DNA from: an uncultured Pelagibacteraceae bacterium
GTDB lineage: Bacteria; Pseudomonadota; Alphaproteobacteria; Pelagibacterales; Pelagibacteraceae
Length of the DNA stretch: 64,000 nt
Reading direction: 5' to 3'
Assembly: GCA_902585415.1 (NCBI GenBank)
Contig: CACIDN010000002.1
Location: forward strand, 1 to 64,000
In this document: in pieces, positions 1 to 64,000 of the stretch
How the letters are laid out: every line of letters begins with the position of its first letter
Position numbering within the stretch: the first letter of the stretch is position 1
The notes under the pieces: model-generated
Seen by the model: the letters and a program-made list of their open reading frames with translations, nothing else
What the model was told of the DNA's origin: nothing
Databases searched by the model: none
Program-made: the position numbers and the translations under genes

Positions 1-410
1 CAATTAATTTGCTAATTTTTGATAATAATCTTTCTTTTGAATTCACAGACTTTAAAAATTATAAATTCAAAAAAATATATTTAGTTTCTAACAAAAATGA
101 AAATAGATCAATCAAACTCAATGAAAAAGTAATAAAATTTAAGCACCTTCTATTTGAAGATCAAGTAAAAAGATTAAAAGAACAATCAATTGATTGCGAA
201 ATAATTGATATAAGCCAAATTAAAAAAATTGACGAAAAAAACATCGGATTGTATCCAAATGTTGGGGAAAACTTAGATTATATAAATTTAAATAATTTAA
301 AAATAAATTTTTTATATAGAAAACTTGATCAATATTCTTGGCAATATTGTAATAAAGGTTTTTTTAATTTTAAAAATTATATTCCCAAAATTATTTCAAA
401 CTTCACTTAA
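1..410 (+). CDS. C-terminal part of a probable photolyase/cryptochrome-type FAD protein (5' truncated)
   Basis: The reading frame is open to the left edge (codons in phase from base 3), so only about the last 135 residues are present. No catalytic motif is visible. The tail contains LYPNVGENLDYI and then RKLDQYSWQYCNKGFFNF, an aromatic-rich W-x3-KGFF-x-F-x3-IP pattern that I associate, from memory, with the C-terminal end of alphaproteobacterial photolyase-like FAD-binding proteins. Nearby DUF393, DUF2256, SDR and FeS-type photolyase genes fit that reading. The identification is an inference from a short stretch. The gene converges on the exported protein that ends at 423, with 12 bp between them. 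Confidence 0.35.
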   Translation, partial: INLLIFDNNLSFEFTDFKNYKFKKIYLVSNKNENRSIKLNEKVIKFKHLLFEDQVKRLKEQSIDCEIIDISQIKKIDEKNIGLYPNVGENLDYINLNNLKINFLYRKLDQYSWQYCNKGFFNFKNYIPKIISNFT

Positions 411-422
411 TGTTGTTAAGTT

Positions 423-1112
423 TTATCTAGCAAGTTTTATAAAGATGTCACCCATACCAGCATCTAGTTCCTCTAGGGGTGTATTATTTCTTAATTCACA
501 GTATCGACCAGTAATTTGATGATTTTTGACTAAATCGATATCATCATTTTTACATGTTCTTCCGTTATGTAATAATCCTATAACTATTCTATTATTTAGA
601 TTAAACACTTGATCGCTATTGATTTTTTTACCATCGCAAAAATATTCTTTATTTACTCTATTTGGAAAATCATTTTTGATGCAAGGGTTTTTAATTGTTA
701 TAACGTAGAATTCTCTTGAGCCATCTATAAATTTATATTTCATTTTTTGAACTTCTGAATACTTCATTACATCACAAGAACATGGAACGCAGCATCTATA
801 ATAATTACCACAGATTTTATTATTTGATTTACTCTCTTTAACAAATAAAAACTCAGAGTCACTATCAGGATCAATTAATGATCCAGATACAGCACAAAAT
901 AACTTATTATACTCGATGAAATCTTTATATGTATTTTCTTTGTCTATGATATATTTAAAAAATTTAGGTCCAGCAGCATTTCTATTTTTATCTGGAAATA
1001 TTCTAGACCAATCAGTTATTAGCTCTTTATGATAATTTTTTTCTTCAGCAATTACTTCAATTTGAAATAAAATTGCCAATAATAGTAAGCATTTAACCAA
1101 AATTTTTTTCAT
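423..1112 (-). CDS. Exported cysteine-rich protein of unknown function
   Basis: This 229-residue protein begins with a clear signal peptide (two Lys, then a hydrophobic stretch to about residue 22, probable cut after VIAEE or just before it). The mature part carries about nine cysteines, including a dense CCVPCSC cluster near residue 107 and single cysteines further on, so disulfides or a metal site in the periplasm are plausible. I do not recognise the family. Its start overlaps the stop of the FG-GAP/ASPIC gene upstream by 4 bp, so the two are probably co-transcribed and may act together outside the cytoplasm. The function remains open. Confidence 0.7.
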   Translation of the reverse strand: MKKILVKCLLLLAILFQIEVIAEEKNYHKELITDWSRIFPDKNRNAAGPKFFKYIIDKENTYKDFIEYNKLFCAVSGSLIDPDSDSEFLFVKESKSNNKICGNYYRCCVPCSCDVMKYSEVQKMKYKFIDGSREFYVITIKNPCIKNDFPNRVNKEYFCDGKKINSDQVFNLNNRIVIGLLHNGRTCKNDDIDLVKNHQITGRYCELRNNTPLEELDAGMGDIFIKLAR

Positions 1113-2554
1113 TTTTGTTTTATAGTAATTGTTTGATTAATTTCAATTTTATCCATAAAATTTTTTTTACCATTTGTCCATTTAACTTCTATTTTAAAAT
1201 CTTTTTCATTTTTTCTAATTCCATAATGTGCCACAGGTTCCATTTGGCATAAATAACCGGATCCAGCATCTATTGTTTTCGAATGCCTTCTTTGGTTAGA
1301 GATTAAAGTTACAGTTGCTCCCCTAGCAGGAGCTCCAAATTTATTGATGGGCTTGATCCTTAAATATTTATTATTTTTTTCTACTTTTGCTTTATACAAT
1401 GTCAAAGGTTGTGCTTTACTTTCGCCGTGAGAGACTAATAATTCTAAAATACCATCATTATCAATATCAGCTACAGCTGCTCCAGTTCCAAATCCGTCAC
1501 TTTCAAGAGCTGTTTTTAATTTTATTTCCTCAAATTTTCCATTTTCATTTATTTTAAATAATTTGTTTGGTTCTCCGATATTGTTCATAAAAACTTCATC
1601 AAAACCGTCGTTGTCAAAATCAGCGGAGATAATTGTTCTTATTCTAGATGGTTTATCGAAAGCTTTATTTCCTATGTCCTTAAATTCATTATTTTCTAAA
1701 ACGTATGCTCTATGATATCCATTCCAATTACCACTCAAAATGTCTAATCTTCCTCTATAATAGATGTCGGCTAATGCCGTTCCCCTTCCATTCTGTATTA
1801 CATCATCAACCCTATACTCAAATGCAACATCCTCAAATTTGCCTTTATTATTTTTTAAAAGAAAGTTGGCACCTCTTTCATTTGCTGCAAATATATCAGT
1901 TCTATCTGTTAAAATATGACCTGATACTACCGCTCTGCCGCCTGTAACTTTATTCAAATTTAGGTTTTTTGCTTTGTCTATTATGCTGTTATTTTCAATT
2001 TCATAGAATCTAGTCGGTCCACCATAATTAGCTACATAAATACCGTATTCACCATCACCTTTTCTATCAACACAAACTACAGATCTGCCTGCTGTTAGGT
2101 TTAAATTTTCTCTGTTTTTTTTTAACGCAAATAAGTCAAAATAATTATCGTTATTTTTATCAATTAGCCTATCAGTATATTTTTTTGTTCCGCTATAAGT
2201 ATCTGTGTTTAAAAAATAAATTTCCTCAAAACCGTCTTTATCTATATCGCAAGCGGCAACACCAATAGTTTTTCTAGATTGATCTAAAAAAATCTCATCT
2301 TGAATTATATTTTTTAATTTTCCATCAATATAACTTAAGGCTAAGTTTGGATAGCCAAAACCTGTAACTATAAACTCATTATTTCCATCTTTGTTGATAT
2401 CTGTAACTGAAACCCCATAACTTAGCCTACTTTCATTAATCGTTATAATATTTGAAATATCTTTAAAAAATTCTGCATGAGAACTATTAATTGATGGTAT
2501 TAAAAAAAAAATAATTAAAAATTTGTATAAACAATTTATCTTTTTGACGAACAT
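1109..2554 (-). CDS. Exported FG-GAP/VCBS repeat protein with C-terminal ASPIC/UnbV domain
   Basis: The protein contains repeated Asp-rich FG-GAP/VCBS motifs of the type D-x-(D/N)-x-D-G (for example [40 protein letters not shown]), which form calcium-binding beta-propeller blades. The last 80 or so residues have the ASPIC/UnbV signature ([11 protein letters not shown], then a [10 protein letters not shown] stretch). I start it at the ATG at 2554, giving 481 residues with a proper signal peptide cut near SSHA. A start at 2608 is open but would add 18 residues that are only the other-frame shadow of the DUF2256 gene. ASPIC proteins are secreted or periplasmic; the ligand here is unknown. Confidence 0.85.
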
Positions 2555-2664
2555 TTTTTTGAGCAATATTTCACTTTTTCCCAATTCAGCCTCCACTTTT
2601 TTCTCCATTTAAAGGGCCTTTCACAAACTGGACACAACTTAACTGGTAGGTTTTGTTTTTTCAT
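2536..2664 (-). CDS. DUF2256 small zinc-finger-like protein
   Basis: A 42-residue ORF reads [18 protein letters not shown] and continues with a [19 protein letters not shown] segment. The CPVC, K-W-R-K-K-W, KYC-x3-C layout is the hallmark of DUF2256, a short protein often encoded beside photolyase/cryptochrome genes. The four cysteines probably bind zinc. The start overlaps the end of the DCC-family gene by 26 bp, and the stop overlaps the revised start of the FG-GAP gene by 19 bp, so the three genes look translationally linked. Its biochemical role is not known. The motif match is strong. Confidence 0.85.
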
Positions 2665-3010
2665 TAAGTTGATGTTTGTTTTTTAAAAATAAAAAATAAG
2701 CTACAAATTCATAAGCGTAATGAAATAAAATAAACAAGGGTTTAAAACTCAAAATTTTTGCTAAAAAATTATATTTTGGTATTTTTGACCAGATAATTAT
2801 AAATGCTTTTGCTCCCCCAATAACTTGTCCATTGTCAATCACATGTAATCTTCTTAGAAGTTCCTCTTTAGATTTTGATGTCAGATCTACTGCCTGCTGA
2901 TTATTTGTAATATCAACCCATTCCAAGTTTTGATCAGAATTTTTTTTGTAATGGTCAATCTCAAGTTTACAAATATTGCATGAATTATTGAAGAAAACCT
3001 TAATCGTCAT
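2639..3010 (-). CDS. DCC-family (DUF393) thiol-disulfide-like protein
   Basis: This 123-residue protein starts [23 protein letters not shown]393 proteins have an N-terminal Y-D-G-x-C-x2-C motif; here the two cysteines are kept as C-N-I-C, but the usual Asp-Gly before them is Asn-Asn. The middle [10 protein letters not shown] matches the family's G-x-D/K-A pattern and the C-terminal half is hydrophobic. The family is annotated as putative thiol-disulfide oxidoreductase, with little experimental support. It overlaps the DUF2256 gene and sits in the photolyase neighbourhood, a pairing seen in other bacteria. Confidence 0.8.
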
Positions 3011-3034
3011 AACTGGAAATTACAATTTTTTTCA

Positions 3035-4231
3035 TTAATTTGAAAGTACTTTAAAAGCCTTATAAGGAATCCTGTAACCTGGAAAAGATGCCACATCACC
3101 AGTCATAACTGTTTTAGGATTCCAGCCAAAACAGTAAATTACAAAAAGAAAAATAAATATTTTTCCTTTTAATTTGTTAATAAAATTTTCCTCAAGTTTT
3201 TTTTTGTTCAATAGAATTAAATTATTTTTATAAAGATAAAAGTATACTATTGCTGATAAAACATATGTAATATTAACCCACCTACCCCAATCATAGCCCA
3301 TTGCAAAGAGCAATATAACCGGAACTAAGCTAAGAGAAAAAATGGAGTTAATTTTTTTGAATTTATTAAATAAAATTAAATTTTTATTTCTCAAGTATGA
3401 ATTTTTATAGAGAATGTAAAGAGGAAAAAAACCAATAATAATTATAAGAAAATATCTTAAAAAAACCTCCAAAGAGTATTTTGATAAATTTCCCTGAAAT
3501 TGATGAGCTATTGTTGATTTAGATTTCAATAAACTACATGACATGTAACAATTTTGTCCAAACTCATTTTTAAGCACTCCTGACATAATCATCCATTGCT
3601 CGTTTGAAATAGGTGATGTAATAAAAAATAATGCTACAAAAATACTTGGAACAAAATAAAAAAAAATATTAAAAAAATCTAAATTTATTTTTTCTATGTT
3701 TCTCTCTATAATCTCAAGTAAGAAAATTATTGGAAAAAAGAAAATAATTGGTTCCCAAATAAGAATTGATAAAACCAAAAAAATAATTAAAGACAAATTT
3801 TTAAACTGAAAATCTCTTGGTATAAATAAATAAATTAAGAAAATTGAAAATACTATAATCTCTTTTCTTGCTAGTACCTCAATTTCAGCTACTGGGTAAA
3901 GTATAAATATTGGAGTGAATATTGATAAATATATAACTTTATTTGTTTTAATATTTTTAAACAATTTATATATTAAAATAAAATAAAGTGTACACACACC
4001 ACATTGCATTAAAAATATAGATAGTCGTAAATCTAAATCGAAAAATCTTGATTGAATTAAAGCTAACTGACCAACAATACCTCTTTTCGTAAAACCACCC
4101 TCATAATTTATTAACCATTCAGAGATTGTAGAGTCATTTCCTACTTGGTGTTTGATGTACAAAAAAAAATAAGAAAATATTATTAAAATAGTAAGATAAA
4201 TTAATAAATAGTTATTTATATTTTTTTTCAT
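3035..4231 (-). CDS. Multi-pass inner-membrane protein, possibly involved in glycan assembly
   Basis: This 398-residue protein has about ten hydrophobic segments. A first loop contains YEGGFTKRGIVGQL and a late loop has GYDWGRWVN. The E-G-G-F-x-K-R-G element is typical of unnamed large membrane proteins found in surface-polysaccharide loci, and the architecture (first long periplasmic loop, many helices) resembles GT-C glycosyltransferases or O-antigen polymerases, but no diagnostic DxD motif is obvious. It is divergent from a DPM1-like GT2 gene at 4323, which supports a lipid-linked sugar role by context only. It lies downstream of a possible 30-codon ORF (4212-4304). Confidence 0.6.
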   Translation of the reverse strand: MKKNINNYLLIYLTILIIFSYFFLYIKHQVGNDSTISEWLINYEGGFTKRGIVGQLALIQSRFFDLDLRLSIFLMQCGVCTLYFILIYKLFKNIKTNKVIYLSIFTPIFILYPVAEIEVLARKEIIVFSIFLIYLFIPRDFQFKNLSLIIFLVLSILIWEPIIFFFPIIFLLEIIERNIEKINLDFFNIFFYFVPSIFVALFFITSPISNEQWMIMSGVLKNEFGQNCYMSCSLLKSKSTIAHQFQGNLSKYSLEVFLRYFLIIIIGFFPLYILYKNSYLRNKNLILFNKFKKINSIFSLSLVPVILLFAMGYDWGRWVNITYVLSAIVYFYLYKNNLILLNKKKLEENFINKLKGKIFIFLFVIYCFGWNPKTVMTGDVASFPGYRIPYKAFKVLSN

Positions 4232-4322
4232 TTAAAAATATTTTTAAAAACCAGATACCAAATTGCTTTATGCCTCCGACAATAATTGAAATTTTTTTTT
4301 TCATATATATAATTTATAAAAA

Positions 4323-5039
4323 ATGGATGGTGAAAAAAGAATATTAATATTTTCAGCATGTTACAACGAAAAAGATAACATTAAAAAGCTAATATTAGGT
4401 ATTCGAAAAAATTTGCCACTATGTTCGATATTAATTGTGGATGATAACTCTCCTGATCAAACTAAGGAAATAGTAAAAAAACTTCAATCAAAAGAATCTC
4501 AACTTTATTTAGTAATAAGAGAAAAAAAGCTTGGCTTAGATACTGCTCACAAATTTGCATACAATTTTGCACTAAAAAATAATTTTGATTATTTAATTAC
4601 TATGGATGCAGATTTATCGCATGATCCAAATGACCTAAAAGAGTTTATTAATAATTTACGAAATTCACCTTTTGTGATTGGCTCTCGATACACAAAAGGT
4701 GGGCAATGCTTAATGAAAGGATGGAGACTAAATTTAAGTAAATATGGGAACTTATTTATTAAGAAAGTGTCTGGTATTAATTGTAATGAGTTTACAACAT
4801 CCTATAGAGGTTTCGACTTAAGAAAACTAACCAACTTTAATCTTAATAATACAAAAAATAAAGGTTATAGTTTTTTTATGGGAATTTTATTTGAAATTGA
4901 AAAGAAAAATTTTCCAATAAAAGAAATACCAATAACTTTTAAAGATAGATTAAAAGGTTCTTCAAAAATACCTAAAATAGAGATTTTAAGAACTTTAAAA
5001 AATTTATTTGTTTTAACAATTAAAAAATATTTTAGTTAG
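4323..5039 (+). CDS. GT2 glycosyltransferase, dolichyl/polyprenyl-phosphate mannosyltransferase (DPM1) type
   Basis: This family transfers a hexose from a nucleotide sugar to a polyprenyl phosphate at the membrane face. The 238-residue GT-A domain shows ILIVDDNSPDQT near residue 40 (nucleotide binding), DADLSHDP near residue 97 (the metal-binding DxD equivalent) and GSRYTKGG near residue 122, which together are the DPM1-type signature. There are no C-terminal membrane helices, so it is the short soluble form. The multi-pass protein divergently encoded at 3035-4231 is a candidate user of the lipid-linked sugar. It converges on the photolyase gene with 8 bp of overlap. Confidence 0.88.
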   Translation: MDGEKRILIFSACYNEKDNIKKLILGIRKNLPLCSILIVDDNSPDQTKEIVKKLQSKESQLYLVIREKKLGLDTAHKFAYNFALKNNFDYLITMDADLSHDPNDLKEFINNLRNSPFVIGSRYTKGGQCLMKGWRLNLSKYGNLFIKKVSGINCNEFTTSYRGFDLRKLTNFNLNNTKNKGYSFFMGILFEIEKKNFPIKEIPITFKDRLKGSSKIPKIEILRTLKNLFVLTIKKYFS

Positions 5040-6522
5040 TTGTGTTCTTTTTTATAAATTTTTCAGCCTCTAGTAATATTAATTTTTTTCTTTCAGATTT
5101 CATTCTATCAAAAATTCTTACCATCATTGAAAGTCTAGGATTTTTCAAAAAGAAAGATCTGTTTCTATTTATAAATCTCCAATACAGACCATCCATAGTA
5201 TTGCACCATTCGCCCTTTTTAAAATCCATCATTTTCAAAAAATAACTTGATCCACATATATAAGGTTTTGTAGCAAAAATTCCTCCGTCACTAAATAATC
5301 CCATTCCGTAAACATTTGGTGACATTACCCAATCGGAGGAGTCAACAAACATCTCCATAAACCATTTATAAACATAAATTGGTTTAATCTCACATAGATT
5401 CATAATGTTGGATAAAATCATTAATCTCTCAATATGATGAGACCAACCATGATCATTTGCGTTTTTAATTGCATAATCTAATGGTGGTAGACCAGTATTT
5501 GCTAAGTACCAAGATGATGTCATCTTACGATTATGTTTAAAAAAGTTGCTTGTCTCTAGTTTGCTATTAAAATTTTGATAAATTCCTCTCATAAATTCAC
5601 GCCAACCTATAACTTGTCTTATGTAACCCTCTAAAGAATTAATTTTTATTTTTTTCTTTTTATGGCTTTCTAAAATTTTGTCCAAAATAATTTCTGGAGT
5701 TATTAATCCTAAGTTTATGTAAGGGCTAAGAGCGCTATGGAATAACACATTATTATTTTGATCAACAGCATCCTCATAATCGCCAAAAAGATCCGATTTT
5801 TCATTTATAAAAAAATCTAATAGTTTTTGAACATCTCTGTATTCAGTTGCAAACCAAAAATTATTTGTAGAGCCGGGATGTCCTGTAAACTTTTTCTCTA
5901 TTATAATTTTCAATTTTTTTGTGTGCTTGGTATACTTTATTTTAGGAAAAGCAGGAACCTTTGTTCCCTTTGGTAATTTCTTTCTATTATCCTCATCGAA
6001 ACTCCATTTACCACCAACAGGATCTTTGCCATTCATTAAAATATTCATTTTCTTTCTAGTTTCCTTATAAAAAACTGCCATGAATGGCTTTTTGGATTTA
6101 GACAAATACTTTTTAAAGTCATCTCTGGTGTTTAGGAACATTGGAGACGTGATTGTATTTAATTTTATTTTATTTTTATCACAAAAATTAATGAATTTTT
6201 TTTCAAATGGCTTATCTTCAATTTCAAAACATGAAAGTTCACTTATTTTATTTTTTTTTAAAACTTTTTGTATTTTTAATATGTAATCTTCTTCAAATGA
6301 CGAATCTTCAATTTTTGAGTATGCTATTTTAAAGTTATTTTTTTTTAAATTTTCACTAAATGATCTCATGGACGAGAGAAATAGAAGAATTTTGAGTTTA
6401 TGATGTTTTTCGTAAGTACATAAACCAGCATCTTCAGCCATAAAAAAAAGATGGTCTTTTTTGAAGCGGTTAAAATATTTTAATGGAAATAATTGATTAC
6501 CAAGTATAATAAATAATTTCAT
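5032..6522 (-). CDS. Photolyase/cryptochrome of the FeS-BCP (PhrB/CryB, DUF523-like) class, cluster ligands apparently reduced
   Basis: This 496-residue flavoprotein begins with the related-photolyase N-terminal domain (FIILGNQLFPL, then AEDAGLCTYEKHHK) followed by the FAD-binding helical domain (YIRQVIGWREFMRG, DHGWSHHIERLM, FVDSSDWVMSPNVYGMG). This class repairs (6-4) photoproducts or senses blue light. In the Agrobacterium PhrB type an iron-sulfur cluster is held by four Cys; here the C-terminal region keeps NLCEI and EWCNT, but the segment that would carry the C-x2-C pair reads DFKKGE. Whether an FeS cluster is present is therefore doubtful. It is divergent from the SDR gene (28 bp), which probably shares its promoter region. 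Confidence 0.88.
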   Translation of the reverse strand: MKLFIILGNQLFPLKYFNRFKKDHLFFMAEDAGLCTYEKHHKLKILLFLSSMRSFSENLKKNNFKIAYSKIEDSSFEEDYILKIQKVLKKNKISELSCFEIEDKPFEKKFINFCDKNKIKLNTITSPMFLNTRDDFKKYLSKSKKPFMAVFYKETRKKMNILMNGKDPVGGKWSFDEDNRKKLPKGTKVPAFPKIKYTKHTKKLKIIIEKKFTGHPGSTNNFWFATEYRDVQKLLDFFINEKSDLFGDYEDAVDQNNNVLFHSALSPYINLGLITPEIILDKILESHKKKKIKINSLEGYIRQVIGWREFMRGIYQNFNSKLETSNFFKHNRKMTSSWYLANTGLPPLDYAIKNANDHGWSHHIERLMILSNIMNLCEIKPIYVYKWFMEMFVDSSDWVMSPNVYGMGLFSDGGIFATKPYICGSSYFLKMMDFKKGEWCNTMDGLYWRFINRNRSFFLKNPRLSMMVRIFDRMKSERKKLILLEAEKFIKKNTTN

Positions 6523-6550
6523 AATTTAAATATAAATATTATTATACAAT

Positions 6551-7267
6551 ATGTCAGGAAAATATTTAATATTTGGTGCGACAGGTTCAATCGGTTCAAA
6601 TTTATCTAAAATGATGGTGACCAAAAAAAAAGATATTCAGCTTATTGGACGAGATGAAAATAGCCTTAAATCATTATCATCTGAACTTAATTGCAAATAT
6701 AGCGTTATAGATGTTTTGGACGAACAATCTATTAAAAGCTTAAAAAACGAATTTGATGAGCATGATATTTATGGTATTGCATATTGTGTTGGATCAATTG
6801 ACCTTAAACCTGTTCGTGCTGTAAAAAAAGACGATTTTTTAAAATGTTTTGAGTTAAATTTTTTTCCAATAGTTGAAACGATCAAAAATTTTCAGGATAA
6901 CCTTAAAAAAAATAGAGGATCAATAGTAATGTTTTCAACAGTAGCAGTACAAAGAGGTTTTGCTAATCATAGTATTATAGCATCTGTAAAAGGAGCTATC
7001 GAGGGACTAACGGTTTCTTTGGCAGCAGAGTTTGCTCCTAATATTAGAGTTAATTGTATCGCACCAAGTTTAATTAAATCTAAAATCGCAGAGCCAATTT
7101 TGAAAAATAAGTTAATTGCTGAAGGGGTGGCTAAAGCACACCCATTAAAAAGAATTGGTGAAGGAAAGGATGCTGCTGCAATGGCTCAATTTTTATTATC
7201 TGAGGAAAGCTCATGGATAACTGGCCAAATAATTGGTGTAGACGGCGGAAGATCGAAATTATCATAA
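6551..7267 (+). CDS. SDR-family oxidoreductase lacking the usual catalytic tyrosine
   Basis: This 238-residue Rossmann protein has GATGSIGSNL at residues 9-18 for NAD(P) binding, a Ser-containing strand (MFSTVAVQRGF) and a C-terminal TGQIIGVDGG stretch, all classical SDR. In the active site the Y-x3-K motif reads IIASVKGA: Lys is kept but the Tyr position is Ile. I recall similar substitutions in SDRs encoded beside photolyases in other Alphaproteobacteria, so this may be a subfamily trait rather than decay. The product may have another activity or a structural role. It is divergent from the photolyase gene. Confidence 0.85.
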   Translation: MSGKYLIFGATGSIGSNLSKMMVTKKKDIQLIGRDENSLKSLSSELNCKYSVIDVLDEQSIKSLKNEFDEHDIYGIAYCVGSIDLKPVRAVKKDDFLKCFELNFFPIVETIKNFQDNLKKNRGSIVMFSTVAVQRGFANHSIIASVKGAIEGLTVSLAAEFAPNIRVNCIAPSLIKSKIAEPILKNKLIAEGVAKAHPLKRIGEGKDAAAMAQFLLSEESSWITGQIIGVDGGRSKLS

Positions 7268-7323
7268 AATATTTTTAATTTTTTCTTATAAGGTATAGTG
7301 TTATTCAAATAACAAATAATGTT

Positions 7324-8997
7324 GTGAATAAAATCTCTACAGAAGAACTATTTAAAACTGCCTACAATTATTTGCAAAGTAAAAATTACAGTAAATCTAT
7401 TAAATTATTTAAAAAGATACAGCTTAACTATCCAAATAATTTATCAGTTTTAAGAAATTTATCACATGCATATGCCTTTTCGGGAGATTTTATTAATGCG
7501 GAAAATACGATAAGAAATATTATAAAACTCAACGAAAAAGAACCTTATATTTTTCAGTTTCTTGCATCTATATTAAGAAACCAAGACAAAATCGAAGAAA
7601 TGATTTTTTTAATAGATGAAGGTTTAAAAAAAGGATTGATGAATCCAAAATGGAAATATCAGAAAGACCTTTTGTTTCCAATAATTGTTAAAGATAATAA
7701 TCAAATTGATAAATTCAGAAATAAAGTTAGCAACTGTTATGATCAAATTTTAAAAAATAATGAAAAATTAAATTATGATAATGATCAAATAATTCAAACT
7801 CCCCACTATGAGATGTCTTATAATCAATATGACAATCTTAAATTAAATGTTAAAAGTGTAAAAGCTTTGAGAAAAATCTATACAGAGCTAAATGAAACCT
7901 GCGTAAAAAAGAAAAATAAAAATGAAAAAATAAAAATAGGTTTTATATCAGAATTTTTTACAAATCATACAATAGGTAGATTATTTAAAAATATTATTTT
8001 TAGTCTCGATCGATCAAAATTTGATATATTTGTATTTCACTCAAATAAAACTAAAACAAGTGAAATATTTAATGAATTTGTTAAAAAAGAGAAAGATGGC
8101 TATTTAAAAAATATTACTCTTCCTCAAAAATTAAATGAAAAAATAAAAATATTTAAAAAGGAAATGTTCGATATTTTGTTTTATCCAGATATAGGTATGT
8201 CTGTTGAGTTTTACTATTTATCTTTAATTAGACTTGCTAAATGTCAAATAATGTCATGGGGACATCCTGAGACAACAGGTAGTGAGAGTATAGATTATTT
8301 CCTGTGCTCAAAAAGTTTAATTACTAACGAAACTGCAAAGAGTTATTCTGAAAAATTATTACTAATGAACCAATTGCCTATGATCTACGAGATACCGAAT
8401 TTAGAAAATAAACTTAATGATAAAAGTTTATCAAAAAATAACATTTACTCTTGTCCACAAACAATGTTCAAATTTCACCCTGATTTTGACCAAATTTTAT
8501 CTGAAATTCTCAACAGAGATAAAAAAGGTATTTTATATTTGATAAAGGATAGCAATAAAGTTTATTATCATAAATTAATTGAACGTTTTAAAAAAATTAA
8601 AAATTTCGACTTAGATAGAGTAATTTTTATTGATCAATTGAATAGGGATGGATATATAAATCATCTTGGTTCTTCATCAGTTTTGTTGGATCCATTGTAT
8701 TTTGGTGCAGGAAATTCATTTCATGAGTCGATGGTTTACGGAACTCCTACAGTAACAATGCCAACAAAATTTATTAAATCTAGAATTGTGACTGCTTCGT
8801 ATATACAAATGGAGATTGACAATCCTCCAATTGTTAAAAATAAGAATGAATATATAGAGAAGGCAGTTGATTTTGCAAACGCCAAAGATTTATTAAATAT
8901 TAAAAAATATTATAGAGAAAAAGCCAAGCAGAAACTATTTAACACTAAAAATGTGGGAGAGGAATTTAATAAAATCCTTCTCAACTTAAACTATTGA
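7324..8997 (+). CDS. TPR protein with O-GlcNAc-transferase-type (GT41) C-terminal domain
   Basis: The 557-residue protein opens with a short TPR array (about residues 1-120) and continues with a GT41/SPINDLY-like domain: IKIGFISEFFTNHTIGRLF near residue 200, SWGHPETTGS near residue 315, and LDPLYFGAGNSFHESMVYGTP near residue 460, the last corresponding to the UDP-sugar site of the family. It would transfer a sugar to protein side chains or another acceptor in the cytoplasm; the substrate is unknown. The start is GTG at 7324; an ATG at 7319 is out of frame and closed at once. It converges on folD, overlapping by 12 bp. Confidence 0.78.
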   Translation: MNKISTEELFKTAYNYLQSKNYSKSIKLFKKIQLNYPNNLSVLRNLSHAYAFSGDFINAENTIRNIIKLNEKEPYIFQFLASILRNQDKIEEMIFLIDEGLKKGLMNPKWKYQKDLLFPIIVKDNNQIDKFRNKVSNCYDQILKNNEKLNYDNDQIIQTPHYEMSYNQYDNLKLNVKSVKALRKIYTELNETCVKKKNKNEKIKIGFISEFFTNHTIGRLFKNIIFSLDRSKFDIFVFHSNKTKTSEIFNEFVKKEKDGYLKNITLPQKLNEKIKIFKKEMFDILFYPDIGMSVEFYYLSLIRLAKCQIMSWGHPETTGSESIDYFLCSKSLITNETAKSYSEKLLLMNQLPMIYEIPNLENKLNDKSLSKNNIYSCPQTMFKFHPDFDQILSEILNRDKKGILYLIKDSNKVYYHKLIERFKKIKNFDLDRVIFIDQLNRDGYINHLGSSSVLLDPLYFGAGNSFHESMVYGTPTVTMPTKFIKSRIVTASYIQMEIDNPPIVKNKNEYIEKAVDFANAKDLLNIKKYYREKAKQKLFNTKNVGEEFNKILLNLNY

Positions 8998-9831
8998 CCT
9001 TTTAAAAGAGTCAATAGTATTTTTTAATAAACAAGCAATCGTCATTGGGCCAACTCCACCTGGTACAGGAGTTATTGCTTTTGCAAATTTAGATGCCTGT
9101 GCAAAATCAACATCTCCAATAATACCCTTCTCAGTTTTGTTTATACCTACATCAATAACTATAGAGTCTTTTTTAACCCAATCTCCTTTAACAAGTTTTG
9201 GTATTCCAACAGCAACTACCAAAATATCAGCTTTAAGGCATTCTTCTTTCAAGTTTTTTGTTTTTGAGTGTGCAATAGTTACTGTGCAATTTTCATTTAA
9301 TAATAATTGCGTCATTGGTTTTCCATTTAAATTAGATCTACCTAGCACAACTGCTTTTTTTCCACTAAGATTTGGCTCAATACTCTTGATTAGTATGAGG
9401 CACCCTTGTGGAGTACAAGGTACAGGGCTTTCATGACCTGAGGATAAATTTCCTACGTTTTTAGGATGAAAACCATCTACATCTTTATCAGGATTAATTG
9501 CATCGATAATCTTTTTTGTATTGATATGTTTTGGAAGTGGTAATTGGACTAAAATACCTGAGACTGAATCATCTTTGTTAAGTTCGTGAATTTTATTAAG
9601 GACTATTTTTTCATCTATTGTGTTCGGATATTTTATAATTTCTGATTTTAATCCGATTTCCTTAGCTGATTTTTCTTTATTTTTTACATAGATTTTACTT
9701 GGGGCATCCTCACCAACAAGAATAACTGTCAAACCAGGAATTTTACTAAATTTAAATTTTAAATTATCTACTTCGTTTTTGAGTTTTAATCTAAGATCTG
9801 CTGCTGTCTGTTTTCCGTTTATAATAATCAT
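8986..9831 (-). CDS. folD: Methylene-tetrahydrofolate dehydrogenase / methenyl-tetrahydrofolate cyclohydrolase
   Basis: FolD interconverts 5,10-methylene-THF, methenyl-THF and 10-formyl-THF in the cytoplasm and supplies one-carbon units for purines (purH is in this window). Family motifs are clear: YVKNKEKSAKEIGL (catalytic Tyr and Lys), ILVQLPLPKHI, and TPVPGGVGPMT near the C-terminus; GRSNLNGKP marks the NADP domain. I use the ATG at 9831 (281 residues, the usual length). A start at 9888 would add 19 residues that only reflect overlap with the yggT gene. It follows yggT and mscS on the same strand. Confidence 0.95.
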   Translation of the reverse strand: MIIINGKQTAADLRLKLKNEVDNLKFKFSKIPGLTVILVGEDAPSKIYVKNKEKSAKEIGLKSEIIKYPNTIDEKIVLNKIHELNKDDSVSGILVQLPLPKHINTKKIIDAINPDKDVDGFHPKNVGNLSSGHESPVPCTPQGCLILIKSIEPNLSGKKAVVLGRSNLNGKPMTQLLLNENCTVTIAHSKTKNLKEECLKADILVVAVGIPKLVKGDWVKKDSIVIDVGINKTEKGIIGDVDFAQASKFAKAITPVPGGVGPMTIACLLKNTIDSFKRSIV

Positions 9832-9836
9832 GTTAT

Positions 9837-10127
9837 CTAAAAAATTAATGGCGCTATATAAAGTTTCATACACATTTCTACAAACCATATCAATAAAAGA
9901 AGAATAACTGGGGATATATCAAGTGCGCCCAAATTTGGTAGAAAACCTCTAATTTTTCTTAAAAAAGGTTCTGTTAATCTGTATGTAAAATCTAAAACCA
10001 AATAAACAAATCGATTTGTAGTATTTAAAACGTTAAAAGCGACTAACCAACTAATGATAACATTTGCTATAACAACATAAGAATATAATTTCAACAATTG
10101 TAAAGATAAATAAAATAGAGCTATCAT
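9837..10127 (-). CDS. yggT: YggT-family inner-membrane protein
   Basis: This 96-residue protein has two membrane segments and the YggT pattern: N-terminal helix, VIISWLVAFNV, then TEPFLRKIRGFLPNLGALDISPV, the conserved proline-rich loop preceding the second helix. YggT proteins are linked to osmotic tolerance and cell-division sites, with the mechanism unsettled. Its start overlaps the mscS stop by 4 bp and folD begins 5 bp downstream, so the three probably form one operon. Pairing with an MscS channel fits a role in osmotic stress. Confidence 0.88.
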   Translation of the reverse strand: MIALFYLSLQLLKLYSYVVIANVIISWLVAFNVLNTTNRFVYLVLDFTYRLTEPFLRKIRGFLPNLGALDISPVILLLLIWFVEMCMKLYIAPLIF

Positions 10128-11209
10128 TTTTTTTCGACATAGATAGACTGGCTTGGAAAGGCAAAAGAAGCTTTATTTTTTTCAACTATCTGCTTAATTT
10201 CAATAGCCAATTTTTCTTTAACTTTTAGCCACTCGCTCCAACTATTAGTTTTAGTGAAGCATCTTACGTACATATCTATTGAACTGTCCGAAAATTTATC
10301 TACCCTGACCGCGAGACCCACTTTTTTATCGTAATCATCATTCTCATTAATATGATTTTCAATTTGATCTCTAATATTTTTTAATTGATCAATAGTAGTG
10401 TCATATTGCAAGGTAATTATCCAACTAATGAGCCAATTAGTTGTTTGGCTTACATTAACAACTGCATTTTCTGCAAACTGAAAATTTGGAATTATAGCTA
10501 ATGATTTGTCAAATTTTCTAATTGTTGTTGATCTAAATCCTATTTTTTCAACAATCCCCTCAATTATGCCCTCTACTGATATCCAATCGCCCATTTTAAA
10601 TCTTTTTTCTACAAGAACTAAAATTCCAGATATTAAATTTTTGAATAAATCTTGAGCACCAAGTGCAACAGCTACTCCAAAAAGTCCTAACCCAGCAATA
10701 ATTGGTCCAATTTTAATTCCCCATAACTCTAGAACAGCGGCAGCACCTAAAATAAATATAAGAATTTTTAATGATTTAATTATCCATCCAATCAATTCCC
10801 TTGTAAGAATTTTATCTAATCCACTTAAAATATATGAAATTGGCTCAATTATTTGATGTATTATCCAAAATAATAAAATCGTTATCAGAGTTCTATTTAT
10901 AGTATCTACAAAAGCTCTAGTATCCTCGGCAAAAGTCATATAATAACTTGCAAAAAAAAAACCTAAAACTATAGGTAAAAAACGTGCTGGCCCTAACATA
11001 GCTTTTACAAATGTATCATCTAATTTATTTGTAGTTTTTTTTGAAATTATTTCTAGTTTTCTAATTATTAATTTACTTATTAATCCTCTGAAAATTAAAA
11101 AAATTAAAAAAATTCCTAAACCAATTAATATTTGGCCAATATCAACTCCTAGAATGCCTTTATCCCAAACAGATAGAAATAAACTTTTTAAATTAACAAA
11201 TACTTCCAT
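10124..11209 (-). CDS. Small-conductance mechanosensitive channel (MscS family)
   Basis: The 361-residue protein has about five hydrophobic segments and then a cytoplasmic beta domain. The pore-lining TM3 region is recognisable near residues 175-205 as GLGLFGVAVALGAQDLF, with the regular small-residue spacing of MscS pore helices, followed by KRFKMGDWISVEGIIEG and FRSTTIRKFD of the beta domain. Such channels release solutes on hypo-osmotic shock. With more helices than E. coli MscS it resembles the YnaI/Msc-extended branch. It starts 5 bp from the hemD stop and overlaps yggT by 4 bp. Confidence 0.9.
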   Translation of the reverse strand: MEVFVNLKSLFLSVWDKGILGVDIGQILIGLGIFLIFLIFRGLISKLIIRKLEIISKKTTNKLDDTFVKAMLGPARFLPIVLGFFFASYYMTFAEDTRAFVDTINRTLITILLFWIIHQIIEPISYILSGLDKILTRELIGWIIKSLKILIFILGAAAVLELWGIKIGPIIAGLGLFGVAVALGAQDLFKNLISGILVLVEKRFKMGDWISVEGIIEGIVEKIGFRSTTIRKFDKSLAIIPNFQFAENAVVNVSQTTNWLISWIITLQYDTTIDQLKNIRDQIENHINENDDYDKKVGLAVRVDKFSDSSIDMYVRCFTKTNSWSEWLKVKEKLAIEIKQIVEKNKASFAFPSQSIYVEKK

Positions 11210-11214
11210 TTTAT

Positions 11215-11913
11215 TTAAATTTTATATAATAAAAATTCCTCCTCACCAGGATTAAATAAAAAAATTTTTTTCCACTTAATTACATTTAAAACCGATGATG
11301 TTTTTTCACCTATGCACATTAAGTTAGTATTCATCCAGTAGTCAACCAATTCGTATTTTTTTATCAAATTTAAAAAGCTTTTTGCACTATTTTCTGAGTA
11401 AACATATACTAAATCTGGCATATCTTTTCTTAATAAGTTTAAAAAAGACAAATCTAAATTTTCATTGTGTATTGCGCTATAATTCACCAGACGGTTAACA
11501 TTATAACCTTTTGATAATAATTCTTTGTCCAAAGGGTATGAAACAATTTCACCACTCACATAAAGAATTTTTTTATTTTTTGATTTTAAGTTTTGCTCAA
11601 CTAATTCTTTTAGATTTCTTACATTTCCGTCTGCAGCAAAAACTTGTTGAAAACCTCTTGATCTTGCAGTCTTCTCGGTTGATGAACCAACACAAAAACA
11701 TAATATATTTTTATTGATATTTTTTAACTCTAAAAACTTTATTGCATTAGGGCTGGTAAATATTATTGCATCAAAACTGGAAAAATTAATTTTTTTATAA
11801 CTCACTTTACTAAATTCTAACAAAGGTAAATTTGAGACTCTAAAACCACTAGATTTAAATTTTACAATTAAATCTTTAGAGTCTTCCAAGCTTCGTGTTA
11901 GTAAAATGTGCAT
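11215..11913 (-). CDS. hemD: Uroporphyrinogen-III synthase
   Basis: HemD cyclises hydroxymethylbilane to uroporphyrinogen III, the branch point of haem synthesis. The protein is 232 residues with the weakly conserved two-domain pattern of the family: LLTRSLEDSKDL at the N-terminus, FDAIIFTSPNAIKFLEL near residue 50 and DLVYVYSENSAKSFL near residue 160. Sequence conservation in HemD is always low, so position is the strongest support: it follows hemC with a 1 bp gap. The later steps (hemE, hemH, hemJ) are encoded at 43674-46104. Confidence 0.88.
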   Translation of the reverse strand: MHILLTRSLEDSKDLIVKFKSSGFRVSNLPLLEFSKVSYKKINFSSFDAIIFTSPNAIKFLELKNINKNILCFCVGSSTEKTARSRGFQQVFAADGNVRNLKELVEQNLKSKNKKILYVSGEIVSYPLDKELLSKGYNVNRLVNYSAIHNENLDLSFLNLLRKDMPDLVYVYSENSAKSFLNLIKKYELVDYWMNTNLMCIGEKTSSVLNVIKWKKIFLFNPGEEEFLLYKI

Positions 11914-11914
11914 T

Positions 11915-12826
11915 TTAAATTTTATATTTACCTTGAGATTTCTTTTTTAAATATCTCCCAACAATATCACCTATCTTTAAAGCTTTATTCAATTTATCAG
12001 AATATTCATAGTAATATCTTATTTTCCCATCATGAGAAAAAAGTTCTGCTTTTAAAGTTAATTTATTTTTATTAATAAATGAATAGACACCAATAGCTGT
12101 GTTACAATCACCTTCTAAAATTTTTAAAACTCTTCTTTCAGAACTAGCTCTAATACTTGTGTTTTTGTGATTAACTTTTTTTAAAAGCCTGTTAATTCTA
12201 TTATCACTTTTTCTTGACTGAAGCGATATAATACCTTGTCCAGCTGATGGTATCATTTTATTGTAATCAAATTCCTGAGAAATAAATTTTAATAATTTTA
12301 AACACTTTAGTCCTGCCTTGGCTAATATTGTTGCATCAAATTTTTTATTAAAAACTTTTTTTATTCTACTGTCAATATTGCCACGAATAAGTTTAAATTT
12401 CAAATCAGGTCTAAGTAATCTTAATTGAAATTCCCTCCTGTAAGATGATGACCCAATAATTGAATTTTTTTTTAATCTATCCAAAGTCAAATTATTTTTG
12501 CTAATCAAAACTTCCTTAGGTGAATTTCTTTTAAGAACAGCATTAATAACTAATCCTCTTGTCTGTTTATATGGAATATCTTTTAATGAATGAACAGCTA
12601 TGTCAATTTTTTTTTGAAATAATTCTCTTTCAATATTTTTAACGAATTCTCCTTTTCCTCCAATTTCTGAAGTTCTACGATTTAAGACACAATCTCCTTT
12701 CGTAACTATTTTTTTTAATTCAATTTTTCCCTTATAGAATTTTTTAATTTCTTTGATAGCAATTTCAGCATATTTAATAGCCAGTTTACTACCTCTCGCT
12801 CCTATAATTAATTTTTTTTTATTCAT
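11915..12826 (-). CDS. hemC: Porphobilinogen deaminase (hydroxymethylbilane synthase)
   Basis: HemC polymerises four porphobilinogens into hydroxymethylbilane. The 303-residue sequence has IGARGSKLAIKYAE at the N-terminus, IAVHSLKDIPY near residue 80 (catalytic Asp), GSSSYRREFQL, IRGNIDSRIKK and the cofactor-attachment segment LEGDCNTAIGVY, whose Cys carries the dipyrromethane cofactor. It forms an operon with hemD. It is divergent from tsaD across 36 bp, which must hold both promoters. Confidence 0.95.
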   Translation of the reverse strand: MNKKKLIIGARGSKLAIKYAEIAIKEIKKFYKGKIELKKIVTKGDCVLNRRTSEIGGKGEFVKNIERELFQKKIDIAVHSLKDIPYKQTRGLVINAVLKRNSPKEVLISKNNLTLDRLKKNSIIGSSSYRREFQLRLLRPDLKFKLIRGNIDSRIKKVFNKKFDATILAKAGLKCLKLLKFISQEFDYNKMIPSAGQGIISLQSRKSDNRINRLLKKVNHKNTSIRASSERRVLKILEGDCNTAIGVYSFINKNKLTLKAELFSHDGKIRYYYEYSDKLNKALKIGDIVGRYLKKKSQGKYKI

Positions 12827-12862
12827 AATTCTTTAAATTTTTATGTATAAATTAAATTATTT

Positions 12863-13930
12863 ATGAAAAAAAAAATACTTATAATGGGCATAGAAACCAG
12901 CTGTGACGAAACTGCAGTATCCATAATTCAAGATAATGGAAAAAAACCACCTAAAATATTAGCAAACGTAATTTCAAGCCAGGAAGAAGTTCATAAAAAA
13001 TATGGAGGAGTAGTGCCAGAATTAGCGGCAAGAAATCACTTAGAAAAAATAGACACAGTTACAAAAAAGGCTTTAAAAAAAAGTAAGGTTAATCTATGGG
13101 ATTTAGACGCTATATCTGCAACAGCTGGGCCTGGATTGATTGTTTGCTTATCCGTTGGTTTTAATTTTGCAAAAGCACTAGCTATTGGGTTGAATAAACC
13201 TCTTATAGCTGTAAATCATTTAGAGGGTCATGCCTTAAGTCCGATGTTTGAAAATGAGTTAGATTATCCTTATTTACTCCTGTTAATTTCTGGTGGTCAT
13301 ACTCAGTTTTTAATTGTTAATGATTTAGATAACTACAAAAGAATAGGAACAACAATAGATGATGCGCTCGGAGAGGCTTTTGATAAAACTGCAAAATTAT
13401 TAGGTTTTGGTTTTCCAGGTGGGCCAAAAATAGAGGAATTTTCTAGAAAAGGTAATCCAAAAAGATTTATTCTTCCAAAACCTATTATAAATAAGGGAGG
13501 ATGCAATTTATCTTTTGCAGGTTTAAAGACTGCAGTCTTAAGAAGTAAAAATTTAATAAAAACATTTAAAGATAAATGTGACTTAGCTGCATCTTTTCAA
13601 GAAACAGTTTTAGAAATTATTTATAAAAAAACAAAGTTAGCTATGAAAGAATTTAGGCAAAATACTAAGGGAAAAACATTTGTAGTTGCAGGTGGTGTCG
13701 CAGCTAACATGGAAATAAGAAAAATAATAAAAAAACTTTGTGAAGAAGAAAACTTTAAACTCTATTTCCCAAAAACTGAATTATGTGGTGATAATGCTGC
13801 CATGATTGCTATAACTGGATTAAAAAAATTTAAGAAGAAAAAATTTAATAAATTGGATTTTTCTGTTAACCCCAGGTGGGCTTTAGACGAGAAAGCAATA
13901 TTTTTAAAAGGATCTGGTGTAAAATTATAA
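12863..13930 (+). CDS. tsaD: tRNA N6-threonylcarbamoyladenosine transferase subunit
   Basis: TsaD transfers the threonylcarbamoyl group to A37 of ANN-decoding tRNAs together with TsaB and TsaE. The 355-residue protein has the ASKHA fold: IMGIETSCDETAVSI at the start, metal-binding HLEGH at residues 119-123, LLLISGGHTQF, DDALGEAFDKTAKLLG, and CGDNAAMIA near the C-terminus. The length matches the family. It converges on the TPR/GT41 gene, overlapping by 6 bp. The hemC-tsaD divergent arrangement is common in Alphaproteobacteria. Confidence 0.96.
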   Translation: MKKKILIMGIETSCDETAVSIIQDNGKKPPKILANVISSQEEVHKKYGGVVPELAARNHLEKIDTVTKKALKKSKVNLWDLDAISATAGPGLIVCLSVGFNFAKALAIGLNKPLIAVNHLEGHALSPMFENELDYPYLLLLISGGHTQFLIVNDLDNYKRIGTTIDDALGEAFDKTAKLLGFGFPGGPKIEEFSRKGNPKRFILPKPIINKGGCNLSFAGLKTAVLRSKNLIKTFKDKCDLAASFQETVLEIIYKKTKLAMKEFRQNTKGKTFVVAGGVAANMEIRKIIKKLCEEENFKLYFPKTELCGDNAAMIAITGLKKFKKKKFNKLDFSVNPRWALDEKAIFLKGSGVKL

Positions 13931-15904
13931 ATATATATCGTCAGGTTTTTGATTTTCAATTTTCCTCTTATAAATTATTTCAAAAGCTTTTTCTAATTTT
14001 TTAGTATAAAATTCGCTATTAAATAATGGATTTGTATCTCTAGTTTTATTTAACTTGCTTTTTAAATTTTTTAAGTATTGTTTATCATTTGCAATTTTTA
14101 TAGCTTTATCGATATATTCTTTGTCAGAGTAAGTTATTAATTCTTCTAAATTGCTTGTCTTTAATAAACTAGAAGCAACTCTACTATGGAATGACTTGCC
14201 TTTTTTAGTTAATAAAGGTACACCTGCCCAAATAGAATCACTGCAAGTCGTGTGAGCGTTGTAAGGGAAAGTATCCAAAAACAAATCTGCAAATTTAATC
14301 CTTGCAAGATGCTCATTCACTGATAATTTTTTACTAAATATAATTCTATCAGTGCTCACATTTTGTTTATTGAACTCGTTTTTAAAATTATTTATAAAAT
14401 TTTCGTTTTTTGAGAGAAGCCAAAGTATGCTGTCAGGAGATTTTTTTAAAATCTCTATCCAAAGATTGAAGACATTTCTTAAAATTTTTTGATTAGAATT
14501 AAAACAACAAAAAATAAATTTATTTTCCGGTAAATTAAATTCCTTTTTAGTAAATTTTTTGTTAGATATAATACGATCCTTTTCACTTGGCTGATAAGAG
14601 TTTGGTAAAAAAATTATTTTTTCATAATAAAACTTTTTTTCATCCTCGTTTATTAAGTTTTTATCAGCAACTATATAATCAAATTTATTAGTTCCCAATG
14701 TCCCTGGATAACCCAAAAAATTTATTTGAATGGGAGCACATTTTTTTAAAAAAATTTCCATACGATTTTCAAAACCACCCGTGTGTCCCATTAAGTCTAT
14801 TGCAATATCAATTTTTAAATTTCTTGATAAATTTACGATTTCGTCATGATTTTTATTTGAAACATCATGATATTCTTGGAAAGCTTTTTTCAACCTTAAA
14901 TGATAATAGTCATTTTTTTTTTGTTTTTTTCCAAAATAGAACCCATGGATATTAAATTTTGATTTATCATGTAGCTCAATTGTTCTTGATATTAGATGGC
15001 CTATTGGATGATCTCTAAAATCTGCAGAAAAATACCCGATGTTTATTTTTCCTTTTTTTTTTTCATTTATGAAATGGTGTTCTTTGTTTTTACCAGGATT
15101 TTTAAACTCTATCCAAATTTTAGAGGATTCTCTTAAAGTTAGAGGTGAATCGGTTACATAAGATACAGTTAATGGGTCTGATGTCTGCTTTTTTTTTTTT
15201 ATTTTAGAAGATATTTCCTCAAAATCTTCTTCTATTTTATCCCACTCACAATTCATGAGTTTATCAAAAACAATTTTGCCTAAAACAAAAGGATAGTCAC
15301 GATCAAAAAAGTAAGTGTTTTTATAAGAATTAATTGCCTCTGTTTCTCGACCAAGCTCCGACAAAACTAATGCTTTTTCATTGTAAAGATAAGCATTATC
15401 GGGAATTTGAATAATCATTTGATTTAAGAATTTTAAAACATCTTCTTTTTTATCAATCAATCTTAGAATGTGCAATTTACTCTTTATTGGTGGAAGATAA
15501 CTAGGTTTGAGATTTATAGACTTATTTAAATGCAAAAGTGAGTCCTTATAATTCTGCATTTTAAAATATACTTCGCTAACTCCATAGGATGCTTCAAAAT
15601 AATCTGGGTTCAGTTTTAAAGCTTGATTAAAATAATTTAAAGCTTCCTCATGTTTATTTAATTTTGAATATACATTCGCTAAGTTATTTAGAGGAAAAAT
15701 ATAATCTGGTTTAATTTTAAGTATTTTTTTGTAAAGTTTAATTGCCTCTTCGTAGTTTTGAAGTTTAAATAGAATATAACCATAAATATTTAAAAATTCA
15801 TAGTTTTGCTCTAAATTTTTCTTAATATCTTCTGCAATAATTTTTGCCTCTTTAAATTTGTTAAGTTTAACTAATTCTAAAATTTTATTAATTTTTTCTT
15901 TCAT
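13925..15904 (-). CDS. TPR protein with SPINDLY/O-GlcNAc-transferase (GT41) domain
   Basis: This 659-residue protein has about six TPR units in the first 220 residues (repeats such as YEEAIKLYKKILKIKPDY and HEEALNYFNQALKLNPDY), then a full GT41 domain: INIGYFSADFRDHPIGHLI, IDLMGHTGGFENRM, INFLGYPGTLGT, FCCFNSNQKI and DLFLDTFPYNAHTTCSDSIW. All key motifs of the nucleotide-sugar pocket are present, so it is probably active. Targets are unknown; bacterial homologues glycosylate proteins, and some affect surface structures. It is a more canonical member than the one at 7324-8997. Confidence 0.9.
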   Translation of the reverse strand: MKEKINKILELVKLNKFKEAKIIAEDIKKNLEQNYEFLNIYGYILFKLQNYEEAIKLYKKILKIKPDYIFPLNNLANVYSKLNKHEEALNYFNQALKLNPDYFEASYGVSEVYFKMQNYKDSLLHLNKSINLKPSYLPPIKSKLHILRLIDKKEDVLKFLNQMIIQIPDNAYLYNEKALVLSELGRETEAINSYKNTYFFDRDYPFVLGKIVFDKLMNCEWDKIEEDFEEISSKIKKKKQTSDPLTVSYVTDSPLTLRESSKIWIEFKNPGKNKEHHFINEKKKGKINIGYFSADFRDHPIGHLISRTIELHDKSKFNIHGFYFGKKQKKNDYYHLRLKKAFQEYHDVSNKNHDEIVNLSRNLKIDIAIDLMGHTGGFENRMEIFLKKCAPIQINFLGYPGTLGTNKFDYIVADKNLINEDEKKFYYEKIIFLPNSYQPSEKDRIISNKKFTKKEFNLPENKFIFCCFNSNQKILRNVFNLWIEILKKSPDSILWLLSKNENFINNFKNEFNKQNVSTDRIIFSKKLSVNEHLARIKFADLFLDTFPYNAHTTCSDSIWAGVPLLTKKGKSFHSRVASSLLKTSNLEELITYSDKEYIDKAIKIANDKQYLKNLKSKLNKTRDTNPLFNSEFYTKKLEKAFEIIYKRKIENQKPDDIYL

Positions 15905-15974
15905 AAAGATAAAATGATTAATATTATTTTATATTAAAATAAAATAAAATAAGAAATATAAAATAATTTATAAA

Positions 15975-16388
15975 ATGAAATATTGGTTATTGAAATCTGA
16001 ACCCAATGTGTGGTCAATAGATCAACAAAAAGAAGCTGGTATTACTGGTACGGATTGGGACGGAGTAAGAAATTATCAAGCAGCTAATAATCTTAAAAAT
16101 ATGAAAATAGGTGACTTGTGTTTTTTTTATCACTCTAATATAGGAAAAGAGATAGTAGGAATAGTAAAAGTTACTAAAGAGGCATTTGTTGACCCTACTG
16201 ATAGAATGAAAAAATTCGTAGCAATTAAAGTCAAGTTCGAGAAAAAATTAAAAAAGCCTGTCAGTCTTCAAAAAATAAAGGAAATTAAGGATCTACAACA
16301 ATTACCCTTATTAAAACAAAGCAGATTATCAGTAATGTCTATTGACTCTAAAAGCTGGAAGATTTTAAATAGCTTGGGAGATTCCTAA
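15975..16388 (+). CDS. EVE-domain protein
   Basis: The 137-residue protein is a single EVE domain (PUA-like fold): [14 protein letters not shown] at the start, [22 protein letters not shown] near residue 25, FYHSN, and [14 protein letters not shown] domains are thought to bind modified nucleotides in DNA or RNA. The W-D-G-V-R-N-Y-Q-A-x-N segment is the conserved binding-site element. It is followed by acetyl-CoA synthetase after 7 bp; no functional link is evident. Confidence 0.92.
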
Positions 16389-16395
16389 AAAAATT

Positions 16396-18462
16396 ATGGC
16401 AAAAAAATCAAAAAATAAAAAACAAAGAACAAAAAAAAAAAGTAAAGTCAAAAAAAAATACAGAAAAGTAACACGTAAAAGAAACCTTGGTAAAAAAAAT
16501 ATACTAAAATCTAAAACTAATAAATCTAGCGAGAAAATTTACAAAGTAAAATCAGAATGGTTGAAAAAAGCTTTGGTCAGCAAAAATATTTACGAAAAAA
16601 AATACAGTCAATCTTTAAAGGATAACGATGGGTTTTGGAGAAAAGAAGGTAAAAGATTAAACTGGATCAAACCTTATACTAAAATTAAAGATGTTAAGTA
16701 TAGTAGCTCAGATGTAAATATTAAATGGTTTTATGATGGAACATTGAATGCCTCAGCTAATTGTATAGATAGACATTTAAAAAATAATAAAGATAAAACT
16801 GCAATTATGTGGGTTGGAGATGACCCAAAATCACAAAAGAAAATTACATATAAACAATTACATAATGAGGTTTGCAGAATCGCAAATGGTTTAAAAGAAA
16901 TAGGAGTTCAAAAAGGAGATAGAGTTACTATCTATCTAACTATGATCCCAGAGCTAGCATATACAATGTTGGCTTGTGCAAGAATTGGTGCGGTACACTC
17001 TATAATTTTTGGAGGTTTTTCTCCAGATAGTATCGCTGGACGTATAAATGACTGTGAGTCAGATTATGTTGTAACAGCTGATGAAGGTGTTAGAGGAGGA
17101 AAAACAATCCCATTAAAATCAATAACTGATGAAGCATTGTTAAGTTGTCCTAATGTTAAAAAATGTGTGGTTGTTAAAAGAACTGGTAATGATATTCCGT
17201 GGGATAAAAGTAGAGATGTTTGGTATCACGATATAATTAAAAAAGTTTCATCGTATTGTGAACCTGAGGAAATGAATGCAGAAGACCCTTTATTTATTTT
17301 ATATACTTCTGGATCTACTGGAAAACCTAAAGGTGTTCTTCATACAACAGGTGGTTATATGGTTTATGCGTCAATGACACACCAATATGTTTTTAATTAT
17401 AAACCAAAAGACATTTATTGGTGTACAGCTGACATAGGCTGGGTCACAGGTCACAGTTATATTATTTATGGACCTCTAGCTAATGGTGCAACTACTATAA
17501 TGTTTGAAGGTATACCAACATATCCTGACTCATCCAGATGGTGGCAAATCGTAGATAAGTATAAGGTAAATATTTTTTATACAGCGCCAACTGCTATTAG
17601 AGCCTTAATGAGAGAAGGAGATAATCCTGTTAAAAAAACATCAAGAAAAACATTGAAATTATTAGGCACAGTTGGTGAGCCAATAAACCCTGAAGCATGG
17701 GAGTGGTACTATAAAACTGTAGGTGACTCAAGATGTCCAATTGTTGATACGTGGTGGCAAACAGAAACTGGTGGTATTTTGATAAGTCCTCAAACTGGTG
17801 CAATAGATCTTAAACCTGGATCTGCTACCAAGCCTTTCTACGGTATTAAACCTGTCATAGTAGACAAAAATGGAAAAGTATTAAAAGGAGAAGCTCAAGG
17901 AAGATTATGTATTGCTCAATCCTGGCCTGGACAAATGAGAACAGTTTATGGTGATCATAAAAGATTTATCGAAACATATTTTTCACAATTTGATGGAAAA
18001 TATTTCACTGGAGATGGTTGCAGGAGAGATAAGGATGGATACTATTGGATAACAGGAAGAGTTGATGATGTAATAATAGTTTCAGGTCATAACCTTGGAA
18101 CTGCTGAAATTGAGAGCGCGTTCGTTGCGCACCCTAAAGTAGCTGAGGCTGCAGTAGTTGGATACCCTCATGATATAAAAGGTAACGGTCTTTATTGCTA
18201 CGTAACTCTTAATGTCGGTGAAAAAGCAGATGGTGATTTAGAAAGAGAATTAAAGTTATGGGTAAGAAAACAAATTGGTCCAATTGCAACACCTGATTTA
18301 ATTCATTTTTCACCTGGATTACCAAAAACCAGATCTGGAAAAATAATGAGAAGAATTTTAAGGAAGATTGCAGCAAACGAACATGATCAACTTGGTGATA
18401 CAACCACTTTGGCAGATCCCAGTGTTGTACAAAGTTTAGTTGATGAGAGAAAAAATGTTTAA
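16396..18462 (+). CDS. acs: Acetyl-CoA synthetase with a polybasic N-terminal extension
   Basis: Acs converts acetate, ATP and CoA into acetyl-CoA. The enzyme body shows [12 protein letters not shown] (AMP-binding P-loop) near residue 303, TWWQTETGG, the [20 protein letters not shown] hinge and C-terminal [11 protein letters not shown], whose Lys is the usual acetylation site. At 688 residues it is longer than the usual roughly 650, because about the first 45 residues are almost entirely Lys/Arg/Ser/Asn. There is no internal ATG where homologues start, though a TTG at 16561 would give a near-normal enzyme. The ActP-type symporter nearby (19467-21287) could supply the substrate. Confidence 0.94.
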
Positions 18463-19085
18463 AACTTTATTAGTTTTATAAATTCATCTTTAATATTATC
18501 CCACTTAAGTATCATAGAGTTTAAAACAATTTTTCTGTCTAAAGTTTTCAATTCCTCCGCAATGGGAGCCCATTTATAAAGCGCTAGTGCACTAGGATTA
18601 AATGGAAGTGAGTTGTAATACTTTTTCCAATCAATTTTTTCATATCTTTCAAAAAAAGTTTTTTTTCCGTGGGCTGCTATGTCTTCTGGCATACCATTCT
18701 TAATTTCTTCATCAATAATTGTTTCGTAAATTCTTTTGGACTTTTCAAAATCATTAAGATTAAAATTATTATGGATATAAGAAAATGTGAAGAATGTTAA
18801 ATCTTGTAAAGAAACTATATAGATGTTCCATTTTGCTAAATTAATTGAGTCAATAAAAACATCATTATCAAAATGTAAAACATATTTGGTACCCATTCTT
18901 GTTTTTAAATAATTGTACAAAGTTACTTGGGTAACCCAAGCAGATTTTTTTTGGATAAATTGTTCGAGATCCAAAAAATTTTTAATTTTTTTTTTAGGCA
19001 AAATTCCCTTAAACATTGCCAATAAATAGACCTTGAAATCCTCTAATTTTATATCTTTAAGATTGAATCTATATTTTAGAGCCAT
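18459..19085 (-). CDS. Conserved alphaproteobacterial protein of unknown function
   Basis: The 208-residue protein has no signal peptide or membrane segment. A central [23 protein letters not shown] stretch (residues about 45-67) and a C-terminal [18 protein letters not shown] stretch resemble, from memory, unnamed alphaproteobacterial proteins encoded beside acs/actP-type genes. It is rich in aromatic residues and predicted mostly helical by eye. It converges on acs (4 bp overlap) and is divergent from the DUF4212-symporter operon. No function can be assigned. Confidence 0.65.
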
Positions 19086-19190
19086 ATATATACTAAAAGT
19101 TGTAATATATTATAAAATAACAAAAAATACGAGAATTTTAGGGGTTCCAATATTTTTCATAATGAGTAATCTTCCGTCTTTTAACCTATA

Positions 19191-19200
19191 GGGAGGGAAA
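19191..19200 (+). promoter_or_regulatory. Unusually strong ribosome-binding site before the symporter small subunit
   Basis: GGGAGGGAAA ends 3 bp before the ATG at 19204. Most genes in this window have weak or no visible Shine-Dalgarno sequences, so a purine-rich G-run here stands out and suggests high translation of the DUF4212-symporter operon. The 118 bp upstream gap (19086-19203) must also hold its promoter and that of the divergent gene. Confidence 0.65.
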
Positions 19201-19203
19201 AAA

Positions 19204-19467
19204 ATGTCAAAACAAGCACAACATTGGGAAAAGACTAGAGGCCTGCTTTTTGTAACGCTAGCTATCTGGTTTGTTTTCTCTATTGGCATCTTCCTCTTCG
19301 GTGCCGAAATGGAAGCATCATCTATTAAACCTTTTGGATATCCATTGTCATATTATATGACATGTCAAGGTTCTCTTGGAATTTTCGTAATACTAATTTT
19401 TTGGTTTGCGGGAAGACAAGAAAAGATTGATGAAGAGTTCGGCTTTTCTGAAAGAGAGGATGACTAA
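19204..19467 (+). CDS. DUF4212 small subunit of a sodium/solute symporter
   Basis: The 87-residue protein has two membrane helices and the DUF4212 pattern: an N-terminal HWEKTRGLLFVTLAIWFVFS, then PFGYPLSYYMTCQGSLGIF, and an acidic tail. DUF4212 proteins are encoded immediately before VC_2705-type sodium:solute symporters and are regarded as their small subunit. The TAATG junction overlaps the symporter start by one base, so expression is coupled. Codon use is less extreme in AT than in the neighbours, which fits high expression. Confidence 0.92.
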   Translation: MSKQAQHWEKTRGLLFVTLAIWFVFSIGIFLFGAEMEASSIKPFGYPLSYYMTCQGSLGIFVILIFWFAGRQEKIDEEFGFSEREDD

Positions 19468-21287
19468 TGTTTAAGGGTAATTTTATAAACAATCTCCCCA
19501 AGATTTATGGAACATACACCGGTGGTTTCATAGTTTTCATAATCTTGATGGCGATTGGAGAACAAGCTGGAATGTCTGCAAAAGTAATTGGTATTTGCTT
19601 TGTAGCATTTACAGTTTTAATTTATGCACTAATTGGTTACCTATCTCGTACAATTCAAGTTGATGCATATTATCTAGCTGGAAGACAAGTTCCAACGGTG
19701 TTCAACGGTATGGCTACAGCAGCAGACTGGATGTCTGGTGCTTCATTCGTTGCGATGGCTGGAGGAATTTACTTCAAAGGCTATGGATATATGGCGCTAC
19801 TTGTTGGTTGGACGGGTGGATACGTACTAGTTGCTTCGCTACTAGCACCATATTTAAGAAAATTTGGTTGCTACACAGTTCCAGATTTCATCGGAACTAG
19901 ATATGGCGGAAACTTAGCTAGACTATCTGCGGTAATAGTCTTAACAGTTGCATCATTCACTTATGTGACAGCGCAGATTAATGCTACAGGAACAATTGCA
20001 TCAGTTGCACTTGATATTCCTTTTAACATTGCTGTTTACGTAGGATTAGCAAGTATATTGATGTGTTCAATGCTTGGTGGAATGAGAGCGGTTACATGGA
20101 CGCAAGTAGCTCAATACATTGTATTGATTATAGCATACTTGATACCTGTATTCTGGATCAGTAACAAAATGGGCGCTGGAGTATTTCCACACTTAATGTT
20201 AGCAGATGAAGTTGCTAGAATCGCTGAGTTAGAAGCTCAGTTTGGTCTTGGCAGTGTTAAAAATTCTGCAGCTGATTTAAAACAGGTTCCTAAAGGACTA
20301 TCAGGTATAACCAAAGCGCACGCTGAAGTTAACACTACACCTTGGAAATTTATTTCATTAGCGGTTTGTATGATGGCTGGAACAGCTTCATTACCACACG
20401 TTATGATGAGATATTTTACTACTCCAAGTGTAAAAGCTGCTAGAAGATCAGTAGGTTGGTCACTATTCTTTATATTCCTACTTTATTCATCAGCTCCAAT
20501 GTTAGCTACATTATCTAAACTATCGTTAATGGATCCAAACTTAGCAACAGGAATTATTGGTAAGTCAATTTCTGAAGTTCAAGCAATTGACTGGTATCAA
20601 AACTGGAACCAAGCAAACTTAATGTTTGTAAGCGACTTTAACGGAAATGGAACGCTCGAATTAAACGAGTTCTTCATGGGTGGTAAAGCCGTTGTATTGG
20701 CAACTCCAGAGATAGCAGGATTACCATATGTAATTTCTGGTCTAGTTGCTGCTGGAGGTATGGCTGCTGCCATGTCAACAGCTGACGGATTAGTGTTAGC
20801 GATATCTAATGCATTATCTCATGACATTTACTACAAGATGATTAACCCTAAAGCGGAAACAGCTAAAAGATTGTTGATCGCAAGGATATTACTTGTATTA
20901 ATTGGTTTCGCTGGAGCAACAATTGCAGCTCTTGAAATTCAAGGTATCTTAGGTTCGGTTATCTGGGCTTTTGACTTTGCGATGTCAGGATTATTCTTCC
21001 CACTTGTACTAGGAGTATGGTGGAAGAGAGCAAATGCTCAAGGAGCAGTCGCAGGAATGCTAGGAGGACTAGCTGCTGGAACAGCATACTTAATTGCTGT
21101 AAGAAGCGGTTACCCTGGTTTCTTAGATATTACTCAGTTAACATTTGGTATAGTTGGATCAGTAGTAAGCTTAGTACTTATGGTCGTAGTCAGCTTGGCA
21201 ACTAAAGCGCCAGACGCTGCAACACAAAAGATGGTAGACGAGGTTCGTGTACCAAGTGGTAAAGCGATACTAGGAAGACAACACTAA
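19467..21287 (+). CDS. Sodium:solute symporter, ActP/VC_2705 type (probable small monocarboxylate uptake)
   Basis: The 606-residue SSS-family transporter has about 13 hydrophobic segments. The signature AAADWMSGASFVAMAGGIYF and GYVLVASLLAPYLRKFG stretches match acetate-permease-like members. An EF-hand-like loop, DFNGNGTLELNE, lies at residues 390-401 between two helices, a feature I recall in DUF4212-paired symporters. Proximity to acs suggests acetate or a related carboxylate as substrate; this is an inference. A strong terminator follows directly, so the operon is the two subunits alone. Confidence 0.92.
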   Translation: MFKGNFINNLPKIYGTYTGGFIVFIILMAIGEQAGMSAKVIGICFVAFTVLIYALIGYLSRTIQVDAYYLAGRQVPTVFNGMATAADWMSGASFVAMAGGIYFKGYGYMALLVGWTGGYVLVASLLAPYLRKFGCYTVPDFIGTRYGGNLARLSAVIVLTVASFTYVTAQINATGTIASVALDIPFNIAVYVGLASILMCSMLGGMRAVTWTQVAQYIVLIIAYLIPVFWISNKMGAGVFPHLMLADEVARIAELEAQFGLGSVKNSAADLKQVPKGLSGITKAHAEVNTTPWKFISLAVCMMAGTASLPHVMMRYFTTPSVKAARRSVGWSLFFIFLLYSSAPMLATLSKLSLMDPNLATGIIGKSISEVQAIDWYQNWNQANLMFVSDFNGNGTLELNEFFMGGKAVVLATPEIAGLPYVISGLVAAGGMAAAMSTADGLVLAISNALSHDIYYKMINPKAETAKRLLIARILLVLIGFAGATIAALEIQGILGSVIWAFDFAMSGLFFPLVLGVWWKRANAQGAVAGMLGGLAAGTAYLIAVRSGYPGFLDITQLTFGIVGSVVSLVLMVVVSLATKAPDAATQKMVDEVRVPSGKAILGRQH

Positions 21288-21300
21288 ATATTTAATTTTT

Positions 21301-21334
21301 AAGGGGCGATAAATTCTCGCCCCTTAATTTTTTT
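21301..21334 (+). terminator. Rho-independent terminator of the symporter operon
   Basis: A perfect 9-bp stem (AAGGGGCGA with TCGCCCCTT), a 7-nt loop and a run of seven T follow the symporter stop by 14 bp. It is one of only two textbook terminators in the window, matching the idea that this operon is strongly expressed. Confidence 0.92.
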
Positions 21335-21343
21335 CACTCAGAA

Positions 21344-21694
21344 ATGTACGCAAACTTTCACCCAATGATTTATCTAATTGACTACGTCATGGGTATGATC
21401 ATGTGGACTTTAATTGGAAGAGTTGCAATGAACATATTTCAAAGGGAAGACTCTAGTTTTTTCTTTATGAAAGTTTTTGTTAAATTAACAGATCCTTTTT
21501 TAACAATGTTTAGGTTTATAACCCCGTCCTTCATCATAAAACCTCTGGTTCCTTTATATGTTGCCTGGTTTTTCTATATGTTCAGATTTTACTTAATGCC
21601 CTACTTAATGGGTTATTCAGTAATGGGTATGCTTTCTTTTCCATTGGAAAGTGAAATTGCATCTCAAATTTATCAAATATTTGGTAAAAAATAA
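21344..21694 (+). CDS. Small YggT-like membrane protein
   Basis: The 116-residue protein has two to three hydrophobic segments. The layout WTLIGRVAMNIFQ, then LTDPFLTMFRFITPSFIIKPLVPLYVAW, resembles YggT proteins (helix, proline-bearing loop T-D/E-P-F-L, helix), with the usual GRL/PNLGGLD-type element altered. I regard it as a divergent YggT relative. It begins 10 bp after the terminator and precedes rpe by 42 bp. The function is unknown. Confidence 0.6.
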   Translation: MYANFHPMIYLIDYVMGMIMWTLIGRVAMNIFQREDSSFFFMKVFVKLTDPFLTMFRFITPSFIIKPLVPLYVAWFFYMFRFYLMPYLMGYSVMGMLSFPLESEIASQIYQIFGKK

Positions 21695-21736
21695 TTCAAA
21701 AAAAAAACAAAAATTGATACTACTAAATAGGTATCA

Positions 21737-22396
21737 ATGAAAAAAATAAAAATATCACCTTCTATTTTATCTGCCGATTTTAGCCAGCTTGGACAAGAAA
21801 TTAAAAATTTAGAGATTAGCGGGGCTGATATGATTCATGTAGATGTTATGGATGGTCACTTTGTACCAAATCTAACTATAGGTCCTCCTGTAATAAAAGC
21901 TTTGAGGAAATATACTAATATTCCATTTGATGTTCATTTAATGATCAATCCTGTGCACAAGTATATAAAAGATTATGCAGAAAGTGGTGCTGATATAATT
22001 ACAATACATCCTGAGGCAACTATATCATTACAACAATCTATCGATGAAATAAAAAAATTTAAAAAAAAAGTAGGCCTATCTTTAAATCCTAACATAAAAA
22101 TTGAAGTGATAGAAAAATATCTAGATCAAATTGATCTAGTTTTAATAATGAGTGTTTTTCCAGGATTTGGAGGCCAAAAATTTATAAAAGATGTTCTAAA
22201 AAAAATTGAAAGAATAAGTGACATAAAAAATAAAGAAAATTTTAAATTTGATATTGAGGTTGATGGTGGAATAAATTTCTCTAATTTTAGAGAAGTTCTT
22301 GAAGCTGGAGCAAATGTTTTAGTCTCAGGTACAACAATTTTTAAAGAAAATAATGGAGACATAAAAAAAAATATAAATTTTTTAAAAACTATTTAG
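21737..22396 (+). CDS. rpe: Ribulose-phosphate 3-epimerase
   Basis: Rpe interconverts ribulose 5-phosphate and xylulose 5-phosphate in the pentose phosphate pathway. The 219-residue TIM barrel shows ISPSILSADFSQLG, MIHVDVMDGHFVPNLTIGP (metal-binding His/Asp), FDVHLMI, VFPGFGGQKFI and EVDGGI, all diagnostic. Length is normal. It is followed 7 bp later by the heparinase-like gene; the rpe-heparinase-purH order recurs in Alphaproteobacteria. Confidence 0.96.
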   Translation: MKKIKISPSILSADFSQLGQEIKNLEISGADMIHVDVMDGHFVPNLTIGPPVIKALRKYTNIPFDVHLMINPVHKYIKDYAESGADIITIHPEATISLQQSIDEIKKFKKKVGLSLNPNIKIEVIEKYLDQIDLVLIMSVFPGFGGQKFIKDVLKKIERISDIKNKENFKFDIEVDGGINFSNFREVLEAGANVLVSGTTIFKENNGDIKKNINFLKTI

Positions 22397-22403
22397 ACAT
22401 TGT

Positions 22404-24029
22404 ATGGGTTACAAAGAAAATTCTATAATTAATCCTCTTTTATATATTACAAAACAAATCAGAAAAATTTATTTAAAATCAAATATTTATAATGCCAAAA
22501 TTTCAAAAGTTTTTGATGGTGGTTTTGAATATATTCCACACCTTAAGATGTTCGATTGTATTGTAAAAGTTAAAGACCGAAAAGATAGAATTGAAGATTA
22601 TAATATAGAAAGGATCTGGGAAAATCAAAATTTATCAGAAAAGGATTTTAAAAAACTACATAGTTTTTTTTGGTTATTTACTATTGATTTGAAATCGTCG
22701 AAACAGATTACCAGATCTGTAATCTCTAATTGGACAAATTTAAATGAAAACTACAGTTTCAAAAGCTGGGAACTAGACACGCTCTCAAAAAGAGTTATTT
22801 CTTGGATAGCAAATAGCAACAACTTCTATCATGAAGGTGATGAAAATTTTAAAATAAATTTTACAAAAATTATAAAAAAACAATTAAATCATTTAATTAA
22901 CGAAATAGAAAATACTGAACATGTAAACGACAAGATGATCGGGTGTTCTGCAATTATTATGGGTGGTTTATGTTTTAGACATCAAATGCAATACTTAAAC
23001 ATTGGGTTTCAATTACTAAAGAAAATAATTAATACAATTTTTGATAATGATGGCTTTCCAAAATCTAGAAGTCCGAGACAGGTAATTTTTTATTTAAAAT
23101 ATTTTGTTTTTATAAGAGAATTGCTAAAAGATTCTAGTACTGATATACCAGAGTTTTTGAATGAAATTATTTTCTATCTTGGACAATCCTTTAGTTTTTA
23201 TTTTGAAGAGAACGGAGGTACTTGTTTGTTTAATGGAAACCATAATTTAGATACCACTGACTTCAAAAAATATATTGAAGAGCACGGTTATAAGTTTAAG
23301 AACAAATTTAACAGTGTTGGGGGTTATTCAATACTTAAAAATAAAAGGGATAAAATCATAGTTGATTTTGGATCTACACCTGATAAGAAATTTTCTGCTG
23401 ATTATCAATCTGGTGCTTTATCGTTTGAGATTTTTCATGATAAAGAAAAAGTAATCACTAATTGTGGATACTTTCAAGATTATAATCATAAATTAAATAT
23501 TTTATCTAAATCAACAGCTGCACATTCTACCCTCTCCATTGATGATAGATCTTCATGTAAATTTAAAAAAAATAAATTAGGTCACTTTACGTTAGAAAAT
23601 ACTATCAAAGTAATAAATAAAAAAATTTATCACGACGATGAAATTTGGGAAATACAAGGAGCGCATGACGGTTATTTGAGACAATACGGCATTCTACATC
23701 AAAGAAATATTAAATTTTTTCCAAAAGAATTTAAGTACATTGGAGAGGACACAATAATTAGCAAAAATAAATTTCAAAAAGTTGGTTTTGACATAAGATT
23801 TCATTTACTACCAGCAACTAATGCAATAAAGACACAAGATAAGCTGTCTATTTTATTACAATTAAAAAAATCAGGATGGAGGTTCACTTGTAATCATAAA
23901 GATTTTGGGATTGAGACAGGATTATATTTTGGCCAAAAAAACTCTTACACTGAAAATAAGAATATTTATGTTAATGGAGAAATTACGAAAGAAGAAGAAA
24001 AAATTAAATGGGAAATCAGAAAAATATAA
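22404..24029 (+). CDS. Heparinase II/III family protein
   Basis: The 541-residue protein has an N-terminal mostly helical half and a C-terminal beta-rich half of the heparinase II/III type (SFYFEENGGTCLFNGNH, then GGYSILKNKRDKIIVDFG, AAHSTLSIDDRSS and GAHDGYLRQYGILHQR). These enzymes are polysaccharide lyases, but the alphaproteobacterial gene next to purH is uncharacterised and its substrate unknown. No signal peptide is seen. It overlaps purH by 22 bp. Confidence 0.85.
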   Translation: MGYKENSIINPLLYITKQIRKIYLKSNIYNAKISKVFDGGFEYIPHLKMFDCIVKVKDRKDRIEDYNIERIWENQNLSEKDFKKLHSFFWLFTIDLKSSKQITRSVISNWTNLNENYSFKSWELDTLSKRVISWIANSNNFYHEGDENFKINFTKIIKKQLNHLINEIENTEHVNDKMIGCSAIIMGGLCFRHQMQYLNIGFQLLKKIINTIFDNDGFPKSRSPRQVIFYLKYFVFIRELLKDSSTDIPEFLNEIIFYLGQSFSFYFEENGGTCLFNGNHNLDTTDFKKYIEEHGYKFKNKFNSVGGYSILKNKRDKIIVDFGSTPDKKFSADYQSGALSFEIFHDKEKVITNCGYFQDYNHKLNILSKSTAAHSTLSIDDRSSCKFKKNKLGHFTLENTIKVINKKIYHDDEIWEIQGAHDGYLRQYGILHQRNIKFFPKEFKYIGEDTIISKNKFQKVGFDIRFHLLPATNAIKTQDKLSILLQLKKSGWRFTCNHKDFGIETGLYFGQKNSYTENKNIYVNGEITKEEEKIKWEIRKI

Positions 24030-25564
24030 GGAGAAAAATAAAAACAGCTCTAATATCTGTTTCTGACAAGTCTGAGCTTATTAAAATTTTACCAACTCTA
24101 AGAAAATTTAAAGTTGAGATTGTAAGTTCTGGAGGTACTTTTAAACATATAAAAAAAAATAAGTTTAAGTGTTCTGAATTAAAAGATTTTACTGGTTTTA
24201 AGGAGATTTTAGACGGTAGAGTAAAAACTCTTCATCCTAAAATCCATTCAGGAATACTTTTTAAGAGAGACAATAAAAAACATTTAAATCAAGTAAAAAA
24301 ACAAAACTATAAAAGTATAGATCTTGTGATTGTTAATTTTTATCCTTTCGAAAAAACAGTTCTTAACACTGAAAATGAAAATAAAATAATTGAGAATATT
24401 GATATTGGGGGACCGGCACTGGTAAGATCTGCAGCGAAAAACTTTAAAGACGTGGTTGTAATAACATCTAATTATCAATTAGATAAATTAGTTCATGAGA
24501 TGGATGCTTATAAAGGCTCAACATCACTGAAATTTAGAAAAGAGTTATCACAAGAAGCTTTTAATGAAACTGCTTACTACGATTCAAATGTTTCAAAATA
24601 CTTTAATAAAATTATGGATAATAGATATCCAAATAAAATTACTTTTAATGGAACATTAATTAGCAAATTAAGATATGGAGAAAATCCACATCAATCAGGA
24701 GCATTATACTCTAGAGAACACTTTACTGAGTTAGAAAAATTAAATGGCAAAGAGTTAAGTTACAATAACTATAACGATATTTATTTTGGACTTGATATTA
24801 TTAACAGTTTACCAAGAGGGATCGGTACAACCATAATTAAGCATGCTAATCCATCAGGGGTGTCAATTAATAAAAATCAATTCTTGAGCTTCAAACAAGC
24901 TTTTAATTGTGATCCAATAAGTGCTTTTGGTGGAGTTATTATTTGTAACTATAAAATTAAATTAGAAACCGCTAAAGAGATAAATAATAAGTTCTTTGAA
25001 GTTGTGGTTGCAAAAGATTTTGATGATAAAGCTTTATCAATTTTAAAGAGGAAAAAGAACTTAAGAATTATCAAGAATAATCAAAAACCTGACTCAAATC
25101 AATTGATCATGAATACACTTTCTAGAAACTTTATTTTACAAAGTTCTGATAATAAAAATTTTAATAGAAAAATGTTTAAAGTTGTGTCAAAAAAGAAACC
25201 TAATAAAAAAACGTTTAATGACCTTATTTTCGCTTTTAATATTTGTAGGTTTGTAAAATCTAATGCAATTGTATTAACTAATAATAATTCAACAGTTGGT
25301 ATTGGTTCAGGGCAACCTAGCAGACTGGATAGTTGTGAAATTGCAGTAAATAAAATGAAAAAATTTAATCATAACGTAGAAAATTTAGTGGCCGCCTCAG
25401 ATGCTTTTTTTCCTTTTGTTGATGGCATTGAGTCCTTAGTACAATCTGGTGTAAAAGCAATTATTCAACCCTATGGATCAATAAGAGACAAGGATATTAT
25501 AAAATTTGCGGATAGCACAAATACTATATTAGTTTTTTCAAGAACTAGACATTTTAGACATTAA
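24008..25564 (+). CDS. purH: Bifunctional AICAR formyltransferase / IMP cyclohydrolase
   Basis: PurH performs the last two steps of IMP synthesis using 10-formyl-THF. The N-terminal MGS-like cyclohydrolase domain has ALISVSDKSE, SSGGTFKHI, EILDGRVKTLHPKIHSGIL; the C-terminal AICARFT domain has LRYGENPHQSGALY, KHANPSGVS, DPISAFGGVI, DAFFPFVDGIE and ends in RHFRH as usual. The only ATG is at 24008, inside the preceding gene. An AAGGAG at 24028-24033 lies just before an in-frame ATA (24038), where conserved homology begins, so the true start is uncertain. Confidence 0.95.
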   Translation: MGNQKNIRRKIKTALISVSDKSELIKILPTLRKFKVEIVSSGGTFKHIKKNKFKCSELKDFTGFKEILDGRVKTLHPKIHSGILFKRDNKKHLNQVKKQNYKSIDLVIVNFYPFEKTVLNTENENKIIENIDIGGPALVRSAAKNFKDVVVITSNYQLDKLVHEMDAYKGSTSLKFRKELSQEAFNETAYYDSNVSKYFNKIMDNRYPNKITFNGTLISKLRYGENPHQSGALYSREHFTELEKLNGKELSYNNYNDIYFGLDIINSLPRGIGTTIIKHANPSGVSINKNQFLSFKQAFNCDPISAFGGVIICNYKIKLETAKEINNKFFEVVVAKDFDDKALSILKRKKNLRIIKNNQKPDSNQLIMNTLSRNFILQSSDNKNFNRKMFKVVSKKKPNKKTFNDLIFAFNICRFVKSNAIVLTNNNSTVGIGSGQPSRLDSCEIAVNKMKKFNHNVENLVAASDAFFPFVDGIESLVQSGVKAIIQPYGSIRDKDIIKFADSTNTILVFSRTRHFRH

Positions 25565-25899
25565 TTAATTTTATCAATCTTAGCTGCTAGGATAAAATCA
25601 CTTTCGGCAAGTCCACTAATGGCATGGGTAAAGATTTTAATTTTAGCATATCCCCAGCCAAACCATATATCTGGGTGATGGCCTTCAATTTCAGCTATAT
25701 CACCTACTTTGTTGACAAATTTTTGGGCATTTATAAAATTTTCAAATTTAAATTCCTTAGACAAATAAAAGTTATCATTTTCATTTTTTTTTACATCCCA
25801 TCCATCAACTTTTTTTAAGTATCTGTGAATTTCACTCAAATTAAAAGATGGTATGCCACCTTCACATGGCACACATTTTTTTTTAGATAAATCGTCCAT
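25561..25899 (-). CDS. phhB: Pterin-4a-carbinolamine dehydratase
   Basis: This enzyme dehydrates 4a-hydroxytetrahydropterin, recycling the pterin cofactor. The 112-residue protein shows the family pattern: W-D-V-K, FKFENFINAQKFVNKVGDIAEIEGHHPDIWFGWGYAKI, with the active-site E-x-H-H-P segment, and the T-H-x-I-S-G-L ending. I start at the ATG at 25899. The frame is open further upstream to 25971, but that part is translation of the tRNA-Gly gene and is not real. It converges on purH with a 4 bp overlap. Confidence 0.93.
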   Translation of the reverse strand: MDDLSKKKCVPCEGGIPSFNLSEIHRYLKKVDGWDVKKNENDNFYLSKEFKFENFINAQKFVNKVGDIAEIEGHHPDIWFGWGYAKIKIFTHAISGLAESDFILAAKIDKIN

Positions 25900-25910
25900 T
25901 TTAATTCGTT

Positions 25911-25985
25911 TGGAGCGGGCAATGGGACTTGAACCCACGACCTTCTCGTTGGCAACGAGACGCTCTACCACTGAGCTACGCCCGC
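25911..25985 (-). tRNA. tRNA-Gly (anticodon GCC)
   Basis: On the minus strand the cloverleaf can be folded by eye: acceptor GCGGGCG pairs with TGCCCGC, D arm GCTC...GAGC, anticodon stem TCTCG/CGAGA around loop TTGCCAA, T arm GTGGG-TTCAAGT-CCCAT. The anticodon is GCC. The 3' CCA is encoded. It lies 11 bp upstream of phhB. Confidence 0.97.
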
Positions 25986-26041
25986 TTGTTTAATGATTTA
26001 AATTAAATGCTTTTTTACAATTAAGCAATAGAAAAAATTAC

Positions 26042-27505
26042 TTAATTTTTTAAGATATTTATTTTTCTAAAATATTTTCTGAGAGGTTTTTCATATTCTT
26101 TAAATTTTAAACTATCATATTTAAAAATTCTTTTTCTAATTTGTATATTACTTGCAGTTTTTATAAACAAATCATCTCTTTCATAAAATTTTAAAACAGA
26201 TTTGTCCCACTTTAAATTACAAAATTTAAAAATTTTTTTTGAGCTCATTACTGGGCTATTAGTAAGTTCGCTTAAATTTACACACAAAATATTATTACAT
26301 CTAAGTTTTCTTATTTTACGCAATATTAAATTAAAATTTATGATATACTTTAACACAGAATCTTTATTGTGAGTCCAAGGCAAACCTGCCAAACATTGTT
26401 GAAAAATTGCTACAAAGTTATGGAAGTAATCTCTTTTGCAAATAATTATTTTAGATTTTGGAAAAATTTTTTGTATAATATCTAGAAAAAAAATATTTTC
26501 TAAAGTTTTATCAATAAATGTTATTGGTGTATTTGTATTTGAATTTATAAATTTATTATACTCTGCGATAATATTTTTTTTTATAAAATTTAAATTTATT
26601 TTATTATCATTTAAATATTTTGTTAACAAAAAATTTCCCACTGACTTTGGAATAACAGAAGTTTCGCCATAATTTTTAATTTTCTTTTTTTGAGAAGAAA
26701 TTAAAGACTCTACTAAAGTAGTTCCAGACCTAGGTAAACCCACAACGAAAATTGGATTTAAATTAGTTACATTATTTTTCTTTTTTTGTATTTTAGAATA
26801 TTTTAATTTTTTTAAAAAAATTTTTGGTATTTTATCAATCCAGTAATTATTAGACTTTAAATAAATTTCATCTGAATTCATGAATAATTGATGCCCAAGT
26901 TCTAGATATTTAATTTCATTTTCAATATTTTTTTCTCTTCTTTCCTTAATTGCTAATATGAAATATGCGTATGCTTTCTCTTTTAAATTATTTTCATTAC
27001 TTTCACATATATATTTAATTTGGTCTAAATTAATTTTATCTATATAATTTTGATCAATCCTAATTATATTAAAATAAATAGATGGTAAAATTTCAATTTT
27101 TAAAGCTTTTTTGTATAAATCTTCTGCGTCTTTAAGATTACCTTTTTCTTCATATAATAAAGCCAAATTAAAAACAGCTTTTGCGTAATTACTATTTTTT
27201 TCTATAGCTTTTTTAAAATAAAACTCGGCCTTTTCAATAAAATTGTTTTCTTTGTATAGTAGTGCTAAATTATTTAGAGATTGATAGTTATTTTCGTCTA
27301 ATTTTATTATTTTTTTTAATAAAATTTCATATTCGGTATTATTATTTTTTATTTTGTAAATTTGGGACAATACAATTAAGGAATTAACATTTTTTGGATT
27401 GATCTTTAAAATTTCATTAAAAATACGAGCTGCTTCATCATATTTTTTTTTTTTGAAAAATGCTAATCCTTTAGAAAATAATTTTTTAGCAAGATTATCA
27501 CTCAT
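26042..27505 (-). CDS. TPR protein with C-terminal sulfotransferase domain
   Basis: The N-terminal part holds about four TPR units (for example YDEAARIFNEILKINPKN and FIEKAEFYFKKAIEKNSNY). After a helical linker comes a P-loop sulfotransferase domain: PIFVVGLPRSGTTLVESLI (5'-phosphosulfate loop for PAPS) near residue 260, and KIIICKRDYFHNFVAIFQQ (3'-phosphate site). It would sulfate a protein or glycan. I start at the ATG at 27505 (487 residues), not the upstream TTG at 27535. With the two GT41 proteins it makes three TPR-linked transferases in this window. Confidence 0.87.
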   Translation of the reverse strand: MSDNLAKKLFSKGLAFFKKKKYDEAARIFNEILKINPKNVNSLIVLSQIYKIKNNNTEYEILLKKIIKLDENNYQSLNNLALLYKENNFIEKAEFYFKKAIEKNSNYAKAVFNLALLYEEKGNLKDAEDLYKKALKIEILPSIYFNIIRIDQNYIDKINLDQIKYICESNENNLKEKAYAYFILAIKERREKNIENEIKYLELGHQLFMNSDEIYLKSNNYWIDKIPKIFLKKLKYSKIQKKKNNVTNLNPIFVVGLPRSGTTLVESLISSQKKKIKNYGETSVIPKSVGNFLLTKYLNDNKINLNFIKKNIIAEYNKFINSNTNTPITFIDKTLENIFFLDIIQKIFPKSKIIICKRDYFHNFVAIFQQCLAGLPWTHNKDSVLKYIINFNLILRKIRKLRCNNILCVNLSELTNSPVMSSKKIFKFCNLKWDKSVLKFYERDDLFIKTASNIQIRKRIFKYDSLKFKEYEKPLRKYFRKINILKN

Positions 27506-27564
27506 ATTTTCATATTTAATATAGAATTTATTCAAAGTCTTTGCTAATATAAAATATTATACTT

Positions 27565-28203
27565 ATGAAAGATAATTTACCTAATAGAATTCCGATTTTT
27601 CCATTATCAAATTTTATATTTTTTCCAAATACTTCAGCGCCGCTAAACATTTTTGAACCAAGATATATTGCAATGATCGACCAGTGTATGAAAACAGATC
27701 GATTGTTAGGTATGGTCCAACCTAAAAGAATTACTGGCAATGAAATTCCAGAATTATTTAATGTGGGATGTTTGGGAAAAATATCTAGTTTTAACGAAAC
27801 AGAGGATGGTAGATACGTTATTGTATTAAACGGAATAACAAGATTTAATATAACTAAAGAAATTGACAATAAAAAAAACTTTAGAGAATTTGAAATAAAT
27901 TTTCATAATTTTGAAAGAGACACTTCAGATGAACAAGAAAAAATAGATTTTTCTGATATAAATTTGATTTTTAAGGATTTAAAAAGAGTTTTCGATAAAC
28001 AAGGGTATTTAATAAACTGGAATGAACTAAAAAAGCAAACTCTAGATCAAACTATAAACACTCTTTCCATGGCCTCTCCATTTTCGAAAGAAGAAAAACA
28101 AATGCTATTAGAAGCTAAAGATTTGAAATATAGAAAAAAAAAATTAGAACAGATTTTAAAAATATATAATTCTGACAATTTTAGTAACAAAACTTTACAA
28201 TAG
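27565..28203 (+). CDS. LON peptidase N-terminal (substrate-binding) domain protein
   Basis: This 212-residue protein is a stand-alone Lon N domain with no ATPase or protease part. It has RIPIFPLSNFIFFPNTSAPLNIFEPRYIAMI at the start and the VGCLGKISSFNETEDGRYVIVLNGITRF segment typical of the family, then a helical tail. It probably recognises damaged or specific proteins, but its partner is not known. It is encoded divergently from the TPR-sulfotransferase and converges on the UbiH-like gene. Confidence 0.9.
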   Translation: MKDNLPNRIPIFPLSNFIFFPNTSAPLNIFEPRYIAMIDQCMKTDRLLGMVQPKRITGNEIPELFNVGCLGKISSFNETEDGRYVIVLNGITRFNITKEIDNKKNFREFEINFHNFERDTSDEQEKIDFSDINLIFKDLKRVFDKQGYLINWNELKKQTLDQTINTLSMASPFSKEEKQMLLEAKDLKYRKKKLEQILKIYNSDNFSNKTLQ

Positions 28204-28208
28204 TAAAT

Positions 28209-29282
28209 TTAAAATCCTAAATTAGCAAAGTTTTGCAATTTATTTTTAATTGAATTGTTTTTATCTAAATAATTTAAAAATCTATCAGTATATTTTATGT
28301 CATACTTGTTTGATAACTTAAAAAACTCATGTATAAAATCTATTCCAAGTGCAAACAAAAAATTATTATCTTTTCTGCTAGACTCAAAATTTTTTAAAAC
28401 ACCATCTAATGTTAACCCGAGATCTAATTTGTCCTGAATCATGCTACTTAATTTTGACGCATCTCTAATAGTCATATTAAAGCCCTGACCAGCTAAAGGA
28501 TGAATCTTATGAATAGCATCTCCAAATGATAATACATTTTTATGATAATAATTACGAGATAAGGATAAATTAATTGGAAATTTTTCGAGAGCATCAACAT
28601 TTTTAATTTTATATTTATTAGCAAATTCTTTAATCACCATCGCGATCTTATTCTCAGCACCAATCAAATTTTTGTTGAGAATAGAAAACACAACTGACGT
28701 TTTATGATTAGAAATAGGTAGAAATGCTATTGGACCATAAATAGTAAAGTATTGTTCAGCAACGTTATTTAATAATTTGGAGTGCGTTATAATAGTTGTG
28801 TAAGCTGTGCTTTTATAATCTTTTTTAATTTGTTTGTTAAAATATTTTTTTGATAACTTGTTATTTGTTTCAGTATTAATTATTAATTCGTAATTATGAT
28901 TAAGAAATTTAAGGGAGTTATCTTGTTTTTTTTTGTAAAATTTTATTAAATTATTTTTTTTAAGATTAGACTCGATCAGATTATATAATTTAGAGTAATA
29001 AGTAATAAAAAAACAGTTGTTTGTTGGATTAAAACTTAAAAATTTTTTAGTCTCTTTTCCCTTATACAAATTTATTTTTTTAATTGACCAACAATATTTT
29101 TTTGTAAAAATTTTCTCTTTTTCTAAGAAATCTAAACTATTATTAGACAAACCAATTGTTCTAGAATTTTTTCTTTCTTTATTTTTATCTCTAAAAAAAA
29201 TATCGACATTTAGCCCTTTATTAACTAAAATTTTGGATACCAATAAAGCTGTTAAATTTTTTCCTAAAACACAAATAGTCAT
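28209..29282 (-). CDS. UbiH/UbiF/COQ6-type FAD monooxygenase, divergent
   Basis: The 357-residue protein is shorter than the usual about 400. The second FAD motif is clear (SFGDAIHKIHPLAGQGFNMT near residue 245), as is the GPIAFLPIS strand, placing it in the ubiquinone hydroxylase family. The N-terminal dinucleotide-binding turn reads VLGKNLTALLVSKIL where GxGxxG is expected, so it is degenerate. It would hydroxylate a ubiquinone intermediate. It is divergent from ftsK with 32 bp between starts. Confidence 0.8.
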   Translation of the reverse strand: MTICVLGKNLTALLVSKILVNKGLNVDIFFRDKNKERKNSRTIGLSNNSLDFLEKEKIFTKKYCWSIKKINLYKGKETKKFLSFNPTNNCFFITYYSKLYNLIESNLKKNNLIKFYKKKQDNSLKFLNHNYELIINTETNNKLSKKYFNKQIKKDYKSTAYTTIITHSKLLNNVAEQYFTIYGPIAFLPISNHKTSVVFSILNKNLIGAENKIAMVIKEFANKYKIKNVDALEKFPINLSLSRNYYHKNVLSFGDAIHKIHPLAGQGFNMTIRDASKLSSMIQDKLDLGLTLDGVLKNFESSRKDNNFLFALGIDFIHEFFKLSNKYDIKYTDRFLNYLDKNNSIKNKLQNFANLGF

Positions 29283-29314
29283 ATTATTTTTTTAATTTTA
29301 ACAATAAATATTAA

Positions 29315-31417
29315 ATGATACAAAGTGATAAATTTGATTCTTTTATGAATATTAAAAATAGCATTGAAAAGCTTAAAAACTTTACCTATAGAAGGATTAT
29401 AGAATTAGTCGGTTTTTGTATATTTATTTTAGCTTTTTGTATTCTAGTATCTTTAGTTACTTATAGTCCTAATGACCCTAATTTTATATATTCTGCTAGC
29501 AAGGAAATTGAAAATTTTCTTGGCATTTATGGAAGTATAGGTTCAGATTTTTTGTTACAAGCAATTGGGATAATCTCATATTTTATTCCAGTAACGCTAT
29601 TTTTATTGTCTATAAAAATTATTTATAAGAAAGATTTGGCATTTATAGTAAATAGTTTTTTTTATTTGATTTGTTATTCAATAGTTGGAACAATTTTTAT
29701 AACAAAATTCTATAATGACGCATATTTCCTTATGGTAAATGGAAGTGGTGGATTTGTAGGAAATTATCTTTATAAAGAAATTTTTTTTGAAATTGTTAAT
29801 GTTAATAATGATATTAGTTATTATTTTCTTCTTTTAATGTTTTCTGCATCGTTTTTTTTAAGTATAAATTTTAAGTTTAGTTGGATTTTAAATTTTGTAA
29901 GTATCCTTAAAAAAAAAGAAAACAAAATTTACTCATCTGAATTCTCAGATCAATCAGGGTTTAATTTTTCTAAACCAGAAAGAGTTCAAGAAAAATTTAC
30001 ATTTGAAAGCAACTATAAAATACCCGAAAAAAAAGGCAAAATTTTTAACTTACCAAAATTAGATTTATTAGAGACTCAAAAAAGCAAGAACAAAAAGAAC
30101 ACTACAAAAGCTGACATTAATGAGCAGTTTTTAGAAAAGACTTTATTAGATTTTGGTGTGGAGGGTAAAATAAAAAAAATTAGTCCTGGTCCTGTTGTTA
30201 CTTTAAATGAATTTGAACCTGCCGCAGGAGTAAAAGTTTCGAAGATAATTAATTTATCAGATGACATAGCTAGAAATACTAGTTCTGAGTCTGCCAGAAT
30301 AGCAGTAATACCTGGATCAAGCTCTGTAGGTATTGAATTGCCTAATGTAGAAAGAGAGAATGTGCTATTAAGAGAGATATTAGATAGTACAAAGTTTAAT
30401 AGTAAAGATTTTATTCTACCCATCGCACTTGGTAAAACAATATCTGGTGAGCCAATTATTGGTGATTTATCATCAATGCCACATTTACTCATAGCAGGCA
30501 CGACTGGTTCTGGAAAATCTGTTTGCATAAATACAATTTTGCTCTCACTTCTATTTAGGCATAAGCCGGATATGTGCAAATTTATTCTTATAGATCCAAA
30601 AATGCTTGAGCTTTCAACTTACGAAGGAATTCCACATTTACTTTGCCCTGTAATTACAGAAGCAAAGAAGGCTTCTACAGTTTTAGGATGGGTTGTAAAA
30701 GAAATGGAAAATAGATACAAATTGATGACTAAAGTTGGTGTTAGAAATATTAGCGGGTATAATTTAAAACACAAACTCCCAATGCCTTATATTGTAGTAA
30801 TTGTTGATGAAATGTCAGACTTAATGTTAGTTGCAGGCAAAGAAATCGAAGCTTATATTCAAAAATTATCTCAAATGGCTAGAGCAGCTGGTATTCATAT
30901 AATAATGGCTACCCAAAGACCAAGCGTAGATGTTATTACTGGAACAATTAAAGCAAACTTTCCCACACGAGTATCATTTCAAGTATCTTCTAAAATAGAC
31001 AGTAGAACTATACTTGGTGAACAAGGAGCAGAACAACTATTGGGCAAAGGAGATATGTTATTTATGTCCTCGGCCAATAGAATAACGAGAATTCATGCGC
31101 CTTTTGTATCTGAAATTGAAATTGAGAAAATTAATGATTTTTTAAGGTCTCAAGGAGAGCCTAAGTATGTTGATGAAATTTTGAATTTATCAGATGAAAA
31201 AGGTGAATATTCAAATGAAAACCAGAATAATGGTCAATTGGATAACTTATACAATGCAGCATTGGAGATTGTGAAGTCTGAGAGAAAAGCTTCTACTTCA
31301 TTCTTACAAAGAAAACTTCAAATTGGCTACAATAGAGCAGCAAGAATTATTGATACAATGGAGGAGAAGGGAATAGTAAGTAAAGCAAATCATGTGGGCA
31401 AAAGAGAAGTTCTTTAA
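29315..31417 (+). CDS. ftsK: DNA translocase FtsK
   Basis: FtsK pumps DNA at the septum and activates dimer resolution. The 700-residue protein has four membrane helices in the first 200 residues, a short linker, and a RecA-like motor: AGTTGSGKSVCIN (Walker A) near residue 394, VVIVDEMSDLMLV (Walker B), and IMATQRPSVDVITGTIK. The C-terminal gamma winged helix (KASTSFLQRKLQIGYNRAAR) reads polar DNA motifs. The first methionine is followed by a second at residue 11. The TAATG junction overlaps lolA by one base, the common alphaproteobacterial order. Confidence 0.97.
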   Translation: MIQSDKFDSFMNIKNSIEKLKNFTYRRIIELVGFCIFILAFCILVSLVTYSPNDPNFIYSASKEIENFLGIYGSIGSDFLLQAIGIISYFIPVTLFLLSIKIIYKKDLAFIVNSFFYLICYSIVGTIFITKFYNDAYFLMVNGSGGFVGNYLYKEIFFEIVNVNNDISYYFLLLMFSASFFLSINFKFSWILNFVSILKKKENKIYSSEFSDQSGFNFSKPERVQEKFTFESNYKIPEKKGKIFNLPKLDLLETQKSKNKKNTTKADINEQFLEKTLLDFGVEGKIKKISPGPVVTLNEFEPAAGVKVSKIINLSDDIARNTSSESARIAVIPGSSSVGIELPNVERENVLLREILDSTKFNSKDFILPIALGKTISGEPIIGDLSSMPHLLIAGTTGSGKSVCINTILLSLLFRHKPDMCKFILIDPKMLELSTYEGIPHLLCPVITEAKKASTVLGWVVKEMENRYKLMTKVGVRNISGYNLKHKLPMPYIVVIVDEMSDLMLVAGKEIEAYIQKLSQMARAAGIHIIMATQRPSVDVITGTIKANFPTRVSFQVSSKIDSRTILGEQGAEQLLGKGDMLFMSSANRITRIHAPFVSEIEIEKINDFLRSQGEPKYVDEILNLSDEKGEYSNENQNNGQLDNLYNAALEIVKSERKASTSFLQRKLQIGYNRAARIIDTMEEKGIVSKANHVGKREVL

Positions 31418-31968
31418 TGAAATATTTTTTAATATTTTTCTCGTTTTTTTTTTTTATACAATCTAGCGCCAATTCAGATACTGCAAGACAAATAATAGGT
31501 AATTTGGAAAAAGCTAAAAATTATAGTTTTAAATTTGTACAAAAAATTAACGAAAATGAAGAAAAAGGTAATTGTGTTTTAGTATTTGATAGAAAAATCA
31601 ATTGTAAATATGAAAACAATGGCAAAATACTTATTTCTGACGGTAAAAGCCTAATTATTAAAAGTAGAAGCTCTAATATCCCAAACTTTTATAAATTAAA
31701 AGACACTTACTTTTATAAAATCCTTGAAAAAAAATATATAATCAATGAACTTTCGAAAACTACCGTTAAAAAAGAATACGGTAAATTATATGTTGATATT
31801 AATGATCAAAATATTGATATAAAAATTTATTTTGATAAAGAGAAATTATATTTAAGTGGCTGGGAAATAAAAGATATTTATAATAACTCTGTATTGACTG
31901 AGATAAAAATACAAGAGGTAAATGGAAACATTAGTGAAAATATATTTGATTTACAAAGATTTAATTAA
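31417..31968 (+). CDS. lolA: Outer-membrane lipoprotein carrier protein
   Basis: LolA carries lipoproteins across the periplasm from the LolCDE complex to the outer membrane. The 183-residue precursor has a phenylalanine-rich signal peptide (cut after about residue 19) and the LolA pattern: NYSFKFVQKINENEEKGNCVLVF, then an IYFDKEKLYLSGWEI strand and EIKIQEVNGNI. Conservation of LolA is modest, but position right after ftsK supports the call. It converges on the GNAT gene (4 bp overlap). Confidence 0.85.
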   Translation: MKYFLIFFSFFFFIQSSANSDTARQIIGNLEKAKNYSFKFVQKINENEEKGNCVLVFDRKINCKYENNGKILISDGKSLIIKSRSSNIPNFYKLKDTYFYKILEKKYIINELSKTTVKKEYGKLYVDINDQNIDIKIYFDKEKLYLSGWEIKDIYNNSVLTEIKIQEVNGNISENIFDLQRFN

Positions 31969-32474
31969 TTATCTAATATATTAATATTTTCTTTTCTAAA
32001 TATTGTCATTCCTCTTGCAATATAATTTTTTAAAGCATTAGGATGATCTAATGTACAAGTATGAAGCCATACTCTATTTATATCTTTATCAAACGATTTT
32101 TTAATTGCTTCACTTAGAGCATACCCACCAATCCCTTTTCCTATATACTCCTCAAGTAATCCAAAATATGAAATTTCAGTTTCTTTTAGTTGAGGGTTGT
32201 ATAATAACTCGAAGAAACCTACTAAATCATCAGAGATACTAATTACATACGTTTCCAAATTTTTATTAGAAATATATTCAATCCATTTTTCATCAGGCCA
32301 GCTAAGTCTATCTATCCATCTATATTTTTTTCCAACCTGTTTGTAAAAAAATTTGTTTAATTGAAAATCAGGTTTAATCTTTTTTACAATGAGTTTAGTT
32401 TGTTTAATTGAATTAAATCTAAGGTTTTTTAGGTCTCTTAGCTCTAAGAAATTTCTTTCTACAGGAATCATCAT
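31965..32474 (-). CDS. GNAT-family N-acetyltransferase
   Basis: The 169-residue protein ends in a GNAT fold: VGFFELLYN, ISYFGLLEEYIGKGIGGYALSEAI (acetyl-CoA pyrophosphate loop, Q/R-x2-G-x-G/A equivalent at GKGIGG) and VWLHTCTLDHPNALKNYIARGM. The substrate is unknown. It overlaps the HIT gene by 4 bp and forms the end of a minus-strand run with the histidine genes. Confidence 0.85.
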   Translation of the reverse strand: MMIPVERNFLELRDLKNLRFNSIKQTKLIVKKIKPDFQLNKFFYKQVGKKYRWIDRLSWPDEKWIEYISNKNLETYVISISDDLVGFFELLYNPQLKETEISYFGLLEEYIGKGIGGYALSEAIKKSFDKDINRVWLHTCTLDHPNALKNYIARGMTIFRKENINILDN

Positions 32475-32836
32475 TCAACCATTTTACCAACTTTTTCACC
32501 CCCAAAAAGATGAAAATGCAGGTGAGGTACTTCTTGTCCACCGTTTTCGTTAATATTTGCAATTGCTCTATAACCTCTTCCCGTATCAGAAGAAATTTTT
32601 AATTTTTTTGCAACTTTATTAATTCCTTTTATTAGTCCCTCGATTTCTTTTTCTGTTGCTTTTGAGGAAAAGTCATCAAGGTTAACATATCTGCCTTTAG
32701 GTATTACCAATGCATGTATTTTTTTTTGTGGGTTTATATCATGAAAAGATAATATATAATTATCTTCATAAATTTTTTTGCACGGTATTTCACCTCTCAA
32801 AATTTTTGCAAATATATTATTATCATCGTAAATCAT
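32471..32836 (-). CDS. HIT-family protein (HinT-like)
   Basis: The 121-residue protein has the Hint pattern: FAKILRGEIPCKKIYEDNYILSFHDI at the start and the histidine triad HLHFHLFGG near residue 104, with NENGGQEVPHLH before it. Hint proteins hydrolyse adenosine phosphoramidates and aminoacyl-AMPs. It overlaps both neighbours by 4 bp. The hisE-HIT association is common in Alphaproteobacteria. Confidence 0.94.
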   Translation of the reverse strand: MIYDDNNIFAKILRGEIPCKKIYEDNYILSFHDINPQKKIHALVIPKGRYVNLDDFSSKATEKEIEGLIKGINKVAKKLKISSDTGRGYRAIANINENGGQEVPHLHFHLFGGEKVGKMVE

Positions 32837-33177
32837 TCTAGAATTTCAAGTTCATTAATAATGCTCACAATTTTTTTTCCTACCAACACTGCCTCTACTT
32901 TAGCACACTCATAGTAAGCATAGGAAGTTTCTTCAGCAATTTGTTTCATTTCTAAACATTTAGATTTACTTTTTGTATATAAATGTTCTTTTAATTCAGG
33001 TGGATCTCCTAAATACATCATCAAACCTATAACCTCACCTTCTCTCTCAAAGTCAGCTTTTTCTTCAATCCTAGCTGTCCTCTCTCCCACTCCAATCTCA
33101 AATTCTGTGAAAGCAACATATCCTTTATAAACAACAAATATCAAAATAGTGCAAAAAATTATCTTGATTATTCTCAT
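32833..33177 (-). CDS. Small membrane-anchored protein of unknown function
   Basis: The 114-residue protein has one N-terminal hydrophobic segment (about residues 4-22), which could be an uncleaved anchor or a signal peptide, then a soluble domain with two cysteines (KCLEMK and YECAK). I do not recognise the family. It sits between hisE (5 bp away) and the HIT gene (4 bp overlap), so it is co-transcribed with the histidine genes, but a role in histidine synthesis is not implied. Confidence 0.65.
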   Translation of the reverse strand: MRIIKIIFCTILIFVVYKGYVAFTEFEIGVGERTARIEEKADFEREGEVIGLMMYLGDPPELKEHLYTKSKSKCLEMKQIAEETSYAYYECAKVEAVLVGKKIVSIINELEILE

Positions 33178-33182
33178 AATTA

Positions 33183-33455
33183 TTATTTTTGTCTATTTTT
33201 TAGTTCATTCATTACATCTTCAATTTTTATGTCATTAGCCTCAAAATATATAATTAAATGGTACAAAATATCTGCAGCCTCGTGAATTTTATTACTATTT
33301 TTATCAACAGATTCGATTAATTCATTAATTTCTTCTAGAACCTTTTCTTTAGTAAATTTTTTATCTTTTAATAATTTGTTGGTATATGAACCTTCAATTG
33401 GGTTTTTCTTTCTTTCTCTTGCAAGTTTAAATAATTCCTCTAAAACACTTAACAT
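33183..33455 (-). CDS. hisE: Phosphoribosyl-ATP pyrophosphatase
   Basis: HisE hydrolyses phosphoribosyl-ATP to phosphoribosyl-AMP, the second step of histidine synthesis. The 90-residue MazG-like protein has the family elements SYTNKLLKDKKFTKEKVLEEINELIE and KIHEAADILYHLIIYFEA, with Glu/Asp metal ligands. It is the stand-alone form; no hisI is present here. It follows hisF by 1 bp in the hisB-H-A-F-E order. Confidence 0.94.
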   Translation of the reverse strand: MLSVLEELFKLARERKKNPIEGSYTNKLLKDKKFTKEKVLEEINELIESVDKNSNKIHEAADILYHLIIYFEANDIKIEDVMNELKNRQK

Positions 33456-33456
33456 T

Positions 33457-34212
33457 CTAAATTCTAACAGGAATTCCTTTTGAATCCAAATATTCCTTTG
33501 CTTCTTTTATTGAGTGATTTCCATAATGGAATATCGAAGCAGCAAGAACAGCGCTTGCTTTACCTAATTTAATTCCTTCAACTAAATGATCAAGGTTACC
33601 AACTCCTCCAGATGCAATCACTGGTATATTTATCTTGGATGATATTTTTGACATTAATTCAATATCATAACCAATTTGAGTCCCGTCTCTGTCCATTGAA
33701 GTAACTAATAATTCTCCAGCACCGCACTCTTCCATTTTATTTGCATATTCTAATGCATCAATTCCGGTGCTATTTCTTCCACCGTGGGTAAATACTTCCC
33801 AATTTTTTCCGTTTTTTTTAGCATCTATTGCTACAACAATGCATTGAGAACCAAATTTTTTTGAACTTTCTAAAACCACTTTAGAATTTTGAACTGCAGC
33901 CGTATTGATTGAAACTTTATCAGCACCACAATTAAGTAGTTTGTTAATATCATCAATACTTCTAACTCCTCCACCAACAGTTAAAGGAACAAAACATTTC
34001 TTGGAAGTTTTTTCCACTACTTCATAGATTGTATCCCGATTTTCATTCGAGGCAGTGATGTCCAAAAAGCAAATTTCATCTGCTCCACCATCGCTATAGA
34101 TCTTTGCTTGCTCTACTGGATCACCTGCATCTTTTAAGTCAACAAAGTTAATACCTTTAACAACGCGTCCATTCTTTACATCTAAACAGGGTATTATTCG
34201 ATTTTTAAGCAT
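33457..34212 (-). CDS. hisF: Imidazole glycerol phosphate synthase, cyclase subunit
   Basis: HisF uses ammonia from HisH to form imidazole glycerol phosphate and AICAR. The 251-residue barrel has [41 protein letters not shown], and VIASGGVGN, with catalytic Asp at residue 11. AICAR feeds into PurH, encoded elsewhere in this window. It overlaps hisA by 8 bp and is followed by hisE. Confidence 0.97.
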
Positions 34213-34921
34213 CTTCTTTAACCAACTCCTCTAGTTTTATATCGCCATCATATATAGCTTTACCAACTATTATACCCTCAATATTTTTTAAATTCCTTGC
34301 TTTTTTAACATCATCAATCGATGATACTCCGCCAGAGATTATAACTGGACAATTTGAAATATTTGCAACTTTTGATGTTTCATCAAAATTTGGGCTTTCT
34401 TTAGTTCCATCTTTATTTATATCTGTAAAAATTAACCTACTAACACCATAATCATTAACTTCTTTTAAATAATCTAACGCTAACTGATTGGAGCTTTCTT
34501 TCCATCCAGATACTGACAAATATCCATCTTTAGCATCTAAACCAAGGGCAATCTTTCCAGGAAATTTTAAACACGCGTCTTTTAAAAAATTTTTGTCTTT
34601 AATTGCAGCGCTTCCTAAAATAGTTTTTTCAACACCAGCATCTAGATATTTTTGAATACTTTCAAGATTTCTAATGCCTCCACCTATCTCTATATTAAGA
34701 TTAGACTTTTTTACTATTTCTTGAATAATATTAACGTTGACTGTTTCGCCAGTTAAAGCCCCATCCAAATCCACAATATGTAAATTTTTGAAACCAAAAT
34801 CTTCATATCTGCTAGCCTGATCTACCGGAGAATTGTTGTACTCTGTCTTATTATCAAAGTTGCCCTTGACTAAGCGTACACATTTTTTATCTTTGATATC
34901 AATAGCTGGGAATATTTTCAT
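34205..34921 (-). CDS. hisA: ProFAR isomerase
   Basis: HisA isomerises the fourth intermediate of histidine synthesis. It is a 238-residue TIM barrel: [19 protein letters not shown] (catalytic Asp at residue 8), [24 protein letters not shown], and [14 protein letters not shown]. The usual duplicated half-barrel phosphate-binding motifs are seen. It lies between hisH and hisF. Confidence 0.96.
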
Positions 34922-35548
34922 TTACAAATTTAAAAAATTCTCAATTATTTTTAATCCAATTTTATCACTCTTTTCTGGGTGAAATTGAGTTCCAAATATA
35001 TTTTCTTTTTCTACTGCACAAACGTGTGTCGATGAATAACTAGTTATTGCTGAAATTACATTTTTATCATTTGGTATAAATTCATAGCTGTGAACAAAAT
35101 ACATGTGAGAATTATTGTCTATATCTTTAAAAATTTTACTATCCTTAACTATATTAATCTGATTCCACCCAATATGGGGTAGTTTGTATTTCCCATTTTG
35201 ATTATCTATTTTTGTAACCTTTCCAGAAATCCAACCAAGACCCTTTGTTTCAGTCTCCTCATATCCAATGTCTGCGAACATTTGTAATCCGACGCAAATT
35301 CCCAAAAGGGGTTTTTTATCTTTTATTGCAAAATCATTTAAAGTTTCGACAAGACCATCAATACTGCTTAATGCGTCAGTGCAGCTTTTGAATGAGCCCT
35401 GCCCTGGTAAAACAACTTTGTCACTTAACTTTATTTTATTAAGATCAGAAGTAACTTCAATTTTAACTTTATTTTGTGCTACTTCTTTAAATGAGTTTAT
35501 GACAGAACTTATGTTGCCTGATTTGTAATCAACAATTGTTACGTTCAT
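34922..35548 (-). CDS. hisH: Imidazole glycerol phosphate synthase, glutaminase subunit
   Basis: HisH releases ammonia from glutamine for HisF. This class I glutamine amidotransferase of 208 residues shows VVLPGQGSFKSC (oxyanion region), LLGICVGLQMF with the nucleophile Cys near residue 85, and FGTQFHPEKSDKIG with the catalytic His and Glu. The order hisB-hisH-hisA-hisF is the standard alphaproteobacterial operon. Confidence 0.96.
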   Translation of the reverse strand: MNVTIVDYKSGNISSVINSFKEVAQNKVKIEVTSDLNKIKLSDKVVLPGQGSFKSCTDALSSIDGLVETLNDFAIKDKKPLLGICVGLQMFADIGYEETETKGLGWISGKVTKIDNQNGKYKLPHIGWNQINIVKDSKIFKDIDNNSHMYFVHSYEFIPNDKNVISAITSYSSTHVCAVEKENIFGTQFHPEKSDKIGLKIIENFLNL

Positions 35549-35554
35549 TAATTC

Positions 35555-36145
35555 TTATAAAGAACCCTTGGTCGATGGTATTACGTTCTTATTTCGTGGA
35601 TCAATCTCAAGTGCACTTCTTAAAGATCTTGCTAATCCTTTAAAACAAGATTCAACTTTGTGATGACTATTATCGCCATATAAATTCTCTATGTGTAGAG
35701 TGATACCTGCTGCTTGTGAAAATGCCTGGAACCATTCTTTAAATAACTCTGTATCCATTTCACCAAGCTTTTCTACCTTTAAATCTACTTTCCAAATTAA
35801 GTATGGTCTATTTGAAACATCTAAGGCAACTCTTGTTAATGTTTCGTCCATTGGTATCATCGCATGAGCATATCTTTTTATACCTAAAAATTTTTTTGAT
35901 GCTTTTTTTAAGCATTCACCAATTGCAATACCTGTATCCTCAGTTGTGTGATGAAGATCAATGTGTGTATCTCCCTTAGCTTTTACTTTTAAATCAATTG
36001 ATGAGTGCTTTGATAGTTGTTCTAACATGTGATCTAAAAAACCAATGCCAGTATCAATTTTAAACTTACCTTTCCCATCGATATTTATAGCTACATCGAT
36101 TTTTGTTTCCTTAGTTTTTCGACTTATTTCTGCTTTTCGCTTCAT
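35555..36145 (-). CDS. hisB: Imidazoleglycerol-phosphate dehydratase
   Basis: This enzyme dehydrates imidazole glycerol phosphate. The 196-residue protein carries the manganese-binding motifs [38 protein letters not shown] and [14 protein letters not shown]. It is the monofunctional dehydratase, without the phosphatase domain of the E. coli protein. It is the first gene of the histidine operon and is divergent from hslV, with 90 bp between them holding both promoters. Confidence 0.97.
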
Positions 36146-36235
36146 ATTAGGTTAGATATATATGCATTATCTATTGATATCAATAACAGTTAATTTAGCA
36201 CTTGAACATTTAAAATTAATATCCATTTAACTGAG

Positions 36236-36751
36236 ATGACAACGATAGTACTGGTAAGAAAAAATAATGACGTAGTTGTGGCAAGTGATGGTCAAGTAAG
36301 TATGGGAAATACAGTTATCAAAAGCAATGCTAACAAAGTTCGTAAAATTGAGAAAAGAAATGTGATCGCTGGATTTGCTGGATCAACAGCTGATGCGTTA
36401 ACTTTATTTGAAAGGTTAGAGGCTAAACTAGAAAAACATGCAGGAAATTTGACAAGAGCAGCTGTTGAGTTAGCTAAAGATTGGAGAACAGATAAATACT
36501 TAAGAAGATTAGAAGCTCTTATGGCAATCGGTGATAAAGAAAAAAGTTTTATTATTTCAGGTAACGGAGACGTTCTAGAGCCTGAAGGAGATGTTATTGG
36601 AATTGGTTCAGGAGGAAATTATGCATTAGCTGCTGCAAAAGTATTAATGGATACTGAATTAAAAGCTGAAGAAGTTGCAAAAAAAGCCATAAAAGTTGCG
36701 GCTGATATATGTGTATTTACAAATAACAATATAAGAGTTGAAAAAATTTAA
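36236..36751 (+). CDS. hslV: ATP-dependent protease, peptidase subunit HslV
   Basis: HslV is the proteolytic core of the HslUV (ClpYQ) complex, a threonine peptidase. The protein starts [20 protein letters not shown], so after Met removal Thr2 is the catalytic nucleophile; [20 protein letters not shown] and [18 protein letters not shown]-like segments follow. Length (171) is normal. The hslU ATG overlaps the stop by one base. Confidence 0.97.
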
Positions 36752-38115
36752 TGGAAAAATCAAACATAAAAACATTCCCAAAAAAAACAGAGGAAAAAAA
36801 ACAAAATTATATTGACTCATTATCACCGAGAGAAATTGTGTCTGAGTTGGATAGGTATGTTGTTGGTCAGAATAAAGCTAAAAGAGCTGTTGCTATTGCA
36901 TTGAGAAACAGATGGAGAAGGCAAGCTTTAACAGGAGATATGCGTGATGAGGTGCTTCCTAAAAATATTTTAATGATTGGTCCAACCGGAGTTGGTAAAA
37001 CAGAGATATCAAGAAGATTATCAAAATTAGCTGAGGCACCTTTTGTAAAGGTTGAAGCTACGAGATTTACTGAAGTTGGATATGTTGGAAGAGATGTAGA
37101 ACAAATTATTAGAGATTTGCTTGAAATAGCTATAGCTATGGAAAAAGTTAAAAAAAGAAAAGAAGTTCATGCTAAAGCTCAAAAATTAGCTGAAGAAAGA
37201 GTATTGGATGCTTTAGTCGGAAATAAAGCGTCTGTTGCAACAAGAGAAAGTTTTAGGAAAAGACTTAGAGATGGAGACCTAGATGATAATGAAATAGAAA
37301 TTGCAACTAACGAATCTAACAACATGCCAAGCTTTGAAATACCAGGAATGCCAGGGGCAAACGTTGGAATGATAAATATTGGTGACATTTTGGGAAAGTC
37401 TATGGGAGGCAAGGCAAAGAAGAAAAAAATGACTGTCAAAGAATCTCACGATATTTTACTAAATGAGGAAGCGGACAAACTAATTGAGCAAGACAAGATT
37501 ATAAAATCAGCAAAGAATGTTACTGAGAACAATGGTATAGTGTTCTTGGATGAAATAGACAAAATTTCAGGTAGAACTGACAGAGTTGGAGGAGATGTAT
37601 CTAGAGAGGGTGTTCAAAGAGACTTACTTCCATTAATTGAGGGTACTACAGTTAGTACAAAGTATGGACCAGTTAAAACCGATCATATCTTGTTCATTGC
37701 ATCTGGAGCTTTTCAATTAGCAAAACCATCAGATTTGTTGCCTGAACTTCAAGGAAGATTACCGATAAGAGTGGAATTAGATGCTCTAACAAGTGAAGAT
37801 TTTAAAAGAATTTTAAAAGAGCCGGATAATAGTTTAATCAAACAATACAAAGCATTACTTAAAACAGAAAATGTTAACTTAGAGTTTTCTGAAGATGGTA
37901 TTGAGACTATTGCTAATCTTGCGACTGAAGTAAACTCATCTGTTGAGAATATTGGAGCAAGAAGACTTCATACAATAATTGAGAGAGTACTCGATGAAAT
38001 AAGCTTCACAGCAACAGATAGATCTGGGGAAAAAATTGTTATAGATTCTAAGTATGTTAAAGAAAACCTTGGTCAGTTGGTTAAGGATAACGATTTATCA
38101 AAGTTTATTCTTTAA
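36751..38115 (+). CDS. hslU: ATP-dependent protease, ATPase subunit HslU
   Basis: HslU unfolds substrates for HslV. The 454-residue AAA+ protein has [16 protein letters not shown] near its N-terminus, Walker [15 protein letters not shown] near residue 76, an intermediate domain, Walker [12 protein letters not shown] and sensor regions ending in [12 protein letters not shown] and [11 protein letters not shown]. It ends with the hydrophobic SKFIL tail that inserts into HslV. The 3' end overlaps the Smr gene by 18 bp. Confidence 0.97.
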
Positions 38116-38514
38116 TTTTAGATAAATACAAAAAAAACCTGAGTTTTTATTATCTGTTTGATCATCTATTTTTTTTATAATACTCATTAATTCGGTGTTA
38201 AATTTTATAAATTCGGGTACAGAATATTTAAGAATACCTAAATCTTTTGAATGGTATGGGTTTTGATCAACTTTAGATCTAAGTCCTTTTCCGGTAATAA
38301 TATTTAATTTTTCAATTTTTTTGTCAAAACACTCATTTATAAATTTTTCAACTTTGTTATTTGCTTGATCTAAAGAAAAGCCATGAAGATCTATTGTAGC
38401 TTCATTTTTATTTTTTCTAACATTTTTAAAATTATCTTTATCAGGAACACTTTGGTTTCCTTCAATAAAATCTTTCCAATCCTTTAAATCTTTTTTAGAT
38501 AATTTTTTATTCAA
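38098..38514 (-). CDS. Smr-domain protein
   Basis: The 138-residue protein contains a small MutS-related domain: [22 protein letters not shown] (D-L-H-G signature) and [12 protein letters not shown], the T-G-x-G motif. Smr domains are often nucleases that act on RNA or DNA. The domain occupies about residues 38-120. It converges on hslU and follows the Tim44-like gene with no gap, an order seen in other Alphaproteobacteria. Confidence 0.92.
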
Positions 38515-39102
38515 TTAAACGCTTGTTTCAATCAATGACCAGTTTGGATCATTAGATTGCACATTTTTAGAAAATTTCCACGTATCGTAAACTTTTTTGA
38601 CTTTTCCTGGGTCGCCAGAAATAATTTTAGAGTCTTTATCTTTTACACAAGAAATAATTTCACTTACAAAATCCACTGTAACTTCGAGAAAGTTTCCTTT
38701 TCTCTCATGTTGCTTAATCTCTGCCGAATTAATACCTATAAAAGTAGTTTCAGATATGTTGCCTTGTTTTTTTCTTTCGCTGATAGCATCCTCAAATTGC
38801 TTTAAAACTTTTTTTTCTAAAATATTTTTAATATTTTTTAAGTTTCCGTTCGAAAAATCTGTTATGATTGTTTCATAAGCAATTTTAGCACCTGACAAAA
38901 ATTCAGATTTTGCCTTATCATCAAAAACGTCAAAATTTGTTTTTTTAACTGGTTTAACATTTGGAAACTCATGTGGAAAACTTTGGGTTATATCTTCCTC
39001 AAATCCAGATTTTTTACCTAAAATACCTCTTAATCTTAAAAATATAAAACCAGCGATCATTGCTAGAAGTATTATATCTATATATTCAAAGCTATAACTC
39101 AT
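38515..39102 (-). CDS. Tim44/TimA-domain protein
   Basis: The 195-residue protein has an N-terminal membrane anchor (IDIILLAMIAGFIFLRLRGILG), a short linker, then a Tim44-like domain with FLSGAKIAYETIITDFSNGN near residue 70 and DTWKFSK at the end. Alphaproteobacterial TimA resembles the mitochondrial Tim44 import component; its bacterial role is not settled. It is divergent from fxsA with 58 bp between them. Confidence 0.9.
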   Translation of the reverse strand: MSYSFEYIDIILLAMIAGFIFLRLRGILGKKSGFEEDITQSFPHEFPNVKPVKKTNFDVFDDKAKSEFLSGAKIAYETIITDFSNGNLKNIKNILEKKVLKQFEDAISERKKQGNISETTFIGINSAEIKQHERKGNFLEVTVDFVSEIISCVKDKDSKIISGDPGKVKKVYDTWKFSKNVQSNDPNWSLIETSV

Positions 39103-39160
39103 AATATTATAATATTTACTCTATTGCTTAATTTCAACTAGCAAATTAGATTAATGACAA

Positions 39161-39565
39161 ATGAACACACTTTTGCTTATCATTTTATTTATTCCCCTTA
39201 TAGAAATATACCTTTTCATACAGATTGGGAGCCAAATAGGTGCATTTAATACGATTCTCATAATTCTCCTAACTGCAGTGATTGGGATATATTTCGTTAG
39301 AATGGAAGGTTTGAACACTTTAAGATCAGGGGTAACTCAAATTTATAGAAATAAATTACCGGTCTACGAATTAATTTCCGGAGCTGCTTTAGCTATGGCT
39401 GCACTATTGTTAATCATACCAGGATTTGCCACTGACATAATTGGTTTTTTATTAATTTTACCAGTTACTAGAAATTTAATTTTTAATCAACTTGGAAAAA
39501 AATATAGAAAAGAAAAAAATAAAGATGATTTGATAGAAGGTGAATATGAAGATAAAGATAACTAA
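39161..39565 (+). CDS. fxsA: FxsA-family membrane protein
   Basis: The 134-residue protein shows the FxsA pattern: FIPLIEIYLFIQIGSQIGAFNTILI, GIYFVRMEGL and LLIIPGFATDIIGFLLILP, with about three or four membrane segments and a charged tail. In E. coli FxsA overproduction affects phage T7 exclusion; the housekeeping role is unknown. It shares an ATAA-type junction with secB (one base overlap). Confidence 0.92.
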   Translation: MNTLLLIILFIPLIEIYLFIQIGSQIGAFNTILIILLTAVIGIYFVRMEGLNTLRSGVTQIYRNKLPVYELISGAALAMAALLLIIPGFATDIIGFLLILPVTRNLIFNQLGKKYRKEKNKDDLIEGEYEDKDN

Positions 39566-39987
39566 TGGAGAAAAAATATAAAATACTTGCAGAATTTATA
39601 AAAGATTTATCAGCTGAAACCACCGACGTTGAAAGTTATATTTTTACAAAAGATAATATTTCAAATTATAAGTTACATATTGATATAAGTACAAAACCAT
39701 TAAAAAATAAAATGGCTGAAGTATCCTTGTCAACAAAATTTAAGAATGATGACAGTAATAAGAAAAGTAGTTATTTTGAAATGATATATGCAGTTATAGT
39801 TAAAATTAATGATGAAGTTAATACAAAAGAAGAACTAGAACCAATTTTTCTAAAAAGTGTCCCAAGTGAAGTTTACCCAAAAATTGAAACAATATTTTTA
39901 GATCTTTTAAAATATTCAGGTTACCCTAATGTAAAGTTCCAAACAAAAGTTAATTTTGATGAACTATTTAAGAAAAGAAGTGACTAA
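39565..39987 (+). CDS. secB: Protein-export chaperone SecB
   Basis: SecB holds preproteins unfolded and delivers them to SecA. The 140-residue acidic protein shows the family course: KILAEFIKDLSAETTDVESYIF, then FEMIYAVIVKINDEV and IFLDLLKYSGYPNVKFQTKVNFDELF (the substrate-groove strand and C-terminal helix). Divergent but recognisable, and fxsA-secB-dnaQ context is typical. It converges on dnaQ (4 bp overlap). Confidence 0.88.
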   Translation: MEKKYKILAEFIKDLSAETTDVESYIFTKDNISNYKLHIDISTKPLKNKMAEVSLSTKFKNDDSNKKSSYFEMIYAVIVKINDEVNTKEELEPIFLKSVPSEVYPKIETIFLDLLKYSGYPNVKFQTKVNFDELFKKRSD

Positions 39988-40643
39988 AAATTCTTTTTAA
40001 ATATATTCTTTTTGAACTTATTGTGTTCTCTAATTTCGTCATTGGATGGAATAATAATTTTTTTACAGTAATCTTTAAATTTTAGATCAAAATCATTTTT
40101 TTTTTCTTCAGATGAAAAATTTAATTTTGGCTCCTTTTGATCAATTAAATTTATGTAAACTTTTGACAACAATTCACAATCAATTAATGCAGTATGCTTT
40201 ATTCGCTTTGAATTGTCTACTCTGAACCTTTTGCAAAGAGCGTCCAAACTTATTTGAGAACCCGGGAACTTATCTCTAGCAAGATCTAGCGTATCAATGA
40301 CATTATCTTTTGATATTTGAGGTTTTCCTACAAGTTTTAGCTCATTATTTAAATGGGATAAATCAAAATCAGCATTATGTATTATTAATTTTTTATATTC
40401 TATAAATGACAGAAATTCATCAGCGATATCTTTAAAAAATTTTTTATCAGACAAAAATTCATCTGTGTAACCATGAATTTTTATAGCATCCTCTGAAACT
40501 TTTCTTTGAGGGTTTAAATAACAATGAAACGTTTTAGTTGTAGGAATTTGGTTCTCTAATTCAATGCAGCCTATTTCTACAATCCGATGACCTTTTGCAA
40601 CTGAAATACCAGTTGTTTCAGTATCAAGAACTATTTCTATCAT
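39984..40643 (-). CDS. dnaQ: DNA polymerase III epsilon subunit (proofreading exonuclease)
   Basis: DnaQ is the 3'-5' proofreading exonuclease. The 219-residue protein has the DEDDh motifs: VLDTETTGISVAKGHRIVEIG (ExoI Asp and Glu), IIHNADFDLSHLNNEL (ExoII) and HTALIDCELLSKVYINL (ExoIII His and Asp). Length is normal. Its start lies inside the end of coaE (20 bp overlap), suggesting coupled translation. Confidence 0.94.
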   Translation of the reverse strand: MIEIVLDTETTGISVAKGHRIVEIGCIELENQIPTTKTFHCYLNPQRKVSEDAIKIHGYTDEFLSDKKFFKDIADEFLSFIEYKKLIIHNADFDLSHLNNELKLVGKPQISKDNVIDTLDLARDKFPGSQISLDALCKRFRVDNSKRIKHTALIDCELLSKVYINLIDQKEPKLNFSSEEKKNDFDLKFKDYCKKIIIPSNDEIREHNKFKKNIFKKNF

Positions 40644-41211
40644 TTAAAATCTTTAATTTTAGTATTTTTACTCTTTTTTTCATTATTAAACCATCATAAT
40701 TGTTTACTAGTACATAATGCGAGTAATTTTTTTTTTTTTTTAATGAAAATTGAGAACTTCTCAGCATATTAAACAGTTTCGGATCAAACTTTCTTCTTTT
40801 TTTTAACCTTTTATTTACATCACTCTTTTTTGTTTTAAGGAAAACGATGACATCCTCTTTTTTATACATTTTATTTTCTAAGTATAGTGGAATGTCTAAA
40901 ATAACTATTTCCTTTCTTTTATTTATTTTTAAAAATTTTTTGAGTTCTTCTCTAACAAAAGGATGTACTATATGACCTATTTTTTTTAAATTATAAAAAT
41001 TCTTATTTATTACTTCCAATAGTTCTTTTTTGTTAATTGGAAATGATTTTATAAAATTTGGAAATTTATTTTTTAATTTTTTATAACATTTTCTATTTTT
41101 TTTATATAATTTTGTAACTTCAACATCCGCTGAAAAGTATGGGGCTTTAAATAATTTTGAGATGTAAGTTTTACCTGAACCAATATCGCCTACTACACTT
41201 ATTTTGATCAT
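40624..41211 (-). CDS. coaE: Dephospho-CoA kinase
   Basis: CoaE phosphorylates dephospho-CoA, the last step of CoA synthesis. The 195-residue P-loop protein shows GDIGSGKTYISKLF at its start, HPFVREEL and DIPLYLENKMYKKEDVIVF. The usual G-D-x-V-x-R-x-Y region reads SADVEVTKLYK, close to the consensus. It overlaps aroE by 4 bp and dnaQ by 20 bp in the minus-strand run ppsR-maf-aroE-coaE-dnaQ. Confidence 0.92.
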   Translation of the reverse strand: MIKISVVGDIGSGKTYISKLFKAPYFSADVEVTKLYKKNRKCYKKLKNKFPNFIKSFPINKKELLEVINKNFYNLKKIGHIVHPFVREELKKFLKINKRKEIVILDIPLYLENKMYKKEDVIVFLKTKKSDVNKRLKKRRKFDPKLFNMLRSSQFSLKKKKNYSHYVLVNNYDGLIMKKRVKILKLKILNDRNSS

Positions 41212-41990
41212 GGAATAATTTTTAATACCTTCTCGCCTATTTCTGGAATAATATTATTCCAAATGGAGAAGGATTGGTTAGCTTGATATATAAACATTAG
41301 TTTACCATTTTCAATTTTATTGCCTTTGATCTTCGCATTTTTTAAAAATTCTGTCTCTTTAGGATTGTAAATTACATCATAGAAAATTTTATTTTTAACA
41401 GCAAAATCTAGTTTTAAAATATCACCCTTTAGTCCAACACTTGTTGCGTTAATTACAATATCAAAGTCGGGTATTTCTCCCCATTTTATGATTTTTATTT
41501 CTTTAAATATTTTTTTAATTTCTTCGGTTTTTTCTATTGTTCTGTTCGTTAACATTATTTTTTTACATCCCATGTTTAATAGAGAATATATAATTGAAGG
41601 GACCACCCCACCAGCGCCAATTATAAATGTCGATTTTCCAAGAACATTAATTTTAGAGTGTCTTAATCCTAATTCAAAGCCAGCAACATCAGTATTATGA
41701 CCAATGATATCTTGATTATTTTTATAAATAGTATTTACAGAACCCGTTTTCTCAGCTTCCAAACTTAATTTATCTAAATATTTGATCACCTTATTTTTAA
41801 AAGGTATTGTGACGTTTATTCCATGAATTTCATCTTTTCTTAACTTTTGAATGAAATTTTTTAAATCACCTTCCTCTAATTTTACTTTACTGTAACTGCC
41901 ATTAATGCCGTTTTCTTTTAACCAAAAATTATGTAACTCAGGTGATAAAGAATGGTTAATTGGATTGCCAATTACAAAAAATTTTTTCAT
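41208..41990 (-). CDS. aroE: Shikimate dehydrogenase
   Basis: AroE reduces 3-dehydroshikimate to shikimate with NADPH. The 260-residue protein shows NPINHSLSPELHNFWL, GINVTIPFKNKV (catalytic Lys), GHNTDVAGFELGL (Asp) and GAGGVVPSIIYSLLN (NADP loop), plus the QANQSFSIW C-terminal element. All catalytic residues are visible. It overlaps maf and coaE by 4 bp each. Confidence 0.95.
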   Translation of the reverse strand: MKKFFVIGNPINHSLSPELHNFWLKENGINGSYSKVKLEEGDLKNFIQKLRKDEIHGINVTIPFKNKVIKYLDKLSLEAEKTGSVNTIYKNNQDIIGHNTDVAGFELGLRHSKINVLGKSTFIIGAGGVVPSIIYSLLNMGCKKIMLTNRTIEKTEEIKKIFKEIKIIKWGEIPDFDIVINATSVGLKGDILKLDFAVKNKIFYDVIYNPKETEFLKNAKIKGNKIENGKLMFIYQANQSFSIWNNIIPEIGEKVLKIIP

Positions 41991-42571
41991 TTATATTTCT
42001 TTAAATAGTCTTTAATTTTTACTATCGGTAAACCCATTATAGTATTTTTGTCACCTTTGATATCGCTGAACAAATTTTTTCCCTCTCCTTCAATTTGATA
42101 AACATTATAAGCATACAAATTTTTATCAGATATCTTGGACAGGTAATCCTTGAGCTGGTCTTCATTTAAATTTTTCATTTTTAATTCTGCTTTATCGGTG
42201 CAATTCCATATCATGGATCCATTTTTTGATATACAAACAGAGCTAATAAGAAGATGTTTTTTGCCATTCATTTTCTTTAAAATACTAAGTGCTTCTTCTC
42301 TAGATCTAGGTTTTGAAAGTATCTCTCCATTAAGATCTATAACGCTATCAGCTCCTATCACTAATTCTTCTGGTCTTTTATTGCTAATTTTGTTTGCTTT
42401 CAACTCAGCCAAGGCTTTAGATATGTTTTCTGGTGTTGTTCCTTCATTTAACAAAGAATTTTTAATAACTTCCTCATCTATTTCAGACGGTATAGAAAAA
42501 CATATTATTCCGTTTTCTATTAATATTTTTTTTCTAACTTCGCTTTGCGAAGCTAATATTATTTTATTCAT
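41987..42571 (-). CDS. maf: Maf-family nucleoside triphosphate pyrophosphatase
   Basis: Maf proteins hydrolyse non-canonical or excess nucleoside triphosphates. The 194-residue sequence has LASQSEVRKKIL (S-x-S-x-x-R motif), SEIDEEVI, VIGADSVIDLNGEILSKPRSREEAL and the NVYQIEGEG region. The Met-Asn start fits. A short inverted repeat (CTTCGC-TTT-GCGAAG) lies in codons near the start but is explained by coding. It overlaps ppsR by 8 bp. Confidence 0.93.
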   Translation of the reverse strand: MNKIILASQSEVRKKILIENGIICFSIPSEIDEEVIKNSLLNEGTTPENISKALAELKANKISNKRPEELVIGADSVIDLNGEILSKPRSREEALSILKKMNGKKHLLISSVCISKNGSMIWNCTDKAELKMKNLNEDQLKDYLSKISDKNLYAYNVYQIEGEGKNLFSDIKGDKNTIMGLPIVKIKDYLKKYK

Positions 42572-43388
42572 TCTGGCTGAATATTTCGTGTATTTTTAAT
42601 ATTGAAGCAGCAGTTTCTTCAACAGATTTTCTTGTTACATCAATTGTAGGCCAATTATACTTTTGAAAAAGTTTTCTCGAATTTTCTATCTCATTTTTAA
42701 TTTTTTCAAAGTCTATATAACTTTTATTTTCGTTTTCTTTAATAGATTGCATTCTATTTTTTCTTAAATCTACTAATCTATCAGGTTCTGCTGTAAGCCC
42801 AACCACACACTTACTATCAGGTTTTTTTTTGAGGAAATCGGGTACCGATTGATCATTGATTAATGGAATGTTAGAAATTTTCATACCTTTGTTTGCCAGA
42901 TAGATAGATGTTGGTGTTTTGCTGGTTCTACTTACACCTAATAATATTATGTCTGATTTGTTAATATCATCTAATGAATTTCCATCATCATGGTTCATTG
43001 TAAATTGGATAGCCTCGATTTTTTTATAATAATCTTCATTCATAACGTGCTGCCCACTTGGAATGTGACTTGCTTCCTGATTAAGAAGTTTTGAAAACGT
43101 TAATATTAGGTCTCCTAAAACTCCGAAGCATGGTATTTTTTTTTTACCGCATTCTCTTGATAAAAACAAAGCAAGATTATTATCAACAATAGTATAAAGA
43201 AAAATTGAGTTCTTTGTTTTAGTTGAATTTTCTATGATTTTTAATATTTGATTTTCCGTTCTTGTAAATGAAAAATAATGTGTTTTATAATTAAAATTTT
43301 TGAATTGAGCTTTTATTGCTAAAAATATTCTCTCAAGTGTCTCTCCAGTCGAATCTGAGACTAAATAAATTTCATATGTATTACTCAT
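42564..43388 (-). CDS. ppsR: Pyruvate, phosphate dikinase regulatory protein (PpsR/DUF299)
   Basis: This family phosphorylates and dephosphorylates PPDK or PEP synthase. The 274-residue protein has YLVSDSTGETLERI at the N-terminus and the P-loop GVSRTSKTPTSIYLANKGMKISNIPL near residue 155, both diagnostic. Its neighbour across 285 bp is hemE; this ppsR (RP001-like)-hemE pair flanks the origin in Caulobacter and Rickettsia. It is the first gene of the leftward run to dnaQ. Confidence 0.93.
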   Translation of the reverse strand: MSNTYEIYLVSDSTGETLERIFLAIKAQFKNFNYKTHYFSFTRTENQILKIIENSTKTKNSIFLYTIVDNNLALFLSRECGKKKIPCFGVLGDLILTFSKLLNQEASHIPSGQHVMNEDYYKKIEAIQFTMNHDDGNSLDDINKSDIILLGVSRTSKTPTSIYLANKGMKISNIPLINDQSVPDFLKKKPDSKCVVGLTAEPDRLVDLRKNRMQSIKENENKSYIDFEKIKNEIENSRKLFQKYNWPTIDVTRKSVEETAASILKIHEIFSQNE

Positions 43389-43673
43389 GTATAAATGTTC
43401 AAATTATTTGTATTATATTTAATTTACAAATAACATTGCAAAATTTGTTAAATAAAACAAAAAAAGACGATTTTAATAACATTATTAAACATGTTTATAA
43501 AAATAATATGTTTTTTTGGGATAAAGTTTACAATCGTACATATAGCATTGGTTTTACTGCTATATTTTGACAAATTAATAGTGGAAAAAATGTTATAAAA
43601 GTGTTTAAAAAAAGTAATATTCATTATTAACACCTCTAATACAAATAATATATATATTACTTATTTTATTATT
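43389..43673. other. Candidate replication origin (oriC) region
   Basis: This 285-bp gap is the longest non-coding stretch in the window and is very AT-rich. It holds no believable gene. It lies between ppsR (leftward) and hemE (rightward), matching the known alphaproteobacterial origin position. Three 7-of-9 matches to the DnaA box TTATCCACA (either strand) occur: TGTTTATAA at 43492, TTGGGATAA at 43516 and AGTGGAAAA at 43580. No perfect DnaA box is present. A perfect inverted repeat TTTAATAA-CA-TTATTAAA lies at about 43472-43489. Function is inferred from position, not from strong sites. Confidence 0.55.
43567..43599 (+). promoter_or_regulatory. Possible hemE promoter
   Basis: A TTGACA hexamer at 43567-43572 is followed by AT-rich sequence with TGTTAT (43591-43596) at an 18-bp spacing and TATAAA just downstream. 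It is 75-100 bp upstream of the hemE start. The -35 is perfect but -10 is weak, and such matches are frequent in AT-rich DNA. Confidence 0.3.
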
Positions 43674-44675
43674 ATGACTGTTCTGCAAGATTGTATAAAT
43701 AAAAAATCTAATCCAAATTGTATTTGGTTAATGAGACAGGCAGGTAGGTATTTACCAGAATTTAGAAAGATTAGGTCTAAAAATCTGAATTTTATAAATT
43801 TATGTTTAAATGAGAGATTGTCTTCTGAAATTACACTACAGCCTTTAAAGAGATTTGGATTTGATGCAGCTATCATTTTCTCTGATATCCTATTAGTGCC
43901 TCATGCGTTAGGGCAAAACGTTAAATTTAAGAAAAACTTTGGACCTATACTTGGTAATCTTAATATTGATGAAATACATAAAATAAACGGCGATGATTTT
44001 ACAAAAAAACTAAGTCCTGTTTACAATGCTATTAAAAAAACAAAACTGAGTAGGGAGTTAAAAAATAAGGACTTAATAGGTTTTGTGGGTGCGCCCTGGA
44101 CAATACTGGTTTATATGTTAAACAAAAAGTCACCTAAAAAAAAATGTTTAAAAAATATTTTTAGAGACAATAAACTAATAAATAATCTCTTAAAAATTAT
44201 TGAAAAATTCCTTAAATTGCATATCGAAAATCAGATTAAAAGTGGAGCGACAATTATCCAGATTTTTGACAGTTGGGCTGGCTTGTCAAATGGAAGAGAT
44301 TATGAAAAATATGTATTGGAGCCCACTAAAAATTTAGTAAATTTCGTAAAATCAAAAAACACCCCTGTTATTTGTTTCCCAAAGGGTATCAGTGATTATA
44401 AAAAATACGTAGATATAGTGAGTCCAGAAGTAATAAGTATAGACTATGATGTAAACCCTGAGCAGATTGCAAAAAGCATTGATATAACTATTCAGGGAGG
44501 ACTTAATCCAAATTTTTTACTGGGCTCTAAAAGTGAATTGAAGAATAATGTTAAAAAATATTTAGATGTATTTAAAAACAAACAATACATTTTTAATCTT
44601 GGTCATGGTGTATTGCCCAACACTGATCCAAATATGGTAGAATATTTGGTTGAATTGGTTAAAAATTATAAATGA
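43674..44675 (+). CDS. hemE: Uroporphyrinogen decarboxylase
   Basis: HemE decarboxylates uroporphyrinogen III to coproporphyrinogen III. The 333-residue protein has IWLMRQAGRYLPEFR near residue 18 (conserved Arg and Asp region), FSDILLVPHALG, FVGAPWTILVYML, IFDSWAGL and NLGHGVLPNTDPN. Length is typical. It opens the plus-strand run hemE-hemH-hemJ-rho, with hemH overlapping by 4 bp. Confidence 0.96.
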   Translation: MTVLQDCINKKSNPNCIWLMRQAGRYLPEFRKIRSKNLNFINLCLNERLSSEITLQPLKRFGFDAAIIFSDILLVPHALGQNVKFKKNFGPILGNLNIDEIHKINGDDFTKKLSPVYNAIKKTKLSRELKNKDLIGFVGAPWTILVYMLNKKSPKKKCLKNIFRDNKLINNLLKIIEKFLKLHIENQIKSGATIIQIFDSWAGLSNGRDYEKYVLEPTKNLVNFVKSKNTPVICFPKGISDYKKYVDIVSPEVISIDYDVNPEQIAKSIDITIQGGLNPNFLLGSKSELKNNVKKYLDVFKNKQYIFNLGHGVLPNTDPNMVEYLVELVKNYK

Positions 44676-45673
44676 AAGAAAAACACCCAAAAGTAAACTA
44701 TGGAAGAACAGGTATTTTATTAATAAACCTTGGTACACCCGATAGTACTGGCTGGTTGGATATTAGGAGATACTTAAAACAATTTTTGTCAGATAAAAGA
44801 GTTATCGAGGTAAACGCTTTTGTTTGGCAGATAATTTTAAACCTTTTTATATTAACTTTTAGACCTTCTAAGACTGCAAAAGCTTATAAAGAAATCTGGA
44901 TGAAAGACAAAAACATGTCACCTTTAAGATATTATACTCTAATGCAGGCAAAGAAGTTATCGAAAAAGTTAAAAAATAAAAACTTAATAGTAGACTTTGC
45001 AATGAGATATGGATCACCCAGTATAAATAGCAAGATAAAAGAACTTAAAAACAAAGGATGTGAAAATCTGATAATACTTCCGTTGTACCCACAATACGCA
45101 TCTCCAACAACAGCAACAGTCTGTGATGAGGTGTTTAGATCTTTAATGAAATTAAGATGGCAACCAAGTCTGCAAATAGTATCACATTATGAGGAAAACC
45201 CCTTATATATAAATGCAATTGTAAATTCTATCAAAAAAAAAATTTCTAAGATTAATTGGAAACCAGATCTAATTGTTGCGTCATATCATGGGATACCTAG
45301 GAAGTATTTTGAAAAGGGAGATCCATATCATTGTTATTGCATGAAGACAACAAGACTTATAAGGGAAAAATTTAAAAAAATTGAAATCATAACAACGTTT
45401 CAGTCAAGATTTGGCCCACAAGAATGGCTAACCCCCTATACTGATAAAACCTTAGAAGAATTTCCAAAAAAAGGAAAAAAAAATATTTTAGTTATTTGCC
45501 CTGGTTTTGCATCAGATTGCGTAGAAACATTAGAAGAAATAGCAATTCAGGGCAAAGAGGCATTCTTGGATGCAGGTGGTTCAAAATTCGATTTAATACC
45601 TTGTTTAAATGACAATGAAGACCATATTAATTTACTTAAAAACCTAGTTAACTCTTACCTTGTTAAAAAATGA
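44672..45673 (+). CDS. hemH: Ferrochelatase
   Basis: HemH inserts iron into protoporphyrin IX. The 333-residue protein shows GILLINLGTPDSTGW, YLKQFLSDKRVIE, AMRYGSPSI, ILPLYPQYASPTTATV, SYHGIPRKYFEKGDPY (catalytic His) and QSRFGPQEWLTPYTD. CPGFASDCVETLEEI closes the enzyme. It overlaps hemE and hemJ by 4 bp each, so the three are one operon. Confidence 0.96.
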   Translation: MKEKHPKVNYGRTGILLINLGTPDSTGWLDIRRYLKQFLSDKRVIEVNAFVWQIILNLFILTFRPSKTAKAYKEIWMKDKNMSPLRYYTLMQAKKLSKKLKNKNLIVDFAMRYGSPSINSKIKELKNKGCENLIILPLYPQYASPTTATVCDEVFRSLMKLRWQPSLQIVSHYEENPLYINAIVNSIKKKISKINWKPDLIVASYHGIPRKYFEKGDPYHCYCMKTTRLIREKFKKIEIITTFQSRFGPQEWLTPYTDKTLEEFPKKGKKNILVICPGFASDCVETLEEIAIQGKEAFLDAGGSKFDLIPCLNDNEDHINLLKNLVNSYLVKK

Positions 45674-46104
45674 GTGCTTACTTAATTCTAAAGTCATTAC
45701 ATTTAATAGCAGTTATTTCTTGGATGGCTGGTCTTCTATATTTACCAAGGATCTTTGTATATCACTCAGAAAATAATACTAATAAAGATATATCTAATGT
45801 CTTCAAAACTATGGAAAGAAGGCTATATTTTTTCATTATGTACCCAGCCATGTTGCTATCTTGGATTTTTGGTTTAAGTATAATACATTTTCAAGGGCCA
45901 GAACTACTTGGAGCCAAATGGTTTAAAATAAAAATTATAGCTGTGATTTTTTTAACAGGTTACCATTTTTATCTAGGTTATTGTTTGAGTGCTTTTAATC
46001 AAGATATAAATAAAAACACTCCTAGATTTTTCAGAATTATTAATGAAATCCCGACTATTTTATTAATATTGATTATTTTTTTAGCCATTTTAAAGCCTAT
46101 CTAG
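45670..46104 (+). CDS. hemJ: Protoporphyrinogen oxidase HemJ
   Basis: HemJ oxidises protoporphyrinogen IX in the membrane. The 144-residue protein has four predicted helices and the conserved LKSLHLIAVISWMAGLLYLPRIFVYH stretch (His near residue 11, Arg and His near residues 27-31), then RRLYFFIMYPAM and the WFKIKII-H region. It replaces HemG/HemY in many Alphaproteobacteria. It completes the haem set with hemE and hemH. Confidence 0.93.
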   Translation: MSAYLILKSLHLIAVISWMAGLLYLPRIFVYHSENNTNKDISNVFKTMERRLYFFIMYPAMLLSWIFGLSIIHFQGPELLGAKWFKIKIIAVIFLTGYHFYLGYCLSAFNQDINKNTPRFFRIINEIPTILLILIIFLAILKPI

Positions 46105-46161
46105 GGTTGAAAAATTTTCTATAATGTTTATATTATAATTATCCTTAAATAATCCCACAAC

Positions 46162-47433
46162 ATGAAAATAGAAGAACTCAAAAAAAACTCCCCCGCACAA
46201 TTAATTACTCAAGCGGAAGAGCTTGGTATTGAAAACGCGAGTACTTTAAGAAAACAGGAAATTTTGTTTGCTATACTCAAAAAATTAGCTGAAAAAAATG
46301 AAGAGATTACTGGCATGGGAGTTTTGCAATTATTACAAGATGGTTTTGGCTTCCTAAGAGCCCTTGAGTCTAATTATTTACCAGGAGCTGATGATATATA
46401 TGTTAGTCCAAGCCAAATAAGAAAATTTGGCCTTAGAACCGGAGATACTGTTGAAGGTCCTGTAAGAGCCCCTAGAGAGGGGGAGAGATATTTTGCATTA
46501 CTACAAGTTAGTAAAATAAACAATGAAGATCCAATCAAATCTAGACATAAAATTGCTTTCGACAACTTAACACCGCTTTATCCCAACAACCAACTAGTTA
46601 TGGAAGTAGAAAATAACAAAACAGAAAAAAAACCAGACCTCACTTCAAGACTAATTGATCTAGTAAGCCCCATTGGAAAAGGCCAGAGATCACTGATCAT
46701 CTCACCTCCAAAGGCAGGCAAAACTATGATACTTCAAAGTATTGCAAATTCAATAACTGCAAATCATCCTGAGTGCTCTTTAATGGTATTACTGATCGAT
46801 GAAAGGCCTGAGGAGGTTACAGACATGCAAAGAACAGTTAAAGGCGAGGTCATAAGCTCAACTTTTGATGAACCGGCCCAAAGACACGTTGCCGTAGCAG
46901 AAATGGTAATTGAAAAAGCTAAAAGGCTTACGGAACATAAAAAGGATGTAATTATTTTATTAGATTCTATCACTCGGTTAGGTAGAGCGTATAATGCAGT
47001 TGTGCCAAGTTCTGGAAAAGTTTTAACGGGAGGTGTTGACGCTAATGCTCTACAAAGACCAAAAAGATTTTTTGGTGCTGCAAGAAATATAGAGGAAGGT
47101 GGATCGTTAACCATAATAGCCACAGCCCTTATTGATACTGGTAGCAGAATGGACGAGGTAATTTTTGAAGAATTTAAAGGAACAGGAAACAGCGAGACAA
47201 TACTTGATAGAAAGATTTCAGAAAAAAGAATTTATCCCGCAATAGATATTACCAAATCAGGCACAAGAAGAGAAGAATTATTATTTGATAAAAATGACCT
47301 TCAAAAGATGAATGTTTTACGAAGAATAATTGCACCAATGGGATCAATGGATGCTATTGAGTTCATAAATTCCAAGTTAAAAGCAACGAAATCTAATACA
47401 GAATTTTTTAACTCAATGAACAAGCCAGCTTAA
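46162..47433 (+). CDS. rho: Transcription termination factor Rho
   Basis: Rho is an RNA-dependent helicase that ends transcription. The 423-residue protein has the Rho N-terminal helix ([21 protein letters not shown]), an RNA-binding cold-shock-like domain ([14 protein letters not shown]) and the hexameric ATPase core: [16 protein letters not shown] (Walker A), [12 protein letters not shown] and [16 protein letters not shown]. The C-terminal Q/R loops are present. Rho matters here because few intrinsic terminators are visible. Confidence 0.97.
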
Positions 47434-47503
47434 ACTGGAAATTTTCACATTAAATCTAAAAATTATTTATGTTCTTTAGTAATTCGCATTATATACTTAA
47501 GTA

Positions 47504-48835
47504 ATGACGATTTTTGCACTATCCTCAGCACCAGGACAATCAGGGGTGGCTGTAATTAGAATATCAGGCCCAGAAACAGGTAATATTATCAAATTAATTA
47601 CAAATAAAGATTTACCGCCTCCTAGAAAAGCGAAGCTCCTAAAAATAAACAATATCAACAATTCTAGCTTAATAGATGAGGGTATAATTTTATGGTTTCC
47701 TGCTCCAAATAGCTACACAGGCGAGGATATGGCAGAACTTCATGTTCATGGAAGCAGAGGTGTAATTACAGAAATACAAAACAACCTTTTGAGTACAAAA
47801 AAATGTAGAATGGCAGAGGCAGGAGAGTTTACTAAGATAGCCTTCGTTAACGGTAAAATAAACTTATTAAAAGCAGAAGCAATTGGGGATTTAATAGCTG
47901 CAGAAACACAAATTCAGATTGACCAAGCTCAAAGTATTATAAAAGGAAAAAGTTTTTTAAAATTTCAAGATATTAGAAAAAAAATTATTAAAATTTTAGG
48001 GACTATGGAAGCTAAAATTGACTTTCCAGAAGAAGATATCCCTGAAAATGTGACTGAAAATATAAAAAATGAAGTCGAAAATATAGAAATAGAAATAAAA
48101 AAAATTCTTGATGATAATAAAGTTGGTGAGAAAATTAGGACTGGTTTTAAAATTGCTATTGTCGGTCCACCAAATTCAGGGAAATCAAGTTTAATGAATT
48201 ACTTTTCGAAAAGAGATGTTTCAATTGTTTCCGAAATAGCTGGTACAACTAGGGATGTTTTAGAAACTCATTTAAACTTTGATGGATATCCAGTTATAAT
48301 TTCAGATACTGCAGGTATAAGGGCATCAAAAGATACAATAGAGAAAGAAGGTATAAAATTAGCTTTTAAAAAAGCAGAGGAGGCAGACCTAAGAATAGTA
48401 ATAATAGAGCCAAAAAGTGTTGAATTCTTTGGTTTTTTGAATGATTTATTCGATAAAAGCTCTCTTTTATTGGTTAATAAAACAGATCTATACGATTTTA
48501 AAGTTCCGGAGCAATTAAAAAAATATAATCCTTTTTCTATTTCTGTTCTTAAAGAAACGAACATTGATAAAGTAATATCAGAAATTAAATTTATTTTAAA
48601 AAAATCTTTATATACAAGTACAGATGTTTTTATTACAAGAGAACGCCAAAGGATTGATCTAAATAATTGTATTATTTCTTTACAAGATTTCAAAAATAAA
48701 AATATAAACGAAGAATTCGATAAAGCCACTGAGGACTTAAGAGTTGCTGTAAGAACTTTGGGTAAGGTTATTGGAAAAGTTGATGTAGAGGAGATTTTAT
48801 CTAGTATTTTCAATGATTTCTGCATAGGCAAATAA
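47504..48835 (+). CDS. mnmE: tRNA uridine-5-carboxymethylaminomethyl GTPase MnmE (TrmE)
   Basis: MnmE with MnmG modifies U34 of tRNAs reading two-family codons. The 443-residue protein has an N-terminal formyl-THF-binding domain (FALSSAPGQSGVAVIRISGP), a GTPase domain (GPPNSGKSSLMNYF, then SEIAGTTRDVLETHLN and the DTAGIR switch) inserted in a helical domain, and ends in FCIGK, the family's catalytic Cys motif. mnmG is the next gene. Confidence 0.97.
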   Translation: MTIFALSSAPGQSGVAVIRISGPETGNIIKLITNKDLPPPRKAKLLKINNINNSSLIDEGIILWFPAPNSYTGEDMAELHVHGSRGVITEIQNNLLSTKKCRMAEAGEFTKIAFVNGKINLLKAEAIGDLIAAETQIQIDQAQSIIKGKSFLKFQDIRKKIIKILGTMEAKIDFPEEDIPENVTENIKNEVENIEIEIKKILDDNKVGEKIRTGFKIAIVGPPNSGKSSLMNYFSKRDVSIVSEIAGTTRDVLETHLNFDGYPVIISDTAGIRASKDTIEKEGIKLAFKKAEEADLRIVIIEPKSVEFFGFLNDLFDKSSLLLVNKTDLYDFKVPEQLKKYNPFSISVLKETNIDKVISEIKFILKKSLYTSTDVFITRERQRIDLNNCIISLQDFKNKNINEEFDKATEDLRVAVRTLGKVIGKVDVEEILSSIFNDFCIGK

Positions 48836-48930
48836 ACCGCTATTTACCTATCTTATTAGCTTATTTTACAATTAATTAATAAAATTTAAGATAGTCTTGT
48901 AAAAAAAGATTTCAAATATAAATTCAAATA

Positions 48931-50802
48931 ATGGAAAAGAATAAGCAGTATGACGTTATAGTAATTGGTGGAGGTCACGCAGGCTGTGAAGCTGCAGCTG
49001 CTTCTGCAAGATTGGGGGTAAATACCGCTCTATTTACGAATGATAAATCGTCTATTGGTGAGATGTCTTGTAACCCAGCAATAGGAGGTTTAGGTAAAGG
49101 TCATTTAGTTAGGGAAATAGATGCCTTAGATGGTGTTATGGGAGATGTGGCTGATAAATCTGGTATTCAATTCAAGCTATTAAACAGAAGTAGAGGACCA
49201 GCTGTTAGAGGACCTCGAACTCAAAGTGACAGATCACTATATAAGAAGTATATGCAAGAAAAACTCGCAAACTACTGTAATTTAAGTATTTTTTCTGACT
49301 CTGTAATTGGCTTTATATTTCATAAAAATAGTATAAACGGTATATTAACTTCTTCTGGAAAAGAAATTCACTCTAAGAAGGTAATACTTACAACAGGCAC
49401 TTTTTTGAATGGAATGATACATATTGGTGATAAAAGAACCCCTGCAGGTAGATATAATGAAAAGCCTACTATTGGTTTAAGTGAACAGTTACAAAAATAT
49501 AATTTTAAAATTGGAAGGTTAAAAACAGGGACACCACCTAGGTTAGATGGACGTACTATTAATTACTCAAATTTAGAAGAACAACATCCAGATGATGAAG
49601 TATCTTTTTTCTCTTTCTTTACAAAAAAAAATATCAATAAACAAATTAGTTGCGGAATTACTTACACCAACGAAAAGGTTCATGATTTGATTTCTAAAAA
49701 TATTAAACAAAGTGCAATGTATTCGGGAAGCATTAAGGGAGTAGGACCAAGGTACTGTCCTTCCATAGAGGATAAAATCTATAAATTTAAGGATAAGACT
49801 AGGCATCAAATCTTTCTGGAACCCGAAGGGCTTGAAGATAACACAGTCTATCCCAACGGAATTTCAACATCACTACCAGCTGACCTTCAACAAGTAATAT
49901 GTAATAATATCAATGGTTTAGAAGATGTCAAAATATTACGGCCAGGATACGCAATAGAATATGATTATGTTGATCCAAGGGAACTTTTTTTAACACTAGA
50001 AACGAAGAAAATAAAAAATTTTTACTTCGCTGGTCAAATTAATGGTACAACAGGTTATGAAGAAGCTGCGGCTCAAGGACTAATAGCTGGAGCAAATGCT
50101 GCTTTATCAATCAAGAGTAAAGAACCATTAGTTCTAGATAGGTCCCAGGCATATATTGGCGTAATGATAGATGATTTAGTTACCAAAGGAGTTGCTGAAC
50201 CTTACAGGATGTTCACTTCAAGAGCTGAATACAGATTATCCTTAAGATGTGATAATGCTGACTTAAGGCTCACACCTGTTGGAATTAAGCTCGGTCTAGT
50301 TAAATCAGAGAGGAAGAAATTATTTGAGGATAAATCAACAAAATTGCATAATTTAAATAAACAAATGGATGAATTGATGATATCACCGTCTGAAGTAGAA
50401 AAATATGGAGTGAAAATTGCAAAAGATGGAGTTTATAGGTCAGCAAACTCTGTTTTAGCTCAAAAAGGTGTAAAATTTAACAAAATCAGGGATATTTGGC
50501 CTGAAATAGGTGATTATAGCAATGAAATTGTGGAGCAGGTTGAAATAAACGCCCACTATAAAGGCTATATGAAGAAACAAAAGGCCGATATTTTAGCTTT
50601 TAAAAGAGACGAGAGCCTTAAAATACCATCTGATATTAACTATGATAGTTTTTCAGGGCTTTCTAATGAAGTTAAGTCTAAATTTAAGCAAATTAGGCCA
50701 AAAACAATGGGTCAGGCTTTAAGAATTGATGGAATTACCCCTGCAGCTGTATTTATTCTATTGTCACATCTAAAAAGAAAGTCTATTAAGCATATAGCTT
50801 GA
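48931..50802 (+). CDS. mnmG: tRNA uridine-5-carboxymethylaminomethyl modification enzyme MnmG (GidA)
   Basis: MnmG is the FAD-dependent partner of MnmE. The 623-residue protein shows the Rossmann [69 protein letters not shown] (catalytic Cys) and [16 protein letters not shown]. The length is normal. Its stop codon overlaps the TTG start of rsmG. Upstream gap 48836-48930 holds an 8-bp inverted repeat but no recognisable motif. Confidence 0.97.
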
Positions 50803-51434
50803 TCGAATCAAATCTAAAAAAATATTCTCAATTAGAAACATTAAACGTTTCACGTGAAACATTTCCTGTATTAGAGGAATTTAGATCGTTGTTAATTGAT
50901 GAAAACAAGAAAATTAACTTAATAAGCAAGTCTACAGAGAAAGAGTCTATCAAAAGACATATAATTGATTCAGCACAAATTGCTGATATTATTGATAAAA
51001 ATGCTAAATCATGCATGGATTTGGGGTCAGGATCGGGACTTCCAGGTATTGTTTTAGCTATAATATTTAAGAAAAAAGGTTCAATGATAAAATTCGACCT
51101 TTATGAAAAAAGTTTTAGGAAAAGTAAATTCTTAAAAAGGGTTGTTAAACATTTTGATCTAAATGCAGAGGTGAAACAAAAGAATGTTTACGATGAAAAA
51201 TATATTGAGGCAGACATAGTAGTAGCTAGAGCATTTAAACCACTCCAAATTATTTTAGAATTAGTTGATAAAAATTTTGTCCACTTTAACAAACTAATAC
51301 TATTTTTAGGTAAAAGTGGAAAGGAAAATGTAAAAAAATGCCAAAAAACATGGAAGATTGATTATGAAGTTTCAAAAAGTTTGACGGACGATAAATCTAT
51401 AATAATAAAAATCAATAATTTAAAAAAGAAATGA
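50799..51434 (+). CDS. rsmG: 16S rRNA (guanine-527-N7)-methyltransferase RsmG (GidB)
   Basis: RsmG methylates G527 of 16S rRNA. The 211-residue protein starts with TTG at the mnmG stop; it has [35 protein letters not shown] (SAM loop) near residue 69 and [12 protein letters not shown]. Residues NVSRETF near position 17 are specified by an embedded parS site, a known constraint on alphaproteobacterial rsmG. It overlaps parA by 4 bp. Confidence 0.94.
50846..50861. promoter_or_regulatory. parS centromere-like site (ParB binding)
   Basis: The 16-mer CGTTTCACGTGAAACA matches the bacterial parS consensus TGTTTCACGTGAAACA at 15 of 16 positions, and its central 14 bp are a perfect palindrome. It lies inside the rsmG coding region about 0.6 kb upstream of parA. 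parS sites mark the origin-proximal region bound by ParB. Proximity to parA-parB makes function very likely. Confidence 0.93.
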
Positions 51435-52231
51435 AAGAAAAAATAATATCAGTAATAAATCAAAAGGGTGGGGTCGGAAAAACAACAACCGTAATTAATT
51501 TAGCTGCCGGTCTTTCATTAAATAAAAAAAAAATCTTAATAATAGATCTAGATCCTCAAGGAAATGCCACTACAGGTCTAGGATTATCTAATTTAGAACA
51601 AACACATAATTCAATCTATCAAGTGTTAAGTGGTACAAAAAAAATTGAAGAGTCAATTTCTAAAACAAAATATAATAATCTTGATATAGTCACTTCTAAC
51701 GTAGATTTGTCAGGACTTGAAGTTGAAACAGCAGATGATGGTCGTAGAGCTTATATTTTGAAGGAGAAATTAACCGCAAATTTAAACAATTCTAGAGGTT
51801 CCTACGATTATGTGCTTATAGACTGCCCACCGTCCCTTAGCTTATTGACCGTAATGGCACTAGTGGCCTCACATTCTCTTTTGGTACCACTACAAACAGA
51901 ATTTTTCGCTTTAGAGGGCATAACACAATTGATCAAAACTATTGACAGGATCAAAGCAGGTTTAAATCCTGACCTATCGATAAGAGGGATACTTCTCACG
52001 ATGTATGACAAAAGAAATAAGCTTTCAGGAGAGGTTGAGGCAGAAGCAAGAAATTATTTTAAGGAGAAGGTTTATAAAAATGTTGTGCCTAGGAATGTAA
52101 GATTGTCAGAGGCCCCTTCGCATGGAATGCCAGTAATATTTTATGACAAAACTTGTCCTGGTAGTAAGTCATATCTAAATTTTATGGAGGAATTTTTGGC
52201 ACAAGAAGAGAGTTTTGTAACAGCAGCATGA
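51431..52231 (+). CDS. parA: Chromosome-partitioning ATPase ParA
   Basis: ParA is a deviant-Walker ATPase that moves ParB-bound origins. The 266-residue protein has ISVINQKGGVGKTTTVINLAAGL at the start (signature Lys present), IIDLDPQGNATTGLG, DYVLIDCPPSLSLLTVMALVA and SEAPSHGMPVI. It overlaps both rsmG and parB by 4 bp. The chromosomal type is supported by the rsmG neighbour and parS. Confidence 0.96.
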   Translation: MKEKIISVINQKGGVGKTTTVINLAAGLSLNKKKILIIDLDPQGNATTGLGLSNLEQTHNSIYQVLSGTKKIEESISKTKYNNLDIVTSNVDLSGLEVETADDGRRAYILKEKLTANLNNSRGSYDYVLIDCPPSLSLLTVMALVASHSLLVPLQTEFFALEGITQLIKTIDRIKAGLNPDLSIRGILLTMYDKRNKLSGEVEAEARNYFKEKVYKNVVPRNVRLSEAPSHGMPVIFYDKTCPGSKSYLNFMEEFLAQEESFVTAA

Positions 52232-53070
52232 TTAGTTTTAAAAGCAAAAAAGGTTTGGGCAGAGGATTGTCTTCTTTAATAGGAGAAGGAAAAATCTCCT
52301 CAAACACAAAAGCTAACATAAGTGAATTAAAAAGAAATAAATACCAACCAAGAAAAAAATTTGATGAGGCAAGGTTAGATGAATTAACAGACTCTATTAA
52401 ATCTAGAGGTATTATTCAGCCAATAATAGTAAGAAATTCAGATAGTGATAGTAAATATGAAATAATAGCAGGAGAGAGAAGATGGCTTGCAGCTCAAAAA
52501 GCAGGTTTACATGAAGTTCCAATTGTAGTTATAGATGTCGATGATAAAAAGGCATTAGAATTTGGAATTGTTGAAAATGTACAAAGACATGACTTAAATG
52601 CTATCGAGGAGGCTGAGGGATATAAGAGACTGATTGATGAATTTTCATATGACCAGGAACAAGTTGCCAAATTTATTGGGAAGAGCAGAAGTCATATCAC
52701 CAACTCATTAAGATTATTAAGTCTTCCAGACCAAGTTATTGAGTTTTTAAAAGAAAGTAAGTTATCCCCTGGTCATGCTAAAATTTTAGTTGGCTTAGAA
52801 AACTGTTTATCAGTATCAAAAAAGATTATCTCAAAAAAATTGTCAGTAAGACAAACCGAAAATTTAGTAAGAGTTTACAAAACACCTAGCAAGAAACTTT
52901 CTCGGAATAAAGACCCTAATATTAGGCAATTAGAGTTAAATTTAATGGATAAGTTGGGGATAGAAGTAATTATTAAAAATACAAAAATGAATAAAGGATC
53001 TATTTCATTTAATTATAAAGACTTAGATCAATTAAGCAGAATTATTGAGACAATTAAAAAGAATTATTAG
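52228..53070 (+). CDS. parB: Chromosome-partitioning protein ParB
   Basis: ParB binds parS and spreads as a CTP-dependent clamp. The 280-residue protein has KKGLGRGLSSLIGEG at the start, then LKRNKYQPRKKFDEARLDEL (box I), AGERRWLAAQKAGL (CTP-binding box II), ENVQRHDLNAIEEAEGYKRL and the QVAKFIGKSRSHITNSLRLL helix-turn-helix. The C-terminal dimerisation region is present. It converges on holA with 17 bp overlap. Confidence 0.96.
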   Translation: MISFKSKKGLGRGLSSLIGEGKISSNTKANISELKRNKYQPRKKFDEARLDELTDSIKSRGIIQPIIVRNSDSDSKYEIIAGERRWLAAQKAGLHEVPIVVIDVDDKKALEFGIVENVQRHDLNAIEEAEGYKRLIDEFSYDQEQVAKFIGKSRSHITNSLRLLSLPDQVIEFLKESKLSPGHAKILVGLENCLSVSKKIISKKLSVRQTENLVRVYKTPSKKLSRNKDPNIRQLELNLMDKLGIEVIIKNTKMNKGSISFNYKDLDQLSRIIETIKKNY

Positions 53071-54049
53071 GTTTTATATTGATTATTTCATATATAAAGT
53101 CTTTTAATAAAATTACACTTAATGAATTGTTTTTTTTAATCATTATCTCTAAAGAGTTTATTTTAGATATTATTTCTTGTATTTTATCGTACTTCCATAC
53201 TTGAATTTGTTTCTTAATTATTGGTTTGTCTTTCCAAAATATTGGCGGTTTGTGTTCCTGAATCGCACTATCGATATTTTCACCATTATTTATTTTATGT
53301 AATATAGATAAAATTCTTTTAGATTTTTGTAGAAAAATTCTTAAAATTAAAAAAGCATCTTCCTGTGAATAATTAGATTCATTTAAAATACTACAAGTTT
53401 TCTGTGAATTTTTTGCTAAAGATGAGTCAACCAATTCTGTCGCTGTGAAATTTTCAGATAAATTTGTTAGTGTATATATCTCTTTTAAAGATATACTTTT
53501 TTTATCAACTATATAATTAGAAATTTTATTTAATTCTAATTTTAGGTAACCCCTGTCTCCATTACATCTACTTACCAATAAATTTATAGTTTCTTGAGAT
53601 ATGTTAATCTTATTTTTTAAAAAAAAATCTCTAGCAATTTTTATTAACGATTGGTATTCGTCTTTATAAGTTGGAATTATTACAAATTCCTTTGATTTTT
53701 CAAAAAAATTTCTTAGTTTTGATTTTTTCTCTAAAATCCCAGTATCAATAATAATCACATCATCTATTATATGGTCAATTATTTCAAAAATAATTTCTGA
53801 TATTCTTTCAGTACATCTATTAATTGTAATAATTTTTTTATCATCAAACAATGAATGATTTTTTATTAAATTTGTAAATCCCTCAAAGTCTTTAGTGATT
53901 TCATTTTCGTCGTAATTTATTTCTTTCCCTTGAAATTGTTTTACAATTTCAGTTCTTATTTCTTTTTTTAAACCATCATTTTCGCCATAAATTAAAAAAA
54001 TTTTATTATCTAAACTAACTTTTTTTAATTCAAAAGATTTTATTATCAT
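53054..54049 (-). CDS. holA: DNA polymerase III delta subunit
   Basis: HolA opens the sliding clamp in the clamp loader. The 331-residue protein follows the HolA course: KIFLIYGENDGLKKEIRTEIV, then an acidic stretch, NINSLLVSRCNGDRGYLKLELNK-type segment near residue 180 (LLVSRCNGDRGYLKLELNK) and a C-terminal helical domain. Conservation is modest; the lptE-holA order downstream of leuS is the usual one. It overlaps lptE by 1 bp. Confidence 0.88.
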   Translation of the reverse strand: MIIKSFELKKVSLDNKIFLIYGENDGLKKEIRTEIVKQFQGKEINYDENEITKDFEGFTNLIKNHSLFDDKKIITINRCTERISEIIFEIIDHIIDDVIIIDTGILEKKSKLRNFFEKSKEFVIIPTYKDEYQSLIKIARDFFLKNKINISQETINLLVSRCNGDRGYLKLELNKISNYIVDKKSISLKEIYTLTNLSENFTATELVDSSLAKNSQKTCSILNESNYSQEDAFLILRIFLQKSKRILSILHKINNGENIDSAIQEHKPPIFWKDKPIIKKQIQVWKYDKIQEIISKINSLEIMIKKNNSLSVILLKDFIYEIINIKPNNSF

Positions 54050-54501
54050 CAGATATTTATCAAAAATGCTTGTATTTTTTGGGATATTTTATCAGTTAAA
54101 TTAAAGCCTATTGTCTTTTCATATTGTCTCATATTGAATTTGTTATCTTGAACATTATATTCAAAACTCTCAGTGAATTTTTTTTCGGAAATTAATTGAT
54201 CATTGACGTCATTTATAATAAGGACAACTATAATGGTTAATCTGTTTTTTGAAGGATTTCCCTTTGTATCTTTAAGTATTACAGAAATATTTTCCTTTAA
54301 AACTAAATTGATTTTCAAACTTTTTGGTGCATTTTCATTAGAGATTGCTCTTATACTATTTTCCAAATAATTTGTAAGTCTATTATTATTGTCTTTATCC
54401 AGACTGATTAATTTATAATTGCTACCCTTTGAAGAATAAATTGGTGTAAAACCACAACTGTTTAATATTAAAAAAATAATAATTAATACTGTAACTCTCA
54501 T
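54049..54501 (-). CDS. lptE: LPS-assembly lipoprotein LptE
   Basis: LptE is an outer-membrane lipoprotein that plugs LptD during LPS insertion. The 150-residue precursor has a signal peptide with lipobox LNSCG (Cys near residue 16) followed by GFTPIYSS, the usual start of the mature protein. The rest is poorly conserved, as in all LptE. Position between leuS and holA is diagnostic. Confidence 0.85.
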
Positions 54502-57041
54502 TTTATTATAAAATTTATAAGTTTGTTTTTAACAATTATATGTTTTAAAATTTTTTTATCATCTAAAATATTACTGATCTTTTTATCTTTTTTTACATTT
54601 TGTAATACAACATCATCACCTAAATCTTTCTCCATTTTCATGAGAGATTTCTTTTTACCATTTATCTGAATTACGACATTTATAAATTTGTCTTTTAAAT
54701 ATTTTGGATCTGCAATTGGCCAACTTAATTTTATACTTTTGTCTATCTCTGACATAGCCTCCATTACAATATGTGGTATCACAGGCATTATTAAAGTTAA
54801 AATTTTTATGTAATTTTCTTTTAATGTTTCGGCAGAATAATTTTTATCAATTTCTTTATTTAAAAAATTATATGTTTCATAAATATTTGCTATAATGACG
54901 TTGTAATTAAATTTTTCTAAATTGAATGAAATTTTTTGTATTAATCTGTTTGTATAAATAATTAGATCATCGCCATCTGATATTTTATTATTATGTTTAA
55001 TTTTGTCTAATATCTTTTGATGAAGTAACCAAAATTTTTGAATAAACTTATAAGATGCTACCATTCCTTGTTCTGACCATTGTATATCTTTTTCTGGTGG
55101 GCTATCTGATAGAATAAATAATCTTACGGCGTCAGCTCCATAGTTATTAATTATATATTCTGGATCAACAACATTCTTTTTTGATTTGGACATTGACTCC
55201 GATGATCCAACTGTAACTCTCTCTGTCTTATTTTTAATATTAAAAAAATTTTTGCCATCATCGGAAAAAACTTCACTTGGACTTAGCCAATTATTTTTAG
55301 AATCCTTATATGTTTCATGACAAACCATACCTTGTGTAAACAAACCCTCAAACGGTTCATTAGAAATAAAGTTTTTGTTTTGATGCCCCAAAGCCATCAT
55401 AAAAAATCTAGAGTATAATAAATGAAGTATCGCATGTTCAACACCACCGATGTATTGATCTACGGGCATCCAATATTCTATTTCATTAAAATTGTAACCA
55501 TATTCTGTATTAGATGGAGAGCAGAAACGAAGATAATACCAAGAAGAATCGACAAACGTGTCCAAGGTATCCGTCTCTAAATTGTATTCTTTACCCTTGA
55601 TAGATATTTTTTTCCAATCCGTTTGATGATCTAGGGGATTACCCTTAGTGTTTAAGTTAATATTTTCTGGCAATCTAATTGGCAGTTGTTCTTTTGGAAC
55701 TTCAATAATATTACCTTTCTCGTCATATGCGATAGGGATCGGACATCCCCAATATCTTTGTCTTGATATACCCCAGTCTTTGAGCCTGAAATTGATTTGT
55801 CTTTTACCAAGTTTCTCTTTTTCAATTTTTTCGATCGCCTTAGAGATAGCGTCACCAGGTGTTTTCAAACCATTCAAAAAAGAAGAATTTATAATTAACC
55901 CATCTCCAACATAAGCTTCTTCTTTAACCTCAAAATTATCTGTTTCTTTTAAAGGCTTAACGACAGTTTTTATTTTTAAATTATATTTTTTTGCAAAATC
56001 AAAATCTCTTTGATCATGACCAGGGCAACCAAATACTGCTCCAAATCCATAATCCATTAGAACAAAATTAGCAAAATATACTGGAACTTTAATATTTTTA
56101 TCAAAAGGATTAATCGCTTGTAATTTTGTCTTAAAACCAATTTTTTCAGCTTGAGCAATAGACTCCTCAGTTGTGCCCGTTTTAGAACAGTTTTCTCTAA
56201 ATTTTTTAAAATTTATATCTTGCTCGTAAAATTTTGATATAGGGTGATCTACTGAAAGAGCTAAAAATGACATACCGTAAAGGGTATCCGGTCTAGTTGT
56301 AAAACACTTTAAATTATCGATTGATAAGTCACCTTCAATTTTAAAGTTTATCTCACAACCATAGGATTTTCCAATCCAGTTTTTTTGCATAACTTTAACT
56401 TTATTTGGCCAATTATTCAATTGATCTAAACCACTAAGTAATTCATTTGAAAATCTTGAAATTCTGAAAAACCACTGGCTAAGTTTTTTTCTCTCCACTT
56501 GTACACCTGATCTCCATCCCTTACCATCTATGACTTGTTCGTTTGCTAAAACAGTTTGCTCAACTGGATCCCAATTAACATAGTTTTCTTTTTTGTATAT
56601 TAATCCTTTTTTATAAAGCTCTAAAAAGAATAGTTGTTGGTGTTTATAATAATCTGGAGAGCAAGTTGAAATTTCCCGGTCCCAATCAATAGACAAGCCT
56701 AATCTTTTTAATTGGGATTTCATCACAGCAATATTTTTTTCAGTCCATTTTTTTGGATCTAAGTTATTTTCTTTTGCGGCATTTTCTGCTGGCATACCAA
56801 AGGAGTCCCAGCCCATTGGATGTAGTACATTAAAGTTCTGGAGTTTTTTGAACCTAGCTAGAACATCACCAATAGTATAGTTTCTGACATGCCCCATGTG
56901 GATTTTTCCCGATGGGTATGGAAACATTTCTAGACAATAGAATTTTTTTTTGTTCTTATTTAATTCTGTTTTAAAAGATTTTTGTTTTAGCCAATACTTT
57001 TGCCATTTTTCCTCAACAACTTTAAAATTATATCTTTCCAC
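54498..57041 (-). CDS. leuS: Leucyl-tRNA synthetase
   Basis: LeuS charges tRNA-Leu. The 847-residue class I enzyme has [21 protein letters not shown] (HIGH motif as HMGH) near residue 47, an editing domain ([13 protein letters not shown]), and the WGCPIPI and [13 protein letters not shown] elements. The KMSKS loop reads SMSKSKKNV; the catalytically key second Lys is present but the first is Ser. It overlaps lptE by 4 bp and has a typical C-terminal domain. Confidence 0.96.
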
Positions 57042-57062
57042 AAAACTTTTTTTAAAATCAAA

Positions 57063-57638
57063 TTACTTTTTTTTCCCTGCGTCTATTGTCTTGCCCTTTT
57101 TTTTACCTATTGTTTCAAAATATTTTTGCTCTGACTGTTTTTCTAGTAGAACTGCTTTTTTTAAAATAGCAAGTTTAATTTCTGTTTCTAATTTAGACTC
57201 AACCTTATTAGTGTCACATTTACCATTACTACAAATTTTTTCAAAAATTGTTACATCAACAGCATCGGCCCTTATTTCATTTGTTAAAAATCTGAGAGTG
57301 ATCTTAAGATCTCTCGAAGTATCTTCGGAGTTATTTTCTGCAGAAAACCAATCGGTTATTATGATACCGCCTGAGTAACTTGCATTTGTTAAAGGAACAA
57401 AATCTAATATTTCTACCGAAGCTCTCCACAAATTATTCGAAGAGGCAAAATCAAAATCTCCACCTTTCTTTGGACCACCAAATCTTATACCTCTACCTTC
57501 CTGAACATTCCTTTTAGCTCGTTCCTCAACGTTTACTGGAACGTCTTTTACGTCTGCTCTTCTATAAATTCCACATGAGCTTAGTATTGAGACAATTATT
57601 AAAGATATAAGTACAAAAGTTAATTTATTTTTAATCAT
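57063..57638 (-). CDS. DUF3576 lipoprotein
   Basis: The 191-residue protein has a signal peptide with lipobox LSSCG (Cys near residue 22), then RRADVKDVPVNVEERAKRN and an LWRASVEILDFVPLTNASYSGGIIITDW stretch, which is the DUF3576 hallmark. A Lys-rich C-terminus ends it. It is encoded immediately before leuS in many Alphaproteobacteria. It probably resides in the outer membrane; the function is unknown. Confidence 0.88.
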   Translation of the reverse strand: MIKNKLTFVLISLIIVSILSSCGIYRRADVKDVPVNVEERAKRNVQEGRGIRFGGPKKGGDFDFASSNNLWRASVEILDFVPLTNASYSGGIIITDWFSAENNSEDTSRDLKITLRFLTNEIRADAVDVTIFEKICSNGKCDTNKVESKLETEIKLAILKKAVLLEKQSEQKYFETIGKKKGKTIDAGKKK

Positions 57639-57701
57639 ATTGATCTTTTTGTTATAATTTCATGAAATAAAGCAAAATCCCACAAAATCCAGCGATTTTA
57701 T

Positions 57702-57819
57702 TGTGACTTTTTTATCACATATATGCAAATAATAGGTAATTTTATGCAATTATTACACTTAAAAGACCGTAATTTGTTAAAAAATCCATATTCATATGAA
57801 TATAAACAAAGGAGTAATT
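57702..57819 (+). promoter_or_regulatory. Porin leader with repeated elements, 16-bp palindrome and strong RBS
   Basis: The 181-bp gap before the porin holds two copies of TATGCAA, at 57722 and 57743, exactly 21 bp (two helical turns) apart, an inverted pair TGTGA/TCACA at 57702-57719 with 8-bp spacing, a perfect palindrome ATATTCATATGAATAT at 57788-57803, and AAAGGAG at 57808-57814, 5 bp before the ATG. The palindrome ends 4 bp before the ribosome-binding site, so it may be an operator or fold in the mRNA. No regulator is identified. Confidence 0.5.
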
Positions 57820-58917
57820 ATGAATAATTTTAAAAAAATAGGGCTTACAGCTTTAGCAGGTTCGCTAGTTGCTGTTTCGGCTCAAGCTGGAGAGATGAGC
57901 GTAAGTGCTGGCGCTAACCTAACTTATAAATCAGGTAGTGTAGTAAGCGGAAACTCATCTAAAGGTATAGGTTCAGACATGGACGTTGCCTTTTCTGGTG
58001 GAGGAGAGTTAGATAATGGTGTAACATTTAGTGTTAATACAGCAACTAATGACGGTAACGACGGTTTAACATCTTCTTACATTACAATATCAACACCATC
58101 ATTTGGTACATTTACAGTTGGTCACAGTTTTGGATCAGGTTCAGGTAAGTATGATGAGGAAGTACCTCAAGTATACGAGCAAGTATCTGACGCACATCAC
58201 ACTACAACTGCTAGTGCTAACAAAATTGGTGACTTTATGGATAACAACGTTATCGCATATACATCACCAACATTTGATTTAGGTGGAGCATCAATATCAT
58301 TCGATGCAGCATACTCACCACAAGCAGATGACGCAGAGAAAAGAATAGGAGACGGGGGAAACCCAGCTCACTCATCAACAGTAGGCTCTGCTCAAGAGCT
58401 TGGTGTAACTGTATCTGGCGGAGGCTTTAAAGCAGGTGTTTACGGCGCTGAAAGAGAACGTGTCAACACAGCTGTTGCAACTGATGATGCAGTAAGAGAT
58501 GAGTTCAACGGTGCTTGGTATGCGAAATATTCATTCGGTCCAGTATCGATTGGTTATTCAGAGACATATCTTGACTCTGGTGTATCAGAGACTGATAGCG
58601 TAGCAACAAATGCTGATAAGACTTACAGAACATCTGGTGGTATTTTTGAGAATACACAAATGTCAATTGCGTTTAACGTAAATGAAAATTTCTCAATTTC
58701 ATACACAGACTCAGAAGATGTTTACGATGCACAGTCTATGAATAAAAGCGGAACTGAAACAGCTGATGTAACTTCAGACATTGAAGCAATTCAGATTGCA
58801 TATTCTATGGGCGGTATGTCGATTAAAGCTTACCAAATGGAAGCAACAAATGGTGCTTTCAATGCGACATCAGATAAAGGAAAAGAAACTGAAATTGCAT
58901 TAGGACTTGCGTTCTAA
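57820..58917 (+). CDS. Outer-membrane porin (general, beta-barrel type)
   Basis: The protein (365 residues from the ATG at 57820, preceded by AAAGGAG) has a signal peptide MNNFKKIGLTALAGSLVAVS ending AQA, then alternating beta-strand sequence rich in Gly, Ser, Thr and Asp, and a terminal Phe (ALGLAF), the outer-membrane insertion signal. The pattern matches alphaproteobacterial porins (SVSAGANLTYKSG, GTFTVGHSFGSG). Codon use is much less AT-biased than neighbours, and it has its own leader and terminator, so it is probably a major outer-membrane protein. An upstream ATG at 57796 is unlikely. Confidence 0.9.
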   Translation: MNNFKKIGLTALAGSLVAVSAQAGEMSVSAGANLTYKSGSVVSGNSSKGIGSDMDVAFSGGGELDNGVTFSVNTATNDGNDGLTSSYITISTPSFGTFTVGHSFGSGSGKYDEEVPQVYEQVSDAHHTTTASANKIGDFMDNNVIAYTSPTFDLGGASISFDAAYSPQADDAEKRIGDGGNPAHSSTVGSAQELGVTVSGGGFKAGVYGAERERVNTAVATDDAVRDEFNGAWYAKYSFGPVSIGYSETYLDSGVSETDSVATNADKTYRTSGGIFENTQMSIAFNVNENFSISYTDSEDVYDAQSMNKSGTETADVTSDIEAIQIAYSMGGMSIKAYQMEATNGAFNATSDKGKETEIALGLAF

Positions 58918-58930
58918 TTAATTTAGTATT

Positions 58931-59491
58931 TTATTTTAAAAACGGCCCAGTATTTATACTTGGGCCGTTTTTTTTTATCCATGATACACCAGCTACACCT
59001 TTAACAGAACAAAGATTAATTTTTTTTATATTATTTTCATTTATTCCACCAAGAGAGATAACTTCTTTTTTTGTATTTAATTTAATCAAATTGAACTTTG
59101 TAACTCCTAAAAAACTTTTGTTCTTTTTCGTTTTGAATATTGGACATAAAAAAATTTTAGCACAACCTTGAGCTTCTTTATTTTTAATTTCTATCGTGTT
59201 ATGGGCAGACCCTATTATCTCAAATTTTTTCTTATAAATGTTTCTATATTTTAGATATTTGTTAAAAGAAGGTATATAAATACCGTCAAAATTAAACTTT
59301 AGTGCAAATTTTAAGTTGTTAGAAATGTAAACTTTTCTTCTTTGTTTTTTGCAAAATCTAACCATAGTTTTCAATTCTTTCTCATTTAATTTATTTGAAT
59401 AATCTCGAAAAATTATTGAAATAAACCTGTTTAATTTACTGATTTCATCTCTGTTAAATTTGTTAATATAATAGTAAATAGAATTATACAT
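58931..59491 (-). CDS. Divergent thiamine-phosphate synthase-like (ThiE/TenI) protein
   Basis: The 186-residue TIM-barrel protein shows ThiE-family landmarks: VYISNNLKFALKFNFDGIYIP (equivalent of the N-D-x-x-x-L-A-x-x-x-x-A-D-G-V-H region), IIGSAHNTIEI and a phosphate-binding VISLGGINENNI followed by VKGVAGVSW. The G-x-V-F-x-T-x-T-K loop reads CPIFKTKKNKSF. It is shorter than usual and several residues differ, so the activity is uncertain. Its ATG abuts the yggS ATG on the opposite strand (CATATG). Confidence 0.72.
   Translation of the reverse strand: MYNSIYYYINKFNRDEISKLNRFISIIFRDYSNKLNEKELKTMVRFCKKQRRKVYISNNLKFALKFNFDGIYIPSFNKYLKYRNIYKKKFEIIGSAHNTIEIKNKEAQGCAKIFLCPIFKTKKNKSFLGVTKFNLIKLNTKKEVISLGGINENNIKKINLCSVKGVAGVSWIKKNGPSINTGPFLK
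58938..58976 (+). terminator. Porin terminator, overlapping the end of the opposite ThiE-like gene
   Basis: AAAAACGGCCC pairs with GGGCCGTTTTT, with an inner AGTAT/ATACT arm and one bulged T, followed by a nine-T run (58968-58976). It lies 20 bp after the porin stop. It also encodes the last 14 or so codons of the gene on the minus strand, and could act in both directions. Confidence 0.92.
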
Positions 59492-60133
59492 ATGGAAAAC
59501 GTATTAAAAAATTTTAATCTAATAAGACAAGAAATTATAGACAATAAAAGTGTTAAATTGGTAGCAGTTTCTAAAACTTTTCCAATCAATCACATTTTAC
59601 CAGTAATTAATGAGGGACATAATGATTTTGGTGAAAATAAAGTTCAAGAAGCTGTTGAAAAATGGACAAGTATAAAGCAAGATTTTCCAAAAATTAAGCT
59701 ACATCTTTTAGGCAAACTACAAACTAATAAAGTAAAGTTTGCATTACCTTTGTTTGATTACATTCATTCTCTAGATAGTCTTAAACTTGCAAGCAAGATT
59801 TCCGAACAGCAACTCAAGAAAAGTTTTAAACCTAAAATATTTATACAGGTTAATATAGGAGATGAAATACAAAAGGGTGGAATTGATATCGACAACTTAG
59901 ATACTTTTTATAAAAAATGCGTTGAGGATTTAAAATTGAATATAATTGGGTTAATGAGCATTCCCCCATTTGATAAAGATCCCAAACCTTATTTTATAAA
60001 AATGAGGGAATTATCTGAAAATTTAAAATTAAAAGACATTAGTATGGGCATGTCTAATGACTATTTAGAAGCCATAAAACAAGGTTCTACATTTATAAGA
60101 ATTGGTTCAAAAATATTTGGTGCGAGAGATTAG
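59492..60133 (+). CDS. YggS/PLPBP-family pyridoxal-phosphate homeostasis protein
   Basis: YggS-type proteins bind PLP and control its level. The 213-residue barrel has VKLVAVSKTFPINHI (PLP-binding Lys near residue 28), NDFGENKVQEAVEKW, LHLLGKLQTNKV, GLMSIPPF and SMGMSNDYLEAIKQGSTFIRIGSKIFG. All family motifs are present. It converges on the L,D-transpeptidase-like gene with a 4 bp overlap. Confidence 0.94.
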   Translation: MENVLKNFNLIRQEIIDNKSVKLVAVSKTFPINHILPVINEGHNDFGENKVQEAVEKWTSIKQDFPKIKLHLLGKLQTNKVKFALPLFDYIHSLDSLKLASKISEQQLKKSFKPKIFIQVNIGDEIQKGGIDIDNLDTFYKKCVEDLKLNIIGLMSIPPFDKDPKPYFIKMRELSENLKLKDISMGMSNDYLEAIKQGSTFIRIGSKIFGARD

Positions 60134-60621
60134 TAAATTTTGATTTTAACCCCTGGTTTTATCAATTTGAGTAATATTAACATGTCATTTTTTTTTAAAG
60201 CTATACATCCTTTAGTAGGATGATAATTTTTAGTTAAGTGAATGAAAATCGCACTCCCTTTAAATGGTATAATTTTTTTTATATTATATTTTATAACAAC
60301 TAAAATATCGTAAATTTCATCTTGTCTAAAAAGTTTTTCTCCTTTATTTTTTTTTTTTAGAATAATTTCTTTGTTATAATTTTTATTACTAGGATCATCA
60401 CACCACCCCATATTTTTGGTGATTTTTTTTAATGTCAATTTGGTGTCGGGTTTATCAATTCTATCAGACCTATAGTAAACTTTTCCAATTTCGAATACCC
60501 CTTTAGGAGTGCATTTATCACCTTCTTTTTTTTTAGATTTTAAACCATTTTTACCGATACAGCATTTAAACTTGAACTCATCCAAAAATAAGTATTCTTT
60601 ATTTTTTAAAATTATTATCAT
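60130..60621 (-). CDS. YkuD-type L,D-transpeptidase family protein
   Basis: The 163-residue protein ends in the L,D-transpeptidase catalytic region: SAIFIHLTKNYHPTKGCIAL near residue 125, that is H-x-(n)-G-C with catalytic Cys near residue 140. CTPKGVFEIGKVYYR near the N-terminus also matches. There is no clear signal peptide, so its location is uncertain. It is divergent from the winged-helix regulator, with 11 bp between starts. Confidence 0.88.
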   Translation of the reverse strand: MIIILKNKEYLFLDEFKFKCCIGKNGLKSKKKEGDKCTPKGVFEIGKVYYRSDRIDKPDTKLTLKKITKNMGWCDDPSNKNYNKEIILKKKNKGEKLFRQDEIYDILVVIKYNIKKIIPFKGSAIFIHLTKNYHPTKGCIALKKNDMLILLKLIKPGVKIKIY

Positions 60622-60632
60622 AATATAATTCT

Positions 60633-61232
60633 ATGCTCTCTCAAAAATTGCATATATTTAATATACCAGAATTAGACAAAATTATTAATGAAATTAAAGA
60701 TTATTATAATTACGAAACCAATAATTTTGTAAAAAAAAGTGATCTAATTGAAACCATTGAAAAAGAAAAAAAAATTTTAGAAAATTCAGTAATTATAGTT
60801 AAACAAAGTGATTTTTCTCAAATTAAAAATATAACTGATGTAAACAGAATTAATTGTATTACGAAAGTCCCAATTAAAATTGTGGATTTAATGGATCAGA
60901 TAAATACTAAATTAATTCAGCAAAACTATTTAGCGCAATCAAACGTAAGTATTAACAATTACACTTTAAATATTAATTCCAGGGTATTAAAAAAAAAAGA
61001 TTGTGAATTAATATTAACTGAAAGAGAAATAGACATAATTGTTTTTCTTAAAAATGAAAAAAAACCTGCAAAAGTAGATGTTTTACAAAAAAAAGTTTGG
61101 AGATATGGAGGAGATTTAGAAACTCATACAGTTGAGACACATATTTATAGGTTAAGAAAAAAAATAAAGGACGTATTTAATGATAATAATTTTATTCAAA
61201 GTAAAAAAAATGGATACATAATTAATGAGTAA
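60633..61232 (+). CDS. OmpR/PhoB-type winged-helix transcription regulator without a classical receiver
   Basis: The 199-residue protein has a C-terminal winged-helix domain (residues about 105-198): LILTEREIDIIVFLKNE, VDVLQKKVWRYGGDLETHTVETHIYRLRKKI and SKKNGYIINE, which matches Trans_reg_C. The N-terminal half keeps no obvious phospho-acceptor Asp or D-D pair and looks like a degenerate receiver. The target is unknown. Its stop overlaps the ArfA-like start by 8 bp. Confidence 0.87.
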   Translation: MLSQKLHIFNIPELDKIINEIKDYYNYETNNFVKKSDLIETIEKEKKILENSVIIVKQSDFSQIKNITDVNRINCITKVPIKIVDLMDQINTKLIQQNYLAQSNVSINNYTLNINSRVLKKKDCELILTEREIDIIVFLKNEKKPAKVDVLQKKVWRYGGDLETHTVETHIYRLRKKIKDVFNDNNFIQSKKNGYIINE

Positions 61233-61347
61233 AAAAAATCCTCTGAAAAAAGAGCTATTTACAAAAAAATACAAACCTAGAATAATCAAACCTAAAAAAG
61301 GAAAAGGTAGTTTTAGAAGAAAAAAGAATAGATTAATTACTACTTGA
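61225..61347 (+). CDS. arfA: ArfA-like alternative ribosome-rescue factor
   Basis: A 40-residue basic ORF reads MSKKNPLKKELFTKKYKPR and continues IIKPKKGKGSFRRKKN. ArfA of E. coli has KKGKGSYMRKGR preceded by a PLFRQRV element; this ORF has NPLKKELF and then KPKKGKGSFRRKKN, so both landmarks are kept in order. ArfA recruits RF2 to release stalled ribosomes. It overlaps the upstream regulator gene (8 bp) and converges on msrB with a 15 bp overlap. The symbol is a homology call. Confidence 0.65.
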   Translation: MSKKNPLKKELFTKKYKPRIIKPKKGKGSFRRKKNRLITT

Positions 61348-61809
61348 CGGTTTAAATATTAAGCAAAGACCATTGTTACAAAATCTTTTTCCAGTTTCAC
61401 TCGGACCATCTGCAAAAACGTGTCCGTGATGAACACCGCAATTTGCACAATGATACTCAATTCTTTTCATTCCAAATGAGTAATCAATTTTAGTTTTAAA
61501 TGCACCTGGCAAAGCTTCAGTAAAAGATGGCCAACCAGTGCCACTATCAAATTTAGCAGTGGATGCAAACAGTTTTGCTCCACAATTTGCACAATGATAA
61601 AAACCCTCTCTTTTTTCGTTTAAAAGATCACTTGTAAATGGCCTTTCTGTTCCTTCATTTAACATTATTTCTTTCTGTTTTTTGGAGAGTTCCTCGTTTA
61701 TAATTTTTTTTGTAACTGCTTTTGCAAACTTAAGTGGTATTAAAAAAAAGGAAAAAATTGTAATACCAAACAATTTCATAAAAGTTCTTTTATTTAAATT
61801 AGATTTCAT
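61333..61809 (-). CDS. msrB: Peptide-methionine (R)-S-oxide reductase MsrB, exported
   Basis: MsrB reduces methionine R-sulfoxide in proteins. The 158-residue precursor has an N-terminal KRTFMKLFGITIFSFFLIPL segment resembling a Tat-like signal with a KR pair, then the MsrB domain: FTSDLLNEKREGFYHCANCGAKLF, DSGTGWPSFTEAL and RIEYHCANCGVHHGHVF (two CxxC zinc pairs), and RFCNNG containing the catalytic Cys. It is probably periplasmic. It overlaps DUF4149 by 1 bp. Confidence 0.94.
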   Translation of the reverse strand: MKSNLNKRTFMKLFGITIFSFFLIPLKFAKAVTKKIINEELSKKQKEIMLNEGTERPFTSDLLNEKREGFYHCANCGAKLFASTAKFDSGTGWPSFTEALPGAFKTKIDYSFGMKRIEYHCANCGVHHGHVFADGPSETGKRFCNNGLCLIFKPSSSN

Positions 61810-62201
61810 TATTTTATTAATATTATTATAAGAAATATCATTTGAACCAAGTTTATCAGCACAGACACAAAATGCGATATTTTAAAATTTTTTTCTTCTC
61901 CGTTATCTTTAAATTTATTTATTAAAGGCATTAAAAAAAAATTAGAAATAAAAAATAAAATACAAATAGACAACATTAAGTAAAACTTAAGACTAAAATT
62001 ATTCAAGTAAACAACCAATAAAACAACAACTAGGCTGATACTGAGATTAAGTAAGTAATATAAGGGAAATATGCCTCTAATAAATTTTCTCGCATATTCT
62101 TCATTCAAAAGTTTAAATGTAGATGGTGCAACTACAAATGAAAAAAAAAGCATAATTCCTAAAAGTATTGCAGTTAAATATGTAATGCTTTGTTCAATCA
62201 T
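61809..62201 (-). CDS. DUF4149-family membrane protein
   Basis: The 130-residue protein has four membrane segments and the DUF4149 pattern: LLGIMLFFSFVVAPSTFKLLNEEYARKFIRGIFPLYYLL. The family includes TMEM205-like proteins of unknown function. It overlaps its neighbours by 1 bp each and is probably co-transcribed with msrB and the ABM-domain gene. Confidence 0.85.
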   Translation of the reverse strand: MIEQSITYLTAILLGIMLFFSFVVAPSTFKLLNEEYARKFIRGIFPLYYLLNLSISLVVVLLVVYLNNFSLKFYLMLSICILFFISNFFLMPLINKFKDNGEEKNFKISHFVSVLINLVQMIFLIIILIK

Positions 62202-62503
62202 TATAAAACAACTTCAAATCCCTCAAAATTAGGTGCGCCTAAATAAAGATCTTGATGCTGACCAGCATTCTTATGAGCTAACCTAAAGGCTTCTGATTTA
62301 GTCCAATTAATAAAGTCCTCTTTTGAATTCCATATACTATGTGATGCATACAAGGAAAATTCTTCGTTAGTATTTCCCTTAACTAAATGAAATTCTTTAA
62401 AGCCTGGAACGCCTTTTAAATGAGTGTCTCTATTTATCCAAACATTTTCAAAGTCCTTTTCTTTGCCAAGAACAATCTTAAATCTATTCATTGCTATAAA
62501 CAT
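62201..62503 (-). CDS. Antibiotic-biosynthesis-monooxygenase-domain (HmoA/IsdG-like) protein
   Basis: The 100-residue ferredoxin-like protein shows the ABM pattern of the heme-degrading type: FIAMNRFKIVLGKEKDFENVW at the start, LKGVPGFKEFHLVKGN, YASHSIWNSKEDFINWTKSEAFRLAHKNAG near residue 55. It is a small cytoplasmic enzyme that may degrade haem or another substrate. It is first in the run with DUF4149 and msrB. Confidence 0.85.
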   Translation of the reverse strand: MFIAMNRFKIVLGKEKDFENVWINRDTHLKGVPGFKEFHLVKGNTNEEFSLYASHSIWNSKEDFINWTKSEAFRLAHKNAGQHQDLYLGAPNFEGFEVVL

Positions 62504-62546
62504 GGATACTGTATATATTTATTACCTTTGGTTTTATAGCTTAATC

Positions 62547-62557
62547 AGTGTGACACT
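62547..62557. promoter_or_regulatory. Short palindrome in the gap before the small exported protein
   Basis: AGTGTGACACT is an 11-bp odd palindrome between two divergent genes (ABM gene and the small exported protein). It could be an operator. Being short and unique, it is weak evidence. Confidence 0.2.
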
Positions 62558-62613
62558 CTGTTGCTTAAAAATTATAAATAAATAACCATATCTAAATAAA
62601 CAAAAGGATATTT

Positions 62614-62820
62614 ATGAAAAAGTTAGTGTTAATTTTATCTTTTGTATTATTTTCTAGTTCTGTATTTGCAGGTTCATGCCCAATGATGGCAAAAAACCTT
62701 GATGCAAAAATTGCAGAAGCTCAAGAATTAAGAGATGCTGGAATGAAGGCTCACGACAGTGGTGAACACAATAAATCAGTAGATCTTCTTAATAAAGCAT
62801 TAGAAATGTTTAAAGGATAA
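62614..62820 (+). CDS. Small exported helical protein of unknown function
   Basis: The 68-residue precursor has a clear signal peptide (MKKLVLILSFVLFSSSVFA, cut before GSCPMM), leaving about 49 residues with one Cys and an amphipathic helix pair (KIAEAQELRDAGMKAHDSGEHNKSVDLLNKALEMF), which recalls a single TPR-like hairpin. An AAAAGGA ribosome-binding site lies 6 bp upstream. It is divergent from the ABM gene. The family is not recognised. Confidence 0.75.
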   Translation: MKKLVLILSFVLFSSSVFAGSCPMMAKNLDAKIAEAQELRDAGMKAHDSGEHNKSVDLLNKALEMFKG

Positions 62821-62832
62821 TTTTTTTGGAGT

Positions 62833-62861
62833 TTGGGGCACCTGGCAACAGAACGCCCCAA
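62833..62861 (+). other. GC-rich hairpin after the small exported protein
   Basis: TTGGGGC at 62833-62839 pairs with GCCCCAA at 62855-62861 around a 15-nt loop, 12 bp after the stop. In such AT-rich DNA it is striking. No T-run follows, so it is not a textbook terminator; it may terminate with Rho or protect the 3' end of the mRNA. Confidence 0.5.
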
Positions 62862-62940
62862 CATAAACTAACATTTCTTTAAACTTTTTAGTTAAATTTA
62901 TTCTTGACATTGTAGTTGCGCATTTTTCGTTAAATTTTTT

Positions 62941-63057
62941 TCAATTTTTATTTTTCTTTTTTTCTCTTTTAATTTTTCTTTTTTCTTTCATAGATAGCTT
63001 GGGTTTCTTCATTACACTAGAATCTTTAAACGATTTTCCGCTATATCTTTTAGACAT
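62941..63057 (-). CDS. Possible 38-residue lysine-rich basic peptide
   Basis: An ATG at 63057 opens a frame reading MSKRYSGKSFKDSSVMKKPK and continuing with Lys/Glu/Arg-rich residues to a TGA at 62941. It is strongly basic, like small ribosome- or nucleic-acid-associated proteins. It begins 2 bp after the stop of the FAD oxidoreductase gene on the same strand, which supports coding. I do not recognise a family, and Lys-rich ORFs arise readily in AT-rich DNA. Confidence 0.45.
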   Translation of the reverse strand: MSKRYSGKSFKDSSVMKKPKLSMKEKRKIKREKKKNKN

Positions 63058-63059
63058 AA

Positions 63060-64000
63060 TTACTTAATTTTATTATATAGATCATTTGCACTCAACCATC
63101 CGTTCTCTAACCTTGGTCCTCCAAACCAATCAGCACAAATTCCTAAGCCTATTTTTTTGTCCCAATGACTTAATGTTTTTAAAGGTTTTGAATTTGATGA
63201 ATATTTCCAACCGTGAATATGTGTGAAATATATTTTTTTTATTTTTACTTTAGTCAACTTTTTAAACTTATTAATCAAGACGTTTGTATAAAACTTTTTT
63301 TTATTTCTATAATTATCAGTATGTTTTTTTCCATAGTCATAAGTGCTTTGCAGGACCCATAAATCTTTATTATACTTAAATCTTTTCTTTGAATTTTCAT
63401 TTGAAACCCAGCCTAAAATATCATCATTAGTAAAAAAACTACTGACATTGCTGCCAGTTTTATTGGTCATCAATAGCACAGTCAGACTTGAATTCATTTT
63501 CACTTTATTTCTAAATAGTTTTGTTTTTACGAAACTAGATGCTAACTTTTTTACTTGTGGAAATGGAGCTGTAATAATCAAGTTTTTTGCATAAGTATTA
63601 GTATTATCTTTAAATTTGAGAAACCAACAATTTTTTTGTCTTTGTATCTTTGATAATTCTGATTGAAATTTACAATTTATTGTTTTTAATAAATGTTTAC
63701 TAATATCGTTGTTGCCTCTTAATCCTATTAATTTGACATGTTTTTTGTCTCTTTTTACCCTTTCATTTAAAAATTCATGATTGCCCTTCCAAAGTTTTAT
63801 AATTCTTTTTCTAATAAGTTTATTAGTAAAAGTTTTAAACTTTCTTGATCTTGGAGATAGATATTGAAGACCATGATCAAAACCTATCTTGCCTTTAAAT
63901 CTTTTAAAAGAGCTTCTCCCACCAACTCCTTTGGCTTTTTCAAAAACTTTAACAGAATATTTCTTGTTTAATTTATTAGATATAGTAGCACCTGATATTC
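63060..64000 (-). CDS. Renalase-like FAD-dependent oxidoreductase / amine oxidase family (5' truncated)
   Basis: The frame is open to the right edge. Reading from there, residues include SGATISNKLNKKYSVKVFEK then GVGGRSSFKRFKGKIGFDHG, which is the tail of a Rossmann FAD loop, the conserved V-F-E-K acidic end of strand 2 and the GGR motif of the flavin amine oxidase superfamily; then NLIITAPFPQ, and GICADWFGGPRLENGWLS for the C-terminal FAD site. Only the first few residues are missing. Renalase-like enzymes oxidise dihydronicotinamides or amines. An in-frame TTG at 63581 is not the true start. Confidence 0.87.
   Translation of the reverse strand, partial: ISGATISNKLNKKYSVKVFEKAKGVGGRSSFKRFKGKIGFDHGLQYLSPRSRKFKTFTNKLIRKRIIKLWKGNHEFLNERVKRDKKHVKLIGLRGNNDISKHLLKTINCKFQSELSKIQRQKNCWFLKFKDNTNTYAKNLIITAPFPQVKKLASSFVKTKLFRNKVKMNSSLTVLLMTNKTGSNVSSFFTNDDILGWVSNENSKKRFKYNKDLWVLQSTYDYGKKHTDNYRNKKKFYTNVLINKFKKLTKVKIKKIYFTHIHGWKYSSNSKPLKTLSHWDKKIGLGICADWFGGPRLENGWLSANDLYNKIK

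Follow-up and report, generated by a model that had tools for sequence, protein, structure and literature searches.

Where does chromosome replication start in this member of the Pelagibacteraceae, a SAR11 bacterium of the ocean? The question is raised by a 285-bp gap between two divergent genes, ppsR and hemE, in the window, by which we mean the whole 64,000-nucleotide stretch analysed (bases 1–64000 of contig C2, from a genome of 39 contigs and 1.04 Mb that is 82% complete). An earlier note, made by reading the letters alone, had proposed the gap as a candidate origin. We conclude that this gap is very probably oriC, the chromosomal origin, and that it belongs to the hemE type already known from Alphaproteobacteria. 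Its position, its conservation, the skew minimum in relatives, a cluster of DnaA boxes and a triplet array can be read directly from the sequence, and from these we infer origin activity. The gap and its flanks are as follows.

43389–43673, unstranded: very probable oriC, the intergenic gap between ppsR and hemE (conserved length; skew minimum and densest box cluster in relatives)
42564–43388, minus strand: ppsR (PF03618), left flank, from Pfam
43674–44675, plus strand: hemE (PF01208), right flank, from Pfam

The gap has 16.8% GC against 28.6% for the window, so that its A+T content (83.2% versus 71.4%) is above average, as in hemE-type origins. Pfam searches confirmed the gene order that had been read from the sequence, with ppsR, maf, aroE, coaE and dnaQ running leftward and hemE, hemH, hemJ (UPF0093) and rho rightward. 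The claim that this is the largest gap in the window held if small ORFs and ORFs with TTG or GTG starts were counted as genes, and failed under other rules. Positions 19086–19466 and 62504–63059 have no ORF of 90 aa, yet contain ORFs of 87 and 68 aa. Under an ATG-only rule, 38116–38514 and 7268–7599 are also longer free stretches than the gap; these are filled by ORFs of 138 aa (TTG start) and 557 aa (GTG start). In three complete relatives, the gap was not the longest ORF-free run, such runs reaching 1.2–1.3 kb. Frames of 61 aa (GTG start) and 84 aa (TTG start) lie inside the gap, and we judged them not credible as genes because of the many indels in the gap between relatives. No RNA family was matched at gathering score within the gap, and the sole match in the window was a tRNA.

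As the earlier note had pointed out, the gap occupies the position of the Caulobacter and Rickettsia origins, between hemE and the COG1806/DUF299 (ppsR) gene. Caulobacter Cori and Rickettsia oriC (hemE-COG1806), as described in passages of PMC1914354, share with it the flanking genes, their divergent order, an AT-rich gap and DnaA-box-like sites. Class-wide, divergent ppsR and hemE were about 332–1070 bp apart in 29 of 30 fetched loci; the fetched loci were the top scorers among the 100 genomes, of 144 searched, that gave a match. Closer to the window, we collected 108 loci from its genus and from close Pelagibacteraceae contigs and required both flanks. The gap measured 261–289 bp (median 283) in the resulting 105 loci, which held 93 distinct sequences. 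Across all the loci compared, L062, L077, L080 and L256 were left out of the counts because a flank was missing. The 93 gaps are mutually related and collapse to 24 dissimilar representatives, a number for which alone we used exact 8-mer enrichment, as this was dominated by single-occurrence GC-rich words. In the genus search, 5 of 115 genomes gave no ppsR match, and the conclusions on the origin rest on the others. Six further genera of the family supplied 22 loci with 261–297 bp before hemE.

Both flanking genes can be exchanged. In genus g5 (L404 and L274, both genomes), the order is ppsR, a gap of 353 bp, then rho in place of hemE. In one of these genomes, G269, hemE is at 718 kb (C1:718082–719053), far from the gap at 141 kb, and from the gap (3329–3681 of L274) to rho there was no match to hemE, hemH or hemJ. 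Because hemE lies elsewhere and none of the three genes precedes rho, the g5 origin would sit between ppsR and rho. None of 32 genomes of the sister family f2 yielded a ppsR; maf stands in its place, with 265–280 bp between maf and hemE in all 12 genomes examined (e.g. L257–L268). Since either neighbour can go and the gap stays, the gap itself, rather than the flanking genes, seems to be what is conserved. Passages of PMC1914354 describe a similar case in Wolbachia, Anaplasma and Ehrlichia (hemE-COG1253), where the origin stays on the hemE side after the other flanking gene was lost or moved; the new neighbour in f2, however, is maf, and in g5 rho stands instead of hemE. These exchanges bear on the idea that the gap is only a shared promoter region. 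Divergent ppsR and hemE do need promoters, and the gap is AT-rich, but it persists without ppsR (12 of 12 f2 genomes) or without hemE (two g5 genomes), its box density is about 40–60 times that of other intergenic DNA, and the skew minimum falls on it in three of three relatives. A promoter and nothing more is thus very improbable, and the gap may have a promoter role besides that of an origin.

A check suggested in the earlier note was cumulative GC skew. Its minimum fell at the gap in all three complete relatives examined (G012, G269 and G185, from two genera). Minimum and gap were at 1267 and 1262 kb in G012, 150 and 141 kb in G269, and 908 and 910 kb in G185, that is, less than 10 kb apart; the genomes were sampled at 60, 50 and 42%, respectively, and the minima resolve only to several kb. 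The distance from minimum to maximum was about half a chromosome in each. Coding bases were co-oriented with forks leaving the gap at 64, 66 and 60%, values that were equalled by only 1.5, 2.5 and 2.4% of antipodal axes. In G012, the one genome searched for 16S rRNA, this gene is transcribed away from the gap.

The raw skew is carried by gene orientation. Once orientation was removed, the three genomes disagreed, which speaks against treating the skew as an independent mutational signal. Orientation-corrected skew at fourfold sites was dropped as an independent locator of the origin, since it came out inverted in G012 and gave no consistent result in G269 and G185. In G012, it switched once, at 1240–1262 kb, with inverted polarity (leading-strand genes prefer C over G and A over T); codon selection is a possible cause. 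Among 2000 permutations, the observed value was reached by 33 (GC) and 0 (AT) in G012, 283 and 60 in G269, and 650 and 1856 in G185. The polarity in G012 is that expected of a terminus, but it was not reproduced in G269 or G185. Moreover, tandem intergenic DNA of G012 had the normal sign, although its convergent and divergent intergenic DNA did not differ between the arms, and the raw skew minimum, gene orientation, 16S direction, parS and box cluster all point to an origin. We consider a terminus at the gap practically negligible.

Many bacteria start replication beside dnaA, which here lies on the hemE side, at a distance from the gap of about 64 kb in G012 and 66 kb in the window's own genome, where both are on the same contig. 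An origin elsewhere, for example beside dnaA, would be compatible with minima that resolve only to several kb in genomes sampled in part. In G012, however, dnaA is at 1198 kb and the skew minimum at 1267 kb, and all the minima fall by the gap rather than 64 kb away from it. The sampled parts also held no other box cluster, although the unsampled 40–58% could hide one. We regard a start elsewhere as highly unlikely.

The surroundings of the gap also fit an origin that is segregated by a Par system. The earlier note had placed parA, parB and a parS nearby; both genes were confirmed by Pfam, and the parS-like site lies 7.2 kb from the gap.

50846–50861, unstranded: parS-like site CGTTTCACGTGAAACA, one mismatch, from a motif scan
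51431–52231, plus strand: parA, from Pfam
52228–53070, plus strand: parB, from Pfam

CGTTTCACGTGAAACA was the only site with at most one mismatch in the 39 contigs of its own genome. The distance of 7.2 kb between a parS-like site and the gap holds in G000 and G012, and in G049 and G050 an exact parS lies no more than about 10 kb from hemE. One further one-mismatch site was present in each of G012 and G050, far from the gap.

The DnaA boxes had looked poor. Only 7/9 matches to TTATCCACA had been seen, which is correct for TTATAAACA (43492–43500, minus strand) and TTATTAACA (43624–43632, plus strand), and either relaxed DnaA specificity or an origin elsewhere had been offered as the reason. Aligning the 93 gaps gave the following sites, where a site is counted at no more than one mismatch to TTATNMACA.

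43624–43632, plus strand: putative DnaA box TTATTAACA, beside the presumed unwinding region; site in 87/93 gaps, exact in 54
43492–43500, minus strand: putative DnaA box TTATAAACA; site in 56/93 gaps, exact in 36
43473–43481, plus strand: putative DnaA box TTAATAACA, one mismatch; site in 87/93 gaps, exact in 49
43602–43610, minus strand: putative DnaA box TTTTAAACA, one mismatch; site in 65/93 gaps, exact in 28
43580–43588, minus strand: degenerate putative DnaA box TTTTCCACT, two mismatches, at a conserved position; site in 84/93 gaps, exact in 30, degenerate in the window

Seven aligned positions carried a site in 25% or more of the 93 gaps, and at two of these the count reached 87, so that box positions recur as the conserved blocks that the earlier note had asked to be sought among relatives. 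Together with the skew minimum, they support its reading of the gap as an origin. At 43624–43632, some relatives have TTATTCACA. Because two exact TTATNMACA in 285 bp are only modestly unusual in the window (246 of 63,715 windows), the case for the boxes rests on the relatives. There, TTATNAACA occurred 219 times versus 14.2 in dinucleotide shuffles and was present in all 93 gaps, and TTATNCACA occurred 57 times versus 3.4. G or T at box position 6 was not enriched in these gaps (TTATNGACA, 1 versus 1.9; TTATNTACA, 19 versus 14.9). Counts of one-base substitutions likewise showed A at position 6 (219 versus 14.6) to be as enriched as C (57 versus 3.3). Other positions also exceeded expectation, mostly to a lesser degree: A (16 versus 3.1) and C (6 versus 0.5) at position 1, T at 3 (39 versus 3.7), C at 7 (18 versus 3.1), and G (13 versus 1.3) and T (34 versus 10.2) at 9. 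A and C alternate at one aligned box site among the relatives.

TTATNMACA, with A allowed at position 6, was present in 93 of 93 gaps, giving the box-like cluster typical of hemE-type origins. The canonical TTWTNCACA was absent from the window's gap, where each of the three TTWTNMACA sites carries A at position 6. Among the relatives, 72 of 93 gaps had one or more copies of it, and elsewhere in the class just 13 of 29 did. In G269, G185 and G012, TTATNMACA sites clustered most densely, counted per 285 bp, at the gap, with 4, 4 and 3 sites (one of the four in G269 starts 7 bp outside the gap), compared with at most 2 elsewhere in the sampled parts. Density was 8.5–13.8 per kb in the gap and 0.22–0.28 in other intergenic DNA. 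Of the two explanations offered for the poor boxes, the data thus favour a changed box, with A and C enriched at position 6 and G and T not; the 7/9 matches look poor because the lineage form takes A in place of C there.

The A form extends through the family. In 24 gaps of seven other genera (L405, with its ppsR cut, left out), raw counts without shuffles were 55 for TTATNAACA, 5 for TTATNCACA, 0 for TTATNGACA and 2 for TTATNTACA; genus g137 alone was even (2 TTATNAACA, 2 TTATNCACA). Elsewhere in the class (29 gaps), TTATNCACA was the enriched form (17 versus 0.5 in shuffles) and TTATNAACA was near expectation (1 versus 0.6). The 12 gaps of f2 held 4 of each, which hints weakly that this sister family keeps canonical boxes.

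We then compared DnaA itself, whose C-terminal domain is present in the window's own genome. The base-contacting residues of helix 5 in E. coli DnaA are 432–435, 438 and 439 (PMC5043019). We numbered positions 430–431 by counting back from R432 of E. coli. These positions are GG in 18 of 18 f2 proteins and in the solved structure 8btg, which we take to be B. subtilis DnaA. In the window's family, the glycine two residues before RDHTT (430) was absent from all 42 proteins read: 430–431 are SN or AN in 17/17 from the window's genus (12 of 29 genomes with a match, plus 5 more) and AN, SN, TG, SG or CG in 25/25 from other genera. Residues 432–435 and 439 are unchanged in the family, and for that reason a link between the turn at 430–431 and box base 6 is put forward only as a hypothesis. 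Its weak point is f2, where the A and C forms are equally rare.

One reading is that initiator and origin code changed together across the Pelagibacteraceae: DnaA would have lost the glycine that precedes RDHTT and would now recognise TTATN[A/C]ACA. We put the odds of this at about even; the tolerance at positions 1, 3, 7 and 9 lowers our confidence. Somewhat short of even is the prospect that the origin is right and DnaA specificity unchanged, the A-form sites being bound by another protein or being boxes weakened by AT pressure. The conserved base-contacting residues 432–435 and 439 fit this, as does a tolerance not confined to position 6. However, under AT mutation pressure T would be expected at position 6 no less often than A, and T is not enriched there. 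An unchanged specificity is also hard to square with A being as enriched as C, with the alternation of the two at one aligned site, and with a DnaA turn altered in the same family. The joint change has a parallel in Epsilonproteobacteria, where a lineage-own box form likewise goes with changes in DnaA domain IV (PMC5043019); there, T at position 5 and residues 435, 438 and 439 are involved, whereas in SAR11 it would be A at position 6 and residue 430 (often 431).

On the hemE side of the gap, a box, a few bases, a triplet array and AT-rich DNA follow one another.

43636–43650, minus strand: DnaA-trio-like triplets, 5'-TAT-TAT-TTG-TAT-TAG-3', first T conserved in aligned gaps
43637–43673, unstranded: AT-rich stretch (94.6% A+T), presumed unwinding element, overlapping the triplets

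The register was picked once the alignment had been inspected; in it, the first base of the three middle triplets is T in 92/93, 93/93 and 90/92 gaps, and the middle base is A in 77/93, 41/93 and 78/92. The published trio rule, which asks for three or more triplets with a middle A on that strand, gave runs no longer than chance (2.78 versus 3.01 in shuffles) when triplets were read at a fixed offset from the box. Indels blur this fixed-offset reading; period-3 A on the hemE strand gave a mean run of 5.80 versus 3.65, reached in 0 of 200 shuffles. Because the fixed-offset reading matches the published rule no better than chance in DNA this AT-rich, we call the element trio-like. The arrangement resembles a DnaA-trio unwinding element, the BUS of DnaA-box and DnaA-trio in passages of PMC8287927 and PMC10316083, which has the same box, short spacer, triplets running 3' to 5' away from the box, and AT-rich DNA. 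In the window's close relatives, by comparison, the first T is the steadiest triplet base, and TTG is one of the five triplets in 45 of 93 gaps. In f2, the array of L258 reads CTACTACTACTA, with four TAG repeats on the other strand; a passage of PMC10316083 reports that maritima depends on TAG repeats. A trio-type element was predicted in 85% of 2070 origins, according to a passage of PMC8287927.

Taken together, these features suggest how initiation might proceed. DnaA, whose gene is some 66 kb away on this contig, would bind the cluster of boxes of the lineage form TTATN[A/C]ACA, and a filament would grow from the box at 43624–43632 on the strand whose triplets begin with T, running from 43636 in the direction of 43650. 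Melting of the AT-rich DNA ahead of hemE would follow, helicase would be loaded there, and two forks would leave. ParA and ParB, acting with the parS-like site 7 kb away, would move the new origins apart. DnaA binding, melting, initiation and segregation at the gap are all predictions from sequence, as is the notion that the changed box reflects a changed DnaA, whose specificity is perhaps altered.

Among the literature matches listed, no title or abstract opening names this gap as the SAR11 origin (subscription papers and DoriC lay outside the scope) or names the box form with A at position 6. A replication start was drawn from skew for LSUCC0530 (PMC6018831) and Fonsibacter (PMC6811365), and the passages concerned give no gene or gap for it. 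An earlier skew model of HTCC1062 gave unequal arms (PMC2099444), and skews of this group are called atypical in a passage of another study (PMC2031905). Within the same matches, the shifted box with a matching DnaA change across the family appears to be new. A precise SAR11 origin with its boxes would make initiation in this group directly testable; growth of SAR11 in the sea has been estimated from origin-to-terminus read depth (passage of PMC9589681). If true, the paired change would offer a natural experiment in the shifting of a DNA code that is almost universal. A search rule that allows few mismatches to TTATCCACA would score such origins too low and, if the reading is right, does so for one of the most abundant bacterial groups.

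A further difference from Caulobacter and Rickettsia, besides the acceptance of A at box position 6, is that GANTC was scarcer in the 93 gaps than in shuffles (4 versus 12.6, sd 3.4); CtrA-like TTAA-N7-TTAA showed no clear excess (37 versus 26.2, sd 4.6). Despite the scarce GANTC, a GcrA match was found in 12 of 13 genomes searched; the control search matched Caulobacter and, oddly, Sulfolobus acidocaldarius. Near the origin, positions 36236–38115 of the window encode a proteasome-like protease subunit followed by a Clp-type AAA protein, a pair that we infer to be HslV-HslU.
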